NCBI RefSeq assembly: GCF_000242915.1
Contig: NZ_AFRZ01000001.1
Location: 806,001 to 870,000 of the forward strand
Origin: Sulfurimonas gotlandica GD1
GTDB taxonomy: Bacteria > Campylobacterota > Campylobacteria > Campylobacterales > Sulfurimonadaceae
Direction: 5' to 3'
Length of the DNA stretch: 64,000 nucleotides
Shown: positions 1 through 64,000 of the stretch, in pieces
How positions within the stretch are numbered: the stretch's first letter is position 1
How the letters are laid out: the number at the start of each line of letters is the position of its first letter
Translations under genes and position numbers: made by a program
The notes under the pieces: model-generated
Told to the model about the DNA's origin: nothing
What the model saw: the letters and a program-made list of their open reading frames with translations, nothing else
Databases searched by the model: none

Positions 1-185
<185 letters not shown>

Positions 186-518
186 TGAATTATGTAAAGA
201 TCACATTGCTGTGAAATTACTGATCTTTGCCCAAGATTTAAAAATCATTGGCTTTGTTGCCACAAACCGCGTGAACAGTCTGTGGACTTTGTATGTATCT
301 ATACTATTGGGATCCATTGCTGGATTCAAATAGAATAGACGGTTGTTGTTAATTAGTTATTTCTAAGTAAACTTATTAATGCCTAATCGCTAACTTGTTT
401 CGTTAGTTATTAAGTCTATTTACTTGCTTAGTTTTCAATGATCTCAAACAATCTCAAAAGCTTCAACTCGAAGTCTCTCTAGGCCTTTTTGACAAGGTCT
501 CTTTGTTTGTGGATGGGA
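186..518 (-). other. rRNA operon leader
   Basis: This gene-free stretch between the predicted rRNA promoter and 16S holds inverted repeats rather than an open frame. One dyad spans about 365-425, with an inner perfect hairpin CTAAC/GTTAG at 390-406. A second pairs AAAGATCA (196-203) with TGATCTTT (221-228), just before the mature 16S end. Such stems fit leader RNA folding and processing of pre-16S. I could not identify a boxA antitermination element with confidence. Confidence 0.6.
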
Positions 519-524
519 ATTATA
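519..524 (-). promoter_or_regulatory. candidate rRNA operon promoter (-10)
   Basis: On the minus strand a perfect TATAAT (519-524) lies about 330 bases upstream of mature 16S, followed by TCCCATCC, with transcription expected to begin near 511. No convincing -35 hexamer is visible, as is usual for sigma-70 promoters in Campylobacterota. It is the best -10 match between the end of the preceding gene (607) and 16S. The position fits, but no start site is shown by sequence alone. Confidence 0.55.
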
Positions 525-606
525 GGGGGATATCACTTAGAGCTTTCTTAATCGAGAAGGAAGTTTCCGAAAAGTTTTTATTTAAGCAAAGATAGATAGC
601 CTTAAG

Positions 607-3204
607 CTATCTATTTACTTCTGAATTTAGCTCTATTGAAACTGGCTCTGAAAAATTAGGAACATCATCATATGAAAATACAGCATAGTATTTATGGACA
701 GTGCTGTCACCGAAGTTATCATATGTATAGTTATCAATTCCTCCATATAATTTTTGTCCATCATATGGAGAGCATGGAACTCTAAAAGGATTTTTAACAA
801 CTATAGATCCTTTGTATCCATCATCATTTGGAATATCCCACTCTAACTTTATTATATTATTTTCTATTATGTGTCTTAAATTTTCAACTTTATCTGGCGC
901 ATTTCTGCGTTTCTTTATATAGTTAATTATTAAAGAAGGTCTTTTTACTCTTTTTGAATCCATAAATGTAACATCTTGGTTTTTTAAAATAGCTTTGTGA
1001 GATGAAGCCGATATAACAAATACGGCTTTTGATCTATTATCAATATTTTCTACCATCTCATTTATTGCATATGTGTCAAACACAAATCTTTGCTTAGGTT
1101 CTGACTTTATATCTGCGACACTAACGTCATAACCGATTCTCTCTATAATATCTCTTGTAGTAATTTTCTCATATGTTTTTTCACCATCACATGGAACTAT
1201 CATCTCAATATGAAAACGGATTTTATTTGTAGAGTTTATATCGATTGCTTCTAACTCTATATATGCATTTGATATTACTGTATTATCCATTGCTGGCCAT
1301 TGAGAAAGATCAAACTCTATGCATGAGTATTTTTTATTACCATTTTTATCGTAACCAGCAAGCAGTTTATTATCTATTATTTCATTTTCTAGAGCTGTAA
1401 ACTCTCTTGAAGATTGAAGTTCTAGCTTAGCTTCATCTACTGTATATGATATATCTAATTTTGGCCTATATGTCAGTCCTCCACTAAATTTTCCATATCC
1501 AATATCCCATTGCATTAGTTGAGATGCGCGATCTAATGGCAAAGATGAAGGCCCTTCAAATTTAAAAAGAGCTTCTGAGCGAGCTAATGACTTTTGCAAA
1601 ACAGATATTTCTTGTGCTGCGAAGGTGTAAGTTCTCCATATTCCCTGAGCTAATTGAGCTGAACCGGTTGGTCTATCTATGTAACTTAATGTCTTAGCAT
1701 TTTTAATATCATCAAAACTACTTGTACTGTCAATAGTTCTTTCATCTATCTGTCCAACCCTCCACTCTCCATAACTCTCCACCTGAACAGAAACTCTATT
1801 CATAGGATAAAAAGATATAGATGCACTCGTTATGATTGCATTCATTGGAATTGTAGTTAGTGAAAAGCCACAAATACCAAAACATTCACCCTTACTCTCA
1901 GAAATACCAACAAACATTGAATTATTTCCAAAATGCTCTGCATTTTTCTTAGTTTTTTCTCCAACATAACCAATCTTATCAGCTAATGGGTAGAGTATTT
2001 TTGAAAACATGCTTTCTGCTGGATGTGTTCTTACACCAAGAACTTGAGCATATGGTGATTTTATATGTCTTTTTTTACATACTGCTCTTACATAATAATA
2101 GTAATTAGTAGATGATTTTAAATTTTTATCAGTATATGTATTTAGTTTAGTCATTCCAATTCTATTTGAAGTTTGAGCAAAACCTTTTTTCTTAGATGAA
2201 CGATATATCTCAAAGTATACAGTTTCATGTCCAGGATATCCCCAACTAAGTTCAACTTCCTTAGACTTTACATCAGTAGCTATAAAATTATCAACTCGAG
2301 GAAGTGCATTCTCTTTTTTATAGTTATTTACTTCTGTTAGTGCGAACATAAGTGCTGGAAGATTCTCATCAATATTCTCACTCATATGCTCTTTATAATC
2401 ACTGATGTTTCTAGTTCCAACTTCAACAACAAGAGATAAAGCTCCTCTAGAGTAGTAAAACTCTCTACCACTCCCAGAAATAAGATGCACAGGAGGTTTA
2501 CCCATGTGAACACCATACTCACGACCAGACTCTTTTTTGATTTCTTCGGCCATATTTCCTGCTAATAAATTTAAATCGACTGCATCTATTGCATCTTCAT
2601 GTATAAAGTTATGAGCTGGAAAAAAAACATTTCCTTGTGAGTGATAATCTAAAGCTATTGTAATATTTTCATGAGAAATGACAAAATCTCTTAGTGCTGC
2701 AGTTTCTGGCTCACTAAAAGCACTTGGACCAGAATAAACATTTGAAGTTGTATCTTTATTTGGAGTAAAACCTACAGAGAAGTTTCTATTTAAATCAACT
2801 CCAAAACTACCATCTGCATTATTTCGTCTGTTTTTTCTCCAAAATGAGAAATGGTTTCTTGAGTATTCAAATCCATCAGGGTTTGCACAAGGTACCATAT
2901 ATAGTGTTGATCTGTCTAAAATGTCATTTAACTGAGGGTCATAATCTATGTGTTCCAATATATATTTTGCAAAACTAAGACTTAGTTCAATCCCTATCCA
3001 CTCCCTAGCGTGAATAGTTCCAGTAAAGAAAAGTGCTGGTTTATCTAAATGTGTATCTATATTTTTTGTAATACTTACGGCTATAATATCTCTATTTTCC
3101 CAAGTTTTACCAATCGATTCTACTTTAAAAAGATTTGGGTTTGATATTTGTGCTGATTTAAAAAAATCAACACATTCGTCATAAGAACTATATTGTTGTC
3201 TCAA
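607..3204 (-). CDS. M14 zinc carboxypeptidase with FN3 and DNRLRE-like modules
   Basis: An 865-residue metallocarboxypeptidase. The catalytic domain (about 1-295) shows the M14 signature: zinc ligands His65 and Glu68 in HARE, the substrate-binding DLNRN at 137-141, the third ligand His188 in HSQG, and the general base Glu261 in VVEVGT. A fibronectin type III domain follows (about 303-395), then a long beta-rich region (about 400-760) resembling DNRLRE-type modules, and a second FN3-like domain near the end. The start is TTG: AAGG lies 8 bases upstream and an in-frame TAA sits 12 bases before it, so no signal peptide can be added. It is therefore probably cytoplasmic, unlike most proteins of this architecture. 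It ends a three-gene group with a RimK-like ligase and an M20 peptidase. Substrate unknown. Confidence 0.9.
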   Translation of the reverse strand: MRQQYSSYDECVDFFKSAQISNPNLFKVESIGKTWENRDIIAVSITKNIDTHLDKPALFFTGTIHAREWIGIELSLSFAKYILEHIDYDPQLNDILDRSTLYMVPCANPDGFEYSRNHFSFWRKNRRNNADGSFGVDLNRNFSVGFTPNKDTTSNVYSGPSAFSEPETAALRDFVISHENITIALDYHSQGNVFFPAHNFIHEDAIDAVDLNLLAGNMAEEIKKESGREYGVHMGKPPVHLISGSGREFYYSRGALSLVVEVGTRNISDYKEHMSENIDENLPALMFALTEVNNYKKENALPRVDNFIATDVKSKEVELSWGYPGHETVYFEIYRSSKKKGFAQTSNRIGMTKLNTYTDKNLKSSTNYYYYVRAVCKKRHIKSPYAQVLGVRTHPAESMFSKILYPLADKIGYVGEKTKKNAEHFGNNSMFVGISESKGECFGICGFSLTTIPMNAIITSASISFYPMNRVSVQVESYGEWRVGQIDERTIDSTSSFDDIKNAKTLSYIDRPTGSAQLAQGIWRTYTFAAQEISVLQKSLARSEALFKFEGPSSLPLDRASQLMQWDIGYGKFSGGLTYRPKLDISYTVDEAKLELQSSREFTALENEIIDNKLLAGYDKNGNKKYSCIEFDLSQWPAMDNTVISNAYIELEAIDINSTNKIRFHIEMIVPCDGEKTYEKITTRDIIERIGYDVSVADIKSEPKQRFVFDTYAINEMVENIDNRSKAVFVISASSHKAILKNQDVTFMDSKRVKRPSLIINYIKKRRNAPDKVENLRHIIENNIIKLEWDIPNDDGYKGSIVVKNPFRVPCSPYDGQKLYGGIDNYTYDNFGDSTVHKYYAVFSYDDVPNFSEPVSIELNSEVNR

Positions 3205-3435
3205 ATTGTTACCTTAAAATTATTAATTGTTAAAAGATTTGGCCCATTGGCTAACTTACTCTTTATAAGTAGAATCATACTCTCTTAACTCTTTAAATGT
3301 GCTAATAACGTTATTTTGACACAATGATTTAATATTAAGTACAATATTTTCTTCAATTATATGAAGAATAATAAGTTCTGTTAAAGAGACATTTTAAAGA
3401 TTATATGACATCTTTAACATATCTCTACGTAGTCT

Positions 3436-4338
3436 TTATTTTTTAGTTTTTCTATCTATTAAATCAACTATTAAATCAATCTTTTTATCATTAAAGTTTA
3501 GTCCCATTTTTTCTTGATCTGGAGTTGCAAATGCAGGAATACCATTTACTTCAAGTACAACATATGCTTCTTTTTCTAAATCATATATAATATCTACACC
3601 ACCAATATCAACTCCACATACTTTACACGCTTTTTTAGCAATTTCAATTATTTCATCGTTAGCCTCACGTAAAAATACAGATCCGCCACTAGTTATATTT
3701 GTTCTCCAATCTGTGTCACTAGCTTTTCTGCCATAACAAGAAACGAACTCTCCATCTACAATATCTACTCTAAAGTCTGTATTATCATATTTTATAAATT
3801 TTTCTACATAGAAATATCTCAAATCCATCTGATTTAAAAATGGAAGTAACATATCTAAGTTGGCTTCACTCTCAATCTTAGTTAGTCCAACTCCACCCCA
3901 GCCATCAGTTGGCTTATAGACCATTTTATCCCATTTTTTTATAATTTTTTTTAGTTGATGTCCATCATCTCTATGGCATAACTTATAGTCGGCGGTAAGT
4001 ATTCCTTCATTTCTAAGTACAAAAGAAGTATGAAATTTATCTTCAGTTAAAGCAAAAGATTCGTAAGAGTTAATCATAGGAATTACACGATTAAGTGCCT
4101 GATATAGATACATCTGGTACTGAGTCTGTTCACCAGCATTGTAAGAGAAAAATAGATCTAACTTATTTAGCTTAACGTCATTATGAAGAATGTTCGCATT
4201 CTTAGCTATTGCATGTCTAAGATTAATATTATCAAGTGTATCGATATCTCTATCTTTGAGTTTTTTAATAATTTTTTTTGCAATTTTATCACCACCACTA
4301 TTAGTATAAAGCCACATTCCGATTGTTCTTTTTGACAT
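3436..4338 (-). CDS. RimK-like ATP-grasp peptide ligase
   Basis: A 300-residue ATP-grasp enzyme expected to form an amide bond between a carboxylate and an amine with ATP. The core has the nucleotide-binding VYKPTDGWGGVGL (140-152), a RimK-type segment with Arg204 and WRTNITSGG (211-219), and the metal-binding VLEVNG (261-266, Glu263 and Asn265). RimK adds glutamates to ribosomal protein S6; other members make peptides or tag metabolites, so glutamate is only a guess. The start overlaps the stop of the upstream M20 peptidase (TAATG), implying translational coupling. A 231-base gap separates it from the M14 gene downstream. This pairing with two peptidases suggests synthesis and trimming of a peptide product. 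Confidence 0.85.
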   Translation of the reverse strand: MSKRTIGMWLYTNSGGDKIAKKIIKKLKDRDIDTLDNINLRHAIAKNANILHNDVKLNKLDLFFSYNAGEQTQYQMYLYQALNRVIPMINSYESFALTEDKFHTSFVLRNEGILTADYKLCHRDDGHQLKKIIKKWDKMVYKPTDGWGGVGLTKIESEANLDMLLPFLNQMDLRYFYVEKFIKYDNTDFRVDIVDGEFVSCYGRKASDTDWRTNITSGGSVFLREANDEIIEIAKKACKVCGVDIGGVDIIYDLEKEAYVVLEVNGIPAFATPDQEKMGLNFNDKKIDLIVDLIDRKTKK

Positions 4339-5453
4339 TAATTTCCCTTTTTAAAATCTAAATTTTTCACAAAATAAGTAAATAGTTTTTTACTCAACTC
4401 TATTCTAGTCTCAAAACTTTTCTTTGAAGCTCTTTCATGTATAGTATGGTCGCCATCACCAAATGGGCCAAAGCCATCGAGAGTTACAACTCCACAAGAA
4501 CTTACAATATTTGCATCACTAACCCCGCCTCTCTCTTCTGACTTAAGAGTTGTAGAGGTAATATCTTCAATATATTTTATCAAAGCGAGTGAAGATTCAC
4601 TAGTCTGCATAACATCTCTTTGAATTCCACCACTTAACTCAGATGTAGTTCCATTTACAAAAGATTTATTCACAATTTCATCTATAGCTCTTAAGACTCT
4701 ATCTCTCTCTTGAGAATTTTTATATCGAAGTTCAAAAACCATATTTGCATATGGTGAAATTGTATTTGCTCCAATGCCGCCATTTATTTTTCCTACATTA
4801 ACCGTCGTGCCCTTCTCTAAGTCTGTTAATTTTACCAGTTCCTGGAGTTTGTAAGAAGCTTCAAGATTTGCATCATGTCCATGTACATAGTTATTTCCAG
4901 CATGAGCAGCTTTACCCTTTATATCTATAAAAAAAGTACCAACACCTTTTCTGCCAGTTACAACTTCCATATTTTCTCCAGCTGCTTCATAAACAAAACA
5001 GTAGTTATAATCAGATGCAAGTTTAGCAGTTAAATGTTTAGAATCATCGCTTCCTGTTTCTTCATCGCTAACAAAAAAAACATCAATATTTTTTATATCA
5101 ATATTTTGTTCTTTAAGTTCACGAAGAGCCTGAAGAGCTACTATATTTCCACCCTTCATATCACATACACCAGGTCCGTATATCCACTCTTTATCTTCAG
5201 AGTATTCTTCAAATTCATTAGGTGGAAAAACTGTATCTAGATGCCCCAGCAGTAGTAATTTTTTTGCTGTTTTATCGTGTATAGAAGTGTAATGTCTGTG
5301 ATTACCGATTAGTTCTCTATCGTAAATATTTACATCAAAACCTAATTCTTCAAACCATTTATCAAAAATCTGTCCAACTCTGTCTACGCCATGTTTATTT
5401 TTAGTGTGCGAGTTAATATTCACTATTGTGCTTAAATCATTTAAGTATCTCAT
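4338..5453 (-). CDS. M20 family metallopeptidase (carboxypeptidase G2-like)
   Basis: A 371-residue dinuclear zinc hydrolase. The family residues are visible in order: His71 and Asp73 in GHLDTVF, the bridging Asp98 in GPGVCDMKGG, the catalytic Glu131 and metal-binding Glu132 in SDEETGS, a dimerisation-domain motif KAAHAGN, and a late His in DGDHTIHER. The pattern GVCDMKGG resembles glutamate carboxypeptidase / CPG2 enzymes, which remove C-terminal glutamate, but specificity cannot be read from sequence. There is no signal peptide. It is the first gene of the ligase/peptidase group, 115 bases downstream of rplS and beyond a hairpin, so it may have its own promoter. Confidence 0.88.
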   Translation of the reverse strand: MRYLNDLSTIVNINSHTKNKHGVDRVGQIFDKWFEELGFDVNIYDRELIGNHRHYTSIHDKTAKKLLLLGHLDTVFPPNEFEEYSEDKEWIYGPGVCDMKGGNIVALQALRELKEQNIDIKNIDVFFVSDEETGSDDSKHLTAKLASDYNYCFVYEAAGENMEVVTGRKGVGTFFIDIKGKAAHAGNNYVHGHDANLEASYKLQELVKLTDLEKGTTVNVGKINGGIGANTISPYANMVFELRYKNSQERDRVLRAIDEIVNKSFVNGTTSELSGGIQRDVMQTSESSLALIKYIEDITSTTLKSEERGGVSDANIVSSCGVVTLDGFGPFGDGDHTIHERASKKSFETRIELSKKLFTYFVKNLDFKKGN

Positions 5454-5556
5454 TCAACTCCTAATTTTAATACGAATTAGATTGATTGTACTATATGTTT
5501 ATTTAAAATTTATAAAAAAAAATGGTATTTATTATTGATAGAGGAGGAAGTGTGGA

Positions 5557-5584
5557 AACTTAGAAGATTATTTTCTTCTAAGTT
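5557..5584 (-). terminator. hairpin at the end of rplS
   Basis: An 11-base perfect inverted repeat (5557-5567 with 5574-5584, six-base loop) overlaps the last codons and stop of rplS. No T-run follows on the minus strand, so it is not a classic intrinsic terminator; it may attenuate read-through into the M20 gene or protect the rplS 3' end. Confidence 0.5.
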
Positions 5585-5927
5585 CTTTGATACGAGCTTT
5601 TTTACCAGCAAGATCACGTAGATAAAATAGTTTAGCACGACGAACACGACCGCGACGTATAACTGTTATCTCATTAATAGAGTCAGAGTAAATTGGGAAA
5701 ATTCTTTCAATACCAATAGCATTAGCACCAATTTTACGTACAGTAATAGTTTTACCTGTACCTTGACCTCTTTTTGCAATACAAACACCCTCGTAATTTT
5801 GTACACGAGTTTTGTCACCTTCTTTAATTGTTACTGCTAAACGAACAGTATCACCAGCACGAAATTCTGGAATAGTTTTCTCAGCTGTTTGTGCTTTTTC
5901 AAAGTTTTCTATGTACTTATTTCTCAT
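5568..5927 (-). CDS. rplS: 50S ribosomal protein L19
   Basis: A 119-residue protein matching L19 over its whole length, with the family motifs GDTVRL near the N-terminus, [11 protein letters not shown], the segment [10 protein letters not shown], and [23 protein letters not shown] at the C-terminal side. L19 sits at the 30S-50S interface. It is the last gene of rpsP-khpA-rimM-trmD-rplS; its start overlaps the trmD stop by 11 bases. The length is normal for the family. Confidence 0.98.
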
Positions 5928-6621
5928 AAGATTTCCTTGTTCTATGCTTTAAAAGCTGCTCTGGCCTGAAGAATTTAGTCTTACATTCAGACAAGGCTAA
6001 TTTAAGTGAGCGAATTTTACTATGATTTCCCTTTAAATATTCTGATGGAACAGAACAACTTTGGAAATCCTTCGGTTTAGAGAAAGATGGTGCCTCTAAA
6101 AGAGGTGTTTCAAAACTTTCAATACTTAGCGATTCACTATTGCCAAGTACACCGTCAACGTTTCTAGAGATTGCGTCACACATAACCAATGATGGAAGTT
6201 CTCCACCAGTTAATATGTAATCTCCAATAGAGAAAACTTCATCTCCGAATTCCTCTATAACTCTCTCATCAATACCCTCATATCTTCCACTCACAAAAGC
6301 TATATGGGATTTTTTTGCTAATCTTTTTGCATCATTCTGCGTAAAAGACTTTGCTACAGGAGTTAAAAAAACAATATGAACTTCTTCACTTTGTTTTTTT
6401 AGCTCACTCAAAGAGTCAAAAAGAGGCTGAGGGTTCATAACCATACCAGCACCACCACCAACGGCAGTATCATCAACTTTAGAATGCTTATTATCACTAA
6501 ACTCTCTAGGATCTAAATAGTTAATATTTAAAATCTCTTTATCTATTGCTCTTTTTAAAATAGAATCTGTAAAATATCCTTCTACGATATTTTTAAATAG
6601 AGTTACAAAAGTGAAAGTCAT
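5917..6621 (-). CDS. trmD: tRNA (guanine-N1)-methyltransferase
   Basis: A 234-residue SPOUT methyltransferase that makes m1G37 in tRNAs reading CNN-type codons, preventing frameshifts. It shows the N-terminal [14 protein letters not shown], the glycine-rich GGGAGMVM, the knot region [13 protein letters not shown] and [22 protein letters not shown], which includes the catalytic Asp of the GGELP loop. The C-terminal helical part is shorter than in E. coli TrmD, as is common in Campylobacterota. Its start abuts the rimM stop by one base (TAATG), and its end overlaps rplS. Confidence 0.97.
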
Positions 6622-7163
6622 TATGAAGCTTCTAAAATATCCATTGCACCATCAACGGTAATAATTTTTTTATCTATATCAGTATTTAAAATAAATGGTT
6701 TATGAAAAGGAATTAAGAAACTCTTCGCAGAGCCTGACTTAACTAGTTCTTCATTAGTTTTTACATTTAAATAATTACTTATTGTAATACGTTCAACTTC
6801 ATTAACTACACCTAATAGCTTTCCATCTTCAAAAACTTCACAATCCTCTAAATCGAACCAAAAAAATTCACCATCATTTAAGTGGCAATTTTTTCTAGTC
6901 TCTTCACGAGTTGTATAAAGTTTTATATTTGTAAACTTTTTAGCATCTTCAATAGTATTAATACCAGCTATTTTTATAAGACTTCTCTCATGATTTACAT
7001 CACTTAAAGTAATAGTGTTATTCTTATTTGTCAAAAATGTGGAGTTATCTTGAAATTGTTCTGGGAAATCACAATGGATATGAAATTTCAAATCACCTTT
7101 AATACCAACAGTTTTGCCGATAGTTGCAATATGAAGTCTTTGTTCTTTAGATTGGTTCGACAT
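6621..7163 (-). CDS. rimM: 16S rRNA processing protein RimM
   Basis: A 180-residue two-domain protein needed for maturation of the 30S head. The N-terminal RimM barrel carries IATIGKTVGIKGDLKFHIH, and the C-terminal PRC-barrel carries EFFWFDLEDCEV and FLIPFHKPFI. The start overlaps the end of the KH-domain gene by 17 bases and its stop overlaps the trmD start. The S19-binding role comes from the family; nothing here departs from it. Confidence 0.95.
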   Translation of the reverse strand: MSNQSKEQRLHIATIGKTVGIKGDLKFHIHCDFPEQFQDNSTFLTNKNNTITLSDVNHERSLIKIAGINTIEDAKKFTNIKLYTTREETRKNCHLNDGEFFWFDLEDCEVFEDGKLLGVVNEVERITISNYLNVKTNEELVKSGSAKSFLIPFHKPFILNTDIDKKIITVDGAMDILEAS

Positions 7164-7383
7164 TAATTCTATAGCTTACGCCATCTTTAGCTTTACAGCC
7201 AGATATTACAGTTTTAATTGCACCAATCATTTTGCCCTCTTTGCCAATCAGCTTACCAACGTCAGCTTGATTAGCATAAAGAACTATTTCAGTAATTTCA
7301 TCGCTCTCTTTTATTTGCACTCTTATATCATCTGGGTAAGTTGCTATAAGTTTTGCAAATTGTGCGACAAATTCAGAAATCAT
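7147..7383 (-). CDS. khpA: small KH-domain RNA-binding protein (KhpA-like)
   Basis: A 78-residue single-KH protein. The GXXG loop is visible as IGKEGKMIGAIK in the C-terminal half. The gene sits between rpsP and rimM, exactly where khpA/ylqC occurs in many bacteria. Family members bind RNA, often with KhpB/Jag, and affect translation or cell size. Two bases separate it from rpsP, and it overlaps rimM, so expression is co-transcriptional. Confidence 0.92.
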   Translation of the reverse strand: MISEFVAQFAKLIATYPDDIRVQIKESDEITEIVLYANQADVGKLIGKEGKMIGAIKTVISGCKAKDGVSYRINVEPI

Positions 7384-7385
7384 GA

Positions 7386-7616
7386 TTAACGACCAGTTAT
7401 CTTTTTAACACGATCACTCATTTTAGCGCCAACGCTTAACCAGTAATCTAATCTTTCGCTATCAACAACTAAAGTTTTCTCAGCTACCATTGGATTATAG
7501 TGACCAATTAGTTCAATCCAACCACCATCTCTACGCTTACGTGAATCTGTTACCGCGATACGGTAAAAAGGTTGCTTTTTTCTTCCCATTCTAGTTAGGC
7601 GAATTACTGTTGCCAT
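7386..7616 (-). CDS. rpsP: 30S ribosomal protein S16
   Basis: A 76-residue S16, with the signature [19 protein letters not shown] at the N-terminus and the motif ELIGHYNP in the middle. Length is slightly short of the E. coli protein (82), normal for this phylum. It leads the khpA-rimM-trmD-rplS genes; the promoter probably lies in the 118-base gap behind ffh, although read-through from ffh is possible. Confidence 0.98.
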
Positions 7617-7682
7617 TTTTTGTCCTTCTCTGCGCTAGTCATATTTCAACTAGCTGTATATGTTAAATTTTGCATCAAGTGC

Positions 7683-7714
7683 AAATATATAAACTTCTAA
7701 AAGCTTATATATTT
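7683..7714 (-). other. AT-rich hairpin between ffh and rpsP
   Basis: AAATATATAA (7683-7692) pairs perfectly with TTATATATTT (7705-7714) around a ten- to twelve-base centre that itself can pair partly (CTT/AAG). There is no T-run in either direction. It may mark the ffh transcript end or the rpsP promoter region. Confidence 0.4.
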
Positions 7715-7734
7715 ACGCTTAAATAGATGGTATG

Positions 7735-9081
7735 CTATCTTGGTATAGCTCCAGGTCCGCTCATTTGACCCATCATAGATTGAAGATCTTTCATGCCATT
7801 TTTACCTGAAAATCTTTTAGCCATTTTACCAGCATTTTTAAACTGTTTAATCATACGGTTAATCTCAACAATCTCTAAACCACAACCTTTTGCAATTCTT
7901 CCTTTACGAGAGTTATTTAGTAAATCTGGATTTTCTCTCTCTTTGAGAGTCATTGATGAAACCATTGATTTGATATTTTTTAATTCACTTGAATTTTCCA
8001 TATCAAAATCTTTAAGTGCTTTTGACATATTTCCCATTCCTGGAATCATACCCATAAGTGACTTCATACTACCCATTTTCTTCATACTTTCCATTTGTTC
8101 TAAAAAGTCATTGAAGTTAAATTGACCTTTTTGAATCTTTTTAGTAAGTCTTTTTGCTTGTTTCTCATCAATTGCTCCAGCAGTTTTTTCTGCTAAACCT
8201 TCAATATCTCCAAATCCCATAAGACGATTTACTATACGATCTGGTAAGAAAACTTCTAAGTCTTCCATCTTTTCACCACTACCAATGAAACGAAGAGGAA
8301 CTAGTACCTGAGATGCAAGACCCAAGGCTACACCGCCTTTAGAATCACCATCATATTTAGAAAGTATTACACCGTCAATACCAATCTTTTCTTTAAAGCT
8401 AGTAGCAGTTTTTACAGCATCCTGACCTGTCATAGAATCAGCAACATAGAAAATTTCACTAGGATTTGCAGCTTTTTTAACAGCCTCTAACTCATTCATA
8501 AGTTCATCGTCAATTGCCAAACGACCAGCTGTATCTATAAGTACAACATCGTAAATACCATCATTTGCTTTTTTAAGAGCAGCAGCTACAACTTCTACAG
8601 GATTTTTAGTAGCTTCATTTTCATATAGTTCAACTCCTATTTGAGTTGTAATTTGACGAAGTTGTTCAACTGCTGCTAAACGCTGTAAATCGGCTGCAAC
8701 AATTAAAACTTTTTTTTGCTTGTTTTTTAAGTAATTAGCAAGTTTACCTGTAGTTGTAGTTTTACCAGAACCTTGAAGCCCTGTCATTAGAATTACAGTT
8801 GGAGGATTTGGAACAAATGTAAAACCCTTGTTTCCACCAATTTCTAAAAGCTTATATAGAGCAGCTCTAAGTGCATCTAAGAACTGGTCTTTACCGATGC
8901 CATTTTTCTTAGTCTCTATCTGAACCTCAGCTATTAATTCTTTTACAACTTTATGGTTTACATCCGCTTTTAAAAGAGATTTTTTAAGCTCGTCAAGAGC
9001 CTTAGTTAGGGCTTTGTCATCATCATGAAAACGGATTTTTTTAATCGCTGCCGTAAACGAATCTGTTAAAGTATCAAACAT
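7735..9081 (-). CDS. ffh: signal recognition particle GTPase Ffh
   Basis: A 448-residue SRP54 protein that binds signal sequences of nascent membrane proteins with 4.5S RNA and delivers them to FtsY. The N domain (1-90) precedes the G domain with P-loop GLQGSGKTTT (101-110), DTAGR (about 189), and the SKYDGDSKGG G4/insert region. The C-terminal M domain is methionine-rich (EQMESMKKMGSMKSLMGMIPGMGNM and a final run ending in GPGAIPR). The start has GGAG 7 bases upstream. A TATAAT lies 46 bases before it. No SRP RNA gene was recognised in the window. Confidence 0.98.
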   Translation of the reverse strand: MFDTLTDSFTAAIKKIRFHDDDKALTKALDELKKSLLKADVNHKVVKELIAEVQIETKKNGIGKDQFLDALRAALYKLLEIGGNKGFTFVPNPPTVILMTGLQGSGKTTTTGKLANYLKNKQKKVLIVAADLQRLAAVEQLRQITTQIGVELYENEATKNPVEVVAAALKKANDGIYDVVLIDTAGRLAIDDELMNELEAVKKAANPSEIFYVADSMTGQDAVKTATSFKEKIGIDGVILSKYDGDSKGGVALGLASQVLVPLRFIGSGEKMEDLEVFLPDRIVNRLMGFGDIEGLAEKTAGAIDEKQAKRLTKKIQKGQFNFNDFLEQMESMKKMGSMKSLMGMIPGMGNMSKALKDFDMENSSELKNIKSMVSSMTLKERENPDLLNNSRKGRIAKGCGLEIVEINRMIKQFKNAGKMAKRFSGKNGMKDLQSMMGQMSGPGAIPR

Positions 9082-9126
9082 AAGCTCTCCTAATTATTAT
9101 TTCTTTTCAGATGTAAAAAGTTGCGA

Positions 9127-9132
9127 ATTATA
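9127..9132 (-). promoter_or_regulatory. candidate ffh promoter (-10)
   Basis: A perfect TATAAT on the minus strand, preceded by GTTCGA, lies 46 bases upstream of the ffh ATG in the 79-base gap behind the pseudouridine synthase gene. The -35 region is not recognisable, as is normal in this phylum. Confidence 0.5.
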
Positions 9133-9160
9133 TCGAACCCTTACTTTAAGTTTTCTTTTA

Positions 9161-9895
9161 TTATTGGAAATCAATAAATACTTTAGGCTCAGGTGCAACA
9201 AATTCCATATCAAAAAGTCTAACTTTATATGCGTGAAGCATTACTCTCTTAGCACGTCTTCCACCATACTGCTCATCTCCAATAATCGGATGATCAATAT
9301 AACGAAGGTGTGTTCTAATCTGGTGTGTTCTTCCATGGTGAATAATACACTTGATTTTTGTTTTATTAGCACTTACTAAATCTGGAAAGAACTCTGTTCT
9401 TGCTGGTTTACCTTTTCCAGAAACATTTGAGTAAGCTTTGTTATTTTTCTTCTGAGTTAAAATCGGTTTATCAACCTCTACAGGCTCACTTATGATTCCC
9501 TCAACCCATGCAATATACTCTTTGTATACATTATCTTTTTTAAACTCTTTGATAGCTTTTTGTCTAAACTCTTCATCTTTAACAAGCATTAGTACTCCAC
9601 TTGTTTCACGATCCAGTCTATGCAATAATACAGCAGGCTTAAGCTGTCTTTCTATCTCATCTGAGTTAACAAAAGCTGGTTTGTCTACTACAATTATCTC
9701 ATCATTTTCAAAAATAGGTTTGATTTTTTCTATCTTTTGAACTTTGAATACTGTTTTAGTATCAAGCTCTCCACGAGCAATCATTACTTTTTTATTTCCA
9801 ACATAAGCTAAGCCTCTATCAATCATAGATTTAGCTTCGTTGTTTGAGACACCCTGTTGCAGAGCTAATATTTTATATGCTTTTTCTGTAGCCAC
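9161..9895 (-). CDS. RluA-family pseudouridine synthase
   Basis: A 244-residue RNA pseudouridine synthase. An S4-like RNA-binding segment (about 1-50) precedes the catalytic domain, whose signature HRLDRETSG (92-100) contains the nucleophile Asp95. The late motif GRTHQIRTHL matches RluA/RluC/RluD enzymes. Which rRNA or tRNA uridine is modified cannot be told. It is the last gene of the long run that starts at smpB, 10 bases after waaA. Confidence 0.93.
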   Translation of the reverse strand: MATEKAYKILALQQGVSNNEAKSMIDRGLAYVGNKKVMIARGELDTKTVFKVQKIEKIKPIFENDEIIVVDKPAFVNSDEIERQLKPAVLLHRLDRETSGVLMLVKDEEFRQKAIKEFKKDNVYKEYIAWVEGIISEPVEVDKPILTQKKNNKAYSNVSGKGKPARTEFFPDLVSANKTKIKCIIHHGRTHQIRTHLRYIDHPIIGDEQYGGRRAKRVMLHAYKVRLFDMEFVAPEPKVFIDFQ

Positions 9896-9905
9896 TTCGG
9901 ACTCC

Positions 9906-11072
9906 TTAATTTTCTAATATATTTTTTACTATTGGTTCTAAGTTTATCTTCTCTTCAACCATAGATGCAGGTAGATCTTTGCTAGCCAAAAGTGCTTTGT
10001 GTATCTCTTCACGTTCAACATATTGTACGTGATGTACATACTTAAAAAGCTCTTTTTGGTCATGAAAATGTTTACCTGTTATTATCTTGCATCCAAAAAA
10101 AGCTGGTTCTAGCGGATTATGTCCACCAACATCTTCTTTAAATGCACCACCAACAATAGCTATGTCACTAATAGCATACATGTTGTTTAATTCGCCCATT
10201 GCGTCTACTAAGATCAAATCTGCATCAAAATCTTGTCTCTCAGAGAATCTTGAGAGTATTAAAGAGTGTTTATCAGCATAATTCTTCATAAGCTCATAAA
10301 CACTCTCAAATCTCTCTGGATGTCTTGGAACTATTATAAGTTTTGCATCTGCCTGTTTTTTGTATTGTACAAATGATTTTAATATTGACTCTTCTTCAGT
10401 CTCATGTGTACTCCCAGCTACTATAGTCTCTTGAACTGGCTTTTCATACTCTTTAGTCTTAGAAATAGTACCCGCCAACTTTATATTTCCAATAACCTTG
10501 ATGTTTTTAGCGCCAAGTGCTAAAAAACGATTTTTATCAACTTCACTCTGAGCATATATTACTTCCACATTAGATAATAGTTTTTTATAAAACCAAGCAA
10601 ACTGAAGATATTTCTTTACACTCTTATCCGAGATACGAGCATTTAAAAGTACAACTTTCGCACCTTTTGCATTTGCAACTGCAAAAAGCAAGTACCAAAA
10701 TTCAGCCTCTAAGACTATAAGCATTTTTTGTTTTTTAATCCAAAACGGAAGCAGCATCTCATAGGGCAAATATCTAACTTCAGCATCATACTTTCTAGCT
10801 TCTAATTGCCCCGTATGAGTAACTGTAGTTATCTTTACATCTTTGCCACGGACTAGTTCTAAAATAGGTTTTAATGCTTTTGCTTCACCAAGTGAACATA
10901 CATGGAACCATATTCCATCTTCACTACTAAATTTAGGATTTTTAAAAAGAAAAAAACGGGCTGGGATAGATTCTTTGTATTTTTGCTTAAACGAGAGGTA
11001 TATTAAAAGTGGTAGTGCTACTAAATATAGCACAACACTTAAAATATAATAGAGTAGTGAAAAAGGCTTCAA
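9906..11072 (-). CDS. waaA: 3-deoxy-D-manno-octulosonic acid transferase
   Basis: A 388-residue glycosyltransferase that adds Kdo from CMP-Kdo to the lipid A precursor at the inner membrane. It starts with a membrane anchor (LLYYILSVVLYLVALPLLIYLSF), then the N-terminal GT-B domain with IWFHVCSLGEAKA, where the Glu is the catalytic base in WaaA, and the C-terminal domain with AGSTHETEE, RHPER and GGHNPLEPAFFG. Length is slightly short of E. coli WaaA (425). Three bases separate it from the zinc-ribbon gene upstream. Confidence 0.95.
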   Translation of the reverse strand: MKPFSLLYYILSVVLYLVALPLLIYLSFKQKYKESIPARFFLFKNPKFSSEDGIWFHVCSLGEAKALKPILELVRGKDVKITTVTHTGQLEARKYDAEVRYLPYEMLLPFWIKKQKMLIVLEAEFWYLLFAVANAKGAKVVLLNARISDKSVKKYLQFAWFYKKLLSNVEVIYAQSEVDKNRFLALGAKNIKVIGNIKLAGTISKTKEYEKPVQETIVAGSTHETEEESILKSFVQYKKQADAKLIIVPRHPERFESVYELMKNYADKHSLILSRFSERQDFDADLILVDAMGELNNMYAISDIAIVGGAFKEDVGGHNPLEPAFFGCKIITGKHFHDQKELFKYVHHVQYVEREEIHKALLASKDLPASMVEEKINLEPIVKNILEN

Positions 11073-11075
11073 GCC

Positions 11076-11789
11076 CTACTCGTTAGTTGCTTCCACATGG
11101 AGAATACGACCACAGTGTGGACATGTTGTAATCTCTTCAGCTTTTATAACATCTGCTAAGATTTTATCGCTGATTAACATGTTACAACCCATACAAGCTT
11201 GGTCTTCAACAACTACAACAGTAGTGTTTTTAGCCCAACGACGGATTTTTTGGTAAAAAGCCAAACCTTTTTGATTTGTAGTCCCAAGTAGTTTTTCTTT
11301 TTCAACAAATACTTTTTGTCTCTCGTTGTTGATTACTTCTAATTTTTTATCAACTTCAGCTTTTACTGATTCTAAGTTTGCATCTATCTCAGAAAGCGAA
11401 ACTTTTGCAGCTTCTACTTGCTCTTTTTTAGACTCTATAATTCTCTCAAGTCTCTCGATTTCTTCATTTGCAAAAGTAACTTGTTCTTTAGCAATCTCTT
11501 CTTCAAGCTGAAGAGATTTCATCTCACGCTCAGTCTTAACTTCACCACTTTTTCTAGAGTTGTCATCTAATTTTTGAGATAGTTCAGCTAAATGAAGTTC
11601 ATTTTTATGCTTTTTAAGTTGCTCATCTTTGATTTCATTGCTTAAATTTTCAATATCTGTATCGATACTTTGTTTTTTTGCTAATGCTGCTTCAAATTTA
11701 GAGTTAGCCTCATCGATTTGAGGCTCAAATGCATCAATCTCTTTATCTACACGAGAAAGGTCTATTAATTGTTTGAGATGCTGATTCAT
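11076..11789 (-). CDS. coiled-coil protein with C4 zinc ribbon
   Basis: A 237-residue protein with two parts: a long charged helical hairpin, probably antiparallel coiled coil (about 10-170), and a C-terminal zinc ribbon with CMGCN and CPHCGR as the four ligands. This is the widespread family often annotated simply as zinc-ribbon domain protein, usually next to the Nif3 gene, as here. No biochemical role is established that I can state with confidence. It may bind nucleic acid. The gene lies 15 bases after the Nif3 gene and 3 before waaA. Confidence 0.88.
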   Translation of the reverse strand: MNQHLKQLIDLSRVDKEIDAFEPQIDEANSKFEAALAKKQSIDTDIENLSNEIKDEQLKKHKNELHLAELSQKLDDNSRKSGEVKTEREMKSLQLEEEIAKEQVTFANEEIERLERIIESKKEQVEAAKVSLSEIDANLESVKAEVDKKLEVINNERQKVFVEKEKLLGTTNQKGLAFYQKIRRWAKNTTVVVVEDQACMGCNMLISDKILADVIKAEEITTCPHCGRILHVEATNE

Positions 11790-11804
11790 CAGTCTCCTTT
11801 TGGA

Positions 11805-12527
11805 TTAGATATATGTGAACGGGTTCTTTGATGATGAAATTATAGCTTCTAAACCTAAAAATTTCAAATGCTGATGTAAAATTTCTGCAAAAAAGCATTC
11901 ACTCTCAAAATGTCCAATGTCAATTAATGAAAGTTTTATGCTTTTAGCCTCCATGGCATCGTGGTATTTCACATCTCCGGTTAAAAAACAATCTGCATCT
12001 ATAGATTTGATTAAAGAGCATCCAGAACCTGTTGTTAAAGCTACTCTTTTTACACGATTTGAGCTTTTTACACATTTTGCATGAGGAAGTCCAAAAGCGG
12101 AAGCAACTTTTTTTGCAAATGCATCGAACTCTTCGTCAACATCCAAATAAGCAACAAATCCATCTTTTTGTGCAATTTTATAACCTAAAATTTTTGTAGC
12201 TACAAACTCATTTAAATGTGTCTGATCAAAGTTGGTATGCATAGCAATATTTGAGATATTTTTTTTAATCATTTTCTGAATTAAATTTGCTGGGTACTTA
12301 TTAAACTCCAACTGCTTTAATCCACCAAAAATAATTGGATGGTGCGTAATTAAGAGTGCATCGCGCGGCATCTCTTCTATGAGAGACTCATCAACATCTA
12401 CACTCAAGACTATCTTAGTAATCTCTTGATTAAAATCGCCAAGTAAAAGACCTGAGTTATCCCAAGACTCTTGCAGCTCAAAAGGTGATAGTTCATCAAG
12501 AAATTTATATATGTCTGCGATTTTCAT
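11805..12527 (-). CDS. Nif3-like dinuclear metal centre protein
   Basis: A 240-residue YbgI/Nif3-family protein. The family marks are ELQESWDNSGLLLGD near the N-terminus, ALLITHHPIIFGGLK with its metal-binding histidines, the segment NIAMHTNFD, and the C-terminal LIDIGHFESE that completes the metal site. Proteins of this family are sometimes called GTP cyclohydrolase 1 type 2, but their true substrate is disputed. The gene is paired with the zinc-ribbon gene downstream, a common association. Confidence 0.93.
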   Translation of the reverse strand: MKIADIYKFLDELSPFELQESWDNSGLLLGDFNQEITKIVLSVDVDESLIEEMPRDALLITHHPIIFGGLKQLEFNKYPANLIQKMIKKNISNIAMHTNFDQTHLNEFVATKILGYKIAQKDGFVAYLDVDEEFDAFAKKVASAFGLPHAKCVKSSNRVKRVALTTGSGCSLIKSIDADCFLTGDVKYHDAMEAKSIKLSLIDIGHFESECFFAEILHQHLKFLGLEAIISSSKNPFTYI

Positions 12528-12556
12528 TTTATTTAAACCTTGTAATTGTATTTTAC

Positions 12557-13888
12557 TTAACGTATTACTATTTTGACAATTTTCTTTTTTATATGCTTTT
12601 CTTTATCTACAGGAAACTGCTTTATACTTTTGTCTCGTTCAATATAATATGCTATGCCAGCATGTTCTGACCACCAATAATCACTACCTCGTGATGCCAA
12701 CCAACTAATTTTTCCATAAAAATTGTAAACATCCTGCATTGTGCTTTGATTTAGCACTATACCAGCATTTGTCTTTAACATATATGGTGAAGTGATATGT
12801 ATAGATATTATTTTTTTTCTATTATCGTTATATTTATAATAAAATGACAATCCAAGTTCTTTATACTTAATTTCCCAAGAATATTGATTGTGGTCTATTA
12901 ACTCATAATCATTTCCAAATTTTTTCACAACACCATCAAAGGTCAAATTATTAAGGTACTTACCTCCTATATTATAACTATCTGGAATACTGTCTTTAAT
13001 CTCTTTTTTGACTACTTTTGGTTGAATTTCACTTTTTTGCTTTTTTAATGTTTCTTCTTGTATGACTTTTTTTGGTTCTTCTATTTTTTGTTCATTTAAG
13101 AATATATCAGTTCTTGTATTTACATTTGAATCTGGCAATTTAAAAAAGAAATCCCCTATAATATCATCATATGTCCAAGGTCTTTGTGTCTCATTTGTTT
13201 TAGTATAAACACCTCTTTTTACCTTTTTAAACATTCTACCAATTGGAACGCCTTCTGAATCTATATGATTTAAAATCTCTTCAGTAAAAACACCATGTTT
13301 TCCACTACCGTCACTAGCAACATCTCCTGGACTTGTAGCATACGCTATAAACATTCCCTTTGCATTATCAACTTTAGCAAGTCCACCACCGCCAGAACGA
13401 GAGAAAGGATCATTTCTGCATGCATCAAGCAATACTATGCTTAGACGATTACCTGAGTTTTTCATAGCTTCAATGACTTTATCTAGTTCGAGAGATTCAT
13501 AGGCAATATCAAGCTTATCGACGAGATTAGAATCTTTACCCATTAGGTAATTTTTTCCTTGAGACTCTACACCATGACCTGCAAAGAAAAAAAGACCGAC
13601 TCCGCCATTTCTCAGCTTTGAGCTAAAAGAGCGAAGTTCTTTATCCATATCTCTAACTTTAAGATTTTCTCCATAGTAAACTTGAAAGCCTAATGTCTTA
13701 AGTTTATCCCTCATAGCTTTTGCATCATTTATTGGATTTTTAAGTTTCGACAATCTATCACTATCATAGTTATTATTGCCAATTACCAAAGCTACTCTCT
13801 GCTCTATCTTCATCATTTTTAAAGCGCGGTCACTGTTTGCACTTAGCACAACAGTAAAAATCAGTATTAAAATGACTATATTTTTCAT
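12557..13888 (-). CDS. secreted caspase-like (C14) protease with unassigned C-terminal domain
   Basis: A 443-residue protein with an N-terminal signal peptide (hydrophobic 3-16, likely cut near ANS) and a caspase/metacaspase p20-like domain at about 30-250. The catalytic His105 lies in FFAGHG and Cys157 in LLDACRND. GLALVIGN-type beta-strand 1 is seen as RVALVIGNNNY. After a Lys/Glu-rich linker (about 265-300) comes a compact beta-rich region (about 305-420) with several Trp and Tyr that I cannot assign to a family. Export argues against a role in cytoplasmic abortive infection. It lies one base after the TPR gene upstream and 29 before Nif3. Substrate unknown; cleavage after Arg or Lys would be the metacaspase-like expectation. 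Confidence 0.88.
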   Translation of the reverse strand: MKNIVILILIFTVVLSANSDRALKMMKIEQRVALVIGNNNYDSDRLSKLKNPINDAKAMRDKLKTLGFQVYYGENLKVRDMDKELRSFSSKLRNGGVGLFFFAGHGVESQGKNYLMGKDSNLVDKLDIAYESLELDKVIEAMKNSGNRLSIVLLDACRNDPFSRSGGGGLAKVDNAKGMFIAYATSPGDVASDGSGKHGVFTEEILNHIDSEGVPIGRMFKKVKRGVYTKTNETQRPWTYDDIIGDFFFKLPDSNVNTRTDIFLNEQKIEEPKKVIQEETLKKQKSEIQPKVVKKEIKDSIPDSYNIGGKYLNNLTFDGVVKKFGNDYELIDHNQYSWEIKYKELGLSFYYKYNDNRKKIISIHITSPYMLKTNAGIVLNQSTMQDVYNFYGKISWLASRGSDYWWSEHAGIAYYIERDKSIKQFPVDKEKHIKKKIVKIVIR

Positions 13889-13889
13889 C

Positions 13890-14483
13890 TTAAAGTTTCT
13901 CTAATTCCTCTTTGGCTTCACTGAAATCAGGATTTATCTCTAAGGCTTTCTCGTACATATCTTTAGCCTCTTGTAGATGCTTCATATCTACTAAAAGGTT
14001 TCCAAAGTTATAGTAAGTAATAGCATTTGAATCATCAATATCTATAGACGCATGAAAATGCATCTTAGCCGATATAAACTCACCGTTAGCTCTGTATATA
14101 GAGGCTATAGAGTTATGAATAAACTCATTATCTTTATCTACCTCAAGTGCTTGTTTGTAGTATTTTAAGGCTTCATCATTATCATTTGTCTGCTGTAAAA
14201 TATAGCCTATTTTAAATAGTATCTCTGAGTTTTGTTGGTCTTTAGCATCTGCTTCACTGAGTAGTGCTAAAGCTCTTTGAAAATCTTTTTCCTCAAATGC
14301 CACATCCGCTTTTTCTACTAAAGTTTCTGGATCGAATGGAGAGAAAGCTTCTGCACTTTTTGTCTCATTTTGATTTGAGTCATCAATTTGTTCTTCTGGA
14401 TTTTGAAGTGTTTGAATATGCTCAAAAATTTTATATGCAAAGAAAGCCGAAGCTCCAAGCATTAGTAATTGAAAAACTGTCAT
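13890..14483 (-). CDS. membrane-anchored TPR protein
   Basis: A 197-residue protein with an N-terminal membrane segment (about 3-17, VFQLLMLGASAFFAYKIF) followed by an acidic linker and about four tetratricopeptide repeats (about 55-195), seen in motifs such as AFEEKDFQRALALLSEA and YYKQALEVDKDNEFIHNSIASIYRANGEF. TPRs mediate protein contacts. The gene is sandwiched between an M23 peptidase and the caspase-like gene, with gaps of 13 and 1 bases, so the three are probably co-expressed and may act together at the envelope; that is inference. Confidence 0.87.
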   Translation of the reverse strand: MTVFQLLMLGASAFFAYKIFEHIQTLQNPEEQIDDSNQNETKSAEAFSPFDPETLVEKADVAFEEKDFQRALALLSEADAKDQQNSEILFKIGYILQQTNDNDEALKYYKQALEVDKDNEFIHNSIASIYRANGEFISAKMHFHASIDIDDSNAITYYNFGNLLVDMKHLQEAKDMYEKALEINPDFSEAKEELEKL

Positions 14484-14496
14484 TATTGATATACCT

Positions 14497-15351
14497 TTAA
14501 AATAATTTTTTATTTAGTAACTCTATTAATTGAAGTGGATCAACTTGCTCCCCACCTACTCTGGCACTAAAGTGTAAATGCGGCCCTGTAACTCTGCCGC
14601 TCTCACCTGATAAACCAATCACGTCAGATTTATTTACTCTATCACCATTTTTTACACTAAAGTCACTCATATGATAGTAACATGTATAGATGCCATGACC
14701 ATGGTCTAATATGACTGTGCCACCAGAGTAAAACCTATCCTTTGCTAAAACAACTGTACCATCATTTGTTGCTTTTATAGGTGTACCAACTTTTGCTCTA
14801 TAATCAGTTCCACTATGATAACCATTTAAAGTATCATTGTAAACTCTTGCTTTTCCGAATGAGCTTGTAATTTTACTATCCATCGGAGCGATAAACTTTG
14901 ATGACATCTGAGCTTTATCTGTAGATGCAGCATAAATTTTCATGGCCTCTGCATACTCCATGGATGCTCTTTCTTTATCTTTTTTATTCAGTGTAACCTT
15001 TGATTTTTGTACTTCAATTTTCTCTTTTTTATATTTACCATCTTCTATATGAAAAAAAAGAGTCTTGCTTTTTTGTTTGCCATTTTCTTTGTATATAACC
15101 TCAACTTTTTTATCATTTGGTTTTTCATAGTAACTAATTGGAACTAAAACGTACATTTTACTCGCATCTATCGGATGATCATATATCTTATATGATTTTT
15201 TCTCTATTAGAATCTTTTTATACTCTGTATTTTTCTCTTTATAAAATTCTATAATAGAGGTTCTGCCATTTACAATAGTGGAGTCTGATATATCTATGTT
15301 AAAAGAAAAAAGAGTTGAAAAAAGAAATGCTAAAGAGATAATAAACTTCAT
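14497..15351 (-). CDS. M23 (LytM) zinc peptidase
   Basis: A 284-residue exported peptidoglycan peptidase. A signal peptide (1-16, FIISLAFLFSTLFSF) leads a beta-rich N-terminal region. The LytM domain (about 170-275) holds the zinc site: GYHSGTDYRA (H and D ligands) and the HxH of GPHLHFSARV, plus the conserved GHGIYTCYYHMS. All catalytic ligands are present, so it should be active on peptide cross-links. It resembles the Campylobacterota shape-determining M23 proteins, though I cannot assign it to Csd1, 2 or 3. Start and smpB stop share one base (TAATG). Confidence 0.93.
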   Translation of the reverse strand: MKFIISLAFLFSTLFSFNIDISDSTIVNGRTSIIEFYKEKNTEYKKILIEKKSYKIYDHPIDASKMYVLVPISYYEKPNDKKVEVIYKENGKQKSKTLFFHIEDGKYKKEKIEVQKSKVTLNKKDKERASMEYAEAMKIYAASTDKAQMSSKFIAPMDSKITSSFGKARVYNDTLNGYHSGTDYRAKVGTPIKATNDGTVVLAKDRFYSGGTVILDHGHGIYTCYYHMSDFSVKNGDRVNKSDVIGLSGESGRVTGPHLHFSARVGGEQVDPLQLIELLNKKLF

Positions 15352-15803
15352 TAATAATCCTTCATCGCCCTAGCAATATCACGCTTCATATCTTTTTGTT
15401 TTAAATCTTCTCTTTTATCGTGAAGCTGTTTTCCTTTTGCAATTGCAATTTGGATTTTCACTAAGTTTCTATCATTGAAATATATTTGCAGAGGTACTAT
15501 TGTGTAACCATCTCTATCAACAGCTTTTTTCATACTAACTAACTGTTTTTTATGTAAAAGAAGTTTTCTACTACCTCTCTCTTCATGTGTGTAGTAATGA
15601 TGAGTAGTTTCTAATCTTCCAATATGAGCATTAAATAAAAATGCTTCACCCTGCACAAAACGTATAAAACTATCTTTTATGTTTACTCGTTTTGCTCTTA
15701 TGCCTTTTACTTCACTACCTTGCAGAACGAGTCCCGCTTCAAACTTCTCTTCTAAAAAGTAATCAAAATAGGCTTTTTTATTTTTAGCTATTGTTTCGCC
15801 CAT
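15351..15803 (-). CDS. smpB: SsrA-binding protein
   Basis: A 150-residue SmpB, which carries tmRNA into stalled ribosomes. Family marks are the N-terminal [40 protein letters not shown], the loop ALLF-like [11 protein letters not shown], and the C-terminal tail with GKKQ-like [14 protein letters not shown]. The normal length and intact tail suggest function. The ssrA gene itself was not found in the window. smpB follows ispE in this phylum; here a cytochrome gene lies between them. Confidence 0.98.
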
Positions 15804-15921
15804 AATTTACTTTCCTTCTTGACTCTACAGTCTAAATTATTTTTTTATTATTTTACCATGGATTCACTAAGGTTTGGATTTTTAATGTTACTTGAATTGT
15901 AATTAGGAAAGTTTTTTTTAT

Positions 15922-15959
15922 GAGATATTTAAATATCTCTTTATTAAAAAGAGATATTT
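15922..15959 (-). repeat. triple inverted repeat / possible terminator
   Basis: GAGATATTT (15922-15930) is followed at once by its complement AAATATCTC, and AAATATCTCTTT (15931-15942) pairs perfectly with AAAGAGATATTT (15948-15959). The same nine bases thus occur three times and can form two alternative hairpins. The 12-base stem sits just beyond the cytochrome stop codon on the minus strand. No T-run follows on that strand. Confidence 0.5.
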
Positions 15960-15965
15960 GTAGTT

Positions 15966-16394
15966 TTAGTTTTCGTCGCGAACTATGTTATGACAACGAA
16001 AACAAGCATGTTCTATATATGTGTAAGCTCTTTGAGACTCTTCTCTACGAAGTTTTCCAGACTGGTTATATTTATTCTCAACAGCGTCTAATATAATCTG
16101 AACATTATGCGCAATAATTTGTGCACTCATTACCGCTTCGTTTGATTTGTTCTGTTTATCTTTTGGAAGCATCTGTTCAAACTTCTTCTGGTTTCCAAGT
16201 AAATCATTTGCATGTTTTGCAAATCTTTGGATTGAATCTTTTACACCCTTTTTGTCACTGGATATAAAACTTTGCTGAACCTCTCTCAGCTCTGCATTTA
16301 AAAGTAGCATATTTGACTTAAGGTCATATGCCGACAAAGAGCTAACCGATAATGCCAATGACATCACACCCGTGAGTAATACTTTTTTCATCAT
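15966..16394 (-). CDS. small periplasmic c-type cytochrome
   Basis: A 142-residue protein with a signal peptide (about 1-22, cut near SAYDL) and one haem-binding motif CFRCH six residues from the C-terminus. The mature part is predicted to be mostly helical, so the fold is probably a four-helix cytochrome c'-like bundle, where CxxCH is also near the end. The haem ligand on the other side cannot be identified. It is monocistronic in look, with 130-base gaps on both sides, and interrupts the usual ispE-smpB neighbourhood. Role unknown; electron transfer or gas binding are possibilities. Confidence 0.82.
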   Translation of the reverse strand: MMKKVLLTGVMSLALSVSSLSAYDLKSNMLLLNAELREVQQSFISSDKKGVKDSIQRFAKHANDLLGNQKKFEQMLPKDKQNKSNEAVMSAQIIAHNVQIILDAVENKYNQSGKLRREESQRAYTYIEHACFRCHNIVRDEN

Positions 16395-16529
16395 GTCTCC
16401 ATCTATTATATTAGACTTTGTAATATTCCTTGATGATTTATTGTAGCATAATATTAATTGATTTATTAAAAAAAATTATATTTACTCTTAATAGATGCTT
16501 TAAAATAAAAAAATAATTGGATTAAATAT

Positions 16530-17300
16530 TTATATGGCTAATCTAAAAAAACTACTTCCACTTCCACTAAAGTAATATCCATGTTTGTAATGATTCTTTA
16601 ACTCACTATATTCTTGTAATGCAGGCTTAAAAAGATCGTTCGCTTCATCTGCGCTCATACTCTCTAAAACTTCTAACGAAGTTTTGTTTTTTAACTCTTG
16701 AATTTCAAAACCATCAATAGGTGAGTAGAAGTTTTCTCTATAGCTAATATATACTTTAGGTGTAGAGATCTCTACTTTTGGCGTGTATACTTCAAAGTCT
16801 AATATATCTTCTTTAAATTCTTCAACTATCTCACCTATACCGCTAACATTTGCACTGTCATATCCATATATAAAAAATGGTACATCAGCACCCACTTTTA
16901 AGCCTATTTGAGCAAGCTCATTTTTACTAAGCCCTAGATGCAGAACTTCGTTACACATTTTTAGATATGTTGCAGCATCACTACTACCACCACCAAGTCC
17001 AGCAAAAGCCGGTATAGACTTTTTCACTTCTATGGCATATGAATCCATTAGTTTATCTAAGGATTCAGACTCTACTGCTTCTCTTAAAGCTACGTAGGCT
17101 TTATATATAGTATTTTGTTGTGTCTCGCAAGAAAATTCTCCAATAATTTCAAAACCATCTTTAGTTTTTGGAGAAAAGCACAGCTCATCATATAAAGAAT
17201 CTACCCTCATAAAACGTGAGATTATTTCGTGGTAATTATCTCTTTTACCTGTTATTTTTAAAAAAACATTTACCTTAGCATACGCTCTGTAAATTTTCAT
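16530..17300 (-). CDS. ispE: 4-diphosphocytidyl-2-C-methyl-D-erythritol kinase
   Basis: A 256-residue GHMP kinase of the non-mevalonate isoprenoid pathway, phosphorylating the 2-hydroxyl of CDP-ME. The ATP-binding loop PAFAGLGGGSSDAATYL spans about 97-113, and YAKVNVFLKI at the N-terminus is the substrate strand. The C-terminal GSGSSFF is motif III. It lies 8 bases after csrA. The length is a little short of E. coli IspE (283), as in related species. Confidence 0.95.
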   Translation of the reverse strand: MKIYRAYAKVNVFLKITGKRDNYHEIISRFMRVDSLYDELCFSPKTKDGFEIIGEFSCETQQNTIYKAYVALREAVESESLDKLMDSYAIEVKKSIPAFAGLGGGSSDAATYLKMCNEVLHLGLSKNELAQIGLKVGADVPFFIYGYDSANVSGIGEIVEEFKEDILDFEVYTPKVEISTPKVYISYRENFYSPIDGFEIQELKNKTSLEVLESMSADEANDLFKPALQEYSELKNHYKHGYYFSGSGSSFFRLAI

Positions 17301-17308
17301 ATTTGTCT

Positions 17309-17539
17309 CTATTTTTTAATAATCTTACTAAGTAGGCTCAAGTCATCATGACTATGCTTTTTTGAAGCAGCAATATTTAAATCTTTTACATCTTCTAGTA
17401 GTTCATTTCTTATGATAGAAACATCTCTTGGAGCATCTATACCTAATTTAACTACACCCTTGTCTATAGATATAATTTTTATATTTATATTGTCACCAAT
17501 AATAATTGATTCATCTAATTTTCTAGCTAATACTAACAT
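17309..17539 (-). CDS. csrA: carbon storage regulator, translational repressor
   Basis: A 76-residue CsrA. MLVLARKLDESIIIGDNI is the invariant N-terminal strand with the RNA-contacting residues, and GIDAPRDVSIIRNEL carries the second contact with the conserved Arg. CsrA binds GGA loops of mRNA leaders, classically flagellin mRNA in this phylum, and is antagonised by FliW, whose gene is at 52237-52617 in the same window. The start overlaps the truB stop by seven bases. Confidence 0.97.
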   Translation of the reverse strand: MLVLARKLDESIIIGDNINIKIISIDKGVVKLGIDAPRDVSIIRNELLEDVKDLNIAASKKHSHDDLSLLSKIIKK

Positions 17540-18357
17540 GTATATATCCTACCTAGTTCATATTTTACAGTTTGATTTTCTATATTTATTATTGAAATAT
17601 TATCGCCATTATCTAACCAATAATATCCGTCTTCTTGTATCTCTAAATCTTCTAAAGCAAGAACCCTTCCATATTTAAGATTCTCGCTATCACCAAGATA
17701 GAAATTTATAGGAATATTAAGAGATTTTTTAATATCTAGAGCTTTTTCCTCATCAAATCTAAACTGTCCTTCACAAAGTCTCTCCAAGGCGCTCAGACTT
17801 CCATACTCTAAACCTAGCCTATGAGTTATAATACGGCCAAGTGAACGAATATATGTACCTTCTGACACAGTTGCTTCAAAAGTAACAAAAGGATGGCAAT
17901 AACTTATAAGTTTTGTCTCATAGATGCTAGAGTTAATTTTATTAAGTGTGAACTCTTTACCAGCTCTTGCTAAATCATAAGCTCTCTGCCCATTTATACG
18001 TTTGGCACTAAATATAGGCGGCTCATATTCCAACTCACCTTCTAAAGACTTTACAACTTCTTCTATCTTCTCTAAGCTAAACTCTTCTAGAATCTCTACT
18101 TTTTCTATCATCTCAGTGTCAAGAGAATCAGATGCAGCACCAAGCCATAGAGTTGCACGGTAAGTCTTTGGGGTTTTATCTAAAAAACGAAATAATTTTG
18201 TATGAGAGCCAAAACCAATAAGTAAAACACCTTTTGCAAAAGGATCAAGTGTTCCTGAAAAACCGGCTTTTTTATCATTATATTTTCTTTTTAATCTTGA
18301 TAGAAAAAAATTCGAGCTGATCCCTGTAGGTTTATATGCTACAAAGAGTCGATTCAT
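17533..18357 (-). CDS. truB: tRNA pseudouridine(55) synthase
   Basis: A 274-residue synthase making pseudouridine 55 in the T-loop of tRNAs. The catalytic Asp38 lies in GFSGTLDPFAKGVLLIGFG. KPTGISS (9-15) is the second signature, and the PUA-like C-terminus is reduced. The start overlaps the helicase stop by four bases and the end overlaps csrA, showing a tight operon uvrD-truB-csrA-ispE. Confidence 0.96.
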   Translation of the reverse strand: MNRLFVAYKPTGISSNFFLSRLKRKYNDKKAGFSGTLDPFAKGVLLIGFGSHTKLFRFLDKTPKTYRATLWLGAASDSLDTEMIEKVEILEEFSLEKIEEVVKSLEGELEYEPPIFSAKRINGQRAYDLARAGKEFTLNKINSSIYETKLISYCHPFVTFEATVSEGTYIRSLGRIITHRLGLEYGSLSALERLCEGQFRFDEEKALDIKKSLNIPINFYLGDSENLKYGRVLALEDLEIQEDGYYWLDNGDNISIINIENQTVKYELGRIYTC

Positions 18358-20402
18358 AGGCGCTCAACAAAAGATGCAAGGATATCTCTTTTAGTACCTG
18401 CAAAGTTGATGTTTAGCTTGAACTCTCGTCCACTTTTACTAATACCTGTAACTCTGCCTGTTCCAAAGATTTTATGACGTACTAAGTCACCTTTTTTAAA
18501 GGCTGTATTTTTTTCTACTTTTAAAGAGCCTTCACAAAGTCCAGCTTCATTAAAAAATCGACTCTTTTGAAGATCACTTCTTCGTCCTTTGTAAAATCTA
18601 CTTCCGGCATGAGAAAGTGTAAGCGTCTCTTTGGCTCTGGTAAAAGAAACATAACCTAGACGTCTCTCTTCTTCCAAATCACTTCCATCACCTATAAGAG
18701 GTAAAAAGCCTTCTTCAAGCCCTATGATAAAGATATGCTCAAACTCCAGACCTTTTGAAGCGTGAATACTCATCATGTAGATGCTCTCACCCTCAACCTG
18801 GTCTTGTTCACTTTGAAGAGTCAACTCATTTAAAAACTCATCAAGTCCTGACTCAGGAGATTTTTTTACAAAGTCGCGAAAGAGTCCATAGAACTCATCC
18901 ATGTTTAAAATTCTTTCTGCTTCATCTTGCATACCTGCATAGATGTTTTTTAAGTGAAAAGTCTCTTCTAAAACATCTATAAAGTTATATGTAGACTCAG
19001 TAGCTACCTTTGATACTTTTTCAATATCTTTAATAAATGTCTTTAATGTACTTGCATTCTTCTTTCTAACAAGCGTTTCTAAATCAGCTAAAGATGTTTT
19101 CTTTATATACTCATATATAGATGATGATGAAGCATGAGCGGCTAGTTCAATCTTTTCTATACTAGCTTTTCCTAGACCTCTTTTTGGCTTATTTACTACT
19201 CTTTTAAATGAGAAGTCGTCATGAAAGTTTGTAATTATACGTATATAACTTATAAGATCTTTAATCTCAGCTCTATCATAAAATCTAAGTCCGCCGACAA
19301 GTTTATAAGCAATTCCGGTACGATTTAAACCCTCTTCAATAGAACGACTTAAAACATTAACGCGATAAAGAATAGCAATATCATTGGCTCTAACCCCAGA
19401 GTCCAAAAGTTTTTTTATTTTTTGTGCTATTTTTCTTGACTCTTCATTTTCATCATGAGAGTTAATAATACTAACATCTTCACCGGCACCACGAGTAGCA
19501 ATGAGCTTCTTGCCCAATCGAGAACGGTTGTGTTCAATAAGCGCATTTGCAACTTTTAAAATAGGCTCTTTTGAGCGATAGTTATTTTCTAGCTTAAAAG
19601 TGGATGTACCTTTAAAATCCTGATCAAACTCAATGATATTTCTTATGTGTGCTCCACGCCAACCGTAGATGCTCTGATCATCATCACCGACAACACATAA
19701 ATTGTTATGAGAAGTACATAGTTTTTGTAGAAGTTTTAACTGTAATTCGTTTGTATCTTGATACTCATCAATCATAATATACTGATACTTTTGAGATGTT
19801 GTTTCTGCAAGTTTCGGGTTTTCATCTAGAAGTTTATATGTTAAAGCTATAAGGTCATCAAAATCTACTAAATTATTTTCTCTTAAATAAGCTTCATACT
19901 CTTCATAAACTTTCGCAATTTGCTGATAGTTAAAAAGCTCTGCTTGTTTATAAGCATCATCTGGAGTTAAAAGTGAGTTTTTATATCTTGATATTTCACT
20001 AGCTATTAGTGGTGTTGGAATCTCAGAATTTATTTTTTTGATGATTCTTTTTTTATCATCTGTATCAATTACAACAAAGTTGTTTTGTCTGTTTAAAAGA
20101 TGAATATTAAACTTTAAAAATAGCAGACCAAACTTATGAAATGTACAAAGAAGTGGCGGATAAGAGATATCTTTAATCATATCTAGCGCCCGTTCACGCA
20201 TCTCTTTTGCCGCTTTATTTGTAAAAGTTAGCGTTAAAGTGTTGGATGCAGGAATACCAAGAACCTCAACAAGATACGCCAGACGAGAGACTATAGTAGT
20301 TGTTTTTCCACTCCCAGCCCCCGCTAAAATCAGAACCGGACCCTCTGATTGTTTTACAGCTTGACTCTGAGATTCATTAAGTTTTTCAAATATTTTTTCC
20401 AT
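18354..20402 (-). CDS. UvrD/PcrA/Rep-type superfamily 1 DNA helicase
   Basis: A 682-residue helicase with all SF1 motifs: Q-motif LNESQSQAV (8-16), Walker A GAGSGKTTT (28-36), Walker B MIDEYQDTN, motif III VVGDDDQSIYGWRGA, motif IV ENNYRS, motif V MSIHASKGLEFEHIFIIG and motif VI RRLGYVSFTRA. Length is between Rep and UvrD (about 670-720). The C-terminal region contains a Tudor-like segment (AFKKGDLVRHKIFGTGRV) typical of UvrD/PcrA, so PcrA is the closer match. It is first of the truB-csrA-ispE operon. Confidence 0.95.
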   Translation of the reverse strand: MEKIFEKLNESQSQAVKQSEGPVLILAGAGSGKTTTIVSRLAYLVEVLGIPASNTLTLTFTNKAAKEMRERALDMIKDISYPPLLCTFHKFGLLFLKFNIHLLNRQNNFVVIDTDDKKRIIKKINSEIPTPLIASEISRYKNSLLTPDDAYKQAELFNYQQIAKVYEEYEAYLRENNLVDFDDLIALTYKLLDENPKLAETTSQKYQYIMIDEYQDTNELQLKLLQKLCTSHNNLCVVGDDDQSIYGWRGAHIRNIIEFDQDFKGTSTFKLENNYRSKEPILKVANALIEHNRSRLGKKLIATRGAGEDVSIINSHDENEESRKIAQKIKKLLDSGVRANDIAILYRVNVLSRSIEEGLNRTGIAYKLVGGLRFYDRAEIKDLISYIRIITNFHDDFSFKRVVNKPKRGLGKASIEKIELAAHASSSSIYEYIKKTSLADLETLVRKKNASTLKTFIKDIEKVSKVATESTYNFIDVLEETFHLKNIYAGMQDEAERILNMDEFYGLFRDFVKKSPESGLDEFLNELTLQSEQDQVEGESIYMMSIHASKGLEFEHIFIIGLEEGFLPLIGDGSDLEEERRLGYVSFTRAKETLTLSHAGSRFYKGRRSDLQKSRFFNEAGLCEGSLKVEKNTAFKKGDLVRHKIFGTGRVTGISKSGREFKLNINFAGTKRDILASFVERL

Positions 20403-20443
20403 CTTTTTCCATTACTTGTCACTAATCTATGATTATTTACTCT

Positions 20444-20449
20444 ATTATA
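20444..20449 (-). promoter_or_regulatory. candidate helicase operon promoter (-10)
   Basis: A perfect TATAAT on the minus strand about 40 bases upstream of the helicase start, in the 138-base gap that also serves the divergent LysR gene. The two promoters are about 60 bases apart, so the LysR regulator could influence both; that is a common arrangement but unproven here. Confidence 0.5.
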
Positions 20450-20502
20450 TCAAAATAGTTATAAATTATTACAAAACTATTGCAATAATTATAATATTGA
20501 GT

Positions 20503-20508
20503 TATAAT
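20503..20508 (+). promoter_or_regulatory. candidate LysR gene promoter (-10)
   Basis: TATAAT on the plus strand 33 bases before the ATG at 20541, followed by AGGA at 20531-20534 as ribosome-binding site. The upstream sequence (GCAATAATTATAATATTGA) is AT-rich and contains a partial dyad (CAATA/TATTG) that could be autoregulatory. Confidence 0.5.
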
Positions 20509-20540
20509 TTTAAATATTCATTAAACTTATAGGAATTATT

Positions 20541-21443
20541 ATGTTAAAAGATTTTGCCAAATTACAGACTTTTCTAATGGTTATTAAAGAGAAGAGTTTC
20601 TCGAAGGCATCTGCGAAATTAGGTATCTCTCAACCAGCAGTTACTCAACAGATAAAATTCATCGAAGATTATCTTGATACAAGAATTGTCGAGAGAAAAA
20701 AGAACGGTATCTTACTTACGAAAGAAGGTGAAGATCTTTATAGAATTGCTGTAAAACTTGATAAAGCAATAGCAAGCAGTGAAAAAGAACTTCTTAAAAT
20801 TATCAACAAAGAATTTACATTTATCATGGGTAGTTCAAATGCTATTGGTAACTACATTCTTCCTAACTACCTTGGTGAGATCAAGCAAAGAATTGGAAAT
20901 GAAGTTTACATGCATGTTGGTCTATCTTCTGAGATAATTGATCAACTTGAAGAGAAAAAAATAGATGTTGCACTTATTGAATCTCCAATATTTAGAGATG
21001 GAATCATCTATAGAGAATGGGTTCAAGATGAACTTGTACTTTTCTCAAACCAACCAATAAAAAAGCAACTAGCCGCTGAAGACTTATTTGAATTTGACTG
21101 GATTTGTCGTAACGAGGATTCACACACAAGAAAACTTACTTCTGAAGTATTTGAAGAGATGGGTGTACAGTGTACAAACTTTAATGTACTAGCTGTTCTT
21201 GCTTCTCCTACAGCTATTAAAGAAACAATCATGCATGCTGATAAAAATGCTGAAAAGCCTCTAGTTTCAATTATGTCTCGTCACGTTATACAGGCTGAAC
21301 TAGACTCTGGAAGACTTTTTGAGGCTAGACTTAAAAACTACAAAATTGAAAGAAATTTCTATATTGCGTACCTAAAAGAGAGAAAGCATGATGCATTCGT
21401 TGACAATGTAGTCAGCTTCCTACTATCTCTAAATAAAATATAA
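20541..21443 (+). CDS. LysR-family transcriptional regulator
   Basis: A 300-residue LysR-type regulator. The N-terminal winged helix-turn-helix is clear: FLMVIKEKSFSKASAKLGISQPAVTQQIK (about 9-37), followed by the linker helix and the effector-binding domain (about 90-295). It is transcribed divergently from the helicase operon and its stop is one base from the convergent SspB-like gene. Target and effector cannot be read from sequence. The nearby cysK is on the other strand 1 kb away, so a sulfur-metabolism role is possible but only a guess. Confidence 0.93.
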   Translation: MLKDFAKLQTFLMVIKEKSFSKASAKLGISQPAVTQQIKFIEDYLDTRIVERKKNGILLTKEGEDLYRIAVKLDKAIASSEKELLKIINKEFTFIMGSSNAIGNYILPNYLGEIKQRIGNEVYMHVGLSSEIIDQLEEKKIDVALIESPIFRDGIIYREWVQDELVLFSNQPIKKQLAAEDLFEFDWICRNEDSHTRKLTSEVFEEMGVQCTNFNVLAVLASPTAIKETIMHADKNAEKPLVSIMSRHVIQAELDSGRLFEARLKNYKIERNFYIAYLKERKHDAFVDNVVSFLLSLNKI

Positions 21444-21444
21444 T

Positions 21445-21909
21445 CTAGTTTTTATCTTTTACAAACCTAGAATTCTCTGGGTTTGAAAGAAAAGATGCCA
21501 TCGAATCTTTAACACCTTTAGGATTTGATATTTTATTAGATTTTTCTTGTGACTTATGAGTTGCAAGATTTATCATTACAGGTGTTTCATCTACAATTAT
21601 TTGCATAATACTAACAAGTGGCACACGAACTAAACTACCAAAATTTTCAGCTCCAAAACCAGCTTCAAATATCAAGCAATTGTCTTGTATATGTGCTGTC
21701 TCAAATGTGTAACCTGCCAAGAAGAAGAGTGTTAAAGGACGAAATTCAGACACAATTTCCTTTGGTAAAGCTGGTTCGAAAAGAGCATCTTCTATTTTAC
21801 AAAGAATTCCGAAATTTTGTTCTTTTGAAAAAAAATGAACTATCAATTCCTGCATATGCTTTTGCATTAGTTGAGTAAACTCTTTGTTGTTTATGACGCT
21901 ATCTAACAA
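21445..21909 (-). CDS. SspB-like protein (candidate ClpXP adaptor)
   Basis: A 154-residue protein not firmly assignable. Its middle shows the strand order of SspB adaptor proteins: NCLIFEAGFG (77-86), then GSLVRVPLVSIMQIIVDE (91-108), which resembles the FNARFGG and VSVPLAAVLAIYARE segments of E. coli SspB. A flexible Lys/Ser-rich tail follows, ending SRFVKDKN, faintly like the ClpX-binding tail LRVVK of SspB. Hypothesis: binds ssrA-tagged or other substrates for ClpXP. The alternative is an unrelated conserved protein of the phylum. Its start overlaps the PabC-like gene by seven bases. Confidence 0.6.
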   Translation of the reverse strand: MLDSVINNKEFTQLMQKHMQELIVHFFSKEQNFGILCKIEDALFEPALPKEIVSEFRPLTLFFLAGYTFETAHIQDNCLIFEAGFGAENFGSLVRVPLVSIMQIIVDETPVMINLATHKSQEKSNKISNPKGVKDSMASFLSNPENSRFVKDKN

Positions 21910-22493
21910 ATTATATCCTTTAAATTATATTTCGTAATTATATCAAAATCTATCATAGCATTCATTAGTGCTATTTTTGAATAATTTTTTAAGTCCTCTA
22001 CTCTTATATCTTTTTCTATAATTTTTCCTTCATCTAGAAGTCTTTGCCTTGTAGTTCCTTCTAAAAGTGGCTTTTTTGGGGTGAACCATAAGCCAGATTT
22101 ATAAAAGGCGATATTAGTGATACTTGTGTCACTCACCAAAGAATTTTTTACTATTAAGATATCATCACAATTTTCTCTTTTTTCAAATAGTCTATTTAGC
22201 TCATCTCTATTGGTAGATTTTTTAGAGTAATAAATATCATCATCAAAGACTAACTTCAAGGTTTTAATCTCTCTTTTATTGTACTCATGATAAGCAACAT
22301 CGATTTTATTTGTATTATAAGTCAGTCGGCATCTATAGAGACCTGAAATTGGAGGTTTTAAATACTCTTTAAGGTTTTTTAAATCACTACAACCTAATGA
22401 TCTTAAAACACTCTCATAACGTTTTTGATGGTATAAGAGGTTAAATATTTCTCCATCAAATGCTTTGATGGTCTCTAAATAGATTTCACTCAC
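21903..22493 (-). CDS. class IV aminotransferase / aminodeoxychorismate lyase-like
   Basis: A 196-residue PLP enzyme of fold type IV. It is shorter than PabC (about 270), as are many Campylobacterota versions. The PLP lysine is probably Lys92 in YYSKKSTNRDEL. SDTSITNIAFYKSGLWFTPKKPLLEGTTRQRLLDEG is the usual region from the SxTSxxNI motif to GTTR. The likely reaction is cleavage of aminodeoxychorismate to 4-aminobenzoate and pyruvate for folate, but D-amino acid or branched-chain aminotransferases share the fold. It overlaps cysK by eight bases. Confidence 0.8.
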   Translation of the reverse strand: MSEIYLETIKAFDGEIFNLLYHQKRYESVLRSLGCSDLKNLKEYLKPPISGLYRCRLTYNTNKIDVAYHEYNKREIKTLKLVFDDDIYYSKKSTNRDELNRLFEKRENCDDILIVKNSLVSDTSITNIAFYKSGLWFTPKKPLLEGTTRQRLLDEGKIIEKDIRVEDLKNYSKIALMNAMIDFDIITKYNLKDIIC

Positions 22494-23409
22494 TAAATAG
22501 TTCTGTACTTAAATATCTCTCTCCAGTATCACAAAGAATCGTTAAAAGTGTTTTACCTTTAAACTCTTCTCTAGATGCCACCTGCATAGTTGCATATACA
22601 TTTGCACCTGCTGATATGCCGACAAGCAGGCCTTCCTCTTTTGCCAACATTTTGGCAGTAGCCATTGCGTCTTCATTACTTACTTGTATGACTTCACTAT
22701 AGATTGCTGTATCTAATATGCCAGGTATAAATCCTGCCCCAATGCCTTGAATCTTATGAGGTCCCGGTTTTCCACCTGAAAGTACTGCAGAAGCTTCAGG
22801 CTCAACTGCAATAACAGTGATTCCAGGTATTTTTTCTTTTAAGACTCTTGAAGTTCCAGTAAGCGTTCCACCAGTTCCTACAGCTGCGACAAAAACATCT
22901 AAAATAGCATCTGTATCTCTTAGTATCTCAACAGCAGTAGTCAACATATGAATCTCAGGATTTGATTCATTCTGAAACTGTTGTAGGATTATGCTATCTT
23001 CTATTTCCCTTTGCAGCTCCTCAGCTTTAGAGATTGCTCCATTCATACCTTTTGCAGCAGGAGTTAAAACAAGCTCTGCTCCCAGTGCTTTAAGTAAGTT
23101 TCTTCTTTCAATACTCATAGACTCAGGCATAGTCAAAATAAGTTTTAGATTTTGTGCGGCACAATTAGCTGCTAATGCTATACCCGTATTTCCACTTGTA
23201 GGTTCTATGATAGTTGTAGAGCTTGTTATTTTACCTGCTTCTTGTGCTCTCCTGATCATATTGAAACCTATTCTATCTTTTACAGAACTAGTCGGATTCA
23301 TAAACTCACACTTACCTAAAATTGTAGCTCCTGTAAGTTTTGATGGCGTATTTAGCTTCACTAATGGCGTATTACCTATTAGCTCTGTTATATTGTTAGC
23401 GATGTTCAT
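22486..23409 (-). CDS. cysK: cysteine synthase A
   Basis: A 307-residue fold-type II PLP enzyme converting O-acetylserine and sulfide to cysteine. The PLP lysine is Lys44 in NPTSSVKDRIG; the TSGNTG asparagine loop and GTGGT phosphate-binding loop are both present, and the C-terminal TILCDTGERYLS carries the Ser/Thr near PLP. Full-length and intact. The start is ATG; the phosphatase gene lies 20 bases upstream. In a sulfur-metabolising organism this links sulfide assimilation to amino-acid synthesis. Confidence 0.96.
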   Translation of the reverse strand: MNIANNITELIGNTPLVKLNTPSKLTGATILGKCEFMNPTSSVKDRIGFNMIRRAQEAGKITSSTTIIEPTSGNTGIALAANCAAQNLKLILTMPESMSIERRNLLKALGAELVLTPAAKGMNGAISKAEELQREIEDSIILQQFQNESNPEIHMLTTAVEILRDTDAILDVFVAAVGTGGTLTGTSRVLKEKIPGITVIAVEPEASAVLSGGKPGPHKIQGIGAGFIPGILDTAIYSEVIQVSNEDAMATAKMLAKEEGLLVGISAGANVYATMQVASREEFKGKTLLTILCDTGERYLSTELFSE

Positions 23410-23429
23410 AAGAATCCTCTATAAATTAA

Positions 23430-23873
23430 TTAAATTGATTTTACACTAAAAAGGTTATTAACACAAACTTCAATCATTTTGTATACCTCTTGGAAACCTT
23501 CAAAGCCATCGTAAAAGTATGGATCAGGAACATCTGCACCATCATATCCATAGTCACCAAGCTTTGTAATATTATTTGCACCTAAAGATTTTAGATCACT
23601 AAAGTTACTATCATCTAGAGCAATTACAAGATCAAACTCTTGCAAGTCTCTTTTAGTCACCTGCCTTGACCTCTGTGATGATATATCTACGCCGTTATTT
23701 CTGGCAACAGTTATAGAATTGTTGCAAGGTGGTTCACCGACATGCCAATCGCCGGTTCCGGCTGAATCAACAACTATCTTCATCTTATTTTCTTCTAAAA
23801 TCTTTCTTGCATACCCCTCTGCAATAGGAGAACGACATATATTTCCCAAACAAACAAAAATAACTGATTTCAT
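23430..23873 (-). CDS. low-molecular-weight protein tyrosine phosphatase
   Basis: A 147-residue phosphatase. The active-site loop CLGNICRS (8-15) has nucleophile Cys8 and Arg14, and the general acid is Asp117 in DVPDPYF. DSAGTGDWHVGEPPC is the conserved middle region. Such enzymes act on tyrosine kinases of capsule synthesis or on arginine phosphate; no kinase gene is nearby. It precedes cysK by 20 bases on the minus strand. Confidence 0.95.
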   Translation of the reverse strand: MKSVIFVCLGNICRSPIAEGYARKILEENKMKIVVDSAGTGDWHVGEPPCNNSITVARNNGVDISSQRSRQVTKRDLQEFDLVIALDDSNFSDLKSLGANNITKLGDYGYDGADVPDPYFYDGFEGFQEVYKMIEVCVNNLFSVKSI

Positions 23874-23934
23874 ATATTTTCCAAAGCTTAATAATAATAA
23901 AATAATTGTATCGTAATTTTATAAAGAGGTAATC

Positions 23935-24192
23935 ATGGCAATATATGTAAGCAATGGTAAAAAACTAGTAGATGTTGAGTATGATGATATTCCAGGTGTA
24001 AATGACACTATTGATGGAATGAGAGTCCTGTCTACGTACAAAAGAGCAGAAGATGAGAATGCAATGTTCTTGCTAGAGCCAAATGGAAATGTAAGCTGTT
24101 ATGTCTTTGATGAAATTTTTATAGTCGGAAAAGTTAGCGGATTTGAAAATCTTGTAGATGCAGTAGAAGCTTGGAACAATAACGAGATATAA
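23935..24192 (+). CDS. small protein of unknown function
   Basis: An 85-residue acidic protein without membrane segment or known motif. It starts with ATG after GAGG (AAAGAGGTAATC) and ends just before a weak bidirectional hairpin. Its look is of a compact beta-rich domain with hydrophobic strands (AIYVSNGKKLVDVEY, CYVFDEIFIVGKV). I do not recognise it. It is monocistronic on the plus strand, divergent from the phosphatase and convergent with the DUF1566 gene. The good ribosome-binding site and codon pattern support a real gene. Confidence 0.7.
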   Translation: MAIYVSNGKKLVDVEYDDIPGVNDTIDGMRVLSTYKRAEDENAMFLLEPNGNVSCYVFDEIFIVGKVSGFENLVDAVEAWNNNEI

Positions 24193-24197
24193 GCTAA

Positions 24198-24704
24198 TTA
24201 TATTAAGCTATTGTAATTACCTCTAACACACCTGACGTAACCCTTACCTTTTCTAGTATTATTGTAGGTTTGACCACTTTTAAAGTCAACATTTAATGCA
24301 ATTACAATATCTGAGAGGTTTGGTGATGATGACCAGTAGTGACCGGATGCAACATTTTTAAATCCATATCTTATAGCTGGATTATATTTGCTTTCATCTA
24401 TTATAGATTTTAGTTCTCTGAGCCTTGGTAAATACCAGTCATCATACCCAGCAAAAACAAGACTTCGACAATACTGTTTTGCATCTTTGCGATTTTTTCT
24501 TATAGTTTTAGCATCAATATTATCTTGCCACATCAAACCTGTATTCTTATCTATTACCAACTCTTTTGAATCATCTCTAACTAAAGCTATTTTTGGCTTA
24601 GACTCTGTGACTTTTTTATCTTTGTTGGATGATTTACCTAAACCTATTTCATAAGAGAAAAGTGTAGTAGTTATTAGTGTAATTTGTAGCAATATTCTTA
24701 TCAT
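24198..24704 (-). CDS. DUF1566 (Lcl C-terminal-like) exported protein
   Basis: A 168-residue protein with a signal peptide (1-18) followed by a DUF1566 domain (about 46-160). The domain shows DKNTGLMWQDN, AKQYCRSL, GYDDWYLPRLRELKSIID, HYWSSSP and GYVRCVRG, the typical Trp- and Gly-rich landmarks. Such domains occur in secreted and surface proteins, sometimes as adhesion or sugar-contacting modules, without defined function. One Cys pair could form a disulfide. Probably periplasmic or extracellular. Confidence 0.87.
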   Translation of the reverse strand: MIRILLQITLITTTLFSYEIGLGKSSNKDKKVTESKPKIALVRDDSKELVIDKNTGLMWQDNIDAKTIRKNRKDAKQYCRSLVFAGYDDWYLPRLRELKSIIDESKYNPAIRYGFKNVASGHYWSSSPNLSDIVIALNVDFKSGQTYNNTRKGKGYVRCVRGNYNSLI

Positions 24705-24785
24705 TTTCGTGGTCTTTTTATATTTAAGTTGTGCAAAGTTTAACTCATGTATTATATCAAATAATATGACACAAGGGCATGATAG

Positions 24786-25712
24786 ATGTTTGATGGACTT
24801 TATTTTGAATACCCAGGTCTGGCTTTAGTTTTTTTCTTTTTTATATTTTGTACAATCATTTGTAAAATAAAACTACCTTCTATATACTTTGCACATATAG
24901 CACAGTTTATGCAAGTATCAACTGGTTCTTCTAAACTACTTCTCTTTTTAAAATGGCTTAGTATCTCAATGCTTATCATAGCACTTATGTCACCGGTAAA
25001 AGATGAACCTTATGAGATAGAACCAAAAAAAGGCTATGAAATTGCTTTGATACTTGATGCTTCAGAGTCTATGAAAGCAAAAGGTTTTGATGAAAAAAAC
25101 AGAGATTTAACTCGTTTTGATGTTGTAAAGGAAATAGTGTCCAACTTTATCTCAAGTAGAAAAAATGACAATATGGGTATTGTGGTTTTTGGAGCATACT
25201 CATTTATAGCATCTCCACTAACTTATGATTCTAATATTTTAAAAGGTGTAGTATCAAATCTTTATATTGGGATGGCTGGAAAGTTTACAGCCCTTTTTGA
25301 GTCACTTGCTCAGGGTGTCAATTTACTCAAAACATCTAAATCAAAAACAAAAATTGCTATTTTACTCACCGATGGATACAACACACCTGATAGTGAATTC
25401 CCTTTTGATGCAGCTATAGATTTTGCAAATAAACAGGGTGTAAAAGTCTATCCTATTGGCATAGGAAAATCTGATGAGTATAATCAAAAGATGCTAGAAA
25501 AAATTGCTGAACAAACTGGTGGTGTAGCTTTTGGGGCCTCAAATGCAAGTGAACTTGCTATTGTTTATGCAAAAATAAATGAGTTGGAAAAATCAGAGAT
25601 AGACAATGAAACATTTAGTTTTTTAAGATATTTCTATATTTTTCCATTACTTGTTTCATTTTTCTCTTTGATTCTTTATATGTTTTTTAGAAATAAAAGA
25701 GGATATAACTAA
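24786..25712 (+). CDS. BatA-like von Willebrand factor A membrane protein
   Basis: A 308-residue protein with two N-terminal membrane segments (about 10-27 and 51-69), a vWA domain (about 86-270) and a C-terminal membrane segment (about 283-300, FYIFPLLVSFFSLILYMFF). The MIDAS metal site is intact: D91-x-S93-x-S95 in LDASES, then a Thr in the FTA-like loop, and LTDGYNTP. This is the Bat (aerotolerance) family layout BatA-BatB. Role in oxygen or redox stress is described in Bacteroides. The stop shares one base with the next start (TAATG). Confidence 0.9.
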   Translation: MFDGLYFEYPGLALVFFFFIFCTIICKIKLPSIYFAHIAQFMQVSTGSSKLLLFLKWLSISMLIIALMSPVKDEPYEIEPKKGYEIALILDASESMKAKGFDEKNRDLTRFDVVKEIVSNFISSRKNDNMGIVVFGAYSFIASPLTYDSNILKGVVSNLYIGMAGKFTALFESLAQGVNLLKTSKSKTKIAILLTDGYNTPDSEFPFDAAIDFANKQGVKVYPIGIGKSDEYNQKMLEKIAEQTGGVAFGASNASELAIVYAKINELEKSEIDNETFSFLRYFYIFPLLVSFFSLILYMFFRNKRGYN

Positions 25713-27601
25713 TGACTTTTTTGCATCCTGAATTTCTTTACTACCTGTTACCTCCACTAGCAGCTGTTTATCTATTTGTATTAATTAAAAAAGAGTCACA
25801 TGAGCACTACTTTTCAAAAGAGATTATGGATAAGCTTAAAGTCAATTCTAATCCACTCTCACTTAAGACAAGAAATAGCCTCCTATTTTTAGCTGGTATA
25901 TTGATTGTTATAGCATCTGCAGAACCTGTACTTAAAGATGGAACTGTACGAGTCAAGGCGATTGGTGGTGATATTCTAATCGCATTAGATATTTCTGACT
26001 CTATGTTGTGCGAAGATATATATCCAAATAGACTTGAATTAGCTAAGAAAAAAGCTCTTGAACTGATTAACAAGGCTACAAAGGATAGAGTAGGAGTAAT
26101 AGCCTTTGCAAAAAACAGCTATCTTGTTTCTCCAATTAGTTTTGATACAAAGACAGTTTCTTTTTTACTCTCAAAGCTAGATACATCTAGTATAACTCAA
26201 AAAGGCACAAATATCTTAACTATGTTGGGTACTGTAGAAAAGACCAATACTAGTACAGATAAAAAATATTTACTGATTTTAAGCGATGGTGGCGATGAGA
26301 CAGATTTTTCCGCTGAAATAGATTTTGCTAAAGAAAAAGGCATTATAGTTTTTGTTCTTGGGATTGGAACAGAAGTCGGCGCATCTATTAAAAATAAAGA
26401 CGGTTCACTAATAAAGTACAATGATAAGGTCGTAATATCAAAACTTAATGAATCAATCTCTGAACTTGCAATTAAGACAGGGGGTGTCTATATTCAAAAT
26501 ACTACATCATCAAAAGATATTGAAGCTATGTTTATTGAAATAATAAACAACTCTGAACATAAAGAGCTAAAAAGCCAAGAAATACAGAGACATGTTCCCC
26601 TATTTTACTATCCAATAATTATAGCGATACTAATTTTACTCATTGCATTTAATTCTATCGGTAAAAAAATCACACGTGATGTACCAGCATCTGTATTTAT
26701 ATTATTCTATATGATCTTAGGCAGCTCACCATCTGTTGCAGATATGTTAGATTTTAGAAAGCTCTCTGATGCAAAGAGATTTTACGAAGCAAAAGAGTAC
26801 AACACTTCCGCAAAAATCTATGCAGAGTATGCAAAAAAAACTGGTAATGGAGAAGCTTATTATAATGCTGGAAACTCCTATTATAAAGAAAAAGAATATT
26901 TAAAAGCTTTAAGTGCTTATTCATTCTCAAGACTTGAAGATAAAGATTCAAGAGCTAAAAAGTTATCAAATATGGGTAATACTCTTGTCCATTTAGGTAC
27001 AGTAAACACTCTTGAGCGCGCAATAAAACATTATGAAGCATCTCTAAAACTAAAAGAAGACCAATTTACAAGAGAAAACTTAGAGGCTGTTAAAAAGGCT
27101 TTAGAGGATAATAAAAAGAAAGAAGAGAAAGAAGACGGACAAAAAGATAAAGACAAAAAGTATTCAGAGCAAAAGACCGATGAAAGCGGTGAAGACTCAG
27201 ATGAAGCAGACGATAAAAACAATAAAAACAAGAACAAAGATCAGAATAATAAAAATGGCTCAAAAGGTAAAAAATCAGATAATAAAGTAAATCCTGATGA
27301 TGATAAGAAAAATTCTGATGATGGTAAGCCTGATGAAAATGAAGGAAATAATAATGATGGCTCAAATAATAACAATAATAATAATGAAGATAGCCAAGAA
27401 AAAATAAAAGAGTTAAAAGATAAGAATAAAAAAGAAGTAAAAAATCAAGGCAACAATGGTAAGCCCGATTTAAAGCTTCAACAAATGAGTGACCTAGAAG
27501 AGGCAAAATGGGTCAAGAAATTAAACTCAAAACAAAATACTTATCTTTATAGATTAAACAAACAAATTGAAGATGATGAGAAAAATGAAAAACCTTGGTA
27601 A
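25712..27601 (+). CDS. BatB/BatC-like vWA protein with TPR repeats and acidic-Asn tail
   Basis: A 629-residue protein that joins what are BatB and BatC in other genomes. Membrane segments lie at about 9-25 and 56-70, then a vWA domain (about 86-280) with MIDAS D93-x-S95-x-S97. Two membrane segments follow (about 298-315 and 328-345), then TPR repeats (about 355-450). The tail (about 455-590) is a low-complexity run rich in Asp, Asn, Lys and Glu, probably disordered and in the periplasm or cytosol. It ends in a conserved-looking KWVKKLNSK segment. Partner is the upstream vWA gene. No MoxR ATPase or DUF58 gene accompanies the pair. Confidence 0.9.
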   Translation: MTFLHPEFLYYLLPPLAAVYLFVLIKKESHEHYFSKEIMDKLKVNSNPLSLKTRNSLLFLAGILIVIASAEPVLKDGTVRVKAIGGDILIALDISDSMLCEDIYPNRLELAKKKALELINKATKDRVGVIAFAKNSYLVSPISFDTKTVSFLLSKLDTSSITQKGTNILTMLGTVEKTNTSTDKKYLLILSDGGDETDFSAEIDFAKEKGIIVFVLGIGTEVGASIKNKDGSLIKYNDKVVISKLNESISELAIKTGGVYIQNTTSSKDIEAMFIEIINNSEHKELKSQEIQRHVPLFYYPIIIAILILLIAFNSIGKKITRDVPASVFILFYMILGSSPSVADMLDFRKLSDAKRFYEAKEYNTSAKIYAEYAKKTGNGEAYYNAGNSYYKEKEYLKALSAYSFSRLEDKDSRAKKLSNMGNTLVHLGTVNTLERAIKHYEASLKLKEDQFTRENLEAVKKALEDNKKKEEKEDGQKDKDKKYSEQKTDESGEDSDEADDKNNKNKNKDQNNKNGSKGKKSDNKVNPDDDKKNSDDGKPDENEGNNNDGSNNNNNNNEDSQEKIKELKDKNKKEVKNQGNNGKPDLKLQQMSDLEEAKWVKKLNSKQNTYLYRLNKQIEDDEKNEKPW

Positions 27602-27620
27602 GAAAAAGATAATATTTAAA

Positions 27621-27704
27621 TGGTGCGATCGGAGGGATTTGAACCCTCACACCGTTAGGCACGAGCCCCTCAAGCCCGCGTGTCTACCGTTCCACCACGA
27701 TCGC
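27621..27704 (-). tRNA. tRNA-Leu (GAG)
   Basis: The minus strand folds into a tRNA: acceptor GCGATCG / CGATCGC with encoded CCA, D-stem GTG/CAC, anticodon stem CGGGC/GCTCG (one G-U) around loop TTGAGGG with anticodon GAG at 27669-27671, a 13-base variable region, and T-arm GAGGG-TTCAAAT-CCCTC. The long variable region fits leucine. It reads CUC and CUU codons. It lies convergent to the Bat gene and 67 bases downstream of atpE, beyond the atpE terminator. Confidence 0.96.
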
Positions 27705-27717
27705 ATTAAAAAGAAGT

Positions 27718-27751
27718 AAAAAAAAAGCCTAACTCAAAAGAGCTAGGCTTT
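27718..27751 (-). terminator. intrinsic terminator of atpE
   Basis: On the minus strand AAAGCCTAGCTC pairs with GAGTTAGGCTTT (one G-T wobble) around TTTT, and the stem is followed by a run of nine or so Ts. It starts 20 bases after the atpE stop. This is the clearest intrinsic terminator in the window. Confidence 0.9.
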
Positions 27752-27771
27752 GAGGGTATACTTTTGGTTGA

Positions 27772-28086
27772 TTAACCTAAGTACGGGTTAGCGTAAAGTG
27801 CGATAAGAGCAATTACTAGTGCATAAATAACTTGTGCTTCGATCATTGCAAGAGCGATGAACATTGTAGTCATTAGTTTAGCACCTAAACCTGGGTTACG
27901 TGCAGTACCAGCGATTGTTGCAGCAGCAGTATGACCCATACCTATAGCTCCACCAAGAGCAGCAAGACCAAGACCAAGACCAGCAGCGATCATTGAGTAA
28001 GCTTTAAGAGTTTGGTTAGCAACTTCACCATCAGATGCGAATGCAGCAGTAGCAAGAGCTAGCATTAAAAATAGAACTTTTTTCAT
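27772..28086 (-). CDS. atpE: F0F1 ATP synthase subunit c
   Basis: A 104-residue c-subunit of the membrane rotor. The N-terminal hydrophobic segment (about 2-17) looks like a signal or extra helix, as in other Campylobacterota. The two rotor helices carry the glycine-rich LGLGLAALGGAIGMG and, in the second helix, the proton-carrying Glu in FIALAMIEAQVIYAL. I start at the second ATG (28086) because the first ATG at 28098 contains the GGAG that serves this start. It is transcribed alone from the TATAAT at 28198-28203. Confidence 0.95.
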   Translation of the reverse strand: MKKVLFLMLALATAAFASDGEVANQTLKAYSMIAAGLGLGLAALGGAIGMGHTAAATIAGTARNPGLGAKLMTTMFIALAMIEAQVIYALVIALIALYANPYLG

Positions 28087-28197
28087 AAGTTTCTCCATAT
28101 AATTATTACAAATTCTTTCGGATAGCGTAACCTCATCGTGAAATGAAGCAACCTAAACATAAATGCCCAGATTTCCCTACTAGAAATTGATGGGCGG

Positions 28198-28203
28198 ATT
28201 ATA
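28198..28203 (-). promoter_or_regulatory. atpE promoter (-10)
   Basis: TATAAT on the minus strand preceded by TTACTTTTTTAG, about 110 bases upstream of the atpE start. The same TTTTTTAGTATAAT string appears before the small RNA upstream of purD, suggesting a strong shared promoter type. Confidence 0.65.
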
Positions 28204-28235
28204 CTAAAAAAGTAATAAATTGGAGTTTAAATTTC

Positions 28236-28265
28236 AGTCAGTTTCTCGCGTTAACGAGAATGACT
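28236..28265 (-). terminator. hairpin downstream of pnp
   Basis: On the minus strand AGTCA-TTCTCG pairs with CGAGAA-(AC)-TGACT around TTAACG, 15 bases beyond the pnp stop. There is no T-run directly after the stem. It could end pnp mRNA or form an RNase-resistant 3' end, which is of interest as PNPase degrades from 3' ends. Confidence 0.5.
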
Positions 28266-28279
28266 TAAATAAAGAAGTT

Positions 28280-30463
28280 TTATGCACGCCCTAGAGAGAT
28301 TTTGTTGCCTTTGAACTCTAAAATCTCAACCATTATTTTGTCGCCTTCACTCACAACATCAGAAACTTTTTCTACTCTTTGATCTGATATTTTAGAGATG
28401 TGTATAAGACCATCAGTACCATCTGGAAGACCAATAAATGCCCCAAAATCAACTATTTTCTTCACAACACCTTCATATTTGTCACCAACTTGATACTTAA
28501 TTTTTTCAATTTTAGGTGAATTTGCAATACCTTCAATATGCTCGCGCGCGCCTAGAACAGCACTTTTGTTTTTACCGGTTACTTTAACTTTGCCATCTTT
28601 TTTATCTATATCAATTGCAACTTCAAACTTCTCAATAATCTCGCGAATTACTTTACCGGCTTGACCTATAACCTCACCGATTACACTTGGGTCTATATGA
28701 AAAAAATCTGTACTTGGTAGAACACCATCATTAAATTCAATCTTTTGCTCAGCATCTATCATAATATCTATAATGTGACTTCTTCCATCTTTTGCTTGGT
28801 AAAGTGCTTCTTTTAAAATATCTAGAGAGATTCCACCTAGTTTGATGTCCATCTGCATTGCAGTGATTCCATCTTTTGAACCTGTTACTTTAAAGTCCAT
28901 ATCGCCATCGTGATCTTCTAAGCCCATAATATCTGATAGAATAGCATATTTGTCACCATCTGAAACCATACCCATAGCAATTCCCGCAACAGTATCACTT
29001 GTATCAATGTCAGCAGCTCTAAGAGCCATATAACCACCACAAACGGTAGCCATAGAAGATGAGCCATTTGACTCTAGAATCTCAGATACTAAACGAACAG
29101 TCTGCCCATCTAAATCTACAATAGGTTCTAATGCTCTTTTAGCAAGATTACCGTGTCCCAACTCTCTTCTTTTTGTACCCATTATCGGAGATGCTTCACC
29201 AACGCTAAATCCAGGGAAGTTATAATGAACCATAAAGTTTTCATTTTGAGTTCCAGCATCAGTAAGACTTTCAAACATCTGTGCGTCTTTAGGCCCACCC
29301 ATAGTTAGAACAACCAAAGCTTGAGTTTCTCCACGAGTAAACAGACAAGATGAATGCGCTTTTGGAAGTACATTTGTACTAATAGAAATAGGTCTAACTT
29401 CTGTTAAAGCTCTGCCATCTGCACGAACTCTTTCGTTTAATATCTGAGATCTAACCTGCTCTTTTTTTACGCTCTCTATTGCATCTTTTAAAGATACTTC
29501 TTGCTCAACATCTGACCATTCAGTTTTTGTTTTTATAATATTTTTTCTAAGTTGTCTAAGAGCAGTTGAACGCTCTGATTTTGCCATTTGATTCATTGCT
29601 GCTGCAATGTCTGACATGTGATTATCTCTAATATAAGTCTGCATCTCTGTATTGATTACATGTGCTTTGCATTCTATTGCAACCGTCTCTTTTTTATAAT
29701 CTCCAAACGCTTCTTCATACTTAGTATTACTGGCAAATAGCGCATTTTGAGTCTTTTCAAAAATCTTAATCAATTCATCTTCAGCAATAGCATTTGACTT
29801 ATGAACTAAGATGCTAGGCATACTTAGTGCCGGATCAATCATAGGATCTATAATATAGTTTTCTTCAATCTGTGTTTCGTTTGAACCAAATGAACGCATC
29901 TCAATCATAAGAAGGTCATCTTTTGTTCCTGAGAGATATAAATCTAAAGTAGCTTCTTTAAGCTGAGAAAGAGTTGGATTTAAAACTAGCTCTCCATCAA
30001 CTTTTGCAGCTCTTACAGCAGAAACAGAAGTATTAATATCTATGTCAGAAGTATATAGAGCAGCTGAAGCAGCATTAAGTGCTAAAACTTGTAAGTCTGC
30101 ATCTGAACCTGCACTAAAAACCATGATAGTTATTTGAGTTGGATGTCCAAAACCTTTAGGAAATAGCGGGCGAAGAGAGCGATCAACGATGCGTGACGTT
30201 AAAGTTTCAAAATCACTAGGTTTTGTCTCACGTTTGAAAAAACCACCTGGAATTTTACCAGCTGCATATGTTTTTTCTATATACTGTACTGTAAGAGGTA
30301 AAAAATCATCTTTTACTATCTCTGTCTCATCTATTACAACTGTTGCTAGTATTACACTATCACCTGATTTCAACCATGCAGAACCATTCGCTTGTCTTGC
30401 CACATCTCCAAATGAGTAATCTTCTACTCTATTTTCCAACTCTATATTAACATCATATGTCAT
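28280..30463 (-). CDS. pnp: polynucleotide phosphorylase
   Basis: A 727-residue 3'-5' exoribonuclease that uses phosphate. Two RNase PH cores are present (the second with NFPGFSVGEASP and GHGNLAKRALEP), then a KH domain (about 560-620, with GEVIGQAGKVIREIIE) and an S1 domain (about 645-725, with YEGVVKKIVDFGAFIGL). The usual length is about 700. It overlaps the upstream phosphoribosyltransferase-like gene by 11 bases, forming lptD-PRTase-pnp. Confidence 0.97.
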   Translation of the reverse strand: MTYDVNIELENRVEDYSFGDVARQANGSAWLKSGDSVILATVVIDETEIVKDDFLPLTVQYIEKTYAAGKIPGGFFKRETKPSDFETLTSRIVDRSLRPLFPKGFGHPTQITIMVFSAGSDADLQVLALNAASAALYTSDIDINTSVSAVRAAKVDGELVLNPTLSQLKEATLDLYLSGTKDDLLMIEMRSFGSNETQIEENYIIDPMIDPALSMPSILVHKSNAIAEDELIKIFEKTQNALFASNTKYEEAFGDYKKETVAIECKAHVINTEMQTYIRDNHMSDIAAAMNQMAKSERSTALRQLRKNIIKTKTEWSDVEQEVSLKDAIESVKKEQVRSQILNERVRADGRALTEVRPISISTNVLPKAHSSCLFTRGETQALVVLTMGGPKDAQMFESLTDAGTQNENFMVHYNFPGFSVGEASPIMGTKRRELGHGNLAKRALEPIVDLDGQTVRLVSEILESNGSSSMATVCGGYMALRAADIDTSDTVAGIAMGMVSDGDKYAILSDIMGLEDHDGDMDFKVTGSKDGITAMQMDIKLGGISLDILKEALYQAKDGRSHIIDIMIDAEQKIEFNDGVLPSTDFFHIDPSVIGEVIGQAGKVIREIIEKFEVAIDIDKKDGKVKVTGKNKSAVLGAREHIEGIANSPKIEKIKYQVGDKYEGVVKKIVDFGAFIGLPDGTDGLIHISKISDQRVEKVSDVVSEGDKIMVEILEFKGNKISLGRA

Positions 30464-31118
30464 TCTTATCTCCTAAATATTTTTCTAATTTTTCTTCTTC
30501 AATTTTTTCTAGTTCTTCATAATAAAGCTCAGTTTCAACATAATCATCTATATCATAAAGAAAAAATATATCATCTGCAAAAGGCTCTAATAGATCTAAT
30601 GTATCACTCGGTAAAACTGCCACTGCTATATAAACCGCTTTTGGTCCCATTGCTAAAATAGTTTTTAGGGCAGTCATAAATTTCATCCCAGTTTCGCTTC
30701 CCTCATCTACTAAAAGTACCACTTGATCTTTTATAGATGTAAAAGGTCTTCCTTTTCTATACTGATATACATAACTTAAAATTTGCTCTTCATGCTTTCT
30801 GCGAGCTTCACCATAAATATAATCATATTGAATTCCAAAAGAATTTACCAACTGCTCATTAATAACTATCTCTTCTCTCTCACTTACCCTTGCTATTTCA
30901 CACTCATCATTATTAGGTGCCATTATAGCTTCTGAAAATAGAAAGTCCAAAGTATTTGGAAGCTTTTTTCTTATCATATATGCTAGTTCAAGTCCACCTT
31001 TTGATACGGCTACAATTTTCCAAGACTCATCTTTAAGTCTTTGCATTGGTATTACGTCTCTTAATTTAGTTGCTGCATCTTCTCTATTTTTAAGTATGTG
31101 TTTGTACTTTTTTATCAC
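30453..31118 (-). CDS. phosphoribosyltransferase-like protein
   Basis: A protein of about 221 residues with a PRTase fold. The PRPP-binding motif reads VVLLVDEGSETGMKF, close to the VLLVDD-(D/E)-hTG pattern, and the pyrophosphate loop may be SKGGLEL. I prefer the GTG start at 31118: AAGGA lies 7 bases upstream and the start falls two bases after the lptD stop. An upstream ATG at 31169 would overlap lptD by 50 bases. The C-terminus is an acidic helix (EELEKIEEEKLEKYLG). Members of this fold salvage purines or pyrimidines, or act as regulators; substrate unknown. Confidence 0.8.
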   Translation of the reverse strand: MIKKYKHILKNREDAATKLRDVIPMQRLKDESWKIVAVSKGGLELAYMIRKKLPNTLDFLFSEAIMAPNNDECEIARVSEREEIVINEQLVNSFGIQYDYIYGEARRKHEEQILSYVYQYRKGRPFTSIKDQVVLLVDEGSETGMKFMTALKTILAMGPKAVYIAVAVLPSDTLDLLEPFADDIFFLYDIDDYVETELYYEELEKIEEEKLEKYLGDKNDI

Positions 31119-31119
31119 A

Positions 31120-33285
31120 TTAAAGTCCTTGCGTGGTCTCAGGTAATTTATATTCAAAAAGTGGTCCACTGTCTGAACTCATCATCGGTTTTAGGACTAC
31201 TGTAAAATATATATACCTGTCATAAATAGATGTTGAACCAGTATCAGTCAAGACTGGTCTATTGTTTTCTAGATATTTAAGACCAAAATTCCAACATCTT
31301 TTTTGATACAAAAAACCTATTTCTGCACCTTTTTTCAGACTGCTCTCTACATCATAATTATATTTTACATTATATGAATAATGTTTGTTATAAGTATAAC
31401 TAGCACTTGATGTGATATAGCTTGTATATGGTGTATAGGCTGTAGTTTTTTCTAAAAAAGTATCTTTATAAAGGTGTGAAAAAGAGACATTAAATCCATT
31501 GCCACTGAAAGTTAGTTGATTATAAAGTTTTGAGAGTTTATTCTGATCATAGTTATAAAACATGTTATTATAAAGTCTTATACCTTTTGATATTTGATAA
31601 TCAAGTTCATTCTCAAGCTCGCCAAGGCTGTTTTGAGTATTTTGATATGAAATATTTTGAGCTAATCTATTATACAGTATTTGAGAACCAGCAGAATCAT
31701 AAAGATATTGAGTAAAGTCCAGCTTTAATTCTTCTTCTACAGCTGTTATATTATAAAACTCACACTGGGGTGTACTTTTATTGTTAGCATCTGAACAAAA
31801 GGTTTCATAATCTGAGTAAAAACCAGTTTTTGTCTCAGCTCCTCCGATAGTATATGTAGACCCGAAGCCTACAACGTGCGTAAAGTCATCATAAGCACGA
31901 CTCACTTGTGAAGAAGCAGATAAAACATGATAGTTTCTAGCAAAGTACCCATTTTCATAATCACCACTTTTAATTGTTTCTGTTCCGCTAAACTTTGAAT
32001 GTTGAGCGTAAAGATAAGCTTTATATGAAACATTTAAATATTCATCAAAAATACTTGTCTGAAGTGTAATCGGAATATTTACATTTGTTTGTGTGACATG
32101 CTTGCCAACTTCTCTATAGATGTTATTGCTCTGCATATCGAGATTATAAATTAAATGGTCACCAAAAAGTGTATTCAAGTAACGGTGGTACTGAAATGTT
32201 GGAAGTTTTTGAAGTGTGGCTTCATTACTTAGCTTAGTTAAATCTTGGTAATATTTAAAATATGCACCAAAATAGTTACTATCAGTATTGTAAAAAAGAT
32301 TTACTCTCGATAAAACCTGCTTTGAAGTTGCATTTTGAGTAGTATCGTTTGTTGATAGATTTATATAATCAACATCGTTCATACTATTTATATCCATGTA
32401 AAGGCCTGATTGACCTTTAAAATTTGTTCCAAGCCACTGATTAATCACATCACTATTATCATATAAAAAGTTATGTCCATAGTGCGTATCATTAGCTAGA
32501 CTTTGAGAGTTGAAGTAACTGTCTTGTTCTTTAAAATATCCTGTTGTGAACTGTCCTTTAGATATTTTAGAATCAACAAACCTAAATGTAGTATATCCGC
32601 CATAACCACGATTTGTTCTCACTTGAGGTTTAAGCTCTAAGTCCCACCAGTTTTGTTCTGCAATGTAGATAGGTTGTTCAAAGTATACACCTTCTACAGC
32701 TGATGTACCAAATGCCGGGGTTAAAAGACCTGTTCTTCTTGTGGTATCTAAGGAGTATCCAAAGTAAGGAGTATAAAATACAGGTATATCATAGATGAAT
32801 ATTCTTGCATTATATATATTTAGCCATTTATCATCAGAGTTATATGTTGATGATGAAAAGTGTATTTTCCATAAAGGATCATTCGGGTTACATCCACTCA
32901 TCATTCCAGACTGAATATCAAAGTCTTTGTTTAAAGCACATCCTTCATCTGCGCTTATCCAAACCTTTGATTCCTTTTCTAGCATAAAAAATGGTTTAAA
33001 AACACGCTCTTTTTTAGCAATATTTAGTTTTGCATAATCACCTAAGAGTTTATAATTTTGCCCTTGATTTGCACGAATATTTCCAAAAAGCTCTAACTCT
33101 CCAGTATTCTTGTCGTAAGTGGCATTTTGTGCACTCAGGAAGTAGTCTTTATAGACAACAGTAACTTCTCCTGAAGCTTTTACTATGCTGTCTTTTGAAT
33201 CCATAGAAGTTGCGTATATTTCAACTTTATCTGCTGCATACAGCACTGATGTAAGGATTGCAAAAAGAGTAAGGAGTTTAAACAT
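31120..33285 (-). CDS. lptD: LPS assembly outer-membrane protein LptD
   Basis: A 721-residue LptD. A signal peptide (1-17, LLTLFAILTSVLYA) leads an N-terminal OstA/jellyroll domain (about 20-150), followed by the large beta-barrel (about 190-721) with many aromatic-alternating strands and the motif YTPYFGYSLDTTRRTGLLTP. LptD inserts LPS into the outer leaflet with LptE. It shares the LPS theme with waaA at 9906-11072. The start overlaps the RDD gene stop by eight bases. Confidence 0.95.
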   Translation of the reverse strand: MFKLLTLFAILTSVLYAADKVEIYATSMDSKDSIVKASGEVTVVYKDYFLSAQNATYDKNTGELELFGNIRANQGQNYKLLGDYAKLNIAKKERVFKPFFMLEKESKVWISADEGCALNKDFDIQSGMMSGCNPNDPLWKIHFSSSTYNSDDKWLNIYNARIFIYDIPVFYTPYFGYSLDTTRRTGLLTPAFGTSAVEGVYFEQPIYIAEQNWWDLELKPQVRTNRGYGGYTTFRFVDSKISKGQFTTGYFKEQDSYFNSQSLANDTHYGHNFLYDNSDVINQWLGTNFKGQSGLYMDINSMNDVDYINLSTNDTTQNATSKQVLSRVNLFYNTDSNYFGAYFKYYQDLTKLSNEATLQKLPTFQYHRYLNTLFGDHLIYNLDMQSNNIYREVGKHVTQTNVNIPITLQTSIFDEYLNVSYKAYLYAQHSKFSGTETIKSGDYENGYFARNYHVLSASSQVSRAYDDFTHVVGFGSTYTIGGAETKTGFYSDYETFCSDANNKSTPQCEFYNITAVEEELKLDFTQYLYDSAGSQILYNRLAQNISYQNTQNSLGELENELDYQISKGIRLYNNMFYNYDQNKLSKLYNQLTFSGNGFNVSFSHLYKDTFLEKTTAYTPYTSYITSSASYTYNKHYSYNVKYNYDVESSLKKGAEIGFLYQKRCWNFGLKYLENNRPVLTDTGSTSIYDRYIYFTVVLKPMMSSDSGPLFEYKLPETTQGL

Positions 33286-33727
33286 CTACTACTATAGTTC
33301 TTGCTGTTTTATCATGCCATGTCTGTCTCTCAGGGTTAAGCAAACCCCATAAGAAGCCTAAATACAGTATAAGTTCTGAGATAACACGAAATATAGCTCT
33401 ATTTAAAGAGACTATAACGCTAGGAGTCTGAATAGTCCGAAGCTCAATTACTCTTATTCTCATAACAATTTTACCAATTGAAGCACCATACTGCATCACA
33501 AAAAAAGCTTGATAAATAATCTTCATAAGCATATACTCTAAAACAAATGTGTTAGTTATATTTATCATTTGCTCCATTGTCACGGCTTGAGCAAATGAGT
33601 CCCATAGTGCAATAACTAGCAAAAATGAAAGCAGCATCTCATCTATAAAAAAAGCCATCGCCCGTTTTTTATTACTTGCTAAAATTATTCCTTCACGATG
33701 AAGAATATTTTCTATCTCTTCGTTCAA
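33278..33727 (-). CDS. RDD family membrane protein
   Basis: About 149 residues with three hydrophobic stretches: FFIDEMLLSFLLVIALWDSF, a middle segment near YMLMKIIYQAFFVMQ, and ISELILYLGFLWGLL. The RDD motif is degenerate (KRAMAFFIDEMLL) but the GASIGKIVMRIRVI and HDKTARTIVV endings are typical. The likely start is TTG at 33727, with AGGA 9 bases upstream, lying just after the purD stop; an ATG at 33802 would overlap purD by 64 bases. Function unknown; RDD proteins are small transport-like membrane proteins. Confidence 0.75.
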   Translation of the reverse strand: MNEEIENILHREGIILASNKKRAMAFFIDEMLLSFLLVIALWDSFAQAVTMEQMINITNTFVLEYMLMKIIYQAFFVMQYGASIGKIVMRIRVIELRTIQTPSVIVSLNRAIFRVISELILYLGFLWGLLNPERQTWHDKTARTIVVDV

Positions 33728-33738
33728 CTGATTTGTTC

Positions 33739-35004
33739 CTAAAGAGCTTGATAAGCTATATCTGTTCTTATCTTTTTGCCCACATAGTGAACTTGGCCAC
33801 ATCTTAAATAAGCTCTATCTCTTGCTTGCTTAATCGTATCACCTAAACCAACGCACACTAAAACTCTGCCACCATCTGCATATAGAACACCATCTTCTCT
33901 GCTTACACCTGCGTAAGATATATGAGTATATTTTTCAATCTCTTCATGATGAACTTCATCAACAATTATCTCCGCAGGAGTTGAACTGCCATAAGGATAG
34001 TTTCCACTAGCCATTACCACACCAACTGCATATTGCTTAGAGAATTCTACTTTTATCTCTGCAAGTCTATTTGTAGCAGCCTTGTAAAACATATCGCTAA
34101 CACTTGAAGTCATAAGAGGCATAAGAATCTCACACTCAGGATCTCCAAAACGAACATTAAACTCTAGTGTAATTGGCTCACCATTTACAACCATTACTCC
34201 AATAAAGAGAACTCCTTCAAAAGGTGCTCCCTCTTTTTGCATGCCATCAAGTGTAGGACGGATAACTCTATCTCTAACTTTTTGGTATAACTCTTCATCA
34301 ACTAATGGTGTTGGAGCATAAGCACCCATTCCACCAGTATTTGGTCCCTTATCATTATCTAAAAGTCTTTTGTGATCTTGTGCTGCTGGAAGAAGTATGT
34401 AGTCTTTTCCATCACAAACAGCAAACATTGATAGCTCATAACCATCAAGGAATTCTTCAACAATCACTTTCAGTCCGGCATCTCCAAAACTTTTTCCACT
34501 TAGCATCTCAGAGATTGCAATTTTTGCTTCATCATGACTTTGTGCAATAATCACACCTTTGCCACCACACAGTCCATCAGCTTTAACAACGATTGGAGCA
34601 GTTAAAGTCTCTGTAAATTTAAAAGCATCTTCTATGGAATCCGTTTCTATGTAACGGGCAGTCGGGATGTTGTACTTTGCAAGAAAGTTTTTCATATAAA
34701 CTTTTGAACCTTCAAGCTGTGCAGCCTCTTTACTTGGTCCAAAAATTGTTAAATCTTTTGCTTTAAAAATATCCACCACACCATCAACCAGCGGAGCTTC
34801 TGGACCTACTATTGTTAACTCAATGCTATTTTCTTTTGCGAAATCTGCTAATTTATCATAATCTTTAATATCTAAATTTGTACCTAAATTGTTTGTAGCG
34901 CCATTACCTGGCATAAAAAAAAGTTCGTGTTCCTGTTCTTCGTTTAAAATTGCTCTAGCTATAGAGTATTCTCTACCGCCTGAACCTAAAATTAATATTT
35001 TCAT
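33739..35004 (-). CDS. purD: phosphoribosylamine-glycine ligase
   Basis: A 421-residue ATP-grasp enzyme of purine synthesis joining phosphoribosylamine and glycine. The N-domain starts [17 protein letters not shown]; the ATP-grasp core holds [14 protein letters not shown]; the metal site is in [11 protein letters not shown]. The C-terminus is typical. Its start has AGGA 8 bases upstream. Upstream lie repeats and a putative small RNA (35040-35325). It is followed by the RDD gene. Confidence 0.97.
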
Positions 35005-35035
35005 TGATTGTTTTCCTAATGGATAAGTTATTAAA

Positions 35036-35108
35036 GCATGGCTTTGCTATGCGTGGGCTTTGTGCCGAACAAAACTTAGCGTTAGCGTAGGATAAGGGGC
35101 TTTGCTCC
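35036..35108 (-). repeat. three CAAAGCC boxes upstream of purD
   Basis: On the minus strand the string CAAAGCC occurs three times within about 70 bases: in GGAGCAAAGCCCC (35095-35107), CACAAAGCCCAC (35053-35064) and TAGCAAAGCCATGC (35036-35048). Two of the three sit in small inverted repeats (GGAG...CTCC-like, GCATG...CATGC). They lie between the candidate small RNA and the purD start. Meaning unknown. Confidence 0.45.
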
Positions 35109-35116
35109 TTTTCCGT

Positions 35117-35325
35117 AAAAATAGTAAAAGCCCAAGTAGCCGTTTCGCAATTGGCTCGGTTCTAAAAGCCGAATTTGGGTGAAGAGAGTGTTCTCTAACG
35201 GCAGCATCATCTCGATAGAGTTAACATATCTCAAACGATGACACCGACACACAAGAACTCTACTTGTTCACTGTTTGAAAATGTAGAACCCTCATATATA
35301 CGATATATCGAACTACCCAGACTAT
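35117..35325 (-). ncRNA. candidate structured small RNA upstream of purD (6S RNA possible)
   Basis: In this 405-base gap the minus strand has a strong -10 (TATAAT at 35332-35337, preceded by TTTTTTAG) and about 200 bases later a stem CCCAA/TTGGG followed by CTTTTACTATTTTT, which looks like a 3' end. Between them a long hairpin can form: GAG-x-GUUCU with AGAAC-x-CUC, then CGG/CCG, then GUCAUC/GAUGAU and an inner GAUA/UAUC. An additional three-way element (AGCC/GGCT and CGG/CCG hairpins) lies in the 3' part. The size and single long hairpin fit 6S RNA, which sequesters sigma-70 polymerase. SRP, tmRNA and RNase P motifs are absent. No open frame of note. Confidence 0.6.
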
Positions 35326-35331
35326 GAATAT

Positions 35332-35337
35332 ATTATA
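35332..35337 (-). promoter_or_regulatory. promoter (-10) of the candidate small RNA
   Basis: TATAAT in the context TTTTTTAGTATAAT on the minus strand, about 70 bases downstream of hemD. It would start an RNA near 35325. The same 14 bases occur at the atpE promoter. Confidence 0.6.
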
Positions 35338-35409
35338 CTAAAAAATTACTTTATTTTATTTAATGAATTAGTCTTTTTTAGGAGTTATTTTAAAAGAATT
35401 GATTTTTTA

Positions 35410-36051
35410 TTATGCTTGAAGCGAAAAAGCCATTTCCATGCAGCTTTCTATTGATGTTTTTTCAGAGATTTTACACTCTATTCCATCAGGAAGAGATGCC
35501 GCAGTTGTCCTACCAATAACAACAACTTTAGCATCTAAACCTATAGTGTGAGTTTTTAAAAAACACTCTATTGATGATGGGGAGGTAAATATCAATATTG
35601 AATTTTCTTTAACATCTACTTCCATACCCTCATTTGAGCATTCACTTACATATAAAATCTCTTCGTCAATATCATAACCATCATTTTGGCATCTCTCAAC
35701 AAAGTCAGATGCTATAAACTCTGCTCTTAAATAAAGCCATTTTTTGTCTTTAGACTTCTCTTTTATGTTTTTAACTAAATTATCGCCATAACCATCGCCG
35801 ATTTCTAAAATCTTACCACCGAAGTTCTCATAAGAAGCGGCAGTTTTTACAGATACACAAAGAGCCTGTATATTTATAAATTCTTCTTTTTTATATTGTT
35901 CAAGTGCTTTTACAGTTTGTTTGGAAGTTATTATCAGGTAGTCATACTTAGTGAAATCAATCTGGGGTTTTAAAAATCTAACCTCCAAAGATCTAGAACT
36001 AATAGCATCTGGATGCTTTGAAGTTGCGAATAGGTAGATTTGTCTTTTCAT
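35410..36051 (-). CDS. hemD: uroporphyrinogen-III synthase
   Basis: A 213-residue two-domain HemD-type protein that closes and inverts ring D of hydroxymethylbilane on the way to haem and sirohaem. Sequence conservation is low in this family; the recognisable parts are YDYLIITSKQTVKAL, the linker region ENFGGKILEIGDGYGDNL, and the C-terminal ILIFTSPSSIECFLK and VVVIGRTTAASL. The assignment rests on this pattern and length. It follows guaA by 20 bases on the minus strand. Confidence 0.88.
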   Translation of the reverse strand: MKRQIYLFATSKHPDAISSRSLEVRFLKPQIDFTKYDYLIITSKQTVKALEQYKKEEFINIQALCVSVKTAASYENFGGKILEIGDGYGDNLVKNIKEKSKDKKWLYLRAEFIASDFVERCQNDGYDIDEEILYVSECSNEGMEVDVKENSILIFTSPSSIECFLKTHTIGLDAKVVVIGRTTAASLPDGIECKISEKTSIESCMEMAFSLQA

Positions 36052-36071
36052 GAGAAGAGAGATTTAAATCT

Positions 36072-37622
36072 CTACTCCCATTCTATTGTTGCAGGTGGTT
36101 TACTTGAAATATCGTAAACAACACGGTTTATACCATCAACTTCATTGATAATTCTTCTGCTTATTCTCTCTAAAAGATCATGTGGAAGATGAGCAAATGT
36201 TGCTGTCATTCCATCAACTGCTTCAACAACTCTAACACAAACAGTATTGTCATAAGTGCGGTTATCACCCATTACTCCAACAGATTTTACATTTAGTAAA
36301 ACTACAAATGCCTGCCAAGTTTTTGCATAGTAACCACTAGCTTTTAACTCATCAAGTAAGATAACATCTGCTTCACGAAGTATTGTCAAATCAGGAACAT
36401 TAACATCACCCATTATTCTAATTGCAAGACCTGGTCCAGGGAATGGATGACGGTTAATCATACCAGCTGGAAGACCAAGTTCTAAACCTATTTTGCGAAC
36501 CTCATCTTTAAACAGTTCTCGCAATGGCTCGATTAGTTCAAAATCCATCCAATCAGGAAGACCACCAACATTGTGGTGAGATTTAATAACTTCTGATGGA
36601 CCATTTACAGAGATAGACTCTATAACATCAGGATAAAGTGTACCCTGAGCTAGGAATTTTATACCATCATGCTTTTTAGCTTCTTTTTCAAACTCTTCTA
36701 TAAAAGTGTGTCCGATAATTTTACGTTTCGTCTCAGGGTCTGAGATACCTGCAAGTTTTCCTAAAAAGTTATCAGCAGCATCTACAGTTATAAGGGGAGT
36801 TTTTAGATTAATTTTAAAAACCTCTTCAACTTGTTCACGCTCACCTTTACGTAAAAGACCGTTATCAACAAATACTGGAATTAGCTGGTCACCGATTGCT
36901 TCATAAAGCAGTGCTGCAACTACAGAACTGTCAACTCCACCGCTTAGCCCACAAAGAACTTTTCCAGTTCCTACTCTTTGGCGAATAGATTTAATCTGCT
37001 CTTTTAAGAAGTGCTCCATCTTCCATTTTTCAGTAACTCCACAAATATTCTTTGCAAAGTTACGAAGCATTAAGTAACCCTCTTCAGAGTGTTGAACTTC
37101 TGGGTGATACTGCATTGCATATACGCGTTTTTCTTCATTTGCAATAGCTGCATAAGGAGAGTTTGCAGAAGTGGCGATAGGAGTAAAACCCTCCGGAAGA
37201 ACATCAACTTTATCAGAGTGACTCATCCAAACTACATTGCCATCATCACAATCAGTAAAAAGTGGAGAACAATTTTCACCAGTAGATTCTATTGTAAGTT
37301 CTGCTTTTCCATACTCGTGGTGATCTGAACGAATAACACTTCCACCAAAATCAACTGCAATTCTTTGCATACCATAGCAGATTCCAAGAATAGGAATTCC
37401 CATTTTATAAACACCCTGGTCAACTACATAAGCGTCTTTATTATATACAGAAGAAGGTCCACCACTCAGGATAACTCCTTTCGGGTTTTTAGCTTTAATT
37501 TCTTCTACTGACGTGTGGTAAGGAAGAATTTCACAATAAATTTTGTCTTCACGAAGACGACGAGCTATAAGTTGAGTGTACTGAGAACCGAAATCTAAAA
37601 CTATGATGCTAACATTTGTCAT
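36072..37622 (-). CDS. guaA: GMP synthase (glutamine-hydrolysing)
   Basis: A 516-residue enzyme making GMP from XMP. The amidotransferase domain (1-195) has the nucleophile Cys82 in GICYGMQ and the His-Glu pair in YHPEVQHSE. The ATP-pyrophosphatase P-loop [11 protein letters not shown] follows (about 224-234), then the dimerisation domain ending in KPPATIEWE. Length is normal. AGG lies 9 bases before the ATG. A hairpin separates it from nhaD upstream. Confidence 0.98.
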
Positions 37623-37716
37623 TTGAGGGGCCTTTTAATAAATATGATAAGTAAGTTTGGAAGGATACAATAAATAAGATTAATGTTTGATTTAGTAGTT
37701 TAAAGTAGATAAAATA

Positions 37717-37744
37717 TTATCCTCAAGTTTCTACTTGAGGATAA
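37717..37744 (-). terminator. terminator between nhaD and guaA
   Basis: A perfect 12-base stem, TTATCCTCAAGT with ACTTGAGGATAA, around the loop AGAA, 13 bases past the nhaD stop on the minus strand and followed by TATTTTATC. It probably ends the lipoprotein-nadB-nhaD transcript before guaA. Confidence 0.7.
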
Positions 37745-37757
37745 GTTAAGATATTTC

Positions 37758-39110
37758 TTAGTGACCCGTTACTGCTTTAGCAACAGGTTTAATATAAAGC
37801 CCTAAAACTTCATACTGTGTGTACCAAATAGCAACTGATACAAAGTAACCGGCAACTATCGTCCAAGAGTATTTCATATGTGCACCAAAAGTATAAACAC
37901 CTTTTAGTTTACCCATAACCCCAACACCTGCAGCAGAACCGAAACTTATCATACTACCACCAACACCAGCAGTAAGCGTAACTAGCATCCATTGAGCTAA
38001 TGGAATATCTGGAGAAGCTTTTAAAACTGCAGACATAACTGGTACATTATCAACAATTGCTGATAAGAAACCTACACCGATATTTACATAAGTTGGATCA
38101 AACATAGTATACAGATGAGCTGCATGAGCTAAGAAACCTGCAAAGTGAAGTGCACCAACAGCTGCTAAGATACCGAAGAAAAATAGCAGTGTGTCATTTT
38201 CAACTTTTGCAACAGATTTATAAATCTGAATATCATGGTCATGATATTTTTTAAGTGTATATGCATAAAGTTGTAAAAGTGAAAGACCAAATAACATTCC
38301 CCACATTGGAGGCAGATGCATAAGTTGTTTTCCTAAAACTGCTGAAGCAATAGTTAGTACACCAAGAAAAATTATCACTTTTCCACCCTTGTGGATATGA
38401 ACTGGCTCTGCACCTTCAATCTTCGTAGGTGTTCCATCTGGGACAAAACGAGAAAGTAAGAATGCTGTAACACCCCAACCAAGAATAGAAGATGGAAAAA
38501 GAAATAAGAAATCAATAAACGTTCCCTTACCTGCAGACCATGCCATTAGTGTTGTAATATCACCAAATGGAGACCAAGCACCACCGGCATTTGCTGCCAC
38601 AACTATATTAATCGCAGCAGGAACTAAAAAAGCTTTGTTCTTTCTTTCTATTGTAATAAGTACAGTAGAAAGAATAAGAGCAGTCGTTAGATTATCTGCA
38701 ACAGGGGAGATAAAAAATGCTAAAAAACCAGTTACCCAGAAAAGCTTTTTATAGTCATATCCAGAACTTAGTAGCTTTTCTTTTAAAGCATCAAAAACAT
38801 TTCTCTCAATTAGTGCTTCAATAAATGTCATTGCAACAAATAAGAAGAAGAAAATCTCTGCTATTTCCAATATTAGGTGCGCTATCTCAACATCAAATGA
38901 TGAAAAATCCAACCCATTTACTGCATAGTAACCACCAAGCAACATAAACATAAAAGTACCTGTAAATAAAGCTGGTTTTGCCTTATTAATATGATATTTT
39001 TCCTCCGCTGCAATAAAGTAATATCCCACTATGAATATTACTAATAATAACCAACCAAATGGTTCAACGGCTAAATCAATTGCTTGAGCGCCACCTTCTA
39101 CTCTTGTCAT
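37758..39110 (-). CDS. nhaD: NhaD-type Na+/H+ antiporter
   Basis: A 450-residue polytopic membrane protein of the ion transporter superfamily with about 12 hydrophobic segments. NhaD-like motifs include GWLLLVIFIVGYYFIAAEEKYH, ADNLTTALILSTV, NAGGAWSPFGDITTLMAW, and SAIVDNVPVMSAVLK. Such antiporters exchange internal Na+ (or Li+) for protons, fitting a marine or brackish habitat. The stop-start overlap with nadB (four bases) shows co-transcription. Confidence 0.92.
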   Translation of the reverse strand: MTRVEGGAQAIDLAVEPFGWLLLVIFIVGYYFIAAEEKYHINKAKPALFTGTFMFMLLGGYYAVNGLDFSSFDVEIAHLILEIAEIFFFLFVAMTFIEALIERNVFDALKEKLLSSGYDYKKLFWVTGFLAFFISPVADNLTTALILSTVLITIERKNKAFLVPAAINIVVAANAGGAWSPFGDITTLMAWSAGKGTFIDFLFLFPSSILGWGVTAFLLSRFVPDGTPTKIEGAEPVHIHKGGKVIIFLGVLTIASAVLGKQLMHLPPMWGMLFGLSLLQLYAYTLKKYHDHDIQIYKSVAKVENDTLLFFFGILAAVGALHFAGFLAHAAHLYTMFDPTYVNIGVGFLSAIVDNVPVMSAVLKASPDIPLAQWMLVTLTAGVGGSMISFGSAAGVGVMGKLKGVYTFGAHMKYSWTIVAGYFVSVAIWYTQYEVLGLYIKPVAKAVTGH

Positions 39111-40555
39111 TTTTTCTCCTCTAACATTGTATGTACACCAATAGATTTATCTCTAGCTAATGCTGAGAGAACTATCTCTTTTGCTGTAAGTAATCTGAAT
39201 TTCAGCAGTTTACCAATTTTTTCTTTTAAAAGAGCATTAATCTGTTCTAATGCTTCGTTTAAACCCTCTTTTGTTCTCACAATGGAGACATTTTCCCACA
39301 TAATACGACGAAGCTGATTTTTTTTCTCTTTATCTTCTTTAAGACTCATCACTTCATCACTAACAGCAAACTCACACATTTCTTTAGTTTTTGTATTGCT
39401 TAAAATATCTTGAACAGCCTCTTTTGCAAAAACAAGACCTTCTAATAATGAGTTGGACGCTAATCTATTTGCTCCATGAACCCTTACAGATGCTACTTCA
39501 CCGACTGCATAAAGTCCCCCGACATTAGGAACTCTTCCTTTTAAATCAGTCTTAATACCACCTATAGCGTAATGGAATGCAGGGGAGATAGGTACTCTTT
39601 GCTCCGGCACATTAAAACCTATATCTCGTAGATTTTTATATATATTTGGAAATCTCTGCATAAAATAATGGTAATCAAAATTTTTAAGATTTAGGTAGGT
39701 TTTCAATCCTGTTTTTTTAGTGTAGTCGTATATAGACTTACTAACAATATCTCTAGACGCAAGCTCTCCACGCGGATCATAATCTAACAAAAATCTTTTT
39801 CCATTTTCATCTTCTATGGTTGCGCCTTCACCTCTTAAAGCTTCAGTTAAAAGAAGTTTTTGTGCATACTCACTTTTTACGTATACAGTTGGATGAAACT
39901 GCATCATCTCCATATTCTCTAGCTCTATGCCTTTTAAGACACTAAGGCCCTGTATATCTGCACTAATGCATGGTGCATTTGTGTGATATTCAAAAAGTGA
40001 ACCAACACCACCACTTGCAATAATCACGTTTTGCGCATAGATATTTCTACTCTCTCTATGGTCAAGTACCGTAACACCATAACACTCACCGTCTTTAATA
40101 AGCAAATCTACTACTCTGGCATCACTGAGCAATGGATGCTCATTTTGACTAAGTAGAAAGTAGTGCATATGTCTACCGGTTGCGTCTCCTCCTGCATGAA
40201 GGATTCTGCTTGTAGAGTGAGCGGCTTCTTTTGTATATAGCAACTCACCATTTTCATCACGATCAAATTCAAATCCACTATCTATCAAGTCATCAATAAC
40301 TCCTCTTGAGTTATGACTTAAAACTTTTACAGCTTCTTCATCACACAGACCTGCTCCGGCATCCAGTGTATCTTTAATATGAAAGGGAATATCATCAGCA
40401 TCTTTTGATAGCGCTATACCGCCCTGGGCATAAAAACTATTACATTTAAAAGTTTCTCTTTTATTTATAATAAGTACTTTTTTATCTTTTGGCAGATGCG
40501 AAGCTGCATATAAACCAGCTACTCCAGCTCCAATAATTATTACATCATACTGCAT
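39107..40555 (-). CDS. nadB: L-aspartate oxidase
   Basis: A 482-residue flavoprotein oxidising aspartate to iminoaspartate for NAD synthesis. The FAD dinucleotide fold is IIGAGVAGLYAA (6-17); NSFYAQGGIA, a SxxGGVGSL loop, MMQFHPTVY and the GGIKTDLKGRV and HGANRLASNSLLEGLVFA segments match the succinate dehydrogenase/NadB family. The absence of sdh neighbours and the N-terminal pattern favour NadB. The start overlaps the lipoprotein stop (TAATG). Confidence 0.93.
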   Translation of the reverse strand: MQYDVIIIGAGVAGLYAASHLPKDKKVLIINKRETFKCNSFYAQGGIALSKDADDIPFHIKDTLDAGAGLCDEEAVKVLSHNSRGVIDDLIDSGFEFDRDENGELLYTKEAAHSTSRILHAGGDATGRHMHYFLLSQNEHPLLSDARVVDLLIKDGECYGVTVLDHRESRNIYAQNVIIASGGVGSLFEYHTNAPCISADIQGLSVLKGIELENMEMMQFHPTVYVKSEYAQKLLLTEALRGEGATIEDENGKRFLLDYDPRGELASRDIVSKSIYDYTKKTGLKTYLNLKNFDYHYFMQRFPNIYKNLRDIGFNVPEQRVPISPAFHYAIGGIKTDLKGRVPNVGGLYAVGEVASVRVHGANRLASNSLLEGLVFAKEAVQDILSNTKTKEMCEFAVSDEVMSLKEDKEKKNQLRRIMWENVSIVRTKEGLNEALEQINALLKEKIGKLLKFRLLTAKEIVLSALARDKSIGVHTMLEEKK

Positions 40556-40722
40556 TATTTACTTGGCTCTTTAATAATAAACTTAACATTTTCATCCCCT
40601 GAAGGAGCTTCATCTTGATAATACGGAGCTTTTTTATATCCACATCCATTCAGACTTAATGCAAACATTGCTATAATAAGCAGATGAAAAACAGTGCTCA
40701 AATTCTTAATTCTATTCAACAT
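40555..40722 (-). CDS. small lipoprotein
   Basis: About 55 residues with a lipoprotein signal: a positive start MLNRIKNLS, a hydrophobic stretch, and lipobox LSLNGC near residue 27, leaving a mature peptide GYKKAPYYQDEAP of about 29 residues. The short tail CGYKKAPYY recalls the small LptM/YifL-type lipoproteins that sit next to LPS or diaminopimelate genes. I use the ATG at 40722; an upstream ATG at 40773 lacks a signal-like start. Its 5' end overlaps the divergent gene at 40684 by 39 bases. Confidence 0.75.
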   Translation of the reverse strand: MLNRIKNLSTVFHLLIIAMFALSLNGCGYKKAPYYQDEAPSGDENVKFIIKEPSK

Positions 40723-41130
40723 AGACCTCAATTCTCTAAACTTTCGAAATACAGGTGTATTAAAAAAATACAATCTATATTTTCACCGGCACTTCAGAAG
40801 ATGATTAAGTTTGCCTATTTTAAAAATGACATACTATTTTTTGTACTTAACCACCCTGGTGCCAAACAAGAGTTCGATAATAATATACAAAGTATTAAAA
40901 GTGCTTTAAAGTTTGTCTCTCCGGAGGAATGTAATGAGGTCACTGTAACCGATATAAAAGCATTTGTAACAAATAAGCCAATAAAGAAGATAGCTTTGTT
41001 TCAAACTAACTCTAAAGAAACTTATACAGAGAGAGCAACTGGGGATATAGAAGTTAATATTAAAGATGAAAAATTAAATGCACTTGTTAAATCAATTCAA
41101 GACATTATAAAAGCAAACAATGACTCTTAA
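40684..41130 (+). CDS. DciA/DUF721-like protein
   Basis: A 148-residue protein resembling DUF721/DciA over its middle (about 32-80: [36 protein letters not shown]), the fold that loads the replicative helicase DnaB in bacteria lacking DnaC. The C-terminus is not conserved to my eye. The start at 40684 overlaps the lipoprotein gene head-to-head. It is followed directly by uvrC, whose start overlaps its end by 11 bases. Confidence 0.75.
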
Positions 41131-42922
41131 ACAAACCATACAACAACTCCCAGACTCTGCCGGTATCTACCAGTATTTTGATAAAAATGGTCATTTACTC
41201 TACATCGGAAAAGCTAAAAACCTGCAAAAAAGAGTAAAAAGCTACTTTAACTTTACACCGGAGCTAAAAGCAAACTCAAATCTTTCACTTAGAATAACTA
41301 AGATGATTAAGCAGACTGTCTCAATGAGCTACATAGTGGTTAACTCAGAACACGATGCTCTTATACTTGAAAACTCACTTATAAAGCAGTTAAACCCTAA
41401 GTACAACATCCTCCTGCGTGATGATAAAACATACCCGTATATCTATATAGACAACTCTCAAAAATATCCAAGATTTGATATAACAAGAAAAATCATAAAA
41501 GCTGCAGATATTAAGTACTTTGGTCCATACTCGGTTGGAGCTAGAGATATTTTAGATTCTGTTTATGAGCTGTGTAAACTTGTTCAAAAAAAAGGGTGTT
41601 TAAAGTCAAAAAAGCTATGTTTATATCATCAGATAGATAAATGCTTAGGACCATGTGAGCTTCCCATCTCAGATGCAAGATATAAACAAGAGTTAGATTT
41701 GGCATTTGAATTGATTCAAAATAAAAAACAACTAATTAAACTACTAGAAGAAAAAATGTTTTTTTATGCCCAAAATATGAGGTTTGAAGAAGCAGGTGAA
41801 ATCAGAGACAGAATCCAACGAATTACTCGCTCAGAGATTAAGAGTGAAATCGATTTTGCCACCAAAGAAAACTACGATATTTTTGTTATACAAAATTCTG
41901 AGTCAAGAGCAGTGATAGTAAGAATATTTATGAGAGACGGGAAAATAATCTCATCAACTCACGACTATATACAACTTAATGAAGGTTATGATGAAGATGA
42001 GCTATATCAAAGAGTTCTTTTGGATTTTTATTCAAAAGAAAAACCACCTATTATAGCACCTATATTAGTAGCATCTGAGTTTGAAAATTTGCAAGTAATA
42101 GAGCAGCATCTAAGCACTGTTTTTGAGAAAAAAGCCAGCATAAAAATTCCAAAACAAGGAAACAAAAAACAGTTAATTGATTTAGCAATTTTAAATGCCA
42201 AAGAGCTTCTCAAAAAAGATAAAAACTCCATAGACACTAAACTTCTAGATGATTTAAAAGAACTTTTATTACTAGAGCGTCTTCCAAAAAGAGTAGAAGT
42301 TTTTGACAATTCACATATGGCAGGAGTCGCGACTGTTGGGGCGATGATAGTCTATGAGGATGGGAAATTTGATAAGAAAAGCTACAGAACCTATCATTTA
42401 GAAGCAAAGGATGAATATGCCCAGATGCGGGAAACTCTCACAAGAAGAGTTGAAAGTTTTTCTAAAAATTCTCCTCCAGATTTATGGATAATTGATGGAG
42501 GAGCAACACTTTTAAAACTGGCATCTGAAATTGTAGACTCTTGTGGTGTCTTTATAGATATTATAGCAATTTCAAAAGAAAAAATAGATGCCAAGGCTCA
42601 TAGAGCTAAAGGAAAAGCTGATGATATTATTCATACAAAAGATAATATTTTTAAACTTAAACACTCAGATAAAAGACTCCAATGGACTCAAAATTTAAGA
42701 GATGAAGCACACAGAAGTGCTATAAACTTTCATAAAAAAACAAAACTTAAACTTGATAATGAGAGCAAACTTCTCACACTAAAAGGGATATCTGGAGCAA
42801 AGGTGAAGAAACTACTCAATCATTTTGGAACATTCGAAGCCCTAAAAACCTTAACCATAGAAGAAATAGGTTCTATTTTAAATACAAAAGATGCAAATGT
42901 AATTAAAAATATTTACTTCTAA
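41120..42922 (+). CDS. uvrC: excinuclease ABC subunit C
   Basis: A 600-residue nucleotide-excision repair endonuclease. The GIY-YIG nuclease (about 13-95) starts [21 protein letters not shown]; the four-Cys iron-sulfur-like region reads [20 protein letters not shown]; a UvrBC motif (about 195-235) and the RNase H-like C-terminal nuclease (about 370-530, with [21 protein letters not shown]) follow, then tandem helix-hairpin-helix at the end. It makes both incisions around lesions. Full length. Confidence 0.97.
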
Positions 42923-42988
42923 GTATAGTTTTGCATCTATTATGATATATTTATACCCATAATATTTTGTAGAGTATAAGGTTTATTT

Positions 42989-43402
42989 ATGGACAAAGTA
43001 GTACCAATGGATGAAGAGTATATCTTTGAAGGCAGTATGATAATAAGTCAAACTGATCTCAAGGGTAATATAACTTTTGCAAATAGAAAATTTTGTGAAG
43101 TTTCAGGCTATAAAGTTGATGAGCTTATAGGAAGTAACCATAACATCATCAGACATCCAGATATGCCAAAAGCTGCATTTGCTAAAATGTGGAGCACCAT
43201 ACAAGGTGGTCAGGCTTGGAATGGATTGGTAAAAAATCTTCGAAAAGATGGCTTATACTACTGGGTTGATTCAGAAATAATACCTGTGCGTAACGATAAT
43301 GAAGAGATAATAGGTTATATCGCTGCTAGAAAAGTCGCTTCAAGAAAAGATATTGAAGAAAATAAAGAGCTTTACAGAAAAATGCTTGAAACTGAAAATT
43401 AA
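42989..43402 (+). CDS. Aer/CetB-like PAS domain protein
   Basis: A 137-residue single PAS domain with the Aer-type flavin-binding pattern: TDLKGNITFANRKFCEVSGY, then NHNIIRHPDMPKAAFAKMWSTI, GLVKNLRKDGLYYWV, and a C-terminal helix. In Campylobacter the CetB protein of this type signals energy status to the membrane partner CetA. No CetA-like gene is adjacent here; instead it is followed by an HPt protein and a hybrid kinase, suggesting it feeds a phosphorelay. A TATGATATA box lies about 50 bases upstream. Confidence 0.9.
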   Translation: MDKVVPMDEEYIFEGSMIISQTDLKGNITFANRKFCEVSGYKVDELIGSNHNIIRHPDMPKAAFAKMWSTIQGGQAWNGLVKNLRKDGLYYWVDSEIIPVRNDNEEIIGYIAARKVASRKDIEENKELYRKMLETEN

Positions 43403-43411
43403 GGGGTACTA

Positions 43412-45106
43412 ATGTTAATTTACAACTATAAAAAAGAGTTTGTGGGGATTGACGAATCTGATCTAAAGGCTCTTGGATTTTCAGATCTATCTCAACTAAG
43501 AAGTGAATCAGCTGATTTCGCTGACTTGTTTGTCAAAACACCTGGTTTTGTACATAACTTTAAACATGTACACTGGATAGACTTTGTTACATGTGCAGAA
43601 GGCAGTGAAGCTTCAAAAGTCATCATACATGCAAATGGTAAAAACTTTAGATGTACGCTTGATATCAAAACTGCTTATCTGGTTGATGATGCATCACAAA
43701 AAGCCTATATAATCAACCTTCTAAACTTAAGAGCACTGACTCATAGTGAGAATGAACAGGTAGCTGGAGATATACTTGAAAAACCTGCACCGAGAATCTC
43801 TAACCAAAGTACAGCTATATTTAACACTCCAGACTTTAGTTCTGACTTTAATGATGACAAACATGATAAGGTAATTACTTCAGAACCTACAGAAAAGATA
43901 GAAGTAACGCATGATCCATATGAAATCAGCCCAATTGATACTATAGACGCACTAGAATTAAATCCTAAAGTTGTAGAAGATATCTATGAAAATGCTCCTA
44001 TTGATCTTGGTGATGACCTTCTAGAACCTGATTACATAGAAGAAGAAGTAGAAGAGGTTCAAGATATAGAGCCAGAACTAGAACCAGTAAAAGAGCCACT
44101 GAAACGATTATACACTCAAGTACTTCACGTAGGTAATGACTATGTTTACGATCCACATCTTGCTTCCGATGAACTTGGTTTACCAGTTGACCTAATAGAA
44201 GAATTCATTCAAGATTTCATCTCTCAGGCAAATGATTTTAAAGATGACTTATATAAATCACTCAATGATGGTAACATGGATAATGTAAAAATTCTATCAC
44301 ATAAACTCAAAGGTGTTGCAGCAAACCTTCGTATTGAAGATGCTTTTGAAGTCCTTAGTACAATCAACACCTCAGATAATACCGATGAAATCAAAACGAA
44401 TATGGATACATTCTACCTAATCATAGAAAAATTATCTACAAAAAGCATTCAGCCTGTTGCTTCTGCCCCTATACCAGAAAGCATTGAAGAGGATATCTCA
44501 AATGAAGATGATGATTTGGTCCTTAGCTTCAAAGATGATGAATTTTCCAAAATGGATGAGATTACACTAGAAGAACCAAAAATTGAAGACTATGAAGTAC
44601 CTCAAAAAATTGAGATGCCAGAGCTCGCAGATGATGATTTTTTAACATTTGATGATTCCAAAGATGAAAATGAAGGATTAGAAGAAATAACTCTAAGCAA
44701 TGAACTTAATGCTTTAGATGAAATTACTTTAGATGATGAATTAGACAGCATTGAAGAAGTTGAAACAGAGAAAATAATCCCAAAAATTTCATCTATTCAT
44801 TACAACAAAGCACAAGCGGCTAATGAGATTGGAATAGAAGCAGAAAACTTTGAAGCACTCTTTAATGATTACATGATTGAAGGGAACAAAGCTTGTTCTG
44901 ATATCAATAATGCTATAGAACAAGGTAACCATAGCTCATGGAGACAAACTGCTATAAAATTAAAAGGGATGAGTGATAACATGAGAATTCATGATTTTAC
45001 AGTAGAACTTGAATCAATTATTAACACAGAAGATTCTAATGAAGCAAAAGAAGCTGTAGATTCAATTATTACTAAATTACAGCAAATATCAAGCAGAGAG
45101 GTCTAA
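43412..45106 (+). CDS. double histidine-phosphotransfer (HPt) protein, second domain lacking the His
   Basis: A 564-residue acidic protein. The N-terminal region (about 1-115) is a compact unassigned domain. Acidic linkers rich in Asp, Glu, Pro and Ile follow. The first HPt domain (about 240-340) has the phospho-accepting His297 in LSHKLKGVAANLRI. A second HPt-like domain (about 465-560) shows the same helix, AIKLKGMSDNMRI, but Ile515 stands where the His should be, so it cannot be phosphorylated. It begins 10 bases after the PAS gene and ends seven bases before the hybrid kinase. Likely relay between that kinase and the response regulator. Confidence 0.85.
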   Translation: MLIYNYKKEFVGIDESDLKALGFSDLSQLRSESADFADLFVKTPGFVHNFKHVHWIDFVTCAEGSEASKVIIHANGKNFRCTLDIKTAYLVDDASQKAYIINLLNLRALTHSENEQVAGDILEKPAPRISNQSTAIFNTPDFSSDFNDDKHDKVITSEPTEKIEVTHDPYEISPIDTIDALELNPKVVEDIYENAPIDLGDDLLEPDYIEEEVEEVQDIEPELEPVKEPLKRLYTQVLHVGNDYVYDPHLASDELGLPVDLIEEFIQDFISQANDFKDDLYKSLNDGNMDNVKILSHKLKGVAANLRIEDAFEVLSTINTSDNTDEIKTNMDTFYLIIEKLSTKSIQPVASAPIPESIEEDISNEDDDLVLSFKDDEFSKMDEITLEEPKIEDYEVPQKIEMPELADDDFLTFDDSKDENEGLEEITLSNELNALDEITLDDELDSIEEVETEKIIPKISSIHYNKAQAANEIGIEAENFEALFNDYMIEGNKACSDINNAIEQGNHSSWRQTAIKLKGMSDNMRIHDFTVELESIINTEDSNEAKEAVDSIITKLQQISSREV

Positions 45107-45112
45107 TATAAT

Positions 45113-48100
45113 ATGCAGTTAGGTTTAAAAAACAGACTAAGACTAATCAGTTTATTCCCTATCATTATTCTATTTTCACTAACAAGTTACTATTTATATG
45201 ATTCATATAAAAATTATCAAAGAGCAGAATTTCTTCATAATAAACTAGCTGAAAACAGATACTTAAATGATGTAGTTGGTAACGTTGCGAGGGAAAGAGG
45301 TATGACTGCTATGTACCTCGGTAACCCATCAAAAAATATATTTAAATCTTTACAAGAACAGAGAAAAGTTGTAGATACAAAAATTGATGCTTACCTGGAG
45401 CATACAAAAAGTGATTCAGCTCTACATGACCATTCTAAGGGAGAAGAAAATTGTTTAGCTTGTCAAAACTATAACTCTGTAGAAGCATCGTTTGCTAAAA
45501 TTCATGAAGCTAGAGATCTTGTAAATGAAAATAAAATAGAGTTTAAAGATGTATTTACAAATATTTACAGTAAAGTTGAAAGAAAATTTATCGCTCAACT
45601 TGAGCAAATTACAGAAAATCAAACAGATCAAGTGATTAATGAGCTTTATTCAATCTATATTGCAATGGTTAATGCCAAAGAATTTAGTGGTATTGAGAGA
45701 GGGTATATGTCTTACGTTATCTCACGCTCAAATCAACTCCAAGAAGAAGATCTTAATAAATGGATTTCTGTAATTGGTAAAGCTGACGCTATCAGTTACA
45801 AAACTCTTCATAATAAAGCTCTTCTAAATGAACTAAATTTAATCTTTGAAAATGAAGATGCTACAGAACTTTTTCAAGATATAAATACTGAGAGAACTGC
45901 AATTATTTCTGCTAGTCAAAGTGGAAAATATGACATTACTTCTGGTGTTTGGTTTACAATGCACTCTGAGAAAATCAATATTATTTCAAATGCAGAAGAT
46001 TTACTACTTAATGACATGGATAAAAGAGCTGCCCAAGTACAAGAAGCTTCTCTACAATTTCTAATTGTTACACTGACAATTTGGCTAGTATCTTTAATCC
46101 TAGCTACATTAGGTTACTTCTTATCAAATGAAATTACAAGAAATATCAAAAATCTTGAAGATGTACTAAAAAGGGTTGCTGAAGATACTAGTGATGAAGA
46201 TGATGAAACAGCTGTAATTAATTTACAAACTGCAGATGGTACAGCCCAAGCATATGACTTGCTAGAGAAAATTATTGCACAGACAAGAGAAGATAAAGAG
46301 TCTGCACAAGAAGCTAGTGAAGCTAAATCTATGTTTCTTGCAAACATGTCTCATGAAATTCGTACTCCACTAAATGGAATTGTTGGATTTACTGAACTTC
46401 TTAAAGATACAGGTTTAGGCGAAGAGCAGCATGAATTCGTTGAAATTATTGAAAAATCTTCTGAGAATCTCCTTGAAATTATCAATAATATTCTTGACCT
46501 TTCAAAAATTGAGAGTAATAAACTTGAGATTGAAGATATTGTATTTAACCCAATTGACGAGTTTGAAAGTGCTGTTGAAGTTTACGCTGTACGTGCAAGT
46601 GAGAAACATATAGACCTTGGCTGTTTCATTGATCCAACTCTTGAACATCCACTAAAAGGTGATCCTACTAAGATTAAAGAAATTATCATCAACCTACTTT
46701 CAAATGCTGTTAAATTCACGAGTAGTGCTGGTTCTATCAATGTAGATATTAGACGTGTTGAATGTGATCAAGATGGTAAAACAAGAGTTAGATTTGAAGT
46801 TCAAGATAGTGGTATTGGTGTAACTAGTGAGCAAAAATCTAGAATTTTTGAAGCATTCTCTCAAGCTGACACATCAATTACTCGTAAATATGGTGGTACA
46901 GGTCTAGGTCTTACAATTTCTAGTAGATTTGTTGAGCTAATGGGTGGTGAACTTGACCTTCACAGTGAGACAGGTTCTGGAACAACATTCTTCTTTACAA
47001 TAGATTTTGAAGAGGTAGAAACACTAAATGAAAGCTCTAAAGGTAGTTTTTCTAGCCTTAACGCTTTGGTGCTTGAGAACAACCATAAAACAAAGAGACA
47101 AGAGACTTATCTTCGTGAATACCTAGACTTTTACGGTGTTAGCTATACTACATTTAAAGATATAAATGAGTTGGAAACTCTTCAAAGACAAGTTAGTTAT
47201 GATTTAGTCTTTGTTGATTATGATTATGCTCAGGAAAGTGAGTTAAAAAGTTATGGAGACCTTCCACTATCTCTAGTTCTTTTAACTAAATCATACTATA
47301 TGAAAAAAATAGACTCTCTACATATAAATGTGTTTAAGACTATATATGAGCCTCTAAATATTTCTAAGGTTAGGCAAGCTCTAGAAAACTACAACATTGA
47401 AAACTATAATACAAAAAGAGCTAAAAAAACAAACCGTAAAAAATTCAACAAAGATACATCAAAGTTCAAAGCTAATGTTTTAGTTGCAGAAGATAATATA
47501 ATCAACCAAAAGCTAATCAAAAGAACTCTTGAGGACTTAGGCTTAACAGTAAGTATCGCAAACAACGGTCTTGAAGCTTTCCAAAAAAGAAAAGATGGGA
47601 ACTTTGATTTAATCTTTATGGATATACAGATGCCATACTTGGATGGTGTTGAATCAACAGCTGAGATTTTAGAGTTTGAAGAAGATTTCAATCAGCCACA
47701 TGTTCCAATAATAGCACTTACAGCAAATGCTCTAAAAGGGGATAGAGAAAGATTCTTGGAAGCAGGTCTCGATGAATATACGACTAAACCTCTAGTTCGT
47801 TCAGAAATAATTTCTCTGCTAAACCATTTTCTAGCAGACTTTATAATTGAAGAGGCTCCATTGGTACCAAGAAGTGCTGGTGAAGTGATAGAGGATAAAG
47901 ATATTGATACTGATGAAGATTCAGAAGAAACAAATATTGAAACTTTTGTTCTAGATGATGTTGCTGAAGAAATCGATGAGATAGAAGAGACTATATCTAT
48001 TTCAGATAAACAGAAATATAAAGCTGATATTCTACTAGCTAAAAAGAGTCTTTTTGAATCAAAACTATACATTCAACTACTAGAATCACTTGGATATACC

Positions 48101-48379
48101 TATGAGCTTGCTCACACAGCCCAAGAATTAAAAGAGTTAACTAACAGCAATACCTACAAACTTATTCTTTTTGACAAAGAATTAGATGGTTTAGAATTAG
48201 AAAAACTATCAAATGAGATTAAAGCTTCAAATAAAGATTGTGGCTTGACTTCTTTCCTAGTTCTTATTAGTGACCCTTCACTAAAAGAAGACTCTGATGA
48301 TGCTTTATATGTGCATGAACTAATTAAAAATGTAGTAAACAAAGATTTACTTCGTTTAGTATTTGAAAAATTTATTTAA
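45113..48379 (+). CDS. hybrid sensor histidine kinase with degenerate receiver domains
   Basis: A 1088-residue sensor. Membrane segments at about 10-30 and 313-336 enclose a periplasmic sensor region resembling nitrate/nitrite-sensing (NIT) domains ([14 protein letters not shown]). It contains H105, H107 and a CxxC (C114, C117). HisKA has His414 in [11 protein letters not shown]; the ATPase domain has [16 protein letters not shown] and [10 protein letters not shown] receiver-like domain (about 640-765) has an Asp but an altered acidic pocket. The next (about 785-900) is a proper receiver, with VLVAEDN and phospho-acceptor Asp837 in FMDIQMP. A third (about 965-1088) keeps Asp1021 but has lost the acidic pair. 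Part of the PAS-HPt-kinase-regulator operon. Confidence 0.9.
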
Positions 48380-48388
48380 GGATAAAGT

Positions 48389-48766
48389 ATGTCAAAAGAA
48401 GACTTAGTAGTATTAGCAGTAGATGATGATATGATCAACCTAAAACTACTCAAATCAATGTTAATGAAAAGTGGTAATGTTAAAGAAGTCATAGAAGCTA
48501 AAAATGGATCAGATGCCATAGGTGTTCTAAAATCAAGAAATGATATTGATTTAATCTTACTCGATATTATTATGCCAGTTATGGGCGGGATAGAGATGCT
48601 TAAAGTTGTACGCGCAGATGATAACCTTCGTCAACTTCCTATTATTGTTTTAACAACTGATGAGACAAAAAAAAGTGAGGCTTTAGAATTTGGAGCTAAT
48701 GGGTTTTTAATGAAACCAATTAGAAACAATGACTTAATTCAAAAAATTGCCACTGTTATAGTTTAG
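48389..48766 (+). CDS. CheY-like single-domain response regulator
   Basis: A 125-residue receiver with all catalytic residues: the acidic triplet Asp12-Asp14, phospho-acceptor Asp59 in LLDIIMP, Thr89/Thr90 in LTTD and Lys109 in LMKP. There is no output domain, so it acts by protein contact, as CheY does. It lies 9 bases after the hybrid kinase and is the last gene of this operon. Target unknown. Its stop lies in a hairpin shared with the convergent lon gene. Confidence 0.93.
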   Translation: MSKEDLVVLAVDDDMINLKLLKSMLMKSGNVKEVIEAKNGSDAIGVLKSRNDIDLILLDIIMPVMGGIEMLKVVRADDNLRQLPIIVLTTDETKKSEALEFGANGFLMKPIRNNDLIQKIATVIV

Positions 48767-48786
48767 GAAGTCTTTTAAGACTCCTT
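48765..48786. terminator. bidirectional hairpin between the response regulator and lon
   Basis: AGGA-x-GTCTT pairs with AAGAC-x-CCT around a short loop; the stem covers the regulator's stop on the plus strand and the lon stop on the minus strand in an 8-base gap. T-rich sequence does not follow, so termination strength is unsure. Confidence 0.5.
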
Positions 48787-51198
48787 AACTAAAATATGTT
48801 TTAAGACTTCTTCTACTCTACTTACACCAATAATCTCTAAAGTATCTTTTACTTCTTTAGGAATATCTTCCAAATCTCTTTCATAATTTTTAGATGGTAT
48901 AAGAACCTTGCTCATGCCGGCTTTATGTGCTGCAATCAACTTCTCTCTTAGCCCGCCAATTGGTAGAACATCACCACTTAAAGAAACCTCTCCGGTCATT
49001 GCAATCTCAGAACGAATCTTCTCTCCGCTAAGAATTGACGATATAACACTAACCATTGCTATACCTGCACTTGGACCATCTTTTGGAGTTGCACCATCTG
49101 GAACGTGTATATGAAGGTCATAACGCTTGTAAACTTCACTAGAATCTACTTTAATATTTTCCTCTTTCTCTTTAAATGTAAGAGGAATATTTTCAGGTGA
49201 TATCTTTAACTTTCCACTATCTATTAGTGTTTTAACAACACTCATAGCAATTCTAGCACTCTCTTTCATAACATCACCGAGACTACCAGTGAGCTGCATT
49301 GATCCTTTACCCTTGATTCTAATGCTCTCAATCTTTAAAACATCACCGCCAACTGCTGTCCAAGCAAGTCCATTTACAACACCAACAACTGGGATTTTTG
49401 TAGTTTTTTCAATCTCAAATACACTTTTATCAAAAAAGTCTTTTAAGTTTTTTAAAGATATAGAAACTTTATCTATACCACCATCTTCTAGCATCTTACG
49501 AGCTACTTTTCGACTCATGTCTGCGATACGACGACGCAGATTTCTAACTCCGGCTTCTCTTGTATAGCTGTGAATCAGTTCTTTTAACGCAGGGCTAGAA
49601 ATACTAACCTCACTCTTTTTAAGTCCATGCTTTTTAAGCTCTTGAGGAAGTAAATATCTTTTTGCTATTTCAAACTTCTCTTGTGGAGTATATGAACTTA
49701 TAGTAATAAATTCCATTCTATCACGAAGAGGTGTAGGAATACGGCTAACATCATTTGCGGTTGCAATAAAAATAACCTTGCTTAAATCTATGTCAAAGTT
49801 AAGATAATAATCTCTAAACTCTTTATTTTGTTCAGGATCTAATATTTCTAATAGTGCAGCTGTCGGATCTCCTCGTTGAGAGCGAGAAACTTTATCTATC
49901 TCATCTAAAACAACAACTGGATTCATCTTTTTAGCATCTATAAGACCTTGAGTAATACGACCAGGCATAGCACCAACATAAGTTCGTCTGTGTCCTCTTA
50001 GCTCGTTTACATCTTCAAGTCCACCAAGGGCAATTCTAATTAATGGTCTCTTTAGGGCTTGAGCAATAGAGTTTGCTAGAGAAGTTTTACCAACACCAGG
50101 AGGTCCTGAGAAACAAAGGATTGCTCCAGCACTGTCATTTCCTAGACCTCTTAACTCTAAGAGTTCTTTTACAGCAAAATATTCAACTATTCTCTCTTTT
50201 GGTTTTTTAAGTGAGAAATGATCTTCATTTAACTGAGCTTCAACATCTTTTATTTTAAGTGCTTTTTTTGCATTTTCACCAAATGGGATTTCTAAAGACC
50301 AGTCTAAATATGTCTGAGTCATAGATGCATCTGAAGAGTCCGGATGCATCCTAGAGAATCTCTCTATCTGCTTAGATATCTCTTTATAAGCTTCTTCACC
50401 CATCTTACTTTTTTTAGCTTCTAGTTTATTACGGTATTCTTCAATCTCTTCATCTCTTGCCGTATCTGTACCCAACTCTTTTTGAATCTGTTTTAATTGC
50501 TCTTTTAGAAAGTACTCTTTATTCACTTTTTCTATATGAGTATGAACTTTACTTCTAATCTCTTTTTGTAATTTATTTGCTTCTATTTCATCAATAAGAT
50601 AATCGATTAAAAAAAGAAATCTTTTTTCTGTATCTGTTTCGACAAAAAGTTTATAAGCCTGTTCTTTTTTTAGTTTGACAGTACTACAAATCAAATCAAT
50701 AATTCGGTTGTGATCATGATTCTCTTCTATAGTTCTTAACAAATCAGGTGGGAAGTAATTGCTTACACTAGATAGTGTTCTGACTTTTTCACGAACTATT
50801 TCAAGTATTGCATCTACTTTCAGTGACTCAATATTTGTAGCTTCAAGGATACTTACATTTGCAATTAAAGGTGCAGCTTGTACCTCATAAAGTGTCTTAG
50901 CACGAGCAAGACCTTGAAAAAGAACTTTTACACGACCATCAGGAAGTGCTACTTTTCTCATGATAGAGCCAACAACACCAGCATCGTATAGTGAGTCGTA
51001 CGTTCTCTCACCATCACGAGAAGGTTTAGTCGGACAAACAATAACTAAAGAGCTATCTTCCATTGCTAAAGTTGCAGCATTTATGTTGTTTTCATCACTT
51101 AAAAAAAGCGGTGAAATCATAAAAGGGTATAAAAAAAGTTCATCTTCTGCTATAACAGGTATATCCGCTGGAAATTCTCCATAATTGCTTAGTTTCAT
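48775..51198 (-). CDS. lon: ATP-dependent protease Lon
   Basis: An 807-residue Lon. The N-terminal substrate-binding domain (about 1-200) and a coiled coil lead into the AAA+ module with Walker A GPPGVGKTS and Walker B VVLDEIDKV. The protease domain carries catalytic Ser710 in KDGPSAG and Lys753 in GGLREKL. The N-terminus is shorter or divergent compared with E. coli, as in related species. It degrades misfolded and regulatory proteins. bamD lies 16 bases upstream, so the two may be co-transcribed. Confidence 0.97.
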   Translation of the reverse strand: MKLSNYGEFPADIPVIAEDELFLYPFMISPLFLSDENNINAATLAMEDSSLVIVCPTKPSRDGERTYDSLYDAGVVGSIMRKVALPDGRVKVLFQGLARAKTLYEVQAAPLIANVSILEATNIESLKVDAILEIVREKVRTLSSVSNYFPPDLLRTIEENHDHNRIIDLICSTVKLKKEQAYKLFVETDTEKRFLFLIDYLIDEIEANKLQKEIRSKVHTHIEKVNKEYFLKEQLKQIQKELGTDTARDEEIEEYRNKLEAKKSKMGEEAYKEISKQIERFSRMHPDSSDASMTQTYLDWSLEIPFGENAKKALKIKDVEAQLNEDHFSLKKPKERIVEYFAVKELLELRGLGNDSAGAILCFSGPPGVGKTSLANSIAQALKRPLIRIALGGLEDVNELRGHRRTYVGAMPGRITQGLIDAKKMNPVVVLDEIDKVSRSQRGDPTAALLEILDPEQNKEFRDYYLNFDIDLSKVIFIATANDVSRIPTPLRDRMEFITISSYTPQEKFEIAKRYLLPQELKKHGLKKSEVSISSPALKELIHSYTREAGVRNLRRRIADMSRKVARKMLEDGGIDKVSISLKNLKDFFDKSVFEIEKTTKIPVVGVVNGLAWTAVGGDVLKIESIRIKGKGSMQLTGSLGDVMKESARIAMSVVKTLIDSGKLKISPENIPLTFKEKEENIKVDSSEVYKRYDLHIHVPDGATPKDGPSAGIAMVSVISSILSGEKIRSEIAMTGEVSLSGDVLPIGGLREKLIAAHKAGMSKVLIPSKNYERDLEDIPKEVKDTLEIIGVSRVEEVLKHILVKES

Positions 51199-51214
51199 AT
51201 TTAATCCTAATTTA

Positions 51215-52099
51215 TTAAAGTTCTAATATTTTATCTCTCAAAGCATTAAATTCATCATCAGTAATAATACCTTTGTCTTTTAAGCTTTGAGCTTTATTTA
51301 ATTCATTTTGTTGAAATTCACTCAAAGTTTGCTTAGGTTTCTCTATCTCTTTTGCTTTAGTTTCAGTAGCAAGACTATCATCAAATATAGAGTTTCTTGA
51401 AACTACACTTCTAGTGTCTGGAACCATAAAACCATACCAACTAGCTGTTCCATCACCTTCAAACCAGGCACGATACCAAGCTGTATTCGCTCTGTCAATC
51501 TCATTCCAATCTATCCATGGCTGTGGTTTTAGTGATCTATAATACTCGGCACTTTTTGGCTTATCAAGCCTAACATAAAGGTCTGCAATAGTCTCATTTA
51601 AGGCAGCTTCTGCCATATAAAGACGAGTTTGCATAGTATCTACAACAGCGTAATACATAGAATTTGGATAGTTGTGTTTAAACTTTTGTGCTTCTTTAAT
51701 AGCCTCTTCAATAAGAGCCTGATCACGTCTTGGATTTGGAAGTGCTAGATACTTAGACTTTATTTTTAAGAACTCTGCATCTTCTTTTTCATTTGCAGTT
51801 GCATATCTTTTTATGTACTCGTTTAAAAAATGCTCACTAAGCAAGTATTCTTCATAGTACATATGAGCTATTGCTAAAATCATTGTTGCTTCGGGAAGAA
51901 GAGGAGAACCAATATGTTCACCTTGAAGGGAACTGTAATAATTATCAGCTTTTTCTAAATCTCCATCAGAGATATTTTTAACTATCTTGCCATACCAATA
52001 AACGGCAGGTTTGTTATACTCTTCTAACTCTTTAGAACAGCCACTAAAGAAGATAATCACTGCAAATGCACTTAAGAAAAAACTACTTTTTAATTTCAT
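51215..52099 (-). CDS. bamD: outer-membrane assembly lipoprotein BamD with SHOCT tail
   Basis: About 294 residues. The lipoprotein signal MKLKSSFFLSAFAVIIFFSGC is clear, with Cys21 lipidated. The body is TPR-like (about 35-210) and resembles BamD, the essential partner of BamA in beta-barrel insertion. I start at the ATG at 52099; the upstream ATG at 52156 lacks a signal-like start. The last 28 residues (LNKAQSLKDKGIITDDEFNALRDKIL) form a SHOCT motif, a short helical domain not usual in BamD and possibly an oligomerisation handle. It lies upstream of lon. Confidence 0.9.
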   Translation of the reverse strand: MKLKSSFFLSAFAVIIFFSGCSKELEEYNKPAVYWYGKIVKNISDGDLEKADNYYSSLQGEHIGSPLLPEATMILAIAHMYYEEYLLSEHFLNEYIKRYATANEKEDAEFLKIKSKYLALPNPRRDQALIEEAIKEAQKFKHNYPNSMYYAVVDTMQTRLYMAEAALNETIADLYVRLDKPKSAEYYRSLKPQPWIDWNEIDRANTAWYRAWFEGDGTASWYGFMVPDTRSVVSRNSIFDDSLATETKAKEIEKPKQTLSEFQQNELNKAQSLKDKGIITDDEFNALRDKILEL

Positions 52100-52203
52100 T
52101 AAATAATATCCCAATATATAAATAAGTTGATATTCTATCCAAAAGTTATATAACACAGATTAAACTCTTACTATAGTCATGGTACATTTTATGCTTTAGG
52201 TGC

Positions 52204-52209
52204 TATAAT
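52204..52209 (+). promoter_or_regulatory. candidate fliW promoter (-10)
   Basis: TATAAT on the plus strand, 28 bases before the fliW start and preceded by TTTAGGTGC; AAAAGG at 52225-52230 serves as ribosome-binding site. Whether sigma-28 is also used cannot be told. Confidence 0.5.
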
Positions 52210-52236
52210 AAACAAATATTTTACAAAAGGTTTTTT

Positions 52237-52617
52237 ATGAAATTTGATATAAGTGTGCCTCTTTTAGGCTTTGAAGACACAAAGCAGGTAGAGTTACAAA
52301 AGATAGATGATGTTTTTATGAAAATGGTTTCATGTGAAGATGAGCACATATCTTTTACTCTAATTGACCCTTTTGTTTTACGAGAATATGACTTTGAAGT
52401 TCCAAATAATGTTAAAGACATAATGGAGATAGATGAAAAATCAAATCTTTTGATTTTAAATATAGTTCTTATACAAACTCCGATAGAAAGTTCAGTGGTA
52501 AATTTCATCGGACCACTGATTTTTAATACTGACAACAACAGAGCTGCTCAAATCATTCTTGGTGAATCTACTAAATATGGTGTAGCTGAAAAAATCTCTA
52601 CTTTCTTAAATAAGTAA
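52237..52617 (+). CDS. fliW: flagellar assembly factor FliW
   Basis: A 126-residue FliW. The pattern PLLGFEDTKQVEL near the N-terminus, FTLIDPFVLREYDFEVP in the middle and NFIGPLIFNTDNNRAAQIIL match the family. FliW binds CsrA and frees flagellin mRNA; csrA is at 17309-17539, though the two are 35 kb apart. The gene stands alone on the plus strand, divergent from bamD/lon. Confidence 0.95.
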   Translation: MKFDISVPLLGFEDTKQVELQKIDDVFMKMVSCEDEHISFTLIDPFVLREYDFEVPNNVKDIMEIDEKSNLLILNIVLIQTPIESSVVNFIGPLIFNTDNNRAAQIILGESTKYGVAEKISTFLNK

Positions 52618-52642
52618 TTTATATAAAACTAGGTTCTAAGCA

Positions 52643-52654
52643 CCTAAGCTTAGG
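52643..52654. repeat. 12-base palindrome downstream of fliW
   Basis: CCTAAGCTTAGG is a perfect palindrome 26 bases after the fliW stop, in a 217-base gap before the surface protein gene. It could be part of a fliW 3' end. No T-run follows. Confidence 0.3.
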
Positions 52655-52750
52655 GCTTTCAAGCTATCAGCATAGAAAATAAATCCTTAAAACAATTTAT
52701 CACATTTAAGCTAATTTAACAGTTTTCATACAAAATTTGGAAAAAAACAG

Positions 52751-52756
52751 TATAAT
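52751..52756 (+). promoter_or_regulatory. candidate promoter of the surface-protein/pilin operon (-10)
   Basis: TATAAT in AAAAACAGTATAATTAATG on the plus strand, 79 bases upstream of the ATG at 52835. It would give a leader of about 72 bases. Confidence 0.5.
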
Positions 52757-52834
52757 TAATGCATAATAAATATGAAATATTACATGAGCCCATTTTTTGT
52801 GTGCTATCTTTTTTGTTATATCAAGGAGTCTGTC

Positions 52835-55800
52835 ATGAAAACTTTTAAGAAAGCTTTTTATCTCCCGCTACTGTTTTTAATAATTCCATTTTCACTATTC
52901 TCTTGGGAAAGTATATATGGAGGTCGTGGAAATTTTTCTACTGACTCTGATTTTCATCTGCTTTATGGAGGGATAGGATATAGTGTATTTGGGGATTTAG
53001 AAGCAACCGGAAATAGTATATTAAGTAGTAACAATCCTACTAATGCTAATCTAATTACAGACATTACTACATATAAAACTATTGATGCAAATTTCAATAG
53101 CGCTACTTACTCTCTTGGTGATGCTGAAAAAATGAACTCATCTAGTGCTACCCTCACTCTTCCATCATATGTAAAAGGCTCTGATATTGTATGGGCAGGT
53201 TTATTTTGGCAAGGCCATGTACTGCGTGAAGGCGGTGCTTATACTGATGCTACTATTGATGCGGATATAGTAGGATGGAATAATGCAACAATCAAAGATG
53301 CTGCAGGTACTATGCACAAAATTACTGCACCAGTTGGGACTAATGACTTAAATCATAAAACATTTTACTATACAGTTACAGATGGAACTGGATATAGACA
53401 TCACTATGGTGCTTACCATGAAGTTACAGACATAGTAAAAAACTCATATACATCAGCACAGAACACTTTTACTGTTGGTAATATTAAAACTACTGCTGGT
53501 AGAGATGATGGTGAGTATGTATATATAGCTCAAGCTCCTACATACTCTGGAAATTATCAATTTGGTTTATATGGTGGATGGAGTTTGCTAATTGTTTACA
53601 ATGTAGATGGAACAACAGCTTTTGCTAATAATGTAGCGATGAAAACAGTTTCAATCTTTGATGGTTTCGATTTATACTTGACATGGGGACCTGATGGAAC
53701 AGCATTTGAAACAACTATTGATGTTTCAGGATTTATTACTCCTAAAACAGGTACTGTAAATAGTAAGTTACTTTTATTTGGAGGTGCCGGAGATAGGCAC
53801 TTAACTCCAGATACACTTCAAATTCAAAATCAAAAAAATGTAGGTACATATTCAAATCTTACTAATACTCCAAATCCAGTAGGAGGACAATTTAATCATA
53901 CTTATACAAAATTTGGTAATCATATGACTCCAGGAGACACAAATAAGCAAGGTATGGATTTAGATATATTTGATGTATCTTCTCAAATGGACAATGAACA
54001 AACAAATACAAAACTTAAATTCGGTGTTGTTAAGAATGGTGGATGTGACCAGATATTTCCACAAGTAATAGCTTTTTCAACAGAACTATACGAACCACAA
54101 TTTTGCTATGATTACGCATATAGTCAGCAAGGTATTTACTTTACAGAAAATAATGATGGTACGAAAGACCCTGATCTCATTGGAGATGTAATAACTGATT
54201 CACCAGTAGAAGTTAAAATTTTTATTAGAAACCTTGTATCAGATTTTGCCATAACTGATATGACAGTAAATATTACGGACATTAACACTACTCAAGCATC
54301 TTACGAAACTGACTCAACTAAATTGGCAAAAATTGGCAATTTAATTCCTACAAGCCTTAATGATGCAGCAGACTTAAATGTTACAACAACTGGGAATATG
54401 ACTTCCATAAAAAGTATCAATATTGGAAATATGACTTCTTATGATCATTTTTATGTTTATTATTCTCTTGATCCAAAGCAAAATTTAGATATGCCTATAA
54501 ATGTAGATGCAACTTATAACTTGGTTGTCAATGCCTCAACTATTATTCCTTACACTCTTAAACTTGGTGCAAATGTACCTATGTGTTCTGACGCCAACTA
54601 TGCATACTCTCCAGCAAAAGGTAGATTTAATGTTGTTCATAATAGCTATTACGATTTAGACGTAGGTGGAACAAAAGATGACTATAATCTACCTACTCAA
54701 GTTACATCAAGAACTGGTAATTTTAAGGTCATTTCAGTTGATGAAAATGCTACAGATACTCTAAAAAATGTTTCAACAATTGCGGCGGTTGAGATGATTG
54801 ACTCGTCTGCATTTCATGATGTAAATGCTTCATGTCAAGAACTAGCTAGTTCTATAAGTGAAAAAGTATGGGTACTTTTTGATGGTAATGTTACATCAAC
54901 ACAATTTAATGATGCTGCAATACAAAGTGCCATATCAAATAATATGACAAGCCTGACTACAAGCTCAGAATTTTACAAAAATGCACGACAAAATGCTGCA
55001 TTTAGAGTTAGTTTTAACTTAACAAATGATGGTAATGATGATTTAGTAAAGGTAGAGCCAGGAAGTAAAGCAAATACTTATAAAATAAACTTCACAGAGT
55101 TGGTGCAAAATTTAGGTACTTGTGCTAAAGATATGGATGGTATACCAAACAATACCGATACTGTTGCGCAATGGTGCTCTAACAACAGTGACAAACTAAC
55201 AAAGGAAGATATTGCAATTTGTATGGAGTGTGTGTATGGATTTAATACAAAGCTAGTTTGTTCTCGCGACAACTTTTCTATTAGACCTGAAGCTATTATG
55301 GTTCATATAGATGATCAAGACCAAACAACTCCAACATCACAGAGTAGACTAACTACGGGAGAATCAGGTGTAGTTGGAGCTGTTAGTTCAATACAAAACT
55401 TAGCGGCTGACTATGAATACAATCTTGAATTGAATGCTACAAATCATATAAACAACACTTCATCTTATGGCTATACAAGATCTTTTAATATAGCAACACT
55501 AAATGATGAAGCTCTGTACGCATGGGAACCAAGAGGTTTGAGTCCAGCTCAACTAATTACGAGAAATTTAGCTTGTAATGATGATACTAACAAATCATTA
55601 GATATTAGATTTGTTAATGGTAAAGTAGATGCGAATACTTCTATTCAGGAAGTTGGAGAATATAGCTTAAGCTTGTTAGATAGAACGTGGACAGCAGTTG
55701 ATAGCGATCCTATATATATGGGGCATCACACTGGTAGCCATTTTTCGTCTAATTTAGATTGTACACTTAATTCTTCAAGAACATATCCAATAAACACAGC

Positions 55801-57058
55801 TATAGATTTTACAAGCACAACAACATTAGCAAATACACTAACTGGTTGTGAAATAAGTTCTAACCACACAAACCCAACAACAAATGTAAAATATAATGAT
55901 TATAATGTAACATTTCATCCATATGAGTTTACACTTCTTACAACTACAACTATAGGTATGGGCAATATCACTCCACCATTATTAAAACCATTTGTCTATA
56001 TGGCAGATATATCACAAGATGAAAATGTATCAGTGCACTTAAATACCTCCATTACCGCAAGAGGTAAAACTACTGCTACAGGACTTAGTAACTTTGTTAC
56101 CGGATGCTATGCAAAACCACTGGACATTAACATCACCAAGTCAGCTATGATCAATACTCAACTTGAGTATAAATACAGAGTTCATGACTTAAACTCTACC
56201 AACGATATCATAACAGCAAATGACATCAATGGTTCCATACCAAAAGGCAGTACAACGCTTTCTCCAAATTTCACAACTACAAGTGGATATTTTCAGAAAA
56301 ATATGAATGGTACTATAAATACTACTGCGAACCTTAACTTTAGCAGAGATGCAAATGCAACTGCAAACCCTGAGAGCATTACGTTTATAACCTATGCAGC
56401 GGGAGATCCTAACAACTCATTTAAGGCTGATTTAAATCCAAGTAAAACAGCAGATGGCAATTCTACAATAAACCAAACAATCACTCACTATTATGGACGT
56501 ACAAATACACCTAAGAAGAGTGTTGTTTGTAAATCTGTACCTTGTCAAACCAATACTGATCCGAATCCAGCTAACAATCCAGATTTCACAAGAGTTTTTA
56601 TGTATTTTGAAGTATTTTGTAACGGCACATTAAATGGAAATACATGTATTCCGGCACTGCTTCCTAATGCCACTTTTAATACAAATGATATAAGATGGTG
56701 GACGAATAATAGTCATGACCAAAGTGTAACAAATGGAACAGATGGAATAATGGGAATAATAAGCGAAGTTAACGGAAATACTAATGTAACAGATATAAAT
56801 CAAACTGCATTATTAAAATACCAATACGAAACTATACTTAGATATAACTCTGCGGCTTCTCCAGCATTCCCATATACTGGAAATATGCAAAATGCTGCTT
56901 CAAGATGGTTAATCTATGATGAAAGTAACATTAATGCAACTACAAATAAATTTAGAGTTGATTTTATGAGACAAGCAGGTTGGAGTGGTAAACATGAAAC
57001 AGATGCTACTACTCAAACAAGAGGTGCTGTAAAAGTAAATAAAAGAAGTATGTGGTAA
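52835..57058 (+). CDS. large secreted MshQ-like surface protein
   Basis: A 1407-residue protein with a signal peptide (about 1-23, ending near SLFSW). The start at 52835 is favoured by AAGGAG 6 bases upstream. The N-terminal third (about 25-420) is a beta-rich domain with motifs such as GGWSLLIVYNVDG, SIFDGFDLYLT and DVSGFIT, resembling adhesin or lectin-like bacterial surface domains. The rest is Asn/Thr/Ser/Asp-rich beta repeat with several Cys pairs. The C-terminal region (about 1040-1400) resembles the MshQ-type large protein of MSHA pilus clusters. I count 16 D/E-X-N-X-S/T sequons. Three prepilin-like genes follow at once. Likely role: pilus-associated adhesin; untested. Confidence 0.8.
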   Translation: MKTFKKAFYLPLLFLIIPFSLFSWESIYGGRGNFSTDSDFHLLYGGIGYSVFGDLEATGNSILSSNNPTNANLITDITTYKTIDANFNSATYSLGDAEKMNSSSATLTLPSYVKGSDIVWAGLFWQGHVLREGGAYTDATIDADIVGWNNATIKDAAGTMHKITAPVGTNDLNHKTFYYTVTDGTGYRHHYGAYHEVTDIVKNSYTSAQNTFTVGNIKTTAGRDDGEYVYIAQAPTYSGNYQFGLYGGWSLLIVYNVDGTTAFANNVAMKTVSIFDGFDLYLTWGPDGTAFETTIDVSGFITPKTGTVNSKLLLFGGAGDRHLTPDTLQIQNQKNVGTYSNLTNTPNPVGGQFNHTYTKFGNHMTPGDTNKQGMDLDIFDVSSQMDNEQTNTKLKFGVVKNGGCDQIFPQVIAFSTELYEPQFCYDYAYSQQGIYFTENNDGTKDPDLIGDVITDSPVEVKIFIRNLVSDFAITDMTVNITDINTTQASYETDSTKLAKIGNLIPTSLNDAADLNVTTTGNMTSIKSINIGNMTSYDHFYVYYSLDPKQNLDMPINVDATYNLVVNASTIIPYTLKLGANVPMCSDANYAYSPAKGRFNVVHNSYYDLDVGGTKDDYNLPTQVTSRTGNFKVISVDENATDTLKNVSTIAAVEMIDSSAFHDVNASCQELASSISEKVWVLFDGNVTSTQFNDAAIQSAISNNMTSLTTSSEFYKNARQNAAFRVSFNLTNDGNDDLVKVEPGSKANTYKINFTELVQNLGTCAKDMDGIPNNTDTVAQWCSNNSDKLTKEDIAICMECVYGFNTKLVCSRDNFSIRPEAIMVHIDDQDQTTPTSQSRLTTGESGVVGAVSSIQNLAADYEYNLELNATNHINNTSSYGYTRSFNIATLNDEALYAWEPRGLSPAQLITRNLACNDDTNKSLDIRFVNGKVDANTSIQEVGEYSLSLLDRTWTAVDSDPIYMGHHTGSHFSSNLDCTLNSSRTYPINTAIDFTSTTTLANTLTGCEISSNHTNPTTNVKYNDYNVTFHPYEFTLLTTTTIGMGNITPPLLKPFVYMADISQDENVSVHLNTSITARGKTTATGLSNFVTGCYAKPLDINITKSAMINTQLEYKYRVHDLNSTNDIITANDINGSIPKGSTTLSPNFTTTSGYFQKNMNGTINTTANLNFSRDANATANPESITFITYAAGDPNNSFKADLNPSKTADGNSTINQTITHYYGRTNTPKKSVVCKSVPCQTNTDPNPANNPDFTRVFMYFEVFCNGTLNGNTCIPALLPNATFNTNDIRWWTNNSHDQSVTNGTDGIMGIISEVNGNTNVTDINQTALLKYQYETILRYNSAASPAFPYTGNMQNAASRWLIYDESNINATTNKFRVDFMRQAGWSGKHETDATTQTRGAVKVNKRSMW

Positions 57059-57702
57059 TGAAAAAGTTAACAAATAGACTCGCTTTTACAATGATAGAAC
57101 TTATCTTTGCTATTGTAATAATTGCACTATCAGTTATGTCGTTACCTATGATGAGTGAAGTAACTTCAAGTGGAATTGAAAATAATCTTGTTCAAGAAGC
57201 AATATTCGCAGCAGCAACAGAGGCTAATGAAGCAACATCTCACATGTGGGATGAACACTCAATGAATGATGTCAACTTAACAGAATATTCTAGAGTTGTA
57301 AATGTAAATAACGAATGTAACGCAACTACTTTTAAAAGACTAGGACACATCAACAGAAGATGTATAAATAACTTAGCACTTGGAACATTTACAGGAACAG
57401 TCTTTAACTTTTCTATCAACTTTGCTGATCACAATGCATCTTTAATATTTATAGCACCAACTGGAAGCTCTATTACATCGGCAGAAGGCTATAAACAGAA
57501 CTATAATAGCACTGCTGTTGTTAGCAATCCATCTTCATTTGGATTAGCAGCTGATAATCCAAACAGTAACATAAAAGAGATACAAGTTACTATAACAAAT
57601 GTAACTACAAACGAAATAATAACTGTTCTTAGTGCATATACTGCTAATATAGGTGAACCAGATCTTGGTAGTGGTAATATATATCATAAAGGAACTTACT
57701 AA
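57058..57702 (+). CDS. type IV minor prepilin-like protein (MshD-like)
   Basis: A 214-residue protein with a prepilin start: MKKLTNRLAFTMIELIFAIVIIALSV has a short basic leader, a cleavage point before FTMIEL, the Glu5 needed for assembly and a hydrophobic helix. The rest is a globular head with a Cys pair and sequons DVNLT, ECNAT and DHNAS. The start used is the ATG overlapping the previous stop (TAATG). It may initiate or cap a pseudopilus, as MshD/PilV do. Confidence 0.85.
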   Translation: MKKLTNRLAFTMIELIFAIVIIALSVMSLPMMSEVTSSGIENNLVQEAIFAAATEANEATSHMWDEHSMNDVNLTEYSRVVNVNNECNATTFKRLGHINRRCINNLALGTFTGTVFNFSINFADHNASLIFIAPTGSSITSAEGYKQNYNSTAVVSNPSSFGLAADNPNSNIKEIQVTITNVTTNEIITVLSAYTANIGEPDLGSGNIYHKGTY

Positions 57703-58628
57703 TGAAAAATCGTAAAGCCTTTACTATGATAGAACTAATATTTGTTATTGTTATAATGGGAATCCTAGGTAAGTTTGGTGTTGAATTTCTAGCTCAGGCA
57801 TATAATAGTTTTATATTTTCAAATATAAATAACACTCTTCAATCACAAAGTGCTACAGCTGTTGAGTTTATTTCTACAAGACTACAACATCGAATCAAAG
57901 ACTCTGCTATTGTAAGAAATACAAATATCAATCAAAATAGTACTGCTGATGATATATGGAATTTGTTAACACAAAGTGAAGATGAAAATGCAACTGTATT
58001 GGAATGGATTAGTTCAGATATAGATAGTTTTCGTGGTCTCTCTGATGGTGGAGTTGGTGTGTTAAACCTTCCAAACTGGAGTGGAATTATAGATATAGAT
58101 GCTGGTAATGCCAATTTTATTGTTTCTCCAGGAACAGATACAACAAAAGTAAATTCATTAATAAATATACTCTCAAATACAAACAGTAGCATCAATGACG
58201 CTGCAATTTATTTTATTGGTTCATCAACTCAAGGTAACGGTTGGGGATATGATGGAGCAGTTATAACAGACCAGAATGCTTCTATACATCCTATTAACCT
58301 TGTTATTGGTCAGCCAACTCAATTTGTGTCCAGTACGACTGCTCCTGTTAATTTTTCCGGGGTAGATGTTTATGAGTATTATAAACTATCATGGACTGCA
58401 AATGCTATTGCACATGATTTTGCAACAGGGGAATTGAGATTTTACTATGACTATCAGCCTTGGAAAGGTGAAAATTATCTTGATGACGGTAAATTTGCTG
58501 TGATAATGGAAAATGTTAGTTCTTTTCGTTTTAGATCAGTATCTTCTTTAATAAAGTTACAAGTATGTGTAAAAAGTAATCAAACAAATGAGGAGTATTC
58601 AATATGCAAAGAAAAAACAATCTTTTAA
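57702..58628 (+). CDS. type IV minor prepilin-like protein (MshO-like)
   Basis: A 308-residue prepilin-like protein. KAFTMIELIFVIVIMGILGKFG contains the cleavage site, Glu5 and the helix. The next stretch (SATAVEFISTRLQHRIKDSAIVR) matches the MshO pattern of an Arg-rich helix after the pilin stalk. The head holds sequons DENAT and DQNAS. Starts at TAATG, sharing a base with the previous stop; ends 25 bases into the next gene. Confidence 0.85.
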   Translation: MKNRKAFTMIELIFVIVIMGILGKFGVEFLAQAYNSFIFSNINNTLQSQSATAVEFISTRLQHRIKDSAIVRNTNINQNSTADDIWNLLTQSEDENATVLEWISSDIDSFRGLSDGGVGVLNLPNWSGIIDIDAGNANFIVSPGTDTTKVNSLINILSNTNSSINDAAIYFIGSSTQGNGWGYDGAVITDQNASIHPINLVIGQPTQFVSSTTAPVNFSGVDVYEYYKLSWTANAIAHDFATGELRFYYDYQPWKGENYLDDGKFAVIMENVSSFRFRSVSSLIKLQVCVKSNQTNEEYSICKEKTIF

Positions 58629-59080
58629 GAACTTCTCATATTGGAAAGAGAAATGGGATTGCCATGATTATGGCAATTACAGTGCTTGTTATAATTGCTA
58701 CAATAATGGCACTATCTTTGTCATTAACGACGCAAACATCAAAACGAACTACTGATTTATATCTCTATGAACAATCTGTACTTCTTTCACACAGTGCAGC
58801 AGAGTATGCTCTACTTAAAATGTCGCAAACTGCACAATGCACACTTTCTAACTTAAATTTTAATCATGGTGCTGGGAATCTATATAATATTAATGTAGAT
58901 ATGCGCTATATATCTGTAATAGGGACTACATGTCAAATTAATGCTAATGCATTGGGTCTAGAATACACTAATGTTGTTACTAATGAAACTAGTGGAACAG
59001 TTCTAATGGATATAACCGTTACAACAACTGCCGGAAACGAACCAATCCGCTATTTTAGAAGAAGCATCCAGAAATTATAA
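58604..59080 (+). CDS. type IV minor prepilin-like protein (MshP/PilX/GspK-like)
   Basis: A 158-residue protein. After a basic leader (KRNG) the mature N-terminus reads IAMIMAITVLVIIATIMALSLS, a pilin-type helix without Glu5. Loss of Glu5 is typical of the tip pseudopilin GspK and of PilX/MshP-type proteins. The head has two Cys and begins LYEQSVLLSHSAAEYALLKM. The start has GAGGAG 9 bases upstream inside the previous gene. It ends this operon; hpf follows with its own promoter. Confidence 0.82.
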   Translation: MQRKNNLLRTSHIGKRNGIAMIMAITVLVIIATIMALSLSLTTQTSKRTTDLYLYEQSVLLSHSAAEYALLKMSQTAQCTLSNLNFNHGAGNLYNINVDMRYISVIGTTCQINANALGLEYTNVVTNETSGTVLMDITVTTTAGNEPIRYFRRSIQKL

Positions 59081-59089
59081 TTTATATAA

Positions 59090-59130
59090 ACCTTTTAATG
59101 CTATAATTCGAAATTAAAATATTAAAAGGT
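59090..59130 (+). promoter_or_regulatory. hpf promoter flanked by a perfect 10-base inverted repeat
   Basis: TATAAT (59102-59107) lies between ACCTTTTAAT (59090-59099) and ATTAAAAGGT (59121-59130). Transcription would start near 59113, so the left arm is upstream of the start and the right arm covers the AAAAGG ribosome-binding site. This looks like an operator or a read-through hairpin that could hide the ribosome-binding site. Confidence 0.5.
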
Positions 59131-59136
59131 CATATT

Positions 59137-59670
59137 ATGAATATTTCTCTTACGGGAAGACAGTTAGAACTTACTGAGCCTATCAAAGCTCATATGAATA
59201 CATCTATCGAAACACTTAGCAAATATAACATGGATATTATTTCTGTAAATGTTGTTGCTTCTGCGCAAACAAAAAAAGGTAAAGAGCACTCAGTAGTTGA
59301 GTTTGTTATCAACCTTGCTCACAAAAACTCAGTAATCATCAAACAAAACGATGATGATTTATATGCTGCTATTGACTTAGCTATTGCTAGAGCTCAAAAA
59401 GCTTTACGTCGAATGCATGACAAAGAAGTTGGTCATCGTGTAGTTGGTCTTAACGAGATTAAATCAGAAACTGTAAATCTTAAAGAAGAAGCGGAAGCTA
59501 ACGAAGATGAAATCGTACCAGTAGAACTTGATCTTTACAAACCTCGTGAAGTTGAAGATGTTCTAAACGACTTAAAAGAAACTGGCAAACTGTTTGAAAT
59601 CTTTTTAGATAACGAAGATAAAACTCGTGTTCTTTACAAAAGAAACGACGGTAAATTCGGACTTTATTAG
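59137..59670 (+). CDS. hpf: ribosome hibernation-promoting factor, long form
   Basis: A 177-residue long HPF. The N-terminal domain (1-100) has MNISLTGRQLELTEPIKAHM and the RMHDKEVGHR-type helix that binds the 30S decoding site. The C-terminal domain (about 120-177, VPVELDLYKPREVEDVLNDLK) dimerises ribosomes to 100S. The AAAAGG ribosome-binding site falls in an inverted repeat around the promoter. Its stop codon is nested with the convergent recG stop. Confidence 0.97.
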   Translation: MNISLTGRQLELTEPIKAHMNTSIETLSKYNMDIISVNVVASAQTKKGKEHSVVEFVINLAHKNSVIIKQNDDDLYAAIDLAIARAQKALRRMHDKEVGHRVVGLNEIKSETVNLKEEAEANEDEIVPVELDLYKPREVEDVLNDLKETGKLFEIFLDNEDKTRVLYKRNDGKFGLY

Positions 59671-61466
59671 CCACTACCCAGAAGTAAAGATTTCTTTACT
59701 TCTGACACTATCTCAATATCCTCTGACAAATCAACCCATTTAAACTGACTTCCACTTTGAGAAGCACCTTTAAGTAAATCACCACTTTTTCTAAACTTTA
59801 AATCTAAATTTGCAATATCAAAACCACTTGTAGTATCTACAAATCTATCCAGTCTATCTGTTGTACTTTGATTTGTATAGAGATAACAGTAGCCTTTTAA
59901 ACCTGTTCTACTAACTCTACCTCTTAGCTGATGAAGAGTCGATAATCCTAATCTCTCAGCTCCAACTATGACAACAGTAGTAAGTCTAGGAAGAGATATA
60001 CCAACTTCTACAACCGTAGTAGCGATTAAAAGACTTCCCTTTTCACGAAAGTCTAAAAGCACTTCCTCTTTTTGTTTATCTTTTCCATGAGTTACATAGA
60101 CATTATCAAAGCTTTTTTCCCAATATCCTCGTGCCTCATCAATACTCTGATAGTCTAAAACTTCACTCTGCTCCACTAATGGATAGACTAAAAGGACTTG
60201 ATTATTTTTAGCTATTTCTTCTTCTATATGCTCTAGTAAATCTTTAAAATCATTTTTATGTATTACTTTACTTGTTATATCTTTTGTAAATGGTGTAGAA
60301 GTAATCAAGCTAACATCTATGTGAGCTGTCTCTATCATGGCCTGTGTTCTTGGAATTGGAGTAGCACTAAACTGTAAAAAATGCGGTTTCTTAGCTCCAC
60401 TACTAACTAACTTCTCAAGCATATTTCTTTGAGCCGTTCCAAACCTGTGCTGCTCATCTACCATAACAAGACCTGCATCTGGAAGTTCTCTGTATAAAAG
60501 AGCATGAGTACCGATGATAAAATCAAACTCTTGTAAGTCTATTTTTTTAGTTTTATTAGTTACCAAAACACTTTTTGCATCTGGTAAAAACTTTTGTGCT
60601 TCTTCAAATAACTGATTTGCAAGTATGGTAGTTGGAGCCATTAAAATAGAGCGACGTGGCAACATCATAGATGCAGACGCTAAAATCACCATAGTCTTAC
60701 CACTTCCAACATCACCCACTATCATACGTCTAGATGCTACATCTTTTTTAAAGTCATTTTTTATGTCATCTATTGCATCTGTCTGTTCATTTGTAAGTTT
60801 AAAAGGAAGAGAAGAGTTCCAAGTTTCATAGTCAGCATCTACTTTAACTATTGGCTCAAAGTATCTTCGTTTTGCTGATAGTTGTTTCATATAAGTGAAT
60901 AGTTCTAAATATTTAAGTGCATCTATGGTTTTGGCATCTAACTCTTTTAAGTTCACAAGAGTAGTAGGAAAGTGAAGTTTCAATATCTCCTGTGCTATCT
61001 CTTCTTTTAAGCCCTCTGAGAGCAAGTTTTCTAGTGTTAGGTTATTTTGTACAAGGCGAAGCATAACGTCGCTTCTAAGCGCTGATTTGTACTTTGGAGT
61101 GATAGAACCTACAGTTGTAGTTTTTCTAGGCATGCTCATACTACAGTTTCCGGTTTTGCAGTCTATGACGCCATAGAAATAATCTCTATCTCCAACTTTA
61201 AACTGATGCATCATATATGGTTTTGGACGAAATAGTACACCGCTTATAGTATGTCCTAAATTGTGAGAGTAAAAAGTTATCTGGATTGTATTTGGAGCGC
61301 GAAAAACTGACTCAACTGTCGCATCTATTAGTTGAGGCTTGCCAATTTGGATTCTATTATGAAGAGTCAAGTCTTCATAGGAGTGAGGAATATTAAGAGC
61401 GAGTTCACACCAAGAGTTGACACCTAGCTTTTTAAACTTTGACTCTAAATCTTTTGTGAGGTTCAT
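59667..61466 (-). CDS. recG: ATP-dependent DNA helicase RecG
   Basis: A 599-residue RecG, a branch-migration helicase for stalled forks. It is shorter than E. coli RecG (693), because the N-terminal wedge domain is reduced, as in other Campylobacterota. Walker A is GDVGSGKTM near residue 250; the DEQH box is VDEQHRFG; motif III reads QFSATPIPRT; motifs V and VI are TTVVEVGISLP and HQLRGRVSRTG. The final TRG region is present. The stop overlaps the hpf stop by four bases on the other strand. Confidence 0.96.
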   Translation of the reverse strand: MNLTKDLESKFKKLGVNSWCELALNIPHSYEDLTLHNRIQIGKPQLIDATVESVFRAPNTIQITFYSHNLGHTISGVLFRPKPYMMHQFKVGDRDYFYGVIDCKTGNCSMSMPRKTTTVGSITPKYKSALRSDVMLRLVQNNLTLENLLSEGLKEEIAQEILKLHFPTTLVNLKELDAKTIDALKYLELFTYMKQLSAKRRYFEPIVKVDADYETWNSSLPFKLTNEQTDAIDDIKNDFKKDVASRRMIVGDVGSGKTMVILASASMMLPRRSILMAPTTILANQLFEEAQKFLPDAKSVLVTNKTKKIDLQEFDFIIGTHALLYRELPDAGLVMVDEQHRFGTAQRNMLEKLVSSGAKKPHFLQFSATPIPRTQAMIETAHIDVSLITSTPFTKDITSKVIHKNDFKDLLEHIEEEIAKNNQVLLVYPLVEQSEVLDYQSIDEARGYWEKSFDNVYVTHGKDKQKEEVLLDFREKGSLLIATTVVEVGISLPRLTTVVIVGAERLGLSTLHQLRGRVSRTGLKGYCYLYTNQSTTDRLDRFVDTTSGFDIANLDLKFRKSGDLLKGASQSGSQFKWVDLSEDIEIVSEVKKSLLLGSG

Positions 61467-61537
61467 ATTATTTCCTTGAGTTGCTAATACTACCTCTTTT
61501 TCTGAACCTCATCTAAAAATATTTCAAATTGCAATAA

Positions 61538-62821
61538 TTATTTAGTAACTATTGCAAAACTCATCTCTAAAATCTCTTTATGATTTTTAATAAACTCATT
61601 AAGATCTTTTAGTTTTAACTCTTTTATTAGCTCTAACTCTTTTACAGAGTGTCCCAGTTCTTGACCTTTGTAAAAATCCATAAAAGTGCGGTTAAGTCTT
61701 TGACTCATTGTCTCAACTCTTAAAGGCTCACTTCCAAGAAGGAATTTTTTAGTCTGTTGTAACTCATCTTTTGTCACACCATTTTTTACAAACTCTGCAA
61801 CAACTTCTCTAACAGTTTTTTGCGCATCTTCAAGAGACTCCAGTTTAGTCTGTAGGTAACCTGTCATATAACTGCTAGATTGACTAACGCTTACTCTTGC
61901 GTAAGCAGAATAAGCCAGACCTTTTTTAACTCTTATCTCTTCCATCAGACGTGAGCCAAAACCACCAGTTCCTAAAATATAAGTAGCAACTCTGGCTTTA
62001 TAGTAATCCTCTGAATCATACTTAATATTATATGGTGATCCAAAATATACATAGGCCTGTTTAGTATCTCTTTTTAAAACAGACTCAGAAGCTTTTTCAG
62101 TTACATTATAGCTCTCTAATGGAATCAACTTACCCTTAGGCATAGCATTGATAATTATTTCTATCTCAGCCTTTGCAGAATTAATATCTACATCACCACC
62201 AACTACTACAATAAGTCTTGAACTCACAAGATGCTCTTTTACAAATTCTTCTACATCTTCAAGCTCTATGCTTTGAACACTCTCTAGTGTTCCAGATCCT
62301 GGATTCGCAAGTGGTGTCCCTTTAAATAGAACCGCTTTTAACTCATTAGATGCTACATAATCAAAATCATTTGCCTTTGAACTTAGTGAACCCAGAGTTG
62401 TAGTTTTTACTTTGCTTATAGCTTCCTCTGAAAAGTTAGGATCTTTTAGTAGAGCATTAAATTTCTTTAAACCCTCAGAAAACTCCTCTTTTAAACAACC
62501 GACTTCCATAACAAAAGTCTCTTGACCAGTAGAAGATGCAATATGAATAGCTTTGCTCTCAAGTGACTCTGCAAAAGCAGATGAACCCAGCTTTTTAGTT
62601 CCCTCGCCCATAACTCTTGCACTGAACTTTGCAAGTCCTGCTTTTGTAGTATCTGTTATACTTCCGCTGTTTTGAAAGATAAACTGCATAGTGACAAGAG
62701 GAAGTCTCTTGTCTTCTTCAAAAATCACAGGTACTCTCAATCCGTTTGTTTCAATATATTCTATAGTTGCTGCCATAATTATTTGTCCTGTTATTAGTAA
62801 AGTAAAAATTAATTTTTTCAT
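61538..62821 (-). CDS. M16 family protein lacking the zinc motif
   Basis: A 427-residue exported protein (signal about 1-17) with the M16 peptidase fold. In active members the first domain has HxxEH; here the same spot reads KFSAR (65-69), in TTKAGLAKFSARVMGEGT. Thus zinc binding is lost. Such inactive subunits pair with an active M16 partner, which was not found in the window. Its start shares a base with the mqnC stop (TAATG), so they are co-transcribed. Alternative: a structural scaffold. Confidence 0.88.
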   Translation of the reverse strand: MKKLIFTLLITGQIIMAATIEYIETNGLRVPVIFEEDKRLPLVTMQFIFQNSGSITDTTKAGLAKFSARVMGEGTKKLGSSAFAESLESKAIHIASSTGQETFVMEVGCLKEEFSEGLKKFNALLKDPNFSEEAISKVKTTTLGSLSSKANDFDYVASNELKAVLFKGTPLANPGSGTLESVQSIELEDVEEFVKEHLVSSRLIVVVGGDVDINSAKAEIEIIINAMPKGKLIPLESYNVTEKASESVLKRDTKQAYVYFGSPYNIKYDSEDYYKARVATYILGTGGFGSRLMEEIRVKKGLAYSAYARVSVSQSSSYMTGYLQTKLESLEDAQKTVREVVAEFVKNGVTKDELQQTKKFLLGSEPLRVETMSQRLNRTFMDFYKGQELGHSVKELELIKELKLKDLNEFIKNHKEILEMSFAIVTK

Positions 62822-63873
62822 TATGCAAACTTCTCTAAAGTTTCATAAGCTGTATTGCGTACTGCCGGTATCTCACCTATATCTTTGATAAGAGCTACCA
62901 TCTCTTCTTTAGCCATTGAGTAAGCTGCACCTGCACTGCTTACAACATTCTCTTCCATCATAGTCGAGCCTAAGTCATTTGCTCCAAACCTAAGAGCCAT
63001 CTGACCGATGTAAGCACCCTGAGTTACCCATGAGCTTTGGATATTTGGCACATTATCAAGGTAGAGTCTAGCTACTGCTAAAAGTCTTAAGTATCTGTTT
63101 GATGATGGTTTGTCCATATCTGGAATAAGTCTTAGAAGCTCAGTGTTCTGACCTTGAAAACTCCACATAATGAATGCACGGAATCCCCCTGTCTCATCTT
63201 GAAGTTTTCTAACCATTTCAAAGTGGTCAATAATATCTTCATCACTCTCAACAGTTCCATACATCATAGTTGCAGTTGACATGATACCAAGCTTATGAGC
63301 TTTCCTGTGAATATCAATCCAAACTTCAGAGTCAATCTTCTTAGGTGCGATAATATCACGAACCTTATCACTAAGTATCTCAGCTCCAGCGCCAGGAATA
63401 GATGCAAGACCTTTTACTTTTAGTCTCTCTAAAACCTCTTCAACACTGATGCGAGAGACTTTAGCTATAAAGTCTATCTCAATGGATGAGAAACCATGTA
63501 TAGTAATTTCTGGATATTTAGTATGGATATGCTCAACTAAATCCTCATACCACTCTATCTTTAGCTTTGGATGTACTCCACCTTGAAATAATATCTGAGT
63601 TCCGCCAATCTCTAAAAGCTCATCTATCTTTGCATCTATCTCATCGAAAGTAAGTACATAAGCATCTGCATCTTTTTCGTGTCTGTAAAAAGCACAAAAC
63701 TTACAATCAACCCAACAGATATTTGTGTAGTTAATGTTTCTATCTACAACAAAAGTAGTTATACCTTTTGGATGAAGCTCTTTTTTACGAGCCGAAGCCA
63801 TCTTTCCAAGTTCTTTTAAGTCAGCATTTTTTATTAGATCTAATGCTTCTTCTTTAGTTAATCTTTTTTGCAT
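62821..63873 (-). CDS. mqnC: cyclic dehypoxanthinyl futalosine synthase
   Basis: A 350-residue radical-SAM enzyme of the futalosine menaquinone pathway, closing dehypoxanthine futalosine to its cyclic form. The 4Fe-4S cysteines are C53, C57 and C60 in NYTNICWVDCKFCAFYR. Other MqnC parts are GGTQILFQGGVHP, a SIPGAGAEILS loop, and the C-terminal NDLGSTMMEENVV. Menaquinone made this way is typical for Campylobacterota, and supports the host assignment. It starts inside the end of the upstream gene. Confidence 0.95.
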   Translation of the reverse strand: MQKRLTKEEALDLIKNADLKELGKMASARKKELHPKGITTFVVDRNINYTNICWVDCKFCAFYRHEKDADAYVLTFDEIDAKIDELLEIGGTQILFQGGVHPKLKIEWYEDLVEHIHTKYPEITIHGFSSIEIDFIAKVSRISVEEVLERLKVKGLASIPGAGAEILSDKVRDIIAPKKIDSEVWIDIHRKAHKLGIMSTATMMYGTVESDEDIIDHFEMVRKLQDETGGFRAFIMWSFQGQNTELLRLIPDMDKPSSNRYLRLLAVARLYLDNVPNIQSSWVTQGAYIGQMALRFGANDLGSTMMEENVVSSAGAAYSMAKEEMVALIKDIGEIPAVRNTAYETLEKFA

Positions 63874-64000
63874 TTTCCCGCTCTAGTAGTTATTTTATCC
63901 ATACTGTTATTTATCTTTTCAACTTTTTTTGGTGCATTTACTATATGCTTATCTGCTAGCCAAGAGCCATCTCTATAAGCCATTTTAACTTTAGAATCGC
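63858..64000 (-). CDS. C-terminal fragment of an unidentified gene
   Basis: On the minus strand an open frame enters from the right edge and stops at 63858, overlapping mqnC by 16 bases. The visible 46 or so residues (including YRDGSWLADKHIVNAP and ending in RAGKCKKD) are basic. The frame is open to the edge, and the overlap with mqnC fits an operon. Too little is visible to name it. Confidence 0.6.
   Translation of the reverse strand, partial: DSKVKMAYRDGSWLADKHIVNAPKKVEKINNSMDKITTRAGKCKKD

Follow-up and report, generated by a model that had tools for sequence, protein, structure and literature searches.

PglB-type sequons are enriched in a large exported protein of an MSHA-like locus in Sulfurimonas gotlandica and in its relatives

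Introduction

A locus of Sulfurimonas gotlandica GD1 encodes a large exported protein followed by pseudopilin-like genes, and the proteins are rich in D/E-X-N-X-S/T sequons. Does this richness reflect selection for N-glycosylation by PglB, or only the composition of the proteins? The window, that is, the whole stretch of DNA analysed, comprises 64,000 nt (assembly GCF_000242915.1, contig NZ_AFRZ01000001.1, positions 806,001-870,000, forward strand). An original prediction, made from the sequence alone, had proposed a heavily glycosylated surface structure, and had suggested comparisons with shuffled sequences and with cytoplasmic proteins from the genome as well as a search for pglB. All of these were carried out. 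Shuffling revealed strong enrichment, the comparison within the genome supported it, and the genome was found to encode a PglB that has the Arg corresponding to R331 in the enzyme of known structure. The proposal is thus supported by the shuffles and by PglB; glycosylation itself is inferred from selection on the sites.

Results

Layout of the locus

The features are listed in Table 1. The original prediction placed the operon at 52835-58628, which was correct; however, the operon extends to 59080, the MshP-like gene being the last before an HPF-like gene. An in-frame ATG upstream at 52772 would give a large protein of 1428 aa. Export of this protein is predicted from a hydrophobic segment at its N-terminus with a long soluble chain behind it, using a simple hydropathy rule and no signal-peptide program. 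A profile search found no Pfam or NCBIfam family above cut-off in the large protein, and therefore no MshQ-like domain was detected.

The letters D, O and P were assigned from gene position and the pilin motif. The MshO-like protein met the N_methyl profile (PF07963, 25.1 bits against a cut-off of 21.2). The MshD-like protein remained under the cut-off (16.6 bits, E 0.006), with the motif visible by eye. No family was above cut-off (Pfam, NCBIfam) for the MshP-like protein, whose name rests on position alone. A separate, MSHA-like assembly cluster encodes an MshEN-type ATPase, T2SSF, an AAA protein, a secretin and PilO, with 0-1 sites in each gene.

Table 1. Features of the locus in window positions. 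For the sequons of the large protein, the last column gives the aligned members that carry the sequon; only the 70 members of >=1100 aa ending in Trp were aligned.
Feature	Position	Strand	Remark
Large exported protein, 1407 aa	52835..57058	+	multi-domain beta-sandwich, 16 sequons
N-terminal part (residues 1-420), signal segment and variable putative head	52835..54094	+	0 sequons
Conserved C-terminal part (residues 421-1407)	54095..57055	+	all 16 sequons
DINTT (N484)	54278..54292	+	48/70, large protein counted in
DLNVT (N515)	54371..54385	+	3/70
DENAT (N638)	54740..54754	+	9/70
DVNAS (N664)	54818..54832	+	26/70
DGNVT (N685)	54881..54895	+	27/70
ELNAT (N867)	55427..55441	+	49/70
DTNKS (N919)	55583..55597	+	12/70
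DANTS (N934)	55628..55642	+	22/70
DYNVT (N1024)	55898..55912	+	23/70
DENVS (N1064)	56018..56032	+	41/70
DINIT (N1099)	56123..56137	+	9/70
DLNST (N1120)	56186..56200	+	42/70
DINGS (N1132)	56222..56236	+	39/70
DANAT (N1174)	56348..56362	+	11/70
DGNST (N1209)	56453..56467	+	16/70
DINQT (N1322)	56792..56806	+	1/70, large protein only
MshD-like pseudopilin, 216 aa	57052..57702	+	3 sequons: DVNLT, ECNAT, DHNAS
MshO-like pseudopilin, 308 aa	57702..58628	+	2 sequons: DENAT, DQNAS
MshP-like small exported protein, 158 aa	58604..59080	+	0 sequons

Sequon excess in the large protein and its neighbours

The excess in the large protein is real. Its 16 sequons, exactly the number originally claimed, compare with 2.66±1.59 in shuffles, and none of 5000 shuffles reached 16. 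Shuffling in blocks of 50 or 100 aa gave means of 2.66 and 2.57 and maxima of 10 and 12, respectively. A 17th site with an acid at -2 has Pro at -1 and was excluded. Two other figures in the original prediction were off: there are 50 N-X-S/T sites (27.7 in shuffles) rather than roughly 40, and Asp plus Glu amount to 9.9% (139/1407) rather than 7-8%. An acid occupied -2 in 17/50 N-X-S/T sites compared with 10/87 other Asn residues (Fisher p = 0.0018).

The three further sequons claimed for the MshD-like protein and the two for the MshO-like protein were confirmed (0.38 expected, p = 0.006, and 0.47 expected, p = 0.07, respectively). Singly these enrichments are weak, and support comes only from the family-wide count. 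A prepilin-like gene was present downstream in 60/97 non-redundant loci; downstream DNA of >=2000 nt was available in only 39/106 loci. The first such gene carried 139 sites against 16.9 expected (8.2x; 38/60 significant singly at p<0.05), and the second 46 against 8.6 (5.3x; 12/29 singly).

The background of the same genome was examined in 864 kb containing 750 ORFs, among which the large protein was an outlier (p = 1.7e-8); the next-best ORF had p = 0.003, as chance gives. The sample of 20 stretches was not fully random, as L002, L003 and L004 had been included on account of PglB or of their proximity to the window. The 111 other exported proteins held 15 sites in total, at most 2 each, against 26.1 expected (0.58x). 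We considered whether these proteins avoid sequons, but regard the signal as weak because cytoplasmic ORFs score 0.78x under the same expectation.

The motif rule in homologues

The excess recurs through the phylum. Among 109 non-redundant relatives we counted 1910 sites against 273 expected, with enrichment at p<0.01 in 107 of the 109; relatives carry up to 37 sites. ORFs of <400 aa were left out of these counts, and relatives >60% identical were removed from this set and from the 90-member set used below. When 21 relatives were subjected to a profile search, only scattered matches were obtained, such as choice_anch_L in 4 members (best E 6.5e-54) and PPC in 2 (best E 0.003).

In the 90 homologues, [DE]xNx[ST] occurred 1606 times against 239 expected (6.7x). 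With central residues other than Asn the ratio was at most 1.28x, and with +2 residues other than Ser/Thr at most 0.90x. At -2, Asp gave 7.8x and Glu 4.5x, with all other residues at 0.64-1.21x. When the offsets were varied in a grid, the top value, 6.69, fell at (-2,+2), and the runner-up reached 2.00. The excess thus requires an acid at -2, Asn, and Ser/Thr at +2 all at once. Pro made up 0.4% against 3.9% at both -1 and +1, and Ala was the most frequent residue at +1 (14.4% against 6.2%). For the Campylobacter jejuni PglB, DQNAT is the optimal site and Pro is barred at both X positions (PMC4894442); the excess matches this published specificity.

The sole non-enriched member among the 90 was L166, whose nearest relatives (46-45% identity) have 13, 19 and 27 sites. 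L242 was also not enriched (3 sites against 3.17). A low fragment, the N-terminal half of L164 (1/1.19), had been removed as redundant.

Distribution along the protein

The sites are concentrated in the conserved C-terminal part, and the variable N-terminal part is largely spared. Splitting the 78 of 109 members that had a CYDY landmark and sufficient length gave 112 sites against 67.1 (1.7x) in the N-terminal part and 1262 against 136.6 (9.2x) in the C-terminal part, the latter ratio being higher in 78/78 members. The landmark was picked after we had noticed that the first sequon of the large protein lies beyond residue 420. In the alignment of 70 members the motif is spread over 299 columns, 152 of them single-member. 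Some positions are nevertheless old, since 19 columns carry the motif in >=20/70 members.

The large protein is built mostly of beta strands. In the model, residues 420-578 form an Ig/pilin-like domain that matches Ig-like and pilin domains with Z 8-9.5, a common arrangement. The fold of the C-terminal half could not be assigned to a family: the top 50 rows from Foldseek were antibody chains with query TM <=0.12, and the match by VIA to the FdeC adhesin (Z 8.5, 292 residues, rmsd 6.8) was too weak. Among the 16 sequon Asn residues, 8 are predicted in coil, 7 in strand and 1 in helix, and the idea that the sequons are loop-only features is therefore unsupported. PglB is said to be limited by how accessible a site is once the protein has folded (PMC6025236); given this limit, the seven residues in predicted strands are a point against.

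PglB, PglK and co-occurrence

The genome encodes one PglB, the single PF02516 match over cut-off, about 300 kb away from the operon, a distance that counts against the proposal. It matched NF050801 with E 2.8e-187, yet with 624 bits against a cut-off of 1300, and its best PDB matches were 3rce and 5ogl. Across loci, the R331 column was Arg in 58/58 PglBs with WWDYG, after 5/63 loci without a WWDYG ORF had been dropped. This Arg alone is insufficient to fix the -2 rule, because DgPglB retains it yet is relaxed (PMC4894442). A PglK gene lies about 8 kb from PglB in the same cluster (PglK profile, E 1.2e-201). This genome thus encodes all three: PglB with its key residues, the PglK-like flippase and the assembly cluster of MSHA type.

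Of 200 genomes from the phylum with a rated completeness of >=95%, 80 bear a homologue, and PF02516 was found in 79 of these. This co-occurrence is confounded by ancestry. In a set of 49 genomes checked, 41 had a match (40 over cut-off), and of the eight without, only L166 had a low count. The L166 genome gave no PglB match by three profiles. No PglK was found there either, which tells us little because the PglB-bearing G306, G298 and G314 also lack a PglK-level match. The genome of L242, G306 (rated 96% complete), encodes a full-length PglB in which the Arg and WWDYG are both present, yet its homologue shows no enrichment. Loss of the Arg that reads -2 was accordingly rejected as the cause of low members, the residue being present in 58/58 and in G306.

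No PF02516 match was obtained in 13/78 homologue-bearing genomes of family f4, including several rated 91-100% complete (G150, G313, G328, G354, G383, G390 and G404) and with no match in 4/4 of genus g62, or in 4/50 of family f1. Wherever the homologues of such genomes were read, enrichment was present despite the missing match: in G150 (10/2.70), G326 (30/2.72), G353 (14/2.86), G313 (16/0.87), G328 (19/1.93), G354 (7/0.96), G371 (16/3.77 and 21/2.28) and G376 (23/3.55). With a PglB profile of higher sensitivity, G150, G326, G313, G328, G353 and G376 still gave no match; G290 yielded a fragment of PglB truncated where a contig ends. Assembly gaps probably explain the missing PglBs in fragmented genomes, but this is unproven. 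We had considered PglB presence and absence as a clean natural experiment and reject it as proof: L166 fits, but L242 and the many enriched members in genomes without a match do not. These exceptions in both directions, the phylum-wide pattern and the near-confinement to the C-terminal part had all gone unseen in the original prediction.

Discussion

Our main reading is that the locus likely encodes an MSHA-like pilus adhesin whose stalk is coated with N-glycans (probability roughly 0.77); occupancy is inferred, and no glycan has been observed. The large protein would be an adhesin-like subunit of a type IV pilus of MSHA type, and its export and assembly would proceed together with the pseudopilins of the downstream genes. 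While these proteins are crossing the inner membrane, PglB would attach an undecaprenol-linked glycan to Asn in D/E-X-N-X-S/T. Selection would have multiplied the sites in the C-terminal beta-sandwich stalk and kept the N-terminal head largely free, the outcome being a sugar-coated, presumably protease-resistant stalk and a bare, swappable binding tip. The position at the pilus tip, the N-terminal part as a binding head and the role of the coat are, like occupancy, inferences.

Could the counts arise without glycosylation? The protein is rich in Asn (10%) and Thr (12%), and N-X-S/T without the acid is mildly elevated (33 against 25.0), so that a composition artefact of an Asn-, Thr- and Asp-rich protein might be suspected. 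The counts refute this all but completely: composition-keeping shuffles give only 2.7 sequons, N-X-S/T with a non-acidic -2 residue is not in excess across the 90 homologues, and in the large protein there are 5 occurrences of the reversed motif and none of a Gln-centred one. It might also be argued that D-X-N-X-S/T carries no sugar and instead forms a turn in the beta-sandwich fold, with a structural or metal-binding role. The largely beta-strand protein, the 19 widely shared columns and the motif in genomes without a PglB match speak for this. Against it are the dispersal over 299 columns, about half of them private to one member, a motif equally strong in the pseudopilins, the use of both Asp and Glu at -2 and both Ser and Thr at +2 with Pro barred at X, as for PglB (PMC4894442), and the existence in L166 and L242 of homologues without the excess. 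We consider a structural turn very improbable.

A rival that accepts PglB holds that the selected sites serve periplasmic folding, stability or export rather than a surface coat; on this view they are confined to the C-terminal part because it is there that folding calls for them. PglB acts at the inner membrane, and most (23) of the PglB targets of Campylobacter hepaticus are predicted inner-membrane proteins (PMC9816155). However, the density of up to 37 sites and the turnover of their positions point to a property of the bulk, for instance a coat, rather than to help at fixed places, and the other exported proteins in our sample are not enriched. We regard this explanation as unlikely, and retain the glycan-coated stalk as the preferred reading.

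In a bolder reading, bacterial N-glycosylation in free-living Campylobacterota would have this pilus adhesin as its main selected client, the pathway and its readable -2 acid rule being kept for the densely glycosylated stalk, with other exported proteins gaining no sites; on present evidence we lean slightly against it. If it were true, the adhesin family would reveal, from genomes alone and in any lineage, both the specificity of the OST and its loss. In our view it is poorly understood what makes bacteria retain N-glycosylation, as the described PglB targets are many and lightly modified (PMC9816155). Here, the selection signal of a single operon lets the substrate rule (Asp over Glu, Ser/Thr, no Pro, Ala favoured at +1) be read without experiment. 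The finding names a protein to isolate, predicts modified peptides in the stalk and not the head, and opens the way to a test in lineages from which PglB has been lost.

No paper describing such a protein was among the best-ranked results of the literature searched, most subscription journals being outside its scope, and matches to MshQ there concerned an unrelated questionnaire. The Vibrio MSHA pilus locus is similar in having pseudopilin-like genes beside one large exported protein, with a separate assembly cluster. In Vibrio the genes are named and ordered MshD, MshO, MshP and MshQ, the large gene coming last; here it comes first. The large protein of the window differs in having no Pfam or NCBIfam family over cut-off, and to our knowledge there is no report of N-glycosylation of MSHA. 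Archaeal S-layer proteins are likewise surface proteins with many N-glycans, transferred by AglB (PMC4287180), but have no link to a bacterial pilus adhesin. Archaeal S-layer N-glycosylation is not known to follow a -2 acid rule. The Campylobacter-type PglB system shares the sequon rule (an acid at -2, no Pro), the enzyme family with its key Arg and a PglK-like flippase, but its reported targets carry few sites, whereas the large protein carries 16 and its relatives up to 37.

Sequon enrichment in the large protein and its neighbours

The original prediction gave the 1407-aa exported protein 16 D/E-X-N-X-S/T sequons and strong enrichment, and both held. We counted 16 sites, with Pro absent from both X positions, against a mean of 2.66 in shuffled versions of the protein, none of which reached 16 in 5000 trials. 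Shuffling within blocks of 50 or 100 residues gave much the same outcome. The N-X-S/T sites numbered 50 rather than the approximately 40 originally estimated, and an acidic residue was present at -2 in 17 of them, compared with 10 of the 87 other Asn residues (p = 0.0018). The three and two sequons claimed for the first and second prepilin-like proteins were also confirmed (0.38 and 0.47 expected, respectively), and the small last protein of the operon had none.

Genes of the operon and the gene that follows it
Feature	Position	Basis of name
1407-aa exported protein, first gene of operon	52835-57058	
First prepilin-like gene (MshD-like)	57052-57702	Gene order and pilin motif
Second prepilin-like gene (MshO-like)	57702-58628	Gene order and pilin motif; the only Msh-like gene of the operon over the Pfam N_methyl cut-off
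Small exported protein (MshP-like), after second prepilin	58604-59080	Gene order
HPF-like gene, next after small exported protein		By eye

Judged by eye, two genes resemble ribosome hibernation factors; about 16 kb separates them (59137-59670 of the window and L004:11952-12281, in a sampled stretch). The window copy trails the operon, and a similar gene is likewise placed in the homologue locus L166. Elsewhere in this closed 2.95 Mb genome is an MSHA-like assembly cluster (T2SSE with MshEN, T2SSF, AAA, secretin and PilO), whose genes contain 0-1 sites each.

As a control, 40 stretches of 20 kb were taken with the window, together 864 kb containing 750 ORFs of at least 100 aa and leaving out approximately 70% of the genome; three stretches were picked non-randomly, and ORFs were classed by a simple hydropathy rule. 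Sampled cytoplasmic ORFs (n = 452) contained 97 sites against 124.5 expected, membrane ORFs (n = 183) 63 against 53.1, and exported ORFs outside the operon (n = 111) 15 against 26.1, with no more than two per ORF. The cytoplasmic class was below expectation and the large protein, with its 16 sites, was the outlier (p = 1.7e-8 among the 750 sampled ORFs); the runner-up (p = 0.003) was at chance level for 750 ORFs. The deficit in exported proteins of the sampled stretches (L002-L021, L264-L283) is a possible hint of sequon avoidance, though a weak one because cytoplasmic ORFs were also under expectation.

Motif dependence and turnover of the sites

Motif dependence was examined in an earlier-built set of 90 homologues. 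The excess was 6.7-fold with Asn as the central residue and at most 1.28-fold with any other. At +2, Ser and Thr gave 6.3- and 7.2-fold and the remaining residues at most 0.90-fold; at -2, Asp and Glu gave 7.8- and 4.5-fold and the remaining residues 0.64- to 1.21-fold. In a grid of offset pairs from -5 to +5, the peak (6.69) lay at (-2,+2), the second value being 2.00. Acid-free N-X-S/T was near chance, Ala was foremost at +1, and Pro at both X positions stood at 0.4%, compared with 3.9% overall. The pattern thus matches the published specificity of PglB, with selection as its author; the match is shown, occupancy of the sites is not.

Among 109 members with at most 60% identity, 1910 sites were found against 273.4 expected, and 107 members were enriched at p<0.01. 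The first downstream prepilin-like gene contained 139 sites against 16.9 (60 loci) and the second 46 against 8.6 (29 loci). When the two were pooled, central Asn gave 7.0-fold, Asp and Glu at -2 10.4- and 2.4-fold, and Ser and Thr at +2 6.4- and 7.6-fold, with other residues tested there at most 1.6-fold.

In 70 aligned members, sites occupied 299 columns, 152 of them private and 19 common to at least 20 members. Sharing was 22% in pairs at 25-30% identity and 48% at 50-70%. Site number is maintained while many positions shift.

Co-occurrence with PglB and exceptions

Within the genome collection, the large protein's best named matches were mostly from Sulfurimonas. Of 61 genomes searched in the same family, 50 had a homologue, 46 of these with PF02516. 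Applied to 200 genomes of the phylum with a rated completeness of at least 95%, a profile search found 80 with a homologue, 79 of them with PF02516, and only one homologue (genome G150) among the 54 genomes without PF02516; the two lists were matched by handle. In family f4, PF02516 was present in 65 of the 78 genomes that have a homologue and in 29 of the 42 that lack one. The link is therefore strong in good genomes and weak in fragmented ones for these samples, and is confounded by ancestry. Four loci (L115, L131, L143 and L187) bear 2-3 homologues each. The family also occurs on L182, a probably mis-binned contig assigned to the MAG of a Thermoproteota archaeon.

Several exceptions bear on this link. 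L166 (AUK043) had 3 sites against 2.20 expected, and its genome gave no PglB with three different profiles, only a stray match at E 0.06. Its closest relatives have 13, 19 and 27 sites, from which L166 departs in any of the three motif letters. This has the appearance of erosion after loss of the enzyme, a possibility resting on one draft genome of unstated completeness. The homologue L242 (genome G306) had 3 sites against 3.17 though PglB is intact, and four relatives with PglB in its genus are enriched (L240, L241, L246 and L248); we found no explanation. Conversely, many enriched members come from genomes without a PglB match, for which assembly gaps are a likely but unproven reason. In genus g62, PglB was found in none of four fragmented genomes (G301, G310, G318 and G326), and yet L244, the homologue in G326, carries 30 sequons where 2.72 are expected. 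A binning gap or a different OST might account for this.

PglB of the genome and comparison with known systems

The check for pglB yielded a single PF02516 match, a 695-aa PglB approximately 300 kb from the operon. Its closest solved relatives were 3rce and 5ogl (C. lari), and it conserves WWDYG as well as the Arg at R331. All 58 PglBs examined from relatives had this Arg and a neighbouring Glu, and the catalytic Asp columns were kept in 56-57 of the 58, the remainder being gaps. According to published work, the optimal site is DQNAT and R331 is the proposed binding residue for the -2 acid, but the Arg is also retained in one relaxed PglB (PMC4894442). In the PglB cluster, PseB, PseC and Gmd exceeded their cut-offs and Fcl was just under; a PglK-like transporter lies about 8 kb off (E 1.2e-201; 671 bits, under the cut-off of 1000). 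These results support the predicted reading of a PglB-type glycosylated surface structure, without showing that the sites are occupied, what the glycan is, whether the protein sits at the tip or what it does.

The sites of the large protein are unevenly placed, with none before residue 420, five in 420-780 and 11 beyond 780. Divided at the conserved CYDY motif, 78 non-redundant members had 112 sites N-terminally, where 67.1 were expected, and 1262 C-terminally, where 136.6 were expected; the C-terminal ratio was the higher in all 78. Both the length of the N-terminal part (293-1036 aa across 86 members) and its recognisable domains (choice_anch_L in 4 of 21 members, PPC weakly in 2) vary, and it therefore resembles an exchangeable head, although any binding by it is an inference. 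The AlphaFold models were strand-rich, with a mean pLDDT of 86.8 in the C-half and 80.9 in the N-half. Residues 420-578 resembled, among others, Ig-like domains of Gram-positive pilins (Z 8-9.5), and the C-half weakly resembled the FdeC adhesin (Z 8.5). The likenesses of these models represent shared arrangements rather than family membership.
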